Of a stretch of DNA of 27,523 nt, positions 1 through 27,523 are shown piece after piece. Source of the stretch: a virus. Both the position numbers and the translations under genes were made by a program. The notes beneath the pieces were generated by a model that did not search any database, had not been told where the DNA came from, and was given only the letters and a program-made list of their open reading frames with translations. Positions within the stretch are counted from its first letter, which is position 1, and every line of letters starts with the position of its first letter. The stretch covers positions 1-27,523 of IMG/VR virus record IMGVR_UViG_3300001686_000023; one strand, written 5' to 3'.

Positions 1-177
1 CCTGCCGGACCTGCCGCTCCAGCGGCTCCAGGATTGCCAGAAGGCCCGATTGGGCCTTGTGCACCTTGCTCACCTTTTGGGCCTGCTGGTCCAGGTATGC
101 CAGGATCACCTTTTGACCCTCCAGGACCAACAGGACCAGGAGGGCCAGCTGGACCGGGAGGACCAGCAATTGCACCT
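1..177 (-). repeat. Gly-X-Y collagen-like coding repeat
   Basis: On the minus strand the codons read as uninterrupted Gly-X-Y triplets with many prolines, continuing past the window edge. Because GGN and CCN are complementary, the plus strand also reads Gly/Pro-rich here; only the minus frame continues into a proper fibre N-terminus with an SD and ATG. Confidence 0.85.
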
Positions 178-1097
178 CTCAAAGCATTAGAAAAGTCAAT
201 CCAAGCAAGAGTTGACGTAATTGCCCAACCACAGACATAACCTGTATTTGTATGAGTTAAATCACCAAGGCCACCACCTGTTGCCATATATAGTTTAGCA
301 AGAGGAGTCCAACTTGAACTTAAATCTTGGTGAATACCAACTGTAGTAATTTCGTTTACGGACGTTCTAATACCAATTGGAGGATTTACAGTTGAACCTG
401 GATTTGAAACAAGAGTTATTGTGTGGGAATCAAAATCAAGAGCAACTACTTTTCCGACAGCAGCGTTTCCAGCAAAGCGGGCAGGAGTGACTGGCATGAC
501 AGTTTCGCCCTGTCCTGCCAGATTTCGTTCTGTGCTAAAATGCCAAGAACTGTTCCAACGATAAGCAATGCATGTAATTCCGATTAATGTGTGTAACTTG
601 ACTTGATAGGTATTGAAAGGGGCAGTGCTGGGGTCAGGAAGATCAAATTCAGTTGGAACCTCAGGCAGCGATAGAAGCTGAAGAGGCTGAATGGTGAAGT
701 TAGAAATTGTAGCAAGATTCGAGTATTTAATAGTAACTTGGAAAATACGTCTATTACCAAGATTATTGCCAACTGATCTCCGCTTGTGCATCGTTTGGAC
801 ATAACTCGTGAGCGAGAACAATGTCCCGTCATCGAGATAAATGCCCAAGTTTCCAATTTCGAAATCACCAATAGTTTCATCAAGAATAATAATGTAATCA
901 GTTGTGTTTTCGTCAACAATTCTATAATGCATTAATGTAGCATCTCCGGTATAAACAAGACCGGAAACGTCTGTCATAGTATCATTAGGGATAATAAGGT
1001 TAGAACCAATCTTGAATTTATTGATGTTAATAAGAGGACCATTGGTCCCTGCTTCAATTGCTTTTTGTATTCCGAGTCGAGTTATAACCGTCGACAT
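1..1097 (-). CDS. Collagen-repeat tail fibre protein (3' end beyond the window)
   Basis: An open frame of 365 codons runs from ATG at 1097 to the left edge with no stop, so its C-terminus is missing. An SD (TAGGAG) lies 9 bases before the ATG. Residues about 20-110 resemble the N-terminal domain of phage tail-collar fibre proteins that attaches a fibre to the baseplate (motifs [31 protein letters not shown]). The middle (about 110-305) is beta-rich and unassigned. From about residue 306 the protein is Gly-X-Y collagen repeat ([16 protein letters not shown]), which in phage fibres forms a trimeric stalk. The missing C-terminus would carry the trimerisation and receptor-binding head. It is the last gene visible in the fibre cassette. 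Fibre identity is well supported; the receptor is unknown. Confidence 0.85.
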
Positions 1098-1130
1098 TTT
1101 ATCTCACTCCTATCTACGTGCAACGCAGTT

Positions 1131-1847
1131 TTATAAGATCGAAATCAAGGTCCCGAAGAAGGACTTAAGAGAAAGATAGGCGGCGAGGACTTCAGCCTCG
1201 GTAAGGCTACGGCCTTCGTAGATGGCCGCATAAGCTATAGCACCATCACCAGTCTGATCTAGACCAATTCTCAGAGACCGCTGCACGTCACGAGGAGCAG
1301 TCCCTGCAGCGAGACCTGTATTGCTTGATAAAACACCAGAAGTTCCGAGATAGATTTTAGGAGGTAGACCTAAAGGGCCGACCCCAGCAGTAAAGAAAAA
1401 GCCTCCAGTATTGGGCACATCTAACCGTGCTATATCAGCACCAGAGGAATATCTATTATTGAAGAATCGTAGCCCAGCTCCGGAACCACTAGTTAGAACC
1501 GAAAACCCAGTGACATTATTCGAAGGTGAATAAAAAGTGAAGGGAAACAGTTCACCAATGCCTGCTGGCCTGCATATTGCAAACATAGTGATATCACCAG
1601 TAGGAGTTATATGAGTATCAAAGCCATTTTGACCATAGCCGCCACCACTAATATTTGTGAATCCTGGAGCATAAGTTGGCGTCCCGACTTGAGTCATTGG
1701 TAAGGATGGATTTGCACGATTTATAACAGCATGAGCGGTATCTGTGTTTATTAGCCATTCACCTACTAAGTTATCAACACTAGGAAGAGTTAGCGAAGCA
1801 AGCTTATTTGCAAAATTAGCAGTTGCTACCCGAATTGAGATTCCCAT
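1131..1847 (-). CDS. LamG/concanavalin-like tail protein, putative glycan binder
   Basis: 238 residues from the ATG at 1847, which overlaps the TGA of the upstream esterase-like gene as TGATG and suggests translational coupling. An in-frame ATG 27 bases further upstream (1874) is less likely because it lies inside the preceding gene without an SD. The body reads as one jelly-roll domain of the LamG/concanavalin-like type: an opening NLVGEWL segment, Gly/Ser-rich strands (FTNISGGGYGQNGFDTHI), and a closing segment AIYEGRSLTEAEVLAAYLSL, which is typical of the end of such domains in phage tail proteins. LamG-like domains often bind surface sugars. It sits between an esterase-like protein and the collagen fibre, so adhesion is the likely role. 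The ligand is unknown, and assignment rests on pattern only. Confidence 0.6.
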   Translation of the reverse strand: MGISIRVATANFANKLASLTLPSVDNLVGEWLINTDTAHAVINRANPSLPMTQVGTPTYAPGFTNISGGGYGQNGFDTHITPTGDITMFAICRPAGIGELFPFTFYSPSNNVTGFSVLTSGSGAGLRFFNNRYSSGADIARLDVPNTGGFFFTAGVGPLGLPPKIYLGTSGVLSSNTGLAAGTAPRDVQRSLRIGLDQTGDGAIAYAAIYEGRSLTEAEVLAAYLSLKSFFGTLISIL

Positions 1848-3520
1848 CACAGCGCCCTTTCGAAGATGACACACCAGTTATCTAATCGCTTGTTGATTCC
1901 AGTTGGATTAAATACAACGCTATCACCTTGGCTATCGCGTAAATTTCCGCCAGTACTCGTAGGAGGAACAGTCTTCCCGCCATAACGCAGTACAGACCCA
2001 GGAGTGATTGGTGTGGATGAAATAATCCGGACAGTGCTTGGTCCTGTAAGTGTCACGCTAGAAAGCGTAAACTCTGAACCGGCAGAGTTAAAGACCTGAA
2101 ACCCGTAGTTGTCTCGAAAGCCTATTTGAGTTGTGTCAAATACCAGTGGAGGCACTGGAACATGAAATCTCACATGGATAACAGTCCCTTGCATAAACGC
2201 TTCAATACAGTCAAGTGGTAGCCAGACTTTTTTGTCTATTAAAGTTCTTTTGTGTGCCAAGCCATAGAAAGCACCAAGCCATTTATAGTTTAAGCCATCT
2301 AGATGCGTTCCATCTCCAGATGGAAAGAAATACAGCGGGCACGCTATCACAAAGCGTGGATCGATTTTTGACAACGCTAGCTGTGCTAGAGCAATTCCAG
2401 GTGGAGCAGCAAAATGGTCCGCTGATTGTCCACAAAAGAAATAGATGTCATCAGCCTGCTTCGTGAGTGCCTTAATATCCGTATTGAAATCAATAACTAA
2501 TTGACTTAATAAAGATTGATATGTTGCCTGTGAAGTACCTGCTTGATAATCAGATGTTCCTTGCGTAAACGAGAATGACCCAAGCTTAAACGTCTTTCCA
2601 ATACTATTAGATGATGTTATAGCAGAATTAACAATGCTTATCGTGCTTGAATAACCTCCAGGTCCGCCTTTTGATAAGTCTGCAAGTTTCGTTGCAGATA
2701 TGCCTGTTGCCGCTCCTAAAATAACTGACTGATAACTTGACGGAGGAGTGTTGTTTTCCGATTGTATGCGTTCGATGATACACTCTGCTGCTCCTGTAAC
2801 AGGAGTCTCACCAACATAACTGTATCCAGGCTGAATCTGCTCAACTAAGGGGACAAAGCCGCTACCTGCCGTATTATCGTCACCAGGACGAACTCCAGTA
2901 GCAAAACGAATATTATTAAAACGAGGAACGGACGAGATAATTGGAGTTCCATTAACTCCTACGGATAGACTCTGGCCGTATGAAAAATGACCAATAATGT
3001 CAGATTCAAACTCCGGAGACGTCAAAGAAGCTCCTGATCCTCCTGCAAGATAGTCACCAATATTAACGCCGTTGATTCGAGCGACGGTTAAATCTGTAGC
3101 TTCAGCTACCGTGAATTGTGCATTCTTAAAGCGAAGGGTTCCATCATCTAATACACCACCCGTTGTGATATCTGAGCTATCCAAGATAGCAATGGCCCAA
3201 CCATGTGGTATCTTAGTTCCAAGTCCACCTTCTGGAGTATTAAACTCCGGTGCTGTTATAGATTTAGTTACAAGCTCGTCAATGCTAGCTACTCTAGCAA
3301 TTAGAGTCCCATCATCCGTAACTCCGATTGCAGCAACATCGCCATTATCCAGAACTGCCCACGCATACCTATGTGGAGATTGTTTAATAACTTGAGCTAC
3401 TTCCGCAATGATTCGATCTAGAGTTGTCTTGGCATCGCTTGTACTCTGAACAATTGCAACTAATTCATTTCCTGTTAAAAGTACTGCGTCAGACTCTTGA
3501 GAGGTTTTCCTATCAGGCAT
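1847..3520 (-). CDS. SGNH/GDSL-like esterase tail protein
   Basis: 557 residues. I choose ATG 3520 (SD TAGGAG, 9-base spacing) over the GTG two codons earlier, which is only 3 bases from the SD. Residues about 47-137 hold two copies of a module with the motif 'WA(I/V)..LD..D(V/I)..GV.DDGTL'. The catalytic-looking part has GQSLS with candidate nucleophile Ser184 (SGNH block I) and DGTH with Asp403/His406 (block V spacing DxxH), separated by an alpha/beta-type region (IYFFCGQSAD). The C-terminal ~120 residues are beta-rich. Tail-borne SGNH enzymes typically remove O-acetyl groups from capsule or O-antigen, so a role in processing the host surface is plausible. Substrate is not visible. The stop overlaps the next gene's ATG. 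Confidence 0.6.
   Translation of the reverse strand: MPDRKTSQESDAVLLTGNELVAIVQSTSDAKTTLDRIIAEVAQVIKQSPHRYAWAVLDNGDVAAIGVTDDGTLIARVASIDELVTKSITAPEFNTPEGGLGTKIPHGWAIAILDSSDITTGGVLDDGTLRFKNAQFTVAEATDLTVARINGVNIGDYLAGGSGASLTSPEFESDIIGHFSYGQSLSVGVNGTPIISSVPRFNNIRFATGVRPGDDNTAGSGFVPLVEQIQPGYSYVGETPVTGAAECIIERIQSENNTPPSSYQSVILGAATGISATKLADLSKGGPGGYSSTISIVNSAITSSNSIGKTFKLGSFSFTQGTSDYQAGTSQATYQSLLSQLVIDFNTDIKALTKQADDIYFFCGQSADHFAAPPGIALAQLALSKIDPRFVIACPLYFFPSGDGTHLDGLNYKWLGAFYGLAHKRTLIDKKVWLPLDCIEAFMQGTVIHVRFHVPVPPLVFDTTQIGFRDNYGFQVFNSAGSEFTLSSVTLTGPSTVRIISSTPITPGSVLRYGGKTVPPTSTGGNLRDSQGDSVVFNPTGINKRLDNWCVIFERAL
3111..3378 (-). repeat. Tandem 'WA..LD..D...GV.DDGTL' modules in the esterase-like gene
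   Basis: Two diverged copies are coded at about 3275-3378 and 3111-3212. Copy 1 has YAWAVLDNGD and GVTDDGTL; copy 2 has GWAIAILDSSD and GVLDDGTL. The pattern suggests a small beta-hairpin attachment or spacer module used twice. Confidence 0.6.
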
Positions 3521-3543
3521 CTCCACTAACTCCTATATTTTAA

Positions 3544-4968
3544 TCACAAAGCTCTATAGTTAGAGTCTTCGGTTAGTCTATAAGAACCATCTTCTCTAAG
3601 CCTAAACGATGAAGCCGAAGCATCGATGACTCTTACGTTGTCGTACTCGCTGAAACCTGCCCCGCTATTATTGTTACATAGGTAAATATACATTGTTGTC
3701 TGACTTGCTACGAAAATGGCGTGAAGCTGAGAAGCATTAGAAAGACTTCCGCTATTGTAAACTTCATTTGCACTTCCCAGAGGAACAGCATCGCTTGTTA
3801 CTCTTATAGACAGAGGTCCATTTGTTCCATTGTAATCAAGAGTAAGATGATAAGACTGACCAACGACTAACGAAGAGACTGGAAAAACAGCAATGGGAGA
3901 CTGTTTGGCCGCTGCTGAGGTTAACCTTAGATTACCTCCAACCATAGACATAACAGTATTATCAGGAGTTACAGTTGATCCTGATCCGAGATGGTAGCCT
4001 GACCATCCTGTTAAATTATTAAATGATCCATTTGTGACCTTATTAGGAATAGCAGTCGCAACGGCTGTTACAGACGATAAAGACGATAATGGGCTTAAAG
4101 GAGCAACAGGTTTTATAGCCTTTGGATTAACACTTAAAGACGATAACGATGCAGCAGCCTCACTTGATCGTGCAATTCTTTTTGCATTGAAAGAAGCACT
4201 CGATAAAATTTGAATGCTAACGACTCCGTCCTGATTTGCTCCGGATATGCCAATCTTAGTTGCAGTAGAGACTAAATTGGAAGCAGCATTTAAGCTTACT
4301 GTAGCTCTTTTTTTAAGAGATACATTATTTTGCAAAGAGGATAATGATTGAATTGGAGCATTTCCATGTCTTAAAACTTTTGCAAAGCTTGTAACGATTG
4401 AATAGTCATTCACACTAAAAATAGTTGGTCTTGCAGTTTTTCTGGTATTAACAATAACTGAACTAATGCTGTAAGCCTTAGACTCTTGTGTAGTTTGAAC
4501 TATAACATCTGTTTCTGTAGAATTAATTCTTCTCCTATCCCAGCTTCTCGATCCTGGAGGGAGGAAAAGAGGAAACTGTCCAAAGTTTCCTGTTAAAGTA
4601 TCTCCATCTCCAGTTAAACAAACAGCAGGGTAGACAAAACCTAGCTGTATATTGTTCGCGATATATGCCAGAACTTCATTTTTATAAAACATAACCCTAT
4701 TAAGATAAAAAATATATCTAACGGTAATTGTGTCATTTAAAGTATAACTAGCTGCATTTTGAGACATTAGAGAGTTATTAAATCTTATCAAACCATTAGA
4801 ATCATAACTAATGCTACCATCGTCATAACCTAATTGATTATCAGTTTGAGTTGCAAGAGTAGCTAAACCTATTCCAACAATATTGCTTATTTTATCTACT
4901 GTAACAGAAAAGCTATAATCTCCTTGACTTCTAGGTATATTTGCTTTTGAAATCCAATAACCATTCAT
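3544..4968 (-). CDS. SPRY-like and galactose-binding-like tail/adhesin protein
   Basis: 474 residues. ATG at 4968 overlaps the upstream TGA as ATGA, so it is translationally coupled to the gpI-like gene. Residues about 1-115 look like a SPRY (B30.2) fold (GIGLATLATQTDNQLGYDDG, later YIFYLNRVMFYKN). The middle (about 150-310) is Ser/Thr/Ala-rich with short repeated segments (SLSSL, PLSSLSS). Residues about 315-450 resemble a carbohydrate-binding-like jelly roll (NGSFNNLTGWS opening, EYDNVRVIDA closing, as in CBM4/9-type modules). The last 21 residues repeat an 'RL.ED..Y' unit (FRLREDGSYRL then TEDSNYRAL), a terminal motif seen in some phage tail proteins. Probably an accessory adhesin. Domain calls are by eye and moderate. 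Confidence 0.5.
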   Translation of the reverse strand: MNGYWISKANIPRSQGDYSFSVTVDKISNIVGIGLATLATQTDNQLGYDDGSISYDSNGLIRFNNSLMSQNAASYTLNDTITVRYIFYLNRVMFYKNEVLAYIANNIQLGFVYPAVCLTGDGDTLTGNFGQFPLFLPPGSRSWDRRRINSTETDVIVQTTQESKAYSISSVIVNTRKTARPTIFSVNDYSIVTSFAKVLRHGNAPIQSLSSLQNNVSLKKRATVSLNAASNLVSTATKIGISGANQDGVVSIQILSSASFNAKRIARSSEAAASLSSLSVNPKAIKPVAPLSPLSSLSSVTAVATAIPNKVTNGSFNNLTGWSGYHLGSGSTVTPDNTVMSMVGGNLRLTSAAAKQSPIAVFPVSSLVVGQSYHLTLDYNGTNGPLSIRVTSDAVPLGSANEVYNSGSLSNASQLHAIFVASQTTMYIYLCNNNSGAGFSEYDNVRVIDASASSFRLREDGSYRLTEDSNYRAL

Positions 4969-6806
4969 GGTTCAGGGTCCAAAATTACGGTTAGTCCCTG
5001 ATTCAAAATATCAATTTCCGGATTTGTAAAAGCTAAATCATTTTGCCAATAAGTAAGTCTAATTAGAGGATCAAGTGTATCTACTAAGTCTGTAACATAT
5101 TCGATATCTTGATCCACAGGTACGATCCAAAAATTCGGAGGTAATTCGTTTGCTTCATAGTCTGCATATCTAACATCGGAATCGACACCTACGACCCACA
5201 AGTTGGGTGGGAAATCGTTAGTTTCCCAAGGTGCAAACTCCTGCTCATAACCGACACCTTGAACCCACACTGTCGAGTTGTCGTGAGTATAGGCATAAAG
5301 CGATTCGAGAACAAGCGGTACTGAAGCTAACTTATAAAATAAATCATAAATATATTTGATATCTTCTGGATTAAATATATCAAATATATTCGCATCGTAT
5401 CTTAAAGATACGTGATTAGTCGGATAGTAAGATGAATCAGTTACAAGTTCTATCGGTACGAAATTTTTATAGTTATTTGTCCAAAGATGCTCTAGTGTAA
5501 AGATCGTATCAAGAACGTATCCTTCAAATCCCATGAACGATTCAGTTCCGGCATACTCACAAAACTGAATCCACTCATGAATAGCTCTTCGTCTTGCTTC
5601 ATCATCAAAACGATCCATTCGGATAGTTAGGCCCATAGTCGATCCAAGAGGGCCTAAAAACTCTGCATCAATCCGATCCCACTTGCGAAAATCCCTCATC
5701 CTCTCAGATAGATACTGAGAAGGCTCAACGACATGCTTTCGCATGTCTTTCATTATAGCAGCAAGTAGATCAGATTGCCTGAAATATCCAGGAGTATAGC
5801 CTTCTTCGTTAAAGTTGGTTCCTTCTGGAACGTCAAAGCGCCATTTGCCAGGTGGCAAGACATTGTCATTGAAAGGAACTGTAATATTTACAAGAACGGT
5901 GTCTGCTTTAAATTGAGGGTCTTCTAAGAAAACAGCAACAGATTCATAAGGATAATCACCTGCAACTATCTTAAATCCTACACCAAGCCCTTTAAAGTTA
6001 GACCAACGCAAACCACCGATAATCTGTGCAGTCGTCTCTCCACGAATAGTTCCACTAAGAATAATAGAAGCTTGCTTCGATCCGGTATTTTTATCAACAG
6101 TTTCAGAACCTTTGATATGTGTTGGTAAAACTCTAACATTTGTTTTTTGGTTAATCGAAACGCCAAGGATCGCTTCTGAAGAAGATCGAACGGAGACGCT
6201 TGACGTTGCTTGGATAGATATATGTTCAAAATTAACCGATGTTACATTACTTGCCTGATGCTGCATCCATGTCAGATTAGGAAACTGTCTTTGTAAATAA
6301 TAATCAGTAGCATTGATATTATAATCTTGAGAACCAGCCGCTCCAAACGAAAGACTTGAAGACGCTCGAATAAAAGCGCTTGCCTGACCTCTAGACTCAG
6401 CAAAACCAGAAACAAATGCAGACGACGAGGCTAGAATAGATACCGTTCTTAGAATATCTTTATTAAGAGTAACAGTTACACCAAGAGCGGCAGGAGTTTT
6501 AATCGTCGCTGAACTTAATACAGCAGCGATTGTTGTTCCTCTAACTCTCCGTGGAGTAACCGTGATATTTGTTGATACACTAATTGGAATAGGAGTTGAT
6601 TTTCGGAAAATAGCATTTGCACTAATTGTTGACGAAGAGGAGATGCCAGAAGTAGCTGCTCTAACTCTTCGACCAGCAGCAGCAACCGTGCTAGCAGGAC
6701 TGCTTAGAGAAACGTTTGTCGGTTTAAGAATTCGAAAGGTTTTATCTGCTGGAAAAGTAACAGCAGATGTTGTCCCGATGCTTACGGTAGCAGAGAGTAA
6801 AGCCAT
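4965..6806 (-). CDS. Tail protein I / baseplate wedge gp7-like protein with repetitive N-terminus
   Basis: 613 residues from ATG 6806, two bases after the stop of the gp6/gpJ-like gene. In P2-type tails gpI follows gpJ, and in T4 gp7 partners gp6, so position supports this role: joining the wedge to the fibre layer. Residues about 1-270 are Ser/Ala/Thr-rich and made of irregular 20-25 residue beta-type units ending in basic pairs (RRV, RRVR). Residues about 330-480 are helical and aromatic-rich (MRDFRKWDRIDAEFLGPLG, IHEWIQFCEYAGTESFMGF, LEHLWTNNYKNF), like the conserved part of gpI/gp7-like proteins. Residues about 510-560 contain two copies of 'PPN.W(V/I)V.VD.D'. Fold assignment is inference from context plus these motifs. 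Confidence 0.5.
   Translation of the reverse strand: MALLSATVSIGTTSAVTFPADKTFRILKPTNVSLSSPASTVAAAGRRVRAATSGISSSSTISANAIFRKSTPIPISVSTNITVTPRRVRGTTIAAVLSSATIKTPAALGVTVTLNKDILRTVSILASSSAFVSGFAESRGQASAFIRASSSLSFGAAGSQDYNINATDYYLQRQFPNLTWMQHQASNVTSVNFEHISIQATSSVSVRSSSEAILGVSINQKTNVRVLPTHIKGSETVDKNTGSKQASIILSGTIRGETTAQIIGGLRWSNFKGLGVGFKIVAGDYPYESVAVFLEDPQFKADTVLVNITVPFNDNVLPPGKWRFDVPEGTNFNEEGYTPGYFRQSDLLAAIMKDMRKHVVEPSQYLSERMRDFRKWDRIDAEFLGPLGSTMGLTIRMDRFDDEARRRAIHEWIQFCEYAGTESFMGFEGYVLDTIFTLEHLWTNNYKNFVPIELVTDSSYYPTNHVSLRYDANIFDIFNPEDIKYIYDLFYKLASVPLVLESLYAYTHDNSTVWVQGVGYEQEFAPWETNDFPPNLWVVGVDSDVRYADYEANELPPNFWIVPVDQDIEYVTDLVDTLDPLIRLTYWQNDLAFTNPEIDILNQGLTVILDPEP
4965..6806 (-). repeat. Ser/Ala/Thr-rich irregular units, also in the next gene
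   Basis: Roughly the first 270 residues of the gpI-like gene (about 5990-6806) use repeated 20-25 residue units of the form beta-strand, SS/ST, then basic pair (for example SLSSPASTVAAAGRRVRA and ISVSTNITVTPRRVRGTT). The middle of the next gene (about 4040-4520) has the same flavour (SLSSL, ILSSASFNAKRIARSS). Confidence 0.4.
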
Positions 6807-6807
6807 C

Positions 6808-9048
6808 TTACTTGTCTGTTCCGTAACGGTTAAACTGCTGACTTCTCTCTGTTACGTAAAGATTAATTCTACTATTAACGTTGAAAATAAACTCTCCTAG
6901 GCCAACAATGATATCACTTCCAAGTTGTGGACTTAGAAACTGAGCAAAGTCAACGCCATCAACCTCAAGAATCGTTCTCATTAAATCAGAATGTGCAATT
7001 TTTCTTCCGATAGAACCTTTCTTTAAATCAAAAAGGTCTGCAAGCTTTCGTTCGACGGCTGAGAAGACTTCGTTTGGATCATACTCTGAGAAATAATAGA
7101 CCTCAACTTCAATCTCGATACGTTTCATAATTGGCGGTCTATATGTAATAAGAGTTGTAAAGTGATTGTATTTTTTAAGAAAAGTATCGACCTCGGAAAT
7201 CTGATTGTCGGAAAGGTCTGGACCGTAATAATGAATGTCAATCCAGTGTCCACCAGAAAGGAAGAATGGATATTTTAAGACAACTTGACGAGTATCATAG
7301 TTAATAGTGGATGCATCGTCTGCTGACAATAGCTGCCATTCGCAAATTTTTGTATATCCCTGAGAACCGTAACGATCTTCAATTCTCATCTTAATGTAAC
7401 GATAAGCAATATTATTCTCAAACGTCATCCAGGGGCACCACGTTGCGATTCCAGGATCAATAAGCTCCATTCGGCCACGAATTGGTTCCCAATCAACATC
7501 TGTCTCACTAGTAGGATCAACGGTGTTTGATCCCCACATACTGACAATTTTTGGAAATGCTCTCAACTCTCTAGAGGCATCATTTGATGAGCGAATACGA
7601 AAAGCTTTGGCAACTATAGAATTTCCAAGACCAAAATCATAAATGATATAGCTTGGGGAAGCTGGAGTTGGCGTTGTAGCTGATTGCCAATATGTTTCGA
7701 TATTTGCATCAACAATATTAACAACATTTGATCCGCCAGCAGTATCTGATGCTGTTACCGTTCCTCCCAAGAGCGCAGGTGCGTCAACATCTGGAGAAAC
7801 AATAACACCATGACCCTGAGAATCATTAAACACAATATCGTTGTCTGTGTTAACAGCTTGAAATGATCCTTTAATAATAGAAGTAGCAGGAATCGTAAAA
7901 CTAAAGTCGCTTTGTCCACCACCCTCTGCTGTCTGAAAAGCTTCCAATTTTGTCGGATAGAAAGTCCTCAATATTCCGGTCCAATACGCCCGGTTCATCA
8001 TTTCGAGCTTTCCAATACCTTCCTTATCAGCTTGTTCATACTCTCCCCAAGTGCGCGCATCTGCAAAAGCTAGTGGGGCTTTTGCACCGAGCAAATGTCC
8101 GATGTAATCATCCCGTCTAACTGCTCTTTGGTTAGCAGCATAGAGCCTTGGAACAACATATTTAATATCGTCTAGAGTATGCTCATCTTCTCCGCCGGAG
8201 GCAATTGTGATCGAAATTCCATCAACAGCGAGAACTTGTCCAGGTCCAATGTTGATTTGATCAATAAGAATAACCTCATCTCCGATAGAAGCGCTGTTTC
8301 CAGAAAATCCCGAGGTTTCTGTATAGTAGATTCTAATGTCTGACCCTCTAGGCGGCACTCTTCCGTAAATACCATTCCCAAAGAAAACTAGAACTTTTCC
8401 ATCAGGCGCTGTTTGTTGCAAGAAGACTGTATTTGCAGGACCGTAATAAACAAACGATCCTTCTTCAGCCTCATCCCACCAATCATTGTCAATCATTACT
8501 CGAACGGTGTTATTATCAACATTGAAAACATTTCCAATAAACCAACGTTGATATTTTTCACCCAAACCAGTGAACGTATCTACCCAAACTCTTCCTTCAT
8601 GAAGCTGAAGGTCAATGTATGGATCAGTATTGTTAAGCGTATAAGCTATTCTAGTATGCCAAAATTTATTCCGACAGCTAAATTGCGTATATGCTGGAAT
8701 TGTTATGTCTGCATCCATTTGTCCGCTGAAATCGACTGTTCCAGTTCCTGGAGGGCGCAGCCGAGCCCACATTTCCGCTGCTGACTTTCGTCTTGGTGCA
8801 ACACCAAGAGTAGCAGCGATTGCATAGCCCGCTGTTTTCAAAAAGGCAAAAGGTAGGAAATTATTTAGATTTGCTGTAACCTGTGAATAGTTAAGCATCG
8901 CTGTAATACCAGCAAGCGTATTAGATAATAAAACAATTGTTTGATCGGGAAAACCTACGGACAATAAATCTGATTCTTTTGAAAGTTTCTCTTGAAGTTC
9001 TATACTCAAAGATTGGTAGTCTGTCGAAAGTCCTGATAATTCCGGAAT
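6808..9048 (-). CDS. Baseplate wedge protein, gp6/gpJ-like, with inserted discoidin-like domain; probable ATT start
   Basis: 746 residues if started at ATT 9048, the codon 5 bases after a perfect AGGAGG. A TAA-TAG pair lies just upstream in frame and there is no ATG, GTG or TTG before it; the first canonical start (TTG 9009) has no SD. The extra 13 residues (PELSGLSTDYQSLS) look like a natural baseplate-J N-terminus. The body follows the J/gp6 pattern: helical start, central part with PRRKSAAEMW and GEDEHTLDDIKYVVPR, and a C-terminus with RPPIMKRIEIEVEV and the IGRKIAHSDLMRTILEVDGV segment that closes the wedge ring. Residues about 425-580 form an inserted F5/8C (discoidin)-like sugar-binding domain (NIVDANIETYWQS, YIIYDFGLGN, YRYIKMRI, CEWQLLSAD). 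Family call is strong; start codon is inference. Confidence 0.8.
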   Translation of the reverse strand: MPELSGLSTDYQSLSIELQEKLSKESDLLSVGFPDQTIVLLSNTLAGITAMLNYSQVTANLNNFLPFAFLKTAGYAIAATLGVAPRRKSAAEMWARLRPPGTGTVDFSGQMDADITIPAYTQFSCRNKFWHTRIAYTLNNTDPYIDLQLHEGRVWVDTFTGLGEKYQRWFIGNVFNVDNNTVRVMIDNDWWDEAEEGSFVYYGPANTVFLQQTAPDGKVLVFFGNGIYGRVPPRGSDIRIYYTETSGFSGNSASIGDEVILIDQINIGPGQVLAVDGISITIASGGEDEHTLDDIKYVVPRLYAANQRAVRRDDYIGHLLGAKAPLAFADARTWGEYEQADKEGIGKLEMMNRAYWTGILRTFYPTKLEAFQTAEGGGQSDFSFTIPATSIIKGSFQAVNTDNDIVFNDSQGHGVIVSPDVDAPALLGGTVTASDTAGGSNVVNIVDANIETYWQSATTPTPASPSYIIYDFGLGNSIVAKAFRIRSSNDASRELRAFPKIVSMWGSNTVDPTSETDVDWEPIRGRMELIDPGIATWCPWMTFENNIAYRYIKMRIEDRYGSQGYTKICEWQLLSADDASTINYDTRQVVLKYPFFLSGGHWIDIHYYGPDLSDNQISEVDTFLKKYNHFTTLITYRPPIMKRIEIEVEVYYFSEYDPNEVFSAVERKLADLFDLKKGSIGRKIAHSDLMRTILEVDGVDFAQFLSPQLGSDIIVGLGEFIFNVNSRINLYVTERSQQFNRYGTDK

Positions 9049-9063
9049 TTTAGCCTCCTATTA
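9046..9063 (-). promoter_or_regulatory. Ribosome binding site and ATT initiation codon of the gp6/gpJ-like gene
   Basis: Minus strand reads TAATAGGAGGCTAAAATT. TAA and TAG are in frame with the gene and close it upstream, AGGAGG is a perfect SD, and ATT lies 5 bases after it. The same block with one base changed precedes the spike gene (11336-11350). Confidence 0.65.
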
Positions 9064-9086
9064 CTTTCTTTCTCAACTCTACAAAC

Positions 9087-9428
9087 TTAGCGGCCTATTT
9101 GAGTGGGTAATATTCTGACGTACTCTGCAATTTGTTGTGTACTTTTTATGATGTACACCAGTTTTACGTAATAACCTGGCATTCCTGAAATGCCTCCATC
9201 ATAATCAGGAATGACATAAGAATCACGCATATTTATTAGAATCCTAGGCTCAAATGCTTTAGTAGCTTCAATAAGATAGATTTTAATGCTCATTGCTGTT
9301 CTATCATTCATTGGCTCAAACAGAAAATGTTTTAGCCTTGCACCAAAACCTCGATTGAACATAAAACTTCCTAAAGGGCACAAAAGTATATTATCAATGT
9401 TTTGTTCCAAGGCAGCTACATCATCCAT
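9087..9428 (-). CDS. Baseplate wedge protein, gp25/GPW-like (5' part in a shifted frame)
   Basis: The intact frame codes 113 residues from ATG 9428 with the gp25/gpW pattern: QNIDNILLCPLGSFMFNRGFG, LFEPMNDRTA, and the conserved EPR core motif (FEPRILI). gp25-like proteins join wedge subunits and contact the innermost sheath ring. ATG 9428 has no SD. Upstream, the +1 frame continues without a stop as FQDLNRRWQQTSLELVI, matching the 'F.DL' N-terminus usual in this family, while an ATG with a purine-rich upstream (9492) opens in a different frame. If one base near 9477 is skipped, the product is 134 residues, close to T4 gp25 (132). It lies downstream of an inserted homing endonuclease gene. Confidence 0.75.
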   Translation of the reverse strand: MDDVAALEQNIDNILLCPLGSFMFNRGFGARLKHFLFEPMNDRTAMSIKIYLIEATKAFEPRILINMRDSYVIPDYDGGISGMPGYYVKLVYIIKSTQQIAEYVRILPTQIGR

Positions 9429-9492
9429 AATAACTAATTCTAAACTTGTCTGCTGCCAGCGGCGGTTAAGATCTTGGAAAGTAGTAGCTCAT
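9429..9492 (-). other. Displaced 5' coding end of the gp25-like gene (apparent +1 frameshift)
   Basis: ATG at 9492 (AGGGG 9 bases upstream) reads MSYYFPRS then TAA. Skipping one C in the TTTCC run (9476-9480) instead gives MSYYFQDLNRRWQQT and runs straight into the gp25 frame. This may be a real one-base insertion, a sequencing error, or a programmed +1 shift. The reading frame itself opens at TGA 9489-9491, so no other canonical start exists between it and ATG 9428. Confidence 0.55.
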
Positions 9493-9525
9493 TGAAGAGT
9501 TCCCCTTTGTTTGGCCAATCACGGG

Positions 9526-10074
9526 CTATGCTACGTGTTTCCAGTTTAAATTTCTTTTAATTAATGAGATTGTACTAGGATCAACCCCAAGCTCCCTAGC
9601 TAATCTAGCTATTGTGCCTCTAGGGGCATTTATAAGCTGTCTTCTTACGTACAAAACTTCCTCTTCTGTAAGCAAAGACATGCCATGCCTTTCTCCATTA
9701 GCAATTGTTCCATGAGTAAATTTATCATAGATATTTTCTTTATGAGTACTATACGCTAAATTGCCTAGGTCATTTTTAGTCGCGTCTCCATTCAAATGAC
9801 GGCACTCATACCCTTCAGGACAAGGGCCGATAAACGCTAACAAAACTAGCTGATGAATCCAAGGAGTTGAATAAATTCCATCTTTGGACAAGCAAACATT
9901 TTGCCTTTTATATCCATCTTTATTAGAAACAGTAACTGCGGTTAACAATTTCTCAGATACTCTTATCAAACAACCATTTGGACCTTTTCTTTTCCTTTCA
10001 AGAGATTTAACTCTCCCTAAATTCGAGACTTTGTACCTGCCTTCATATCCAGGGATATCTTTCCAAATTTCCAT
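9526..10074 (-). CDS. HNH homing endonuclease with NUMOD4 and helix-turn-helix
   Basis: 182 residues from ATG 10074, preceded by GGAG at 9-base spacing; an in-frame ATG five codons earlier (10089) is the alternative. Starting at MEIWKDIPGYEGRYKVSNLG matches the usual NUMOD4 opening. The HNH core follows: WIHQLVLLAFIG, then CRHLNGDATKNDLGNL (DNA-nicking His/Asn motif). The C-terminus RLARELGVDPSTISLIKRN reads as a DNA-binding helix-turn-helix of the NUMOD/IENR type. Free-standing enzymes of this kind cut an allele lacking the gene and copy themselves by repair. It sits between spike and gp25-like genes, 4 bases after the first and 34 bases before the probable original start of the second, and may be linked to the frame damage there. 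Confidence 0.85.
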   Translation of the reverse strand: MEIWKDIPGYEGRYKVSNLGRVKSLERKRKGPNGCLIRVSEKLLTAVTVSNKDGYKRQNVCLSKDGIYSTPWIHQLVLLAFIGPCPEGYECRHLNGDATKNDLGNLAYSTHKENIYDKFTHGTIANGERHGMSLLTEEEVLYVRRQLINAPRGTIARLARELGVDPSTISLIKRNLNWKHVA

Positions 10075-10093
10075 TTTTACATTCTCCATTTTT

Positions 10094-11338
10094 CTAGGTT
10101 CCTGTGACTTTTGTCAAGAAGTTAGAGATATCTGAATCACCTCTGCTATCTATCGTTCCTTGTGCTGAAACGGGCTTGCTCGCATCTTCCGAGCCAAGTT
10201 TTGTATTACCTGCTGTAAAGATGGTTGGCGCTGTAAGACCGATCTTACTTTGAGAGTCTGCTGTAATATCGGACTTAGCTTTAATCACTACTTTTCCTTC
10301 AACAGATTCAATTGTAATATCCGTATCAGTCAATTGGATCATTGTCTTCTTTTGCTCTTCTCCGTTTTCATCGTTTACTTGAATAGTGATCTTTTTCTTT
10401 TCTAGCTTAACAAATGCGAGCTTTTTCAAATCCTTATCATCAGCCTCATGCGGCTTTTCAGCACCTGCATCTGCACCAAGCAACATATGCAGTAAGCCCA
10501 TAGCTTGCATCTGCTGTTGTTGCTGTTGTTTTGGCTTGACGATAGCTAATGTAATTTCTTCGTCAGCAAAATAGTTTACTTTTGCTTTTCCTTGGTTTTC
10601 CCCTGCATCAAGTGGAATGTCCTGAAAACCGCCAATATCTCTAGCAGGACCTTCCATGCCAAGATGATTTCTAACAACATCATGTAAGCGACCGTCACCG
10701 CTTTTGCTAAAAGATTTAAGGACTTTTCCATCTGGTGCAAAAAGAAAATGATGACTTGATGCAATAGTTTGCTGCGTATTTCCCTGATCAAATTTGTTGG
10801 CTCCAGGTGTATTGCTCTTGCTGTTTGTAAAGTAAAAAGTCGTAACGCCTCTTGTTCTATGATTGTGAGGACCATCCATCTGTGTGTGATCTGAATGGAT
10901 GTCCTTTTTACCCATATTGTTGTAGTTATTAATGTTGGCTAATGGGTCTTTTTGTCCATATCTTTGATATTGATTCTCATCATCGAATTCAGAGATTGCT
11001 CCAGGCTTTGAATAAGGAGCACCTGAACCGAGACTCGAATAAGGATCGTCGCCATGGAAACGCATTTTTACATGCGCATCCTTTTGAGGCATCTGAAAAT
11101 GTGACATTTCTTCTTGTGTGCCGTAATTCTCATGACGCTCTAATTGCGTCAACGGCAAATGCTCATCTGGAATCCCAGAACCTGCCTCTCCGTCTAGTTC
11201 AGGAACGCGAACACGAACACGACCTAATTTCTTTGGGTCTTTTTGTTGTTTCGGATCAAGTGTTTTTCCATAGTGAACGTCCTCACTCGTTGATTCGGGA
11301 CGATCCCTCATGAGATCAAGCGGGTTTAGGAAAGTAAT
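10094..11338 (-). CDS. Baseplate central spike protein, gp5/gpV-like, without lysozyme domain; probable ATT start
   Basis: 414 residues if started at ATT 11338, 5 bases after a perfect AGGAGG; 405 if started at ATG 11311, which has no SD. The in-frame TAG of the preceding gene lies 12 bases before ATT with no canonical start between them. The extra residues are TFLNPLDL. Residues about 35-75 look like the gp5/gpV OB fold (KLGRVRVRVPELDGE, IPDEHLPLTQ) that plugs the hub. Histidine-rich DGPHNHRTRG follows, then a Gln run and a repetitive beta C-terminus (KKITIQV, DTDITIESVEGKVVIKAKSD) typical of the trimeric beta-helix needle. T4 gp5 carries a lysozyme between these parts; here it is absent, while the tape measure has lytic domains. 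Spike identity is well supported. Confidence 0.8.
   Translation of the reverse strand: MTFLNPLDLMRDRPESTSEDVHYGKTLDPKQQKDPKKLGRVRVRVPELDGEAGSGIPDEHLPLTQLERHENYGTQEEMSHFQMPQKDAHVKMRFHGDDPYSSLGSGAPYSKPGAISEFDDENQYQRYGQKDPLANINNYNNMGKKDIHSDHTQMDGPHNHRTRGVTTFYFTNSKSNTPGANKFDQGNTQQTIASSHHFLFAPDGKVLKSFSKSGDGRLHDVVRNHLGMEGPARDIGGFQDIPLDAGENQGKAKVNYFADEEITLAIVKPKQQQQQQMQAMGLLHMLLGADAGAEKPHEADDKDLKKLAFVKLEKKKITIQVNDENGEEQKKTMIQLTDTDITIESVEGKVVIKAKSDITADSQSKIGLTAPTIFTAGNTKLGSEDASKPVSAQGTIDSRGDSDISNFLTKVTGT
10511..10531 (-). repeat. Glutamine-coding CAA/CAG tract in the spike gene
   Basis: A run of seven-residue length, nearly pure Gln codons (KQQQQQQMQ), just before the helical-looking GLLHMLLGAD segment. 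It is a simple-sequence tract that could vary in length between relatives. Confidence 0.7.
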
Positions 11339-11350
11339 TTTAACCTCCTA
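11336..11350 (-). promoter_or_regulatory. Ribosome binding site and ATT initiation codon of the spike gene
   Basis: Minus strand reads TAGGAGGTTAAAATT. The TAG ends the 44-residue membrane protein gene and is in frame with the spike; AGGAGG overlaps it and ATT follows at 5-base spacing. It differs by one base from the block before the gp6/gpJ-like gene. Confidence 0.65.
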
Positions 11351-11482
11351 TTTCTGCTTCTTTTCTGCCTGTCTTGCAATCCAGTAGTCAGAAAATGTAT
11401 TCGTTGCTAGTCCCCAAAAGAAGAATACAAGCAAAATAAGAAAAGCCCAAAATGACCAAAGTTTAATATAATACTCAATCAT
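11348..11482 (-). CDS. 44-residue single-pass membrane protein between hub and spike
   Basis: ATG 11482 lies two bases after the TAA of the hub gene; TAG at 11348 overlaps the spike SD and is in the spike frame. The product starts MIEYYIKLWS, continues with a hydrophobic stretch (FWAFLILLVFFFWGLA, about residues 11-26) and ends in a polar, basic tail (WIARQAEKKQK). The positive tail suggests the C-terminus stays in the cytoplasm. I do not recognise the family. Its place between hub and spike genes suggests a small membrane or tail-tip accessory peptide; a holin-type role is possible but unsupported. It is tightly packed with both neighbours, and that plus the composition argues for a real gene. 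Confidence 0.6.
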   Translation of the reverse strand: MIEYYIKLWSFWAFLILLVFFFWGLATNTFSDYWIARQAEKKQK

Positions 11483-11483
11483 A

Positions 11484-12656
11484 TTATTCGCCACCCATCA
11501 ATCCAAAGTCAGCACCACCTTTAATGTCTAAGCCTTCTCTCAAAAGAACATACTCTTTCGCCACAAGAGCAGGTGTTACAAGTGTATGAATTTCAGAAAC
11601 GAAATAATTACCTGCCCACGGTAAGATTAAGCCACCGCTTATTTCATTTAAACCAGGAGCATAAGGATAAAGATTGACATAATCTAACAATTCAACATGA
11701 CGACCAAACCTAGTTCTAACAGTGACTTTTGTGGAAAAAAGAGACTTAATAGCTTTGTTTTGTTGACCAGCTTTAGTGTAGTTTTCATGTGTATTATCAG
11801 AATCAAAAGGGAGAGTCTGAGCCCTTTGTGATCCTAACATAGCTCTACCCATATTCAAAAATCCACTGGAGATTTTAGCAACATCGGCCTTAATGTCCTG
11901 AAAGCCCTTCTCAAGGTGGTAGCTTCCGGATGTCTGTCCATACCCTGCATAGGAATTAGTTGTGCCAGAAACTGTTCCGTAATCTCCATGTTCATAAAGG
12001 ATCTCATTTCCTCCTGGATGGTGTTCTTTTTCAAGTTTGTTTGTAAAAGTCCATGTATGTGCAGATGACATTTTCTCTGTAATATTATAATGTCTTAATT
12101 TATGCTGTCCTGTAATGCCAGTCACAAAACATGACATTGGACCTGCGTGGGAATGCTTTGCTGTTTTGTAAATAAAATCAGCGCCGCGAACATTGCGCCG
12201 AAGCCAGTACTGAACGTCTGACGATGGGTCACAATCGGGCTGTAAACCGGCATCTCTAGCCGCAGATGCTATAGCATTTGAAGATGTTGTTTTTCCGTAG
12301 GACTTGATTTTAGCTTGGTGAAGATCAGCAGCATCTAAATAAAGAGATGCATACCATTTAAAAAGATTGCCAACCGTTTTGAATTTAGAATTGAACGCTC
12401 TCATCTTATAAGTGAGAGACGGTGATGGTGGATTGATTTGTATGTCTTCAATTGTTATGACAACCGGAGAAGCATCTAAAATTGGATTATTAAGGATATA
12501 AGTAGGTCCACAAGCAAAGCTCAATTCAGCAGTTGGAAATCGCTGCTTTACAGATTCATGAATGCTTAACTCTTCAATAGCGAATTCTTGCCAATTAACA
12601 GGCTGACCATTAATCGAGATTTCAATAATGTATCGATCTTGAAATATTCTAGGCAT
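11484..12656 (-). CDS. Baseplate hub protein, gp27/gpD-like
   Basis: 390 residues from ATG 12656 with AGAGG 8 bases upstream. The hub pattern is visible: N-terminal tube-like beta domain (YIIEISINGQPVN, IEELSIHESVKQRFPTAELSF), a central LysM-like or helical part with QYWLRRNVRGADFIYKTAKH, and a C-terminal second tube-like domain (KVTVRTRFGRHVELLDYVNL, GNYFVSEIHTLV). Hub trimers convert the six-fold tube to the three-fold spike and bind the gp5-like spike coded immediately downstream. The 'W..(R/N)..A..F' phrase and 'TVRTRFG.H..L..YVNL' are common in gp27/gpD proteins. Gene order hub, small membrane protein, spike agrees with this role. Confidence is high for hub, less for exact subfamily. Confidence 0.75.
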   Translation of the reverse strand: MPRIFQDRYIIEISINGQPVNWQEFAIEELSIHESVKQRFPTAELSFACGPTYILNNPILDASPVVITIEDIQINPPSPSLTYKMRAFNSKFKTVGNLFKWYASLYLDAADLHQAKIKSYGKTTSSNAIASAARDAGLQPDCDPSSDVQYWLRRNVRGADFIYKTAKHSHAGPMSCFVTGITGQHKLRHYNITEKMSSAHTWTFTNKLEKEHHPGGNEILYEHGDYGTVSGTTNSYAGYGQTSGSYHLEKGFQDIKADVAKISSGFLNMGRAMLGSQRAQTLPFDSDNTHENYTKAGQQNKAIKSLFSTKVTVRTRFGRHVELLDYVNLYPYAPGLNEISGGLILPWAGNYFVSEIHTLVTPALVAKEYVLLREGLDIKGGADFGLMGGE

Positions 12657-12674
12657 TCTTACATCCTCTCATTA

Positions 12675-13100
12675 TTACGAACGCTTATTGGTTACTGGAC
12701 CTCCAGGGGTTACTCCAAGTTTAACAATTTTATCCTCATTTTGCTTTCTATTTAAATTTTGAAGATAAGTCACTAAATCTGAGAGACTTGGGATAAAAAA
12801 ACTCATTCCAGTAATAAGTTCTTTCTCTGTCCGGATTAGTCTGTTGATGATAGAAAGAAGCCACCAATAGTCATGAGTCCTATATTCCATCCAAGAAATC
12901 ATGTCAGGAGCACCAGCTACTGACTTATTAACTGTTCTCGTAACTCCAATGGAATTTCTAATTTGGTAATGAATATCATAAATTCCAATGCTGTAAGGAT
13001 CAAGAACATCTTTTCCTCTTGGATCAGTTTCAATGTTCATAAAATGATCGAGGCCAACTTCTGATCCTCTTCGTACAGGATGATCTATTTTTGTCGCCAT
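12675..13100 (-). CDS. gp53/LysM-like baseplate wedge protein
   Basis: 141 residues from ATG 13100 with AAGAG upstream. The core reads DYWWLLSIINRLIRTEKELITGMSFFIPSLSDLVTYLQ (in pieces: DYWWLLSIINRL, ELITGM, FFIPSLSDLVTYL), matching the pattern 'W.ll.iNri.....l..G..l.iPsl.dl..yl' of gp53-like and gpX/LysM-type tail proteins. In T4, gp53 joins neighbouring wedges with gp25 and gp6, and all three types are coded nearby here. The N-terminus (about 1-70) is unassigned. It lies between the tube-junction and hub genes with only short gaps. Family call rests on one motif, position and length. Confidence 0.55.
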   Translation of the reverse strand: MATKIDHPVRRGSEVGLDHFMNIETDPRGKDVLDPYSIGIYDIHYQIRNSIGVTRTVNKSVAGAPDMISWMEYRTHDYWWLLSIINRLIRTEKELITGMSFFIPSLSDLVTYLQNLNRKQNEDKIVKLGVTPGGPVTNKRS

Positions 13101-13111
13101 AACTCAATCTC

Positions 13112-13813
13112 TTATTGACGAGCAAGAGGACGGCTTGTGCCCTGAACAAGTTCTCCGCTAGCACCAATCCAATCATCAATATCGCCTGCTGTTGGAATAT
13201 ATAAGGTTCCAAATCGCACGTCACACTCACTTTCCATCGGCTCTCCAGTAGAATTTAGTTTTCCTTTAAATTCAACACGAATATTTTCAATAAAGATTTT
13301 TGGAATAGCAATATAAGAACCAATAAACAGAGTGATTTCATCACCTCCAGTATAATTCGTAACTCCAAGTGCATCACGGACAGTTGCCGCCGCATTTGTT
13401 TCGAGTCTCGGTCCTGGAGGGATGAGTAGTGAGCCTGCGTCTTGTGATTGTGGCAAAGACATTTTTAAAAGTTGTTTAATGGGATTTATAACTTCTGTTT
13501 CAGAGCTTCTTGTTGCAATAAATCTTAATGGAAGTCCAAAACGAAGCGGAGAGCTTCCACACCAAACTTGAGCGGTCAAATATTGTGTCATAGGAACACG
13601 ACCAAAGACTGAAGAAGATGCAAAGTTTACGATTGCTGGCATGCCTCCACCAACAATAAATTGCCAATTTGCAGCGATATCCATTGCAAATCGTTCAGGA
13701 AGCCAAGCAAAAACATCTCCAAAACGGGTTGAGTGAACAACAACTTGATAATGCCTACTTTGACCATCGAGGTGTGTTTCACCTGACTGATCTATTCTTC
13801 TGCCCAGTCCCAT
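13112..13813 (-). CDS. Baseplate tube-junction protein (gp48/gp54-type role), putative
   Basis: 233 residues. ATG 13813 starts two bases after the tape-measure stop, with AAGGA 8 bases upstream. The protein is beta-rich: AIVNFASSSVFGRVPMTQYL, VWCGSSPLRFGLPLRFIATR, and ITLFIGSYIAIPKIFIENIR followed by a strand with ESECDVRFGTLYI. The 'IG....IP...IENI.VEF......G.P....V.F.T' pattern is tube-like and is found in phage proteins that sit between the tail tube and hub. Its position between tape measure and wedge/hub genes supports a tube-initiating or hub-capping function. Alternative: another baseplate structural protein with the same fold. I cannot tell which T4 protein it equals. Confidence 0.45.
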   Translation of the reverse strand: MGLGRRIDQSGETHLDGQSRHYQVVVHSTRFGDVFAWLPERFAMDIAANWQFIVGGGMPAIVNFASSSVFGRVPMTQYLTAQVWCGSSPLRFGLPLRFIATRSSETEVINPIKQLLKMSLPQSQDAGSLLIPPGPRLETNAAATVRDALGVTNYTGGDEITLFIGSYIAIPKIFIENIRVEFKGKLNSTGEPMESECDVRFGTLYIPTAGDIDDWIGASGELVQGTSRPLARQ

Positions 13814-13815
13814 TA

Positions 13816-16800
13816 TTAGAGTCCTTCACCTGAGTGCAGGGTAAGCGCCACATCACCATACGTAAAGCTCTTGAATGAATTCTCTCCAGCATTGCCAGAG
13901 CCAGAAGCATCAGTTTGGTCAGAAGCTCTAGAAGATGCCATTTCTTCTGCTCTGTCAGAATCAGCTTCAACTTGTTTTTCAACTCCAGACAATGCAGCAT
14001 TTTCGGATTCCATGCCTCCTGCTGTTGTCGTTGGGGCCTCAATTCCTTTCAAGGGTTCGTCCTCAAATCCTGAGGCATCATTTTTATTTCCTCCAACATC
14101 ACTAGATTCCATGGAAATAGGTTTGGACATTAAGTTGTTATCCATACCTTGATCAGATTTAACCCCAGCGCCTTCCTCACCTCGGAGACTATCAGACGCT
14201 GGACGATCATGCTTATAGATTTCTGAATCATCTGATCTCCGTCTCATTGCCTCAGGATCGGGCAAAGGATTTTCACGCCAAGGTGTGTAATGCTTATCTT
14301 CTTCTATTTGAGAAGGTTTACGATATGGAGACTCTGTAGTAAAACCTTTAGAAGTTTCCGCTTCTCTGTCTGCTCCAACAGATTGAAATGCGTCACTTAT
14401 TCTTTGATTAAATGCTTCACCACGCATTTTCTCGCCAGTTGGAATCTTAGCCTGTCTGGCCTCAGACATCATATTAATACCAGATTGCTGAGCTTCTGTG
14501 CCCATAAACATCTGATTACGAGTTTGGCCCCTATTTGTTGGATCAAATGTATTAAAAGCTTCCTGACCCCTTGCATTCATAAACATATCTAGAGCACCAG
14601 GATTATTAGTAAGACCTTCTTCCTTCATCCTACCAGTTATAAGTCTGCTTCCAATATCTTGTCGCCTCTCCTCAGCATTGGGAGAAAAATTGCCAAGGGA
14701 TTCATATCTGCCTGTAGACTTGAAATCAGGATCAAGTTTTGACTCTTTTTCAGAATCACCAGACAAAATGGCATCTATTTCAGCATCACTTGGCCTTTTG
14801 CTTGATGAAATGTCTCCTTGCTGTGCTTGAATATCACTACCACGAGCCTCTCCACCGCCTGTAGCTTCTGATCCAAGAGCCCCTGGAGTTTCAGAGGCAG
14901 GACTATCACCTCCCATTGGAGGAACAATATCTTTTTCTCTTTGTCCTGAAAGAGCATTATCTGGAGTCTGATCTCCGCCACGATCTGCTTGCTTTGCATC
15001 AACATCACTTACAGGACCACGTTGAGGCTCTTTTGCTGAAACGTCTCCAGGAATTCTTTTTTGTGATGGACCTGCGTCTTTTCCACCTCCTCCTCCTCCA
15101 CCATCATCACCTCGATCAGCAACTCCCTTACCAGCAAACTGTGTTTCTTTCTGATTTCCTAAAGCTTTTCCAATAGCTTTTGAATATTTTGTTCCTGCCG
15201 TGCCAAAAGCATCTTTACCAGCACGACCTGTTTCCAACCATTTTGTTGCACCAACAACTTTTCCTTTGCCCCATCCTGCGCCTTGATTATGTGCATAACC
15301 AAGGGCAGCTAATTTTCCTTGAGGAGAAAGAGCGCGATATTTTGGACTATGAGACATTAAATAATCATGATGACCTTTTGTATAAGCGTCGAAGTAACGA
15401 TCTTGCATCTTTGGATTGCTTAAGAATTCTTTTGTGGAAGGAGCCCGCTCTCCTAATTGTTTTGCAGTTTGAGTAATTTCTGCACGACCCATCTGGTAAG
15501 CACCAGCAAATCGACCGCTAGAACCTCCCATAATTCCGTAACGACCACGACTTTCAATTCCCATCATGGTCTGTCTAAAAGTTTGATATTGACCGCCTGT
15601 AGCGCCAACAGCCTTAGAAGTCATACCTCCACCGCCAGTACCTTCTCTTCCAACACCAAAAGGTCTAGAAGGAGGTGTAGGCGCGAATTCTGTTCGAATT
15701 CCTTCAGGAGCACGAGGAAACTCCTCAGGTCTAGAAGGAGGGGATGGAACATTTTCTCCAGGAGGGACTATTGATTCTCTTCCCAGATAATTTTCTGAAC
15801 CTGGAGATGCAACAGTTGCATCGTCAAGTGATCTAGGACGTGGTGGAGGAAGCGGAACACGGCCTCCACCTTCATCTGTTGTATGAAGAGAAGTCCAATC
15901 AGCAGAATCAATATTAACTGACTCTGGAGTTAAATCGCCAGACTGTTTTGCAGAAACTGGCGGTGTTCCTGATCCTTCACTTTGATCACTAGCAACATTC
16001 ATCGGACCTTCAACTTTTTGTCCGGTACTATCAACAATATCGCCTGAAGGCGTTGTTCCGTAACCAGTTCCTTGGAAATCTCTGCTTCCTCCTCGATCCT
16101 GATTATAAAGCTTTTGATCTTCTGGACTCATCCTCTCAAAAGCACGATTCCTAGTCTCATCAGAAACTTCACCTTGAGGACCAACTTTCGGAGCATTTGG
16201 ACCACTACCCTCTTCATACTTAAAGCCTTCTGGAGTACGTCTTGGTAGTGGGTATCTTTCAGAATCTCCTGATTGTTGAGCATCAACAGTTTGCTTTTCT
16301 TGTTCTCCTTTTGCTGTTTGTGTTTGTCCTCCTCCATAAGGAATTTTATCTAATCTTGATTGAACTTCAGCCTTGTCCATACCAAAAGCTTTAGAACCAC
16401 CTCCTTCATCAAAGACATGAGTTTGGCCAGCTTTACCGCCCATATCAAGGTGAAGGTGATCCTTAGCAATTCCAACTCTCGTAAATCCAGCTTTCTTTGC
16501 GTTCTCTAAGAGCTGTTGTCTTTGTTCCATATTAAGGTCTTTAATACGAACATCGACAGCCTTACCTGAATAATGCTGAGAGTGTGCAGTGTGATCTCCT
16601 CCAGTCGTGCTAGTAACTGTAATACCGCCCGACTGAAGAGAGTTTAGACGTGCAGCAGCTTGCGATGTTTCATCTCTAAGACCTCTAGCTTCAGATTCAA
16701 CTTTCTTATTTTGAAATCTAGGAGTAGACCCTTCACCTGAAATTTCTCCGGATTGAACAGTTGCTTCATCTCTAGAAGTTCTAACAGCATTTGCTTCATC

Positions 16801-19800
16801 TAGACGACGACTTCTGTTAACACCTGCATTATGACCTTGGAGACCTTCAATCGAAGATGCAATCTGTTCACGATCTCCAGTCTTGACTGCGGAAGCTACA
16901 GAACCTGGAACTCTGCCGTAATTATAAGTTAAAGATGTCAGTGCTGCTTGGCTTTGAGGATTTAGCTTATTCCAAGCTTCTTCTCCAACTTGTGATTTAG
17001 CCGTATTTTGGAACTCTCCAATACGTCTCTTTAAATCTCTTTCTGCGTCTTCTCTAGTAACTCTAGTTGAAGATGTAACCTTCTCAACAGTTCCGTCTGC
17101 TTTCGTGATTGTATCAGAGCCGTACCCAGCTCTAAGAGCATTTACATCCCAATAAGGCGTGCTCCTAAAGCCTTCATGCTTACGAAGCATTCCAGCAGCA
17201 ATATCAATAGACGATCCATTTTGAGTACCTTGTGTATCGCCTCCTCTTCCTCCTTGATCTGCTTGAGTTGTTGAACCATCACGTTTATTTTGTGATCCAG
17301 GGCTAAATCTATCTGTTGGAGGGCCTAACTCCCGATTGCCAGGTCCTCTCTGAATTTGTGATCTCGAATCTTGTCCGCTTTCAAGATCATCACGGCGTCT
17401 TTGTTGAAACATCGAGCCTGTATCAGGAACTCCAGGACCAGAAGAGCCTCCCTGCCCCAGAGAAGGCCCAGCACCGCCTCCTAGGCCGCCATAGTCTCCA
17501 CCACTACCTGAACCACCAAAGCCGCCTGTAGCGCCTCCAAAGCCGCCGCCTGAGGCCCCAAAACCACCGCCGCTACCGTAAGAGGCTAGCTGAAACCCAT
17601 CGCCGCCAGCAGCGGAACCTCTCATTTTGTCTGTAAAAACTCTAAAGAAAAACTCAAGAATTTCTGTTTGACGTCGTTGATAAGAAAGCATCTGATCAAA
17701 TTTAGAAACAACTTGTTGTTGCTGCTGTACTCCACCGCCAAGCGCCGAATAAGAAGCAGACTGAATTAAATTAGAACGCTCTCTTCCACCATCTGTATCA
17801 TCGTAAGATTGGTTCTGAATCATTGGAGGTTTTGCAATAATAGTTGATTCACCTTCTGCTTGACCTTGCAGCTCAAGAAGCCTTTCTACAGCTCCTGCAA
17901 CACCTCCCTTAGTTACTTTTGATTGAAAGCGGGGTGGGGCTGGTGGACCATATTCAGGCGTTGGTTCCGGTTTAAATCTATCAGGAACAGTAACCGCTCC
18001 AGGTTCCTGTTCCGAAAACTCACCTAAATTCTTGTGACCTTCTGCTATTGCGTCTACTGCTGGCTTGAAAAACTTAACTACAGCTGCTGCATTCTCTGAT
18101 AGTGCCGATCCCATCTCTCGTATGCCACGCCAAAGCTCAGCATTGGACGCAGCCATATCTTTATCTATTTGAGAAAGAGTTGAAGAAATACCAGAAAAGA
18201 CGGTTTTAACCTCATCTCTAGCGTCAATAAAGTTTTTCTTAAAAGTCTCTAGCTCTTCAGAAATTGTTGGGAGTCTCTTACCTGTAATATCCTCAACTTT
18301 ACCAACAAAGTCATCAAGGGTTTTATGAACACCTTTAACTTTATCAGCATATTCCTGAGGATCAAAACCAAAGATATTACTTAGAGCCTTTGTAGCTCCG
18401 GCACCAAGCCTCTGAAGATTTGTTAGTTCTCTTGGATCGTCTTCTTTTCTTCCTAAAAATTTATTAACTTGCTTATCATCACCATATGTTCCGAGAAAAC
18501 CTTTTCCAACTTGATATCCAGTAAAACCAAGAGCACCAAGGCCAGCTGCACCGCCAAGAGCACCTAGCAAAAGCCGAGAAAGACCACCTGCGGCTAAACC
18601 ACCAAGAAGACTGCTGGCAAAAGAAGAACCAGCATTAGCGGCAACATGAGTACCAATATTTTTTGCGAATGTATGCTGATCTGGACTATTAGGCTCAAAA
18701 AATTTGTGTAGAGGCTTAAAACCTGATGTAACGGTTGCTCCTAAAGAATGAATAGCAGTTGGAACTGAACGAACTGCAGAGTAAACATTTCTAATATCTT
18801 CTCGGCTTTCCTGAAGGACTTTGACAATAAGGCCAGCTTCTGGGCCAGCAACGGCAGAGATTAATCCCGGAGTTGCACGACCAATATTGCCAGAGCCGCT
18901 TGTAAGCTCGCTTGTAAGACCACCACCAAGCTGATTGAAACTGCGTACATTGCGAGTGTCTTGTGTTGCCTGTATTTGACTTGCTTTTGTAATTAAATTT
19001 AAATTGTGTCTTAATTCTTCATTAAGCTCTCGTGTTGCAGGATTAACATTTGGCTTTCTTCCTTCATCAAGAGCTTTCTTAACTTCATCTGCAAGCTTTT
19101 GGATATGTCTATCAACAGATTCATTTGTTCTAGTAAGGATTGTTTGTGTATATTTCGGAAGGTCTCTAAAATCAGCTCCAGTTTGATTAATTACTGAAAC
19201 AAGCTTCTCCTGAACGGAAGAAAGCTCTCGAAATGCTCGCTGAGATTTCGCATCGTTTCTTAGCGAAAGTTCTTCCAGACTTCTTCCGATAACCTTTTGC
19301 GTACTTTCAGCTATTTTTTCTCTTGTTTCTTTTGTAATATCTCTAATTATATTGGAAAGCTGATCTGGAGTAACTTGAGATTTTAAAGGATCAGTTTGAG
19401 TAGCAGTTCTAACCGACTCCCGTCCGGGCTCCAGAGCAGGCGCTGCTCTCTGCTTTCCTTCCTGATTCCTTGAGAATTCCTCGAAGCGTTCTTTGAATTC
19501 TTTTGGAAGCTTCTCAATAGCTGCTTTTTGATCGTTTGAATTAGCATTTAGGGTTTCAAAAAGCTTATTAAGTTTATTATTTAAGTCGTCTCTTTGTTTA
19601 CGAAGTTCCCTGTCATTTTCATTATAACTGTCACCTCTTAAAACAGGTCTCTGTTGATTAAACTCTTGTCTAATCTGATGAATAAACTCTCTGAAGCTTT
19701 GGTCAAAGTTTGGATAAACTTGTCCTAAGGCTCCTGAAGGAGCAGATGTAGGCGCAGTAGGCTGTGAAACATTTGGTCTAATAGTTCCTGGAAGTTTGGA

Positions 19801-20097
19801 GAGAATTTGAGTAAGTTGGTTTTGATCAATCGATCCAGATTTTAAAGTTTTTATAGTATCTCTTAAATCATTAATACTTTTGCTTACTTCTTGGAACCTA
19901 CTGTAAGACGCTTCGGTCCTACTATCGACCATTGTTTTTGTTAAATCAGAAAGCTCTTTCTTTAATCCTGTAAGGGTTTGATTTAAAGAACGAAGAGCTT
20001 CTGACATTCCAGGATCAACTGGAGATGTAGCGGTCTGCTGATTGATATCAGCAGGTGGGTCAATCCCACCTGCCAAAAAGTCCCGAACTATTGCCAT
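13816..20097 (-). CDS. Tape-measure protein with three peptidoglycan-degrading domains
   Basis: 2093 residues from ATG 20097. Residues 1-370 are coiled-coil, Lys/Glu/Gln-rich. About 486-538 is a hydrophobic Gly/Leu segment (SSLLGGLAAGGLSRLLLGAL, LGALGFTGYQVGKGF) that may enter the membrane at DNA delivery. About 835-890 is a Gly/Ser-rich linker. Three lytic domains follow: GH24 lysozyme about 962-1105 (LRKHEGF with catalytic candidate Glu975, then LRAGYGSDTIT and LTSLTYNYG); an M15-type carboxypeptidase about 1137-1230 (HYSGKAVD, His1175/Asp1182, and HLH at 1214-1216); and a GH23/SLT-like transglycosylase about 1500-1650 (GIESRG with Glu1515, GAYQMG, LGYAHNQGAG). Between and after them are long polar Pro/Gly/Ser/Asp-rich linkers. 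It sets tail length and probably opens the cell wall. High confidence. Confidence 0.9.
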   Translation of the reverse strand: MAIVRDFLAGGIDPPADINQQTATSPVDPGMSEALRSLNQTLTGLKKELSDLTKTMVDSRTEASYSRFQEVSKSINDLRDTIKTLKSGSIDQNQLTQILSKLPGTIRPNVSQPTAPTSAPSGALGQVYPNFDQSFREFIHQIRQEFNQQRPVLRGDSYNENDRELRKQRDDLNNKLNKLFETLNANSNDQKAAIEKLPKEFKERFEEFSRNQEGKQRAAPALEPGRESVRTATQTDPLKSQVTPDQLSNIIRDITKETREKIAESTQKVIGRSLEELSLRNDAKSQRAFRELSSVQEKLVSVINQTGADFRDLPKYTQTILTRTNESVDRHIQKLADEVKKALDEGRKPNVNPATRELNEELRHNLNLITKASQIQATQDTRNVRSFNQLGGGLTSELTSGSGNIGRATPGLISAVAGPEAGLIVKVLQESREDIRNVYSAVRSVPTAIHSLGATVTSGFKPLHKFFEPNSPDQHTFAKNIGTHVAANAGSSFASSLLGGLAAGGLSRLLLGALGGAAGLGALGFTGYQVGKGFLGTYGDDKQVNKFLGRKEDDPRELTNLQRLGAGATKALSNIFGFDPQEYADKVKGVHKTLDDFVGKVEDITGKRLPTISEELETFKKNFIDARDEVKTVFSGISSTLSQIDKDMAASNAELWRGIREMGSALSENAAAVVKFFKPAVDAIAEGHKNLGEFSEQEPGAVTVPDRFKPEPTPEYGPPAPPRFQSKVTKGGVAGAVERLLELQGQAEGESTIIAKPPMIQNQSYDDTDGGRERSNLIQSASYSALGGGVQQQQQVVSKFDQMLSYQRRQTEILEFFFRVFTDKMRGSAAGGDGFQLASYGSGGGFGASGGGFGGATGGFGGSGSGGDYGGLGGGAGPSLGQGGSSGPGVPDTGSMFQQRRRDDLESGQDSRSQIQRGPGNRELGPPTDRFSPGSQNKRDGSTTQADQGGRGGDTQGTQNGSSIDIAAGMLRKHEGFRSTPYWDVNALRAGYGSDTITKADGTVEKVTSSTRVTREDAERDLKRRIGEFQNTAKSQVGEEAWNKLNPQSQAALTSLTYNYGRVPGSVASAVKTGDREQIASSIEGLQGHNAGVNRSRRLDEANAVRTSRDEATVQSGEISGEGSTPRFQNKKVESEARGLRDETSQAAARLNSLQSGGITVTSTTGGDHTAHSQHYSGKAVDVRIKDLNMEQRQQLLENAKKAGFTRVGIAKDHLHLDMGGKAGQTHVFDEGGGSKAFGMDKAEVQSRLDKIPYGGGQTQTAKGEQEKQTVDAQQSGDSERYPLPRRTPEGFKYEEGSGPNAPKVGPQGEVSDETRNRAFERMSPEDQKLYNQDRGGSRDFQGTGYGTTPSGDIVDSTGQKVEGPMNVASDQSEGSGTPPVSAKQSGDLTPESVNIDSADWTSLHTTDEGGGRVPLPPPRPRSLDDATVASPGSENYLGRESIVPPGENVPSPPSRPEEFPRAPEGIRTEFAPTPPSRPFGVGREGTGGGGMTSKAVGATGGQYQTFRQTMMGIESRGRYGIMGGSSGRFAGAYQMGRAEITQTAKQLGERAPSTKEFLSNPKMQDRYFDAYTKGHHDYLMSHSPKYRALSPQGKLAALGYAHNQGAGWGKGKVVGATKWLETGRAGKDAFGTAGTKYSKAIGKALGNQKETQFAGKGVADRGDDGGGGGGGKDAGPSQKRIPGDVSAKEPQRGPVSDVDAKQADRGGDQTPDNALSGQREKDIVPPMGGDSPASETPGALGSEATGGGEARGSDIQAQQGDISSSKRPSDAEIDAILSGDSEKESKLDPDFKSTGRYESLGNFSPNAEERRQDIGSRLITGRMKEEGLTNNPGALDMFMNARGQEAFNTFDPTNRGQTRNQMFMGTEAQQSGINMMSEARQAKIPTGEKMRGEAFNQRISDAFQSVGADREAETSKGFTTESPYRKPSQIEEDKHYTPWRENPLPDPEAMRRRSDDSEIYKHDRPASDSLRGEEGAGVKSDQGMDNNLMSKPISMESSDVGGNKNDASGFEDEPLKGIEAPTTTAGGMESENAALSGVEKQVEADSDRAEEMASSRASDQTDASGSGNAGENSFKSFTYGDVALTLHSGEGL

Positions 20098-20106
20098 CTC
20101 TAGAAC

Positions 20107-21237
20107 TTACTTGTCTAGTTCAAGAGCTTGTGCAGCAGTCATTACCTTTCCATCGCTTTCTGCTGCTAGCTCATGACGAGACTCCTCCAACAACTTTTGA
20201 CCCAACCTTGCATTCAAGTCGGGTGTAATCGGTTGTCCTGGAGGACCACCCCATTTTCTAGAAAGTTCAGCTTTATGCAAATCATCATGTCCGTTCGGAG
20301 ATTTCATCACCTGCGGAACGCTGGCATGCTCCTGCTCTTGTTGATGAAATTCTGTCGGACCTGTTCTATGCTGTCCTCGTGATGTTTCTTCTTCTTGGCC
20401 AATTCTGTTAATGTTTTCTCGTGTCGGCGCTGAAACCATAGGAGCTTTTTGAAAGAGTGACTCCTTTGCTCGCTTGGCTGCATCTTTAGATGATGCATGA
20501 GGTAGTATTCTAGCTCTGATATTTCCTCTGTCGAAATCCGTGGGAAGAAATTCAAGTAAGGAAAATCGGAACCCAACGTTTTGTTGGCCTCCACAGCTTG
20601 GGCAGTTGCACTTTAGAACAGTTCTTGGTCCATAACCAAATGTTCGCTTAAAAGCATCGAGTGTAAAAACATCTTCAACAGTAAAGGCTCTGTTAATAAT
20701 ATCCCACTTCTCTGCTCCAGAGAAGTTTGTATCATTCTCAAAGAGTTGAAGATTCTCTGCTTTCCCAAGATTATTTTGATTGATCTCTTTGCTCATATTA
20801 GTCAGCAAAGCGCGTGCCTTAGCTTCGTCTCCCGCTTTTGGAAGACGAGTTACAAGCGGAATGCCGCAAGGATATTCGATAGGAACACCGTTTGGATCAT
20901 AATCTTCCGGCATTTCATCGGAAAGTAATTTTGTAAGATCAAGAACGTCCTTATTTTCTCTTTCGCAATTTGGACATGTCCAAGGCAATTGCATTGGGTA
21001 TGCTGTAAATGAGTTGACTCTGTGCCACATCATGCAGAACAGAAAATCAGGTTCGTATAGATCGTTTACATCAACACCTCTTAACGTCCTACCAATGAGG
21101 TTTCTCAAAGCAGGTTCAGAAGCGTTTTTCTTTACCCTTTCATAAGCCTCAACATCAGGCGTACCAAAAGGACGAATTTCAACTGCTTGATAAGCTCTTG
21201 CTCCAGGCAAGGTTACAGGGTGAAATTGCAGTTCCAT
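20107..21237 (-). CDS. Zinc-ribbon T4 gp26-like baseplate hub assembly protein
   Basis: 376 residues from ATG 21237 with GGAGA upstream. Residues about 1-240 follow the T4-type hub-assembly pattern: an N-terminal 'R.FGT.D.EAYERV' segment, EPDFLFCMMWHRVNSF, then two cysteine knuckles, Cys88-x2-Cys91 (WTCPNCERE) and Cys210/Cys212-x2-Cys215 (KCNCPSCGG), which together could bind one zinc. T4 gp26 helps build the central hub without being a major virion part; tail-assembly chaperone is the other plausible label. T4 gp26 is only about 208 residues, so the polar C-terminal ~125 residues (Gln/Arg/His-rich, ending MTAAQALELDK) are an extension. It directly precedes the tape-measure gene, where assembly chaperones normally sit. 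Confidence 0.55.
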   Translation of the reverse strand: MELQFHPVTLPGARAYQAVEIRPFGTPDVEAYERVKKNASEPALRNLIGRTLRGVDVNDLYEPDFLFCMMWHRVNSFTAYPMQLPWTCPNCERENKDVLDLTKLLSDEMPEDYDPNGVPIEYPCGIPLVTRLPKAGDEAKARALLTNMSKEINQNNLGKAENLQLFENDTNFSGAEKWDIINRAFTVEDVFTLDAFKRTFGYGPRTVLKCNCPSCGGQQNVGFRFSLLEFLPTDFDRGNIRARILPHASSKDAAKRAKESLFQKAPMVSAPTRENINRIGQEEETSRGQHRTGPTEFHQQEQEHASVPQVMKSPNGHDDLHKAELSRKWGGPPGQPITPDLNARLGQKLLEESRHELAAESDGKVMTAAQALELDK

Positions 21238-21260
21238 AGTCTTCTCCAGTCTTCAAACTT

Positions 21261-22079
21261 CTAAACATTTAGCATTTGTATTGCTAAAGCGTCAGATGGG
21301 TATCCAGGTGATGGTTGTCCGTAAGTTGCACCTCCCGATAATGAGCCTCCACTTTGAACATTTGGAATGATACGATTACAAGAAAAAGTAGCCATAACAA
21401 CAGTTCTTGTGCTTTGTGCAAATTGCATGCGAATTGGCTGAGCTGATATTGGCCAACAACCACTGTATTCAATCAAATAACCTCTTTGTTGATTAACGTT
21501 TCTCAATTCCAAGAAAATTGGTTTCCAATAACCATTTCCACCATCACCAATAGGATAATTATAAGTTCCATCGTCATTTTGAATTAGCTTTTTCCAAGCT
21601 CTCAAATACTCCAATGCAACGTGTCCAGGAAGGCCATCCGACTCTTGGTTATGGTAGAGCACGATAGGTAAGGGCGTGCCCATGTAAAGGCCAGGGAAGT
21701 GCCTGTAGCGCCCGCCAACAGGTTCCGAGGACTGCTGAGTGCTTTCAATTGGAGTGGCGTCTGTGGCCTCCGCAAGAGGCGTTACCGCGCCGGGAATAGA
21801 AGGCAACAGAACACGAAAATCGTAACTTCTTTGTGGTTCTGCAATTGGAATATTATCTATTTGAACTGATTCCGTTTCTGGAGCAAAGGACATTCTATTA
21901 GATGATAAAGGTCTTTGAGCAAATACACCAGAAGGCAATAAATATCCATCTTGATATCCACGCTCTCCTGTTGTGTTTGCGAATGAGGGGTCATAGGCAT
22001 TACCAAGTGATGTGGTTTGCCCAGATTCTCTCTCCCCTGAAAAAACTCCAGGGGAGAGAAAGCGTGAGATAACTGGCAT
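21261..22079 (-). CDS. Second tail-tube-like protein
   Basis: 272 residues; ATG 22079 directly follows the TAA of the main tube gene. Residues about 1-80 are polar and low-complexity. From about 85 the protein resembles the gp19-like tube fold: RSYDFRVLLPSIP, PLPIVLYHNQESDG, YLRAWKKLI, WKPIFLELRNVNQQRGYLIE, YSGCWPISAQPIRMQF and a closing strand ending ATFSCNRI, which match the 'G....Y...G.WP..i..i.l' pattern of tail tubes. It may be a tube-initiating or tube-completing subunit, or a decorated tube copy. No good SD is visible, so it likely depends on coupling from the main tube gene; a strong hairpin lies 20 bases inside its coding region. Confidence 0.55.
   Translation of the reverse strand: MPVISRFLSPGVFSGERESGQTTSLGNAYDPSFANTTGERGYQDGYLLPSGVFAQRPLSSNRMSFAPETESVQIDNIPIAEPQRSYDFRVLLPSIPGAVTPLAEATDATPIESTQQSSEPVGGRYRHFPGLYMGTPLPIVLYHNQESDGLPGHVALEYLRAWKKLIQNDDGTYNYPIGDGGNGYWKPIFLELRNVNQQRGYLIEYSGCWPISAQPIRMQFAQSTRTVVMATFSCNRIIPNVQSGGSLSGGATYGQPSPGYPSDALAIQMLNV
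22029..22059 (-). promoter_or_regulatory. Perfect 11-bp hairpin in the first codons of the second tube-like gene
   Basis: Arms 22029-22039 (TCTCCCCTG-type) and 22049-22059 pair perfectly over 11 bp, 7 of them G-C, around a 9-base loop. In the mRNA the stem starts 20 bases after the AUG. No U-run follows, so it is not a standard terminator; it could limit translation of the second tube-like protein or mark an RNA processing site. Confidence 0.55.
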
Positions 22080-22646
22080 TTAGGCTGCCGCTGCTCCGGC
22101 CTGAAGACCCGTACCATCTGAAGACAGCGCGTCATCATCCCAATAATCAAACGACCAAACAATCGGTTTATCGATACGAGTTCCGCCACCGGCAAATGAA
22201 AAAAGAACATCAGGATCAACTGTCGGCCAAATATTGTAAACGCTTCGAGTCCAGACAACATCATCAGGATCGTTAAAAACTTCAATCGTTCCGACTGAAG
22301 CGTAATCCCGCTTGAAATTACCAACGGATGTACGCTGATTGTAAATCAGTTTCATCCACGAAGCAATCTGAGCACTAATATTAACTTCCTGATCTTCGAT
22401 CAGAGTGGTTGTCCACTGATACGAGAACATTCTCATACCATTGTAGTGGAGGTGATAACCACCAAGATCAACACCAATCTGCGGAATGGTCGATCCAGGA
22501 AAATTAGTCCCTGTGCAGCGCAGCGACATGATATCGTTACCGATAAAATTTGCAGTGCCACGCACAGGCGAAATATTCATACGAAATTGATAGGACTTGA
22601 GAGGATCAACAAGACCCTCTAGTTGTTCTACTAATACTCCAGGCAT
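22080..22646 (-). CDS. Tail tube protein, gp19-like
   Basis: 188 residues from ATG 22646 with SD TAGGAG at 7-base spacing. The tube pattern is clear: KSYQFRMNISPVRG, LRCTGTNFPGSTIPQIGVDL (selectivity strand and loop), MKLIYNQRT, TIEVFNDPDDVVWTRSVYNI, WPTVDPDV and KPIVWSFDYWDDD. Hexamers stack to form the inner conduit around the tape-measure protein and inside the sheath. It follows the sheath gene after 58 bases, the standard sheath-tube order of T4-type phages. The strong SD fits a high-copy product. Ends in an Ala-rich tail (GTGLQAGAAAA). High confidence. Confidence 0.85.
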   Translation of the reverse strand: MPGVLVEQLEGLVDPLKSYQFRMNISPVRGTANFIGNDIMSLRCTGTNFPGSTIPQIGVDLGGYHLHYNGMRMFSYQWTTTLIEDQEVNISAQIASWMKLIYNQRTSVGNFKRDYASVGTIEVFNDPDDVVWTRSVYNIWPTVDPDVLFSFAGGGTRIDKPIVWSFDYWDDDALSSDGTGLQAGAAAA

Positions 22647-22704
22647 TTCTTACTCCTATTGAGTGAAGAGATGTTACTTTACTCTTACTGGAGAATTGCT
22701 CTCT

Positions 22705-24612
22705 TTACGCGACGTTACCGCCTGCATTCACAAATACTCTGAAATCCACACCGGTACGAGTGATGATGCTCTGGAGCTGAATGAACTCAGCCGCTTTTTG
22801 GGGCTGCATGTAAATATCCACATTCAACTGATTATTATCGATAACCTGAGGAGTGTTGTTCGAGCCGTCACAGACCACTTTGTAGGTGTACACACCGTTA
22901 CGGGCCTGAACATCTCTCATAAACTGATCGAGAGCGGCAGTGATGTCCATACGAGTATAGACATTGTTCATCTCAAACAGTTTGTACTTCAGGAACTGCT
23001 TTGCTGCACGCTCAATCGCGATAATCAACCGGCGAACGTTGATTCGATCAAGAGCACTCGGCTTTGTCTGCTGAGTCTTTTGACCAAAGACAACAATTCC
23101 GTCACCTGGAGAGAAAATAATCGGGTTAATATTGGAAGGAGCTTCGTAAAGCGCCTCTAGATCACCGAATTCACCCTCAACGCCAGGAACGCCATAACGT
23201 TCTGTAACATCGACAGGAGGAAGAAGAGTAGAAACAAGAATACCACGATTATAACCGGCAGGAGCATACCAAGTTTCGCGATTCCAATCTGTTCTCGCAA
23301 ATACCTGACCGACGAAACCAGAAGGCGGAATCGGAAGATTTCGAATGTCGTTAAATGTATCGTAAACAAGAACCCAAGGAGAATAAAGAGCAGTAAACGA
23401 AGAAGAGATGTTTTGAGTCATGACACGCCAATCACGCGCATCTGTCGTCGGGAACATCTTTGTCTGATCGTAAGGAATATCCAGAATAGCGAAGCAATCG
23501 CGACGGCGCTCACAAAGAGCCTGCATTGCAGACTGAACACCAAATGTATCTTCCGAGGTATAACCAGCATTCATAAGAATGTTCATATCGACTTCAGCAG
23601 GATTTTTGAAAAGCTGCCATCCCTGAACAATATTCGCCTCAGAGACAGCATTTCCATCCGAACCGCCGGTTAAAGCAACCGGAGTCAGTGGAAATGCGGG
23701 CATAACGTCAGCAGAAATAGTGCGGTTATCTATAACTCTGATATAAGCAGAACGACCGTTAATCCGATCCTCAAGATACATTTGAGAACCATGGCCATCC
23801 TTTTTGTGCTTTCTTGAAACAACAAAAGATTCACGTCGAAGGTTAAGACCTTCAACAGTTTCAAAAACATCGATCTGGAAGGCTTCAGTGTCGTAAGCAA
23901 CTTCCTTGACGCCAATCTTAATAGTACCGCCCCACTCACCCGGATTTTCTGCTAGAATGAGAAATGCAGAATCCGTAACATTTGAATATTCATAAACAAC
24001 CTGAATGGCGTGACTAGCGGCAGGAGGCACAGCAAAAGTAATAGAAATAGCGCCTGTAGCGAGGTTGATCGTTCCGGCTGTTAGTCCGGTTCCTGTAATT
24101 GTGCCATTACCAGCAATGGTCACAGGAATAACTCTATCGCCATCCTCAATCTGTACAACACGAGAAACCGGATCGTGCACCAAAGTTCCAGTAAAAGTAG
24201 CTTCAGTGCCGTCACCTACGTCTATAGTTTCAGTCATTAATACTGGAAAGGAATCAAACTCTTCAGCGATAAGCTCAGGGACACCCTGAGGCACTTCAGC
24301 AAACGGCTCATCAGCAGTTTCAATATTGATAATAGTAGCAGCGTTATAGGCTCCATCCGTAACTCGGACAAAATAGCAACGTTGCATTTCTTCAAGGGCA
24401 ACAACCAAAGAATGGACACCATAGCCAAACTCTGTATTAGGCGCACCAAGAAGAGAAATTGCATCTCTTGTATTTGTGAGAAGAACTCGCTTATTTGTCG
24501 GACCACGTTGCGCTTGACCAACAATAGCGCCAACCGAAGTTGCCTGATTTCTAACAATCTGCGAAAGGTCAACGTCTCTTGCGTAGACCCCAGGTGCTAC
24601 GTAAATCGCCAC
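22705..24612 (-). CDS. Tail sheath protein, gp18-like (GTG start)
   Basis: 635 residues starting at GTG 24612 with AAGGA 8 bases upstream. It begins MAIYVAPGVYARDVD, has the N-terminal 'VAxVGQAxRGPTN' segment (IVGQAQRGPTNKRVLL) and ends with the sheath core (VDIYMQPQKAAEF, IITRTGVDFRV). An inserted beta-sandwich at about 130-208 (DGTEATFTG, GAISITFAVPP) is a variable outer domain common in large phages. The core also has KDGHGSQMYLEDRINGRSAY and PSALDRINVRRLIIAIERA. Sheath subunits contract to drive the tube through the envelope. The start region is duplicated upstream, on the far side of the GIY-YIG gene (25273-25288). Identity is secure; a GTG start on such a high-copy product is notable. 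Confidence 0.95.
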   Translation of the reverse strand: MAIYVAPGVYARDVDLSQIVRNQATSVGAIVGQAQRGPTNKRVLLTNTRDAISLLGAPNTEFGYGVHSLVVALEEMQRCYFVRVTDGAYNAATIINIETADEPFAEVPQGVPELIAEEFDSFPVLMTETIDVGDGTEATFTGTLVHDPVSRVVQIEDGDRVIPVTIAGNGTITGTGLTAGTINLATGAISITFAVPPAASHAIQVVYEYSNVTDSAFLILAENPGEWGGTIKIGVKEVAYDTEAFQIDVFETVEGLNLRRESFVVSRKHKKDGHGSQMYLEDRINGRSAYIRVIDNRTISADVMPAFPLTPVALTGGSDGNAVSEANIVQGWQLFKNPAEVDMNILMNAGYTSEDTFGVQSAMQALCERRRDCFAILDIPYDQTKMFPTTDARDWRVMTQNISSSFTALYSPWVLVYDTFNDIRNLPIPPSGFVGQVFARTDWNRETWYAPAGYNRGILVSTLLPPVDVTERYGVPGVEGEFGDLEALYEAPSNINPIIFSPGDGIVVFGQKTQQTKPSALDRINVRRLIIAIERAAKQFLKYKLFEMNNVYTRMDITAALDQFMRDVQARNGVYTYKVVCDGSNNTPQVIDNNQLNVDIYMQPQKAAEFIQLQSIITRTGVDFRVFVNAGGNVA

Positions 24613-24631
24613 TTTCGTAATCCTTCGATAT

Positions 24632-24651
24632 TTTAGGGACTTTGCCCTAAA
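24632..24651 (-). promoter_or_regulatory. 7-bp hairpin over the endonuclease stop, just before the sheath SD
   Basis: Arms TTTAGGG (24632-24638) and CCCTAAA (24645-24651) pair perfectly around a 6-base loop and include the TAA of the GIY-YIG gene. It ends 8 bases before the sheath SD (24624). No U-tract follows, so it is not a classic terminator; it may insulate or process the sheath message. Confidence 0.45.
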
Positions 24652-25229
24652 TTGGACGTAACAACAATTTTACTGTCAGCATCTAAGCTGATGTTCTTGT
24701 TACGACACTTATCAAAGTGCCAACGTCCCATAATGGCAGCCGTACCTGATTTGCCACAATGAGGACATTCAACAATCTTTTTCATTCCACCACGACCAAG
24801 TTCTGCTGCACGTTTTGCATTTCGAGACTGAATTTCAGAATTATGAAAAGGATTTTTGCCAGCTTTCCACTGAGCTTCAAATCCCTTTCTTCCACCTTTT
24901 CGACCAAGTTCTTGATACTGTTCTTTTGTCAGATAGGAAGTTCTAGCAAGATCAGTTCTAACAGCAAAACCTTTCTTACCTTTCCAACCCCAAGCACCGT
25001 CTAAATTTTCACAAGAAATTTTGTAGTGAGTCTGTTTCCTATAGCCTAGAGATATTGACCAACCTGATTCGACGTCTCCAGCTACAGAATCTCCAACTTC
25101 ATCTTCTAGTATTTCTAGAATCTCAATTTCTATATCGTCGCCATACATCGCTTTATTTTGCAGACAGCGAGCTTCAAAGTTCTTTGTGCAGCCGACTTTG
25201 ATTCCTTTGACGTGATAGATCGTATACAT
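24633..25229 (-). CDS. GIY-YIG-type homing endonuclease with C-terminal zinc finger
   Basis: 198 residues from ATG 25229 (AAAGG 10 bases upstream); ATG 25247, six codons earlier, is the alternative. The N-terminus MYTIYHVKGIKVGCTKNFEARC matches the phage GIY-YIG nuclease pattern (in pieces: TIYHVKGIKVGCTKNF) although the classical motif is altered to TIY and KVG. The middle is Lys/Gly-rich (GRKGGRKGFEAQWKAGKNPF), as in DNA-binding parts of such enzymes, and the C-terminus has a zinc finger, Cys-x2-Cys-x12-His-x3-Cys (starting CPHCGKSGTA). Function would be site-specific DNA cleavage and self-copying into sheath alleles lacking the element. It lies between a leader with two tiny ORFs and the sheath start. 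Altered motif residues could reduce activity. Confidence 0.7.
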   Translation of the reverse strand: MYTIYHVKGIKVGCTKNFEARCLQNKAMYGDDIEIEILEILEDEVGDSVAGDVESGWSISLGYRKQTHYKISCENLDGAWGWKGKKGFAVRTDLARTSYLTKEQYQELGRKGGRKGFEAQWKAGKNPFHNSEIQSRNAKRAAELGRGGMKKIVECPHCGKSGTAAIMGRWHFDKCRNKNISLDADSKIVVTSNLGQSP

Positions 25230-25250
25230 GGTATTGTTACCTTTCATTCA

Positions 25251-25277
25251 TCATTTAAGCTTCCACAAGACGGCCAT
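25251..25277 (-). other. 8-codon ORF with strong SD; probable orphaned sheath start
   Basis: TAGGAG, 6-base spacing, ATG, then GCCGTCTTGTGGAAGCTTAAA and TGA (MAVLWKLK). The initiation sequence AGGAGACGAAAATGGC (25273-25288) matches AGGATTACGAAAGTGGC at the current sheath start (24608-24624), so the original start may have been left upstream when the endonuclease gene came in. Confidence 0.4.
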
Positions 25278-25286
25278 TTTCGTCTC

Positions 25287-25310
25287 CTATTCGGAGTTAT
25301 AAAATCTCAT
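25287..25310 (-). other. 7-codon ORF with strong SD in the sheath/endonuclease leader
   Basis: AAGGAG, 7-base spacing, ATG, seven codons (MRFYNSE), then TAG whose bases form part of the next SD. It could be a leader peptide or a decayed gene start. Nothing but the start signal supports it. Confidence 0.3.
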
Positions 25311-25334
25311 ATTCTTTCTCCTTAAATGTTACTG

Positions 25335-25374
25335 TCCGATAATTCGGAATTTTCTTGAGTTCTTAGCTCAAGAA
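25335..25374 (-). promoter_or_regulatory. Tandem hairpins after the 78-residue-type gene
   Basis: An 8-bp stem (TTCTTGAG, 25352-25359, with CTCAAGAA, 25367-25374; 7-base loop) directly follows the TAA at 25375, and a 5-bp stem (25335-25339 with 25344-25348; 4-base loop) follows after 3 bases. No U-run. Together they separate the small genes from the sheath leader and could slow decay or partly terminate transcription. Confidence 0.4.
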
Positions 25375-25608
25375 TTAAGGAGCACCGGGATCAGAGCCCC
25401 ACGGCTTATGAAACGGCCAGTGACGCTGCTGAAACCATGATGGTGTCGAGTAAGACACAACTCCAGGAGGTAACGTGAAACCGCTTTTTAGCTGAACTTT
25501 GATAAACGAAAAAGTTCTAGGTGGAAGAAAATAGGTCTGGTTATCATCACCCTTTACAGTAACAGAAAACTTATTTTTGTTGTAGTAGTAGACTGTGGCC
25601 CAAGCCAT
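25375..25608 (-). CDS. Small protein of unknown function
   Basis: 77 residues from the second of two adjacent ATGs (25608; the first is at 25611). The SD AGGAG, fused to the TAG of the preceding gene, is 7 bases from the second and 4 from the first. The product begins MAWATVYYYNKNKFSVTV, has a PPRTFSFIKVQL segment and ends in an aromatic and Pro-rich tail (WFQQRHWPFHKPWGSDPG). It looks like a small beta protein. Position between the connector-type genes and the sheath suggests a tail or neck accessory, but I do not recognise it. Confidence 0.6.
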   Translation of the reverse strand: MAWATVYYYNKNKFSVTVKGDDNQTYFLPPRTFSFIKVQLKSGFTLPPGVVSYSTPSWFQQRHWPFHKPWGSDPGAP

Positions 25609-25618
25609 CATATCTCTC

Positions 25619-26362
25619 CTATATTTCCGTATTGGAGTCTATTATCAACTGGTCAATCTTATCGTCGTCGTTAGGGCTTGGCCTACCGCTACCACGGAGA
25701 TGATAAAGCCCAACGTCAATCTCCTCGATCCTCTTAACTGGCAGGGATTGACCCAATGCACAGTGTACTTCAAACGGAATGATAATAGAATAAAGTCTAC
25801 CGCGCTCTTGAGTTTTTGCTCTCAAGTTTGGATTTTGATCATATTGAGGGTTTCCCCAATCAATACCATAAGGAGTGCGAACGCCTAAAACATCAGAGTC
25901 GTAAAAGTATCTCTTAGACTTCGATCTGACTCCCATATGCAAGTGAGCATCAATAAGAGATTCTAGCTTTTGAAACCTATTATCAAATATTCTTAGCTTG
26001 TACTGAAAAGTTGCTGGAATAAACTTAATCATTTTATCTGCACGGGGTATTTGTCGTGCATAGGTTGATAGCCACTCTGCCCATGGACGCCTTGAGAAAT
26101 TATACGTATCTCCTACAGCAAGTCCAGTATGCCTTGAGAAGTAAGCGAAAGGAACCTGAAGGTGTTCGGGAGTCTGACGACTTCTTGTCCCTTCAAAAAT
26201 CTCGATTGCCGTGTCAAACTCATCAATTGGAGAGTAAACAATTCTTTTTGGATCAGTCCATGTTCTTGGCGCAATAAAAGAAAGCAACTCAAACGAACGT
26301 TCTGCGATAACTTGATTAATTTCGTTTAGTGTTGACGGACGAACGTCATCAGGGTCCGGCAT
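25619..26362 (-). CDS. Unassigned structural protein, possible tail terminator/neck
   Basis: 247 residues from ATG 26362, overlapping the previous gene by 14 bases. GGTGA 3 bases before ATG is a weak SD. Features: aromatic/basic centre (YNFSRRPWAEWLSTYARQI, PATFQYKLRIFDNRFQKLES) and a later segment IIIPFEVHCALGQSLP. The phrase 'PA.F.Y.LRIFDNRFQKLE.LI' is of the type seen in phage head-tail joining and tail-terminating proteins, and those genes normally stand just before sheath and tube. The exact family is not visible; role is inference from context. Confidence 0.55.
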   Translation of the reverse strand: MPDPDDVRPSTLNEINQVIAERSFELLSFIAPRTWTDPKRIVYSPIDEFDTAIEIFEGTRSRQTPEHLQVPFAYFSRHTGLAVGDTYNFSRRPWAEWLSTYARQIPRADKMIKFIPATFQYKLRIFDNRFQKLESLIDAHLHMGVRSKSKRYFYDSDVLGVRTPYGIDWGNPQYDQNPNLRAKTQERGRLYSIIIPFEVHCALGQSLPVKRIEEIDVGLYHLRGSGRPSPNDDDKIDQLIIDSNTEI

Positions 26363-26855
26363 GGATCACCGTTGCGTCAACAGTTAAGTGAGAAGTTGCT
26401 GTAATTGGAAATGTCTCCCTTTGGAAATTCTCAACAGGCTCTCTTGTTGGCGTTAAATAAGCAACTCTTGAGTAGCCTCTTTCAAGATGCTTGATTTGTG
26501 TCGAATTAACAGTCCACCAATTATTAACTAATTTTCCTTCGTCATTTCTCAGTGGCAATTCAATAACGGAATTATTTGGAATATGCTCTTGAACACGTAC
26601 AATACACTGAAGCGGCATATTGAGTTCAACATCAGACCCCATAAGATCAACAACGTTGTAATATCGATCATAAAGAGGAATTAATGAAATCTGCTTACGA
26701 AAGGTTCTTGTCTTAATAATAGGATCACCATAAAAATCTCTTGATTGTTCTGTTTCGTTAATTCGAATCCAGGTACGAACACCTACAGCATCAATGTCAC
26801 GATCTCGCAATTTTGCCTGATACTTGACAGAAGCATTAGCAAAATTTCTATACAT
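26349..26855 (-). CDS. Unassigned structural protein, possibly head-tail connector
   Basis: 168 residues from ATG 26855; no clear SD is present, and the stop of the preceding gene lies 9 bases upstream in the same frame. The sequence is beta-rich: VRTWIRINETEQSRDFYG, FRKQISLIPLYDRYYNVV, LQCIVRVQEHIP, NNWWTVNSTQIKHLERG, ending TSHLTVDATVIHAGP. This strand-rich pattern is of the head-closure or tail-connector sort, and the position before the sheath fits, but I do not recognise a family. The 3' end overlaps the next gene by 14 bases, which suggests coupled expression. Confidence 0.55.
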   Translation of the reverse strand: MYRNFANASVKYQAKLRDRDIDAVGVRTWIRINETEQSRDFYGDPIIKTRTFRKQISLIPLYDRYYNVVDLMGSDVELNMPLQCIVRVQEHIPNNSVIELPLRNDEGKLVNNWWTVNSTQIKHLERGYSRVAYLTPTREPVENFQRETFPITATSHLTVDATVIHAGP

Positions 26856-26864
26856 TACGATAGC

Positions 26865-27371
26865 TCATGATGATTGAACCGTCGGTGTCGAAGGAACGCC
26901 GGTTCCTGTCTGTGGAACAGTCTGATACGAATCCAAACTCGTTGCACCAGTATAACCAAGCCAATCCATACTATCGTCTTTATCTTTACCAGTTACACGA
27001 CGAACCAAATCATTAAACTCCTCATGGCTCATTCCTGGAGGAACCCGAATTTCAGTATTTTTTCCATTAACCCAAACTTGTGCATATCCGTTTGTGATAT
27101 TTCCTACAACAATCTTAGGATTTGGATTATTATCTTTTGTCTTTGGAATTGTTGTTTTCTTAATTTGATCTTGCTCAATCCAATAAACTGTATCTTGCGG
27201 TTTTCCGTCTCTTACAAATTGATCAACAATTTTAGCTCTTTTAACGTAAAATGGATTAGTGTTACGAGTTTCTTGAGACACAGCTATTGCCTCAAGAAAC
27301 TCAGAAGTCTTGTAGCGATGGACAACGTATCCGTCGCCGCTCTTCATCACGATAAAGCAGTCTAAGGCCAT
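26865..27371 (-). CDS. Protein of unknown function, 168 residues
   Basis: ATG 27371 overlaps the stop of the upstream frame as TAATG, giving likely coupled translation; the upstream GGTAG is a weak SD. Residues 1-60 are mixed alpha/beta (CFIVMKSGDGYVVHRYKTSE), a Pro/Lys-rich loop follows, then NITNGYAQVWVNGKNTEIRV and a helix (GMSHEEFNDLVRRVTGK). The C-terminus is Thr/Ser/Pro-rich (TGTGVPSTPTVQSS), likely flexible. No family is recognised. Likely part of the neck or connector group. Confidence 0.6.
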   Translation of the reverse strand: MALDCFIVMKSGDGYVVHRYKTSEFLEAIAVSQETRNTNPFYVKRAKIVDQFVRDGKPQDTVYWIEQDQIKKTTIPKTKDNNPNPKIVVGNITNGYAQVWVNGKNTEIRVPPGMSHEEFNDLVRRVTGKDKDDSMDWLGYTGATSLDSYQTVPQTGTGVPSTPTVQSS

Positions 27372-27523
27372 TAGACGTATCTACCTAACATGTCACGGTC
27401 TCTGAACGGATTACGTCTGATCGCTTGTTCAGATGCATTATCGCTATACTCTTGCCACTCGAAATTTCCTTTATGATACCCTTTCGAGTGATCTATCCGT
27501 CCAACTGTAGAATAAATCATATC
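27371..27523 (-). CDS. C-terminal fragment of a probable HNH homing endonuclease (5' end beyond the window)
   Basis: An open frame of 50 codons runs in from the right edge to TAA 27371-27373. The visible part contains VGRIDHSKGYHKGNFEWQEY, which matches the end of phage HNH homing endonucleases ('IDHSKGY..GN..W....N'), then a basic tail (AIRRNPFRDRDMLGRYV). If right, it is the third homing endonuclease in this window. A structural gene ending in a similar phrase cannot be excluded, because the stop overlaps the next gene's ATG, which is unusual for an inserted element. Confidence 0.5.
   Translation of the reverse strand, partial: DMIYSTVGRIDHSKGYHKGNFEWQEYSDNASEQAIRRNPFRDRDMLGRYV

Follow-up and report, generated by a model that had tools for sequence, protein, structure and literature searches.

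Introduction

The codon AUU can be read by the initiator tRNA, and IF3 discriminates against it. An internal AUU start, giving gp26*, was reportedly described by Nivinskas and colleagues around 1992 in T4 gene 26, a baseplate gene. In Escherichia coli, infC is a full-length gene with an ATT start and is repressed by IF3 (PMC5472188), and pcnB is cited as a gene of the same species with an AUU start (PMC13009471). In Staphylococcus aureus, non-canonical starts, including the AUU of cvfC1, are accompanied by extended Shine-Dalgarno (SD) sequences and, in poor medium, reach approximately 10% of the level given by AUG; the starts of cvfC1 (AUU) and of ccpN and citZ (both AUA) are attenuated, and one of them responds to the growth medium (PMC13009471).

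Here we describe a 27,523-base record of an uncultivated T4-like phage, analysed at its full length and called the window below, in which a sequence-only reading had proposed that a baseplate wedge gene begins at ATT behind the same initiation block as the spike gene. Our own literature search, which had limited coverage, returned no description of a full-length phage virion gene that starts at AUU, an absence that is weak evidence.

Results

The minus strand (-) of the window encodes a T4-like tail module, in which the sheath and spike genes accompany a gp6-like baseplate wedge gene (6808-9048 (-)), and a gp25-like wedge gene (9087-9428 (-); PHROG_261/43) lies directly upstream of gp6. The gp6-like protein matched the baseplate wedge subunit family PHROG_219 with 143.3 bits and PHROG_6 with 59 bits, the profile matches falling in its N-terminal half and its C-terminal domain, and the PDB gp6 relatives 5hx2 and 9f4a were recovered with a gp6 profile using hmmsearch. 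Related gp6 proteins occur in isolated phages of Rhizobium, Synechococcus, Aeromonas and other hosts, the best of these proteins being 24-30% identical; no close relatives were found for gp6 and the tail sheath in viral_contigs, or for gp6 in genome_contigs. Other genes of the window include a homing-endonuclease-like gene with NUMOD4 and HNH_3 between the spike and gp25-like genes (9526-10089 (-)), and one for a tape-measure-like protein of 2093 aa (13816-20097 (-)). This protein has a Phage_lysozyme domain in its interior, and stretches resembling an M15 peptidase (SQHYSGKAVDV) and a transglycosylase were recognised in it by eye. A free-standing 204-aa ORF adjoining the sheath gene (24633-25247 (-)) has a GIY-YIG-like stretch by eye, TIYHVKGIKVGCTKNFEAR, and gave no match in a Pfam search.

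The minus strand from 9064 to 9040 reads GTAA-TAG-GAG-GCT-AAA-ATT-CCG-GAA, with TAA-TAG-GAG-GCT-AAA-ATT at 9063-9046. The gp6 frame passes through TAA (9063-9061), TAG (9060-9058), GAG (9057-9055), GCT (9054-9052), AAA (9051-9049) and ATT (9048-9046) and continues as CCG GAA TTA in frame with the TTG at 9009 (9007-9009 (-)), the next canonical start, 13 codons or 39 bases downstream. The gene has 746 codons when counted from ATT and 733 from this TTG. Five bases before the ATT stands the SD sequence TAGGAGG (9054-9060 (-)), which includes the in-frame TAG, and there is no canonical in-frame start upstream. The coordinates, the 39-base gap and the N-terminal peptide PELSGLSTDYQ were all as the sequence-only reading had given them. 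It had also held that a double in-frame stop bars read-through into gp6, and the tandem TAA-TAG (9058-9063 (-)) was confirmed in the frame; 38 bases separate the end of the gp25-like gene from the ATT, and together with the tandem this gap excludes read-through at gp6.

Read from the ATT, the gp6 N-terminus (I1-P2...D10) aligned without gaps from residue 1 with the MP......LD(F/Y) of the S-B43 and S-PM2 gp6 proteins, D10 being invariant in six phages. Conservation upstream of residue 14, one of the checks proposed for the ATT start, was thus found, in the part of the protein that holds the stretch PELSGLSTDYQSLSIELQEK. The five gp6 homologues inspected all begin with ATG at the residue corresponding to the ATT, in keeping with the earlier suggestion that ATT replaced ATG by a single base change. 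With the ATT start, the PHROG_219 match ran from residue 8 at profile position 8 (143.3 bits), compared with residue 5 at profile position 18 for the TTG start (139.6 bits); the gain is only 3.7 bits, among homologues that are 25-30% identical. These results suggest that gp6 very probably starts at ATT 9048-9046, and both this position and its SD context are well supported by the comparison.

The second ATT belongs to a short gp5-like spike gene (10094-11338 (-)) of 414 codons from the ATT or 405 from the ATG at 11311, assigned to the baseplate hub/tail lysozyme family PHROG_430 (E = 4e-6). A domain search of the spike found no lysozyme domain. Its block reads AAA-TAG-GAG-GTT-AAA-ATT, with the ATT at 11336-11338 (-) and the SD sequence AGGAGGT at 11343-11349 (-), and a 44-aa hydrophobic ORF (11348-11482 (-)) ends in a TAG that overlaps this SD in frame with the ATT. 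For the nine-residue ATT extension, we found no homologue or conserved N-terminus for comparison; the identical block and the poor SD at ATG 11311 point to ATT as the probable start of the spike.

The idea that one initiation block precedes both genes held exactly, a 14-base block, AGGAGGNTAAAATT, being present at both starts. These were its 2 copies in the window, compared with approximately 0.002 expected under a first-order Markov model and none in 100 shuffles. With two mismatches allowed, the pattern was not unusual (5 matches in the window vs 3.65 expected), so the significance depends on the exact block. A related block, GAGATAAAATG, was present at the collagen-fibre gene (1097) as had been noted, while no start in the window beyond gp6 and the spike has the block-ATT form. 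Of the starts tested in the window, the two ATT sites had the strongest duplex energies of the SD with the 3′ end of 16S (spike first, -11.4 kcal/mol; gp6 second, -10.2 kcal/mol), with other gene starts between -9.0 and -0.2 kcal/mol. The ATG at 11311 had -4.1 kcal/mol, and the TTG at 9009, which had been described as lacking an SD, gave -0.3 kcal/mol, that is almost none. RNA folding of the two start regions was not unusual (z = 1.1 and -0.9), and control of these starts by an RNA hairpin is therefore unsupported.

The sequence-only reading had suggested looking for the block elsewhere, and we ran this search beyond the window, where the ATT block opens virion genes of unrelated phages. An IMG/VR scan for AGGAGGNTAAAATTCC gave 35 stretches. 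Most matches to TAGGAGGnTAAAATT had ATG for their next codon and were discarded as ordinary sites. A context was counted as start-like when its frame stayed open for 80 codons or more and lacked an upstream canonical start. After AGGAGGNTAAA, such contexts were found for ATT at 9 of 26 distinct sites and for the non-start codons AAT, ACT and AGT at 2 of 73 (Fisher p = 7e-5); the ATA (1/28) and ATC (2/19) controls were together not significant. One ATC site (L327, AGGAGGCTAAA-ATC), with a 425-codon frame and the next canonical start 56 codons downstream, looks real and is a candidate ATC start. Another contig (L097) has the ATT block at an 82-aa zinc-ribbon-like ORF (1757-2002 (-)) whose next ATG comes only at codon 68; this ORF had no homologue in the phage collection. 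In the 257 billion bases of bacterial and archaeal sequence in genome_contigs, TAGGAGGNTAAAATTCC occurred 27 times and was followed by an open frame of 80 or more codons in 2 of these. Of the distinct sites of this block in viral contigs, nearly all stand before a long gene. The block used for searching was derived from the finding itself, and the uniformity of the nTAAA element is therefore partly imposed; two loci found by protein homology (L174 and L175) have GGAGGCTACA-ATT and GGAGGCTACT-ATT in its place.

When AGGAGG-n4-7 sites were surveyed across 3 Mb of fetched contigs, ATT was not in general excess and appeared only in the capsid homologues; for other non-canonical starts, spurious long frames in contigs rich in GC made this survey noisy. 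The 256-kb record of L387 has AGGAGG-n5-ATT once, at the start of gp15, and other ATT phages have GGAGG-n5-ATT about once each. As the survey lacked a general excess, the AGGAGG-ATT start device is rare, usually occurring once per phage, which makes two block-ATT starts in a single 27-kb window unusual.

Outside the window, block-ATT stands at the head of phage genes for major capsid, gp15-type, tail-fibre and other proteins, the homologues of which have ATG, GTG or TTG at that place. ATT stood at the annotated first residue, ATG or GTG elsewhere, in the gp15 stabilizer, PHROG 6566, PHROG 644 and major capsid families. The gp15-type tail sheath stabilizer L131 matched PHROG_227 from residue 2 and has ATT where P-SSM2 has ATG; L011 matched PHROG_6566 from residue 1, where relatives have ATG or GTG, and L026 matched a tail-fibre family from residue 1, the PHROG profile matches of all three beginning at position 1-2. 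Two members of PHROG_644 (L072 and L039) have ATT where isolates annotate ATG. L034 and L023 matched the major head protein family PHROG_9953, with L008 and L027 as homologues by sequence; an example of a predicted capsid N-terminus is PTFGQGIVPAQGAIAAELAAVTR. Among relatives of L131 (L408-L417), tandem ATG-ATA or ATG-ATG starts were seen, the start sliding by one codon within the family.

Two families act as natural experiments, in which codon strength can be weighed directly against the strength of the SD. At the same start position in 36 loci of the L034 capsid family, the codon was ATG in 21, GTG in 8, TTG in 4 and ATT in 3, one of the three ATT rows (L163) being the L034 contig itself. 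Among distinct leaders, AGGAGG was present in 7 of 10 non-ATG members vs 0 of 17 ATG members (p = 1.4e-4), although the SD duplex energies of the two groups overlapped and did not differ significantly (p = 0.27). In the capsid tree the ATT label has to change four times, supported branches forcing at least 3 of these changes, and the ATT member L163 falls beside the ATG member L188; the bootstrap of this tree is not fully settled and it has one very long branch. In the gp15 family, three contigs (L387-L389) have TAGGAGGTTAAA-ATT, and L390, with a 92% identical protein, has ATG without AGGAGG.

Discussion

These comparisons make it very likely that the gp6-like gene, and probably the gp5-like spike gene, would be initiated at AUU with fMet through a strong SD. 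The near-perfect AGGAGG(U), five bases upstream, would hold the 30S subunit while the initiator fMet-tRNA pairs imperfectly with AUU (a mismatch at the third position), and the weakness of the codon would be offset by the strength of the SD. The protein would still begin with fMet, which in gp6 would be removed before Pro2. The same AUU device appears to recur at virion genes of unrelated phages and to interchange with ATG, GTG and TTG in evolution. From the position and context of these starts we infer initiation at the ATT itself, fMet at residue 1, and an expression that may be lowered or sensitive to IF3.

An ATT that is simply a sequencing or assembly error for ATG is the least probable of the other explanations. 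A single base separates ATT from ATG, homologues most often have ATG at this place, and the window is a single metagenome record. However, the sequence-only reading took two matching blocks as evidence against such an error. The contig has two ATT sites, and block-ATT recurs in numerous contigs of different samples, among them three with identical gp15 starts and capsid genes of several lineages. It is also very improbable, if slightly less so, that gp6 starts at TTG 9009 and its 13 upstream codons are untranslated. That TTG is a canonical start with an open frame and would be the choice of standard gene finders, but it has the near absence of an SD reported above, it would cut the conserved N-terminal segment with the invariant D10, and with this start the SD ranked second in the window would serve no gene.

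Somewhat less remote, and still unlikely, is that the genes are reached from the upstream gene by re-initiation, frameshift or read-through, with the ATT as a landing or passing point only. The spike SD is overlapped by the in-frame TAG of the 44-aa ORF, the TAG also closes an open upstream frame in L026 and L044, and unrecycled ribosomes are able to start at non-canonical codons past a stop (PMC2268962). Against this, the 38-base gap and the TAA-TAG tandem exclude read-through at gp6, and re-initiation would itself use the ATT as start codon, so that it competes on the route and not on the start. A further proposal adds to initiation at AUU instead of replacing it, namely that the ATT is a regulator making late structural genes IF3-sensitive so that their synthesis is timed or scaled. 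We regard this as doubtful, though with better prospects than any of the preceding readings. It has a precedent in infC (PMC5472188) and in the S. aureus AUU and AUA starts, whose extended SDs go with attenuation and in one case with a response to the medium (PMC13009471). However, the ATT genes include major capsid genes, for which a high output is needed, ATT and ATG interchange among close relatives in a way that suggests near-neutral drift under a strong SD, and no IF3 gene was found in 13 ATT phage records, many of them partial. Because of the capsid genes and this interchange, regulation is no more likely than drift that a strong SD renders harmless.

Initiation at AUU behind a strong SD would have practical consequences. 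Gene finders limited to ATG, GTG and TTG mis-start or lose such genes, and a capsid protein begun at the next canonical start of its family would lack conserved residues. Should AUU starts be IF3-sensitive, a control known mainly from infC would extend to phage late genes. More tentatively, AUU behind TAGGAGG-nUAAA may be a start signal for virion genes of unrelated phages, major capsid genes among them, that cells hardly use, through which IF3 sets the output or timing of late proteins and which gene finders systematically miss.

Compared with the known systems, the starts proposed here resemble infC and pcnB in having AUU at the head of a full-length gene. Those are single cellular genes with regulatory roles, whereas the present ones are phage virion genes of unrelated families with a similar TAGGAGGnTAAA block. 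With S. aureus cvfC1, ccpN and citZ, they share a non-canonical start combined with a strong, extended SD; in that Gram-positive host, in contrast, the SD pairing extends toward the start codon. The T4-like gp6 wedge proteins (PHROG_219; 5hx2 and 9f4a) are homologous and share the N-terminal position, and the five inspected start at ATG. T4 gp26* is similar in that AUU initiation reportedly occurs within a T4 baseplate gene, but there the start is internal and gives a shorter product, whereas here AUU is the proposed start of the full-length protein.
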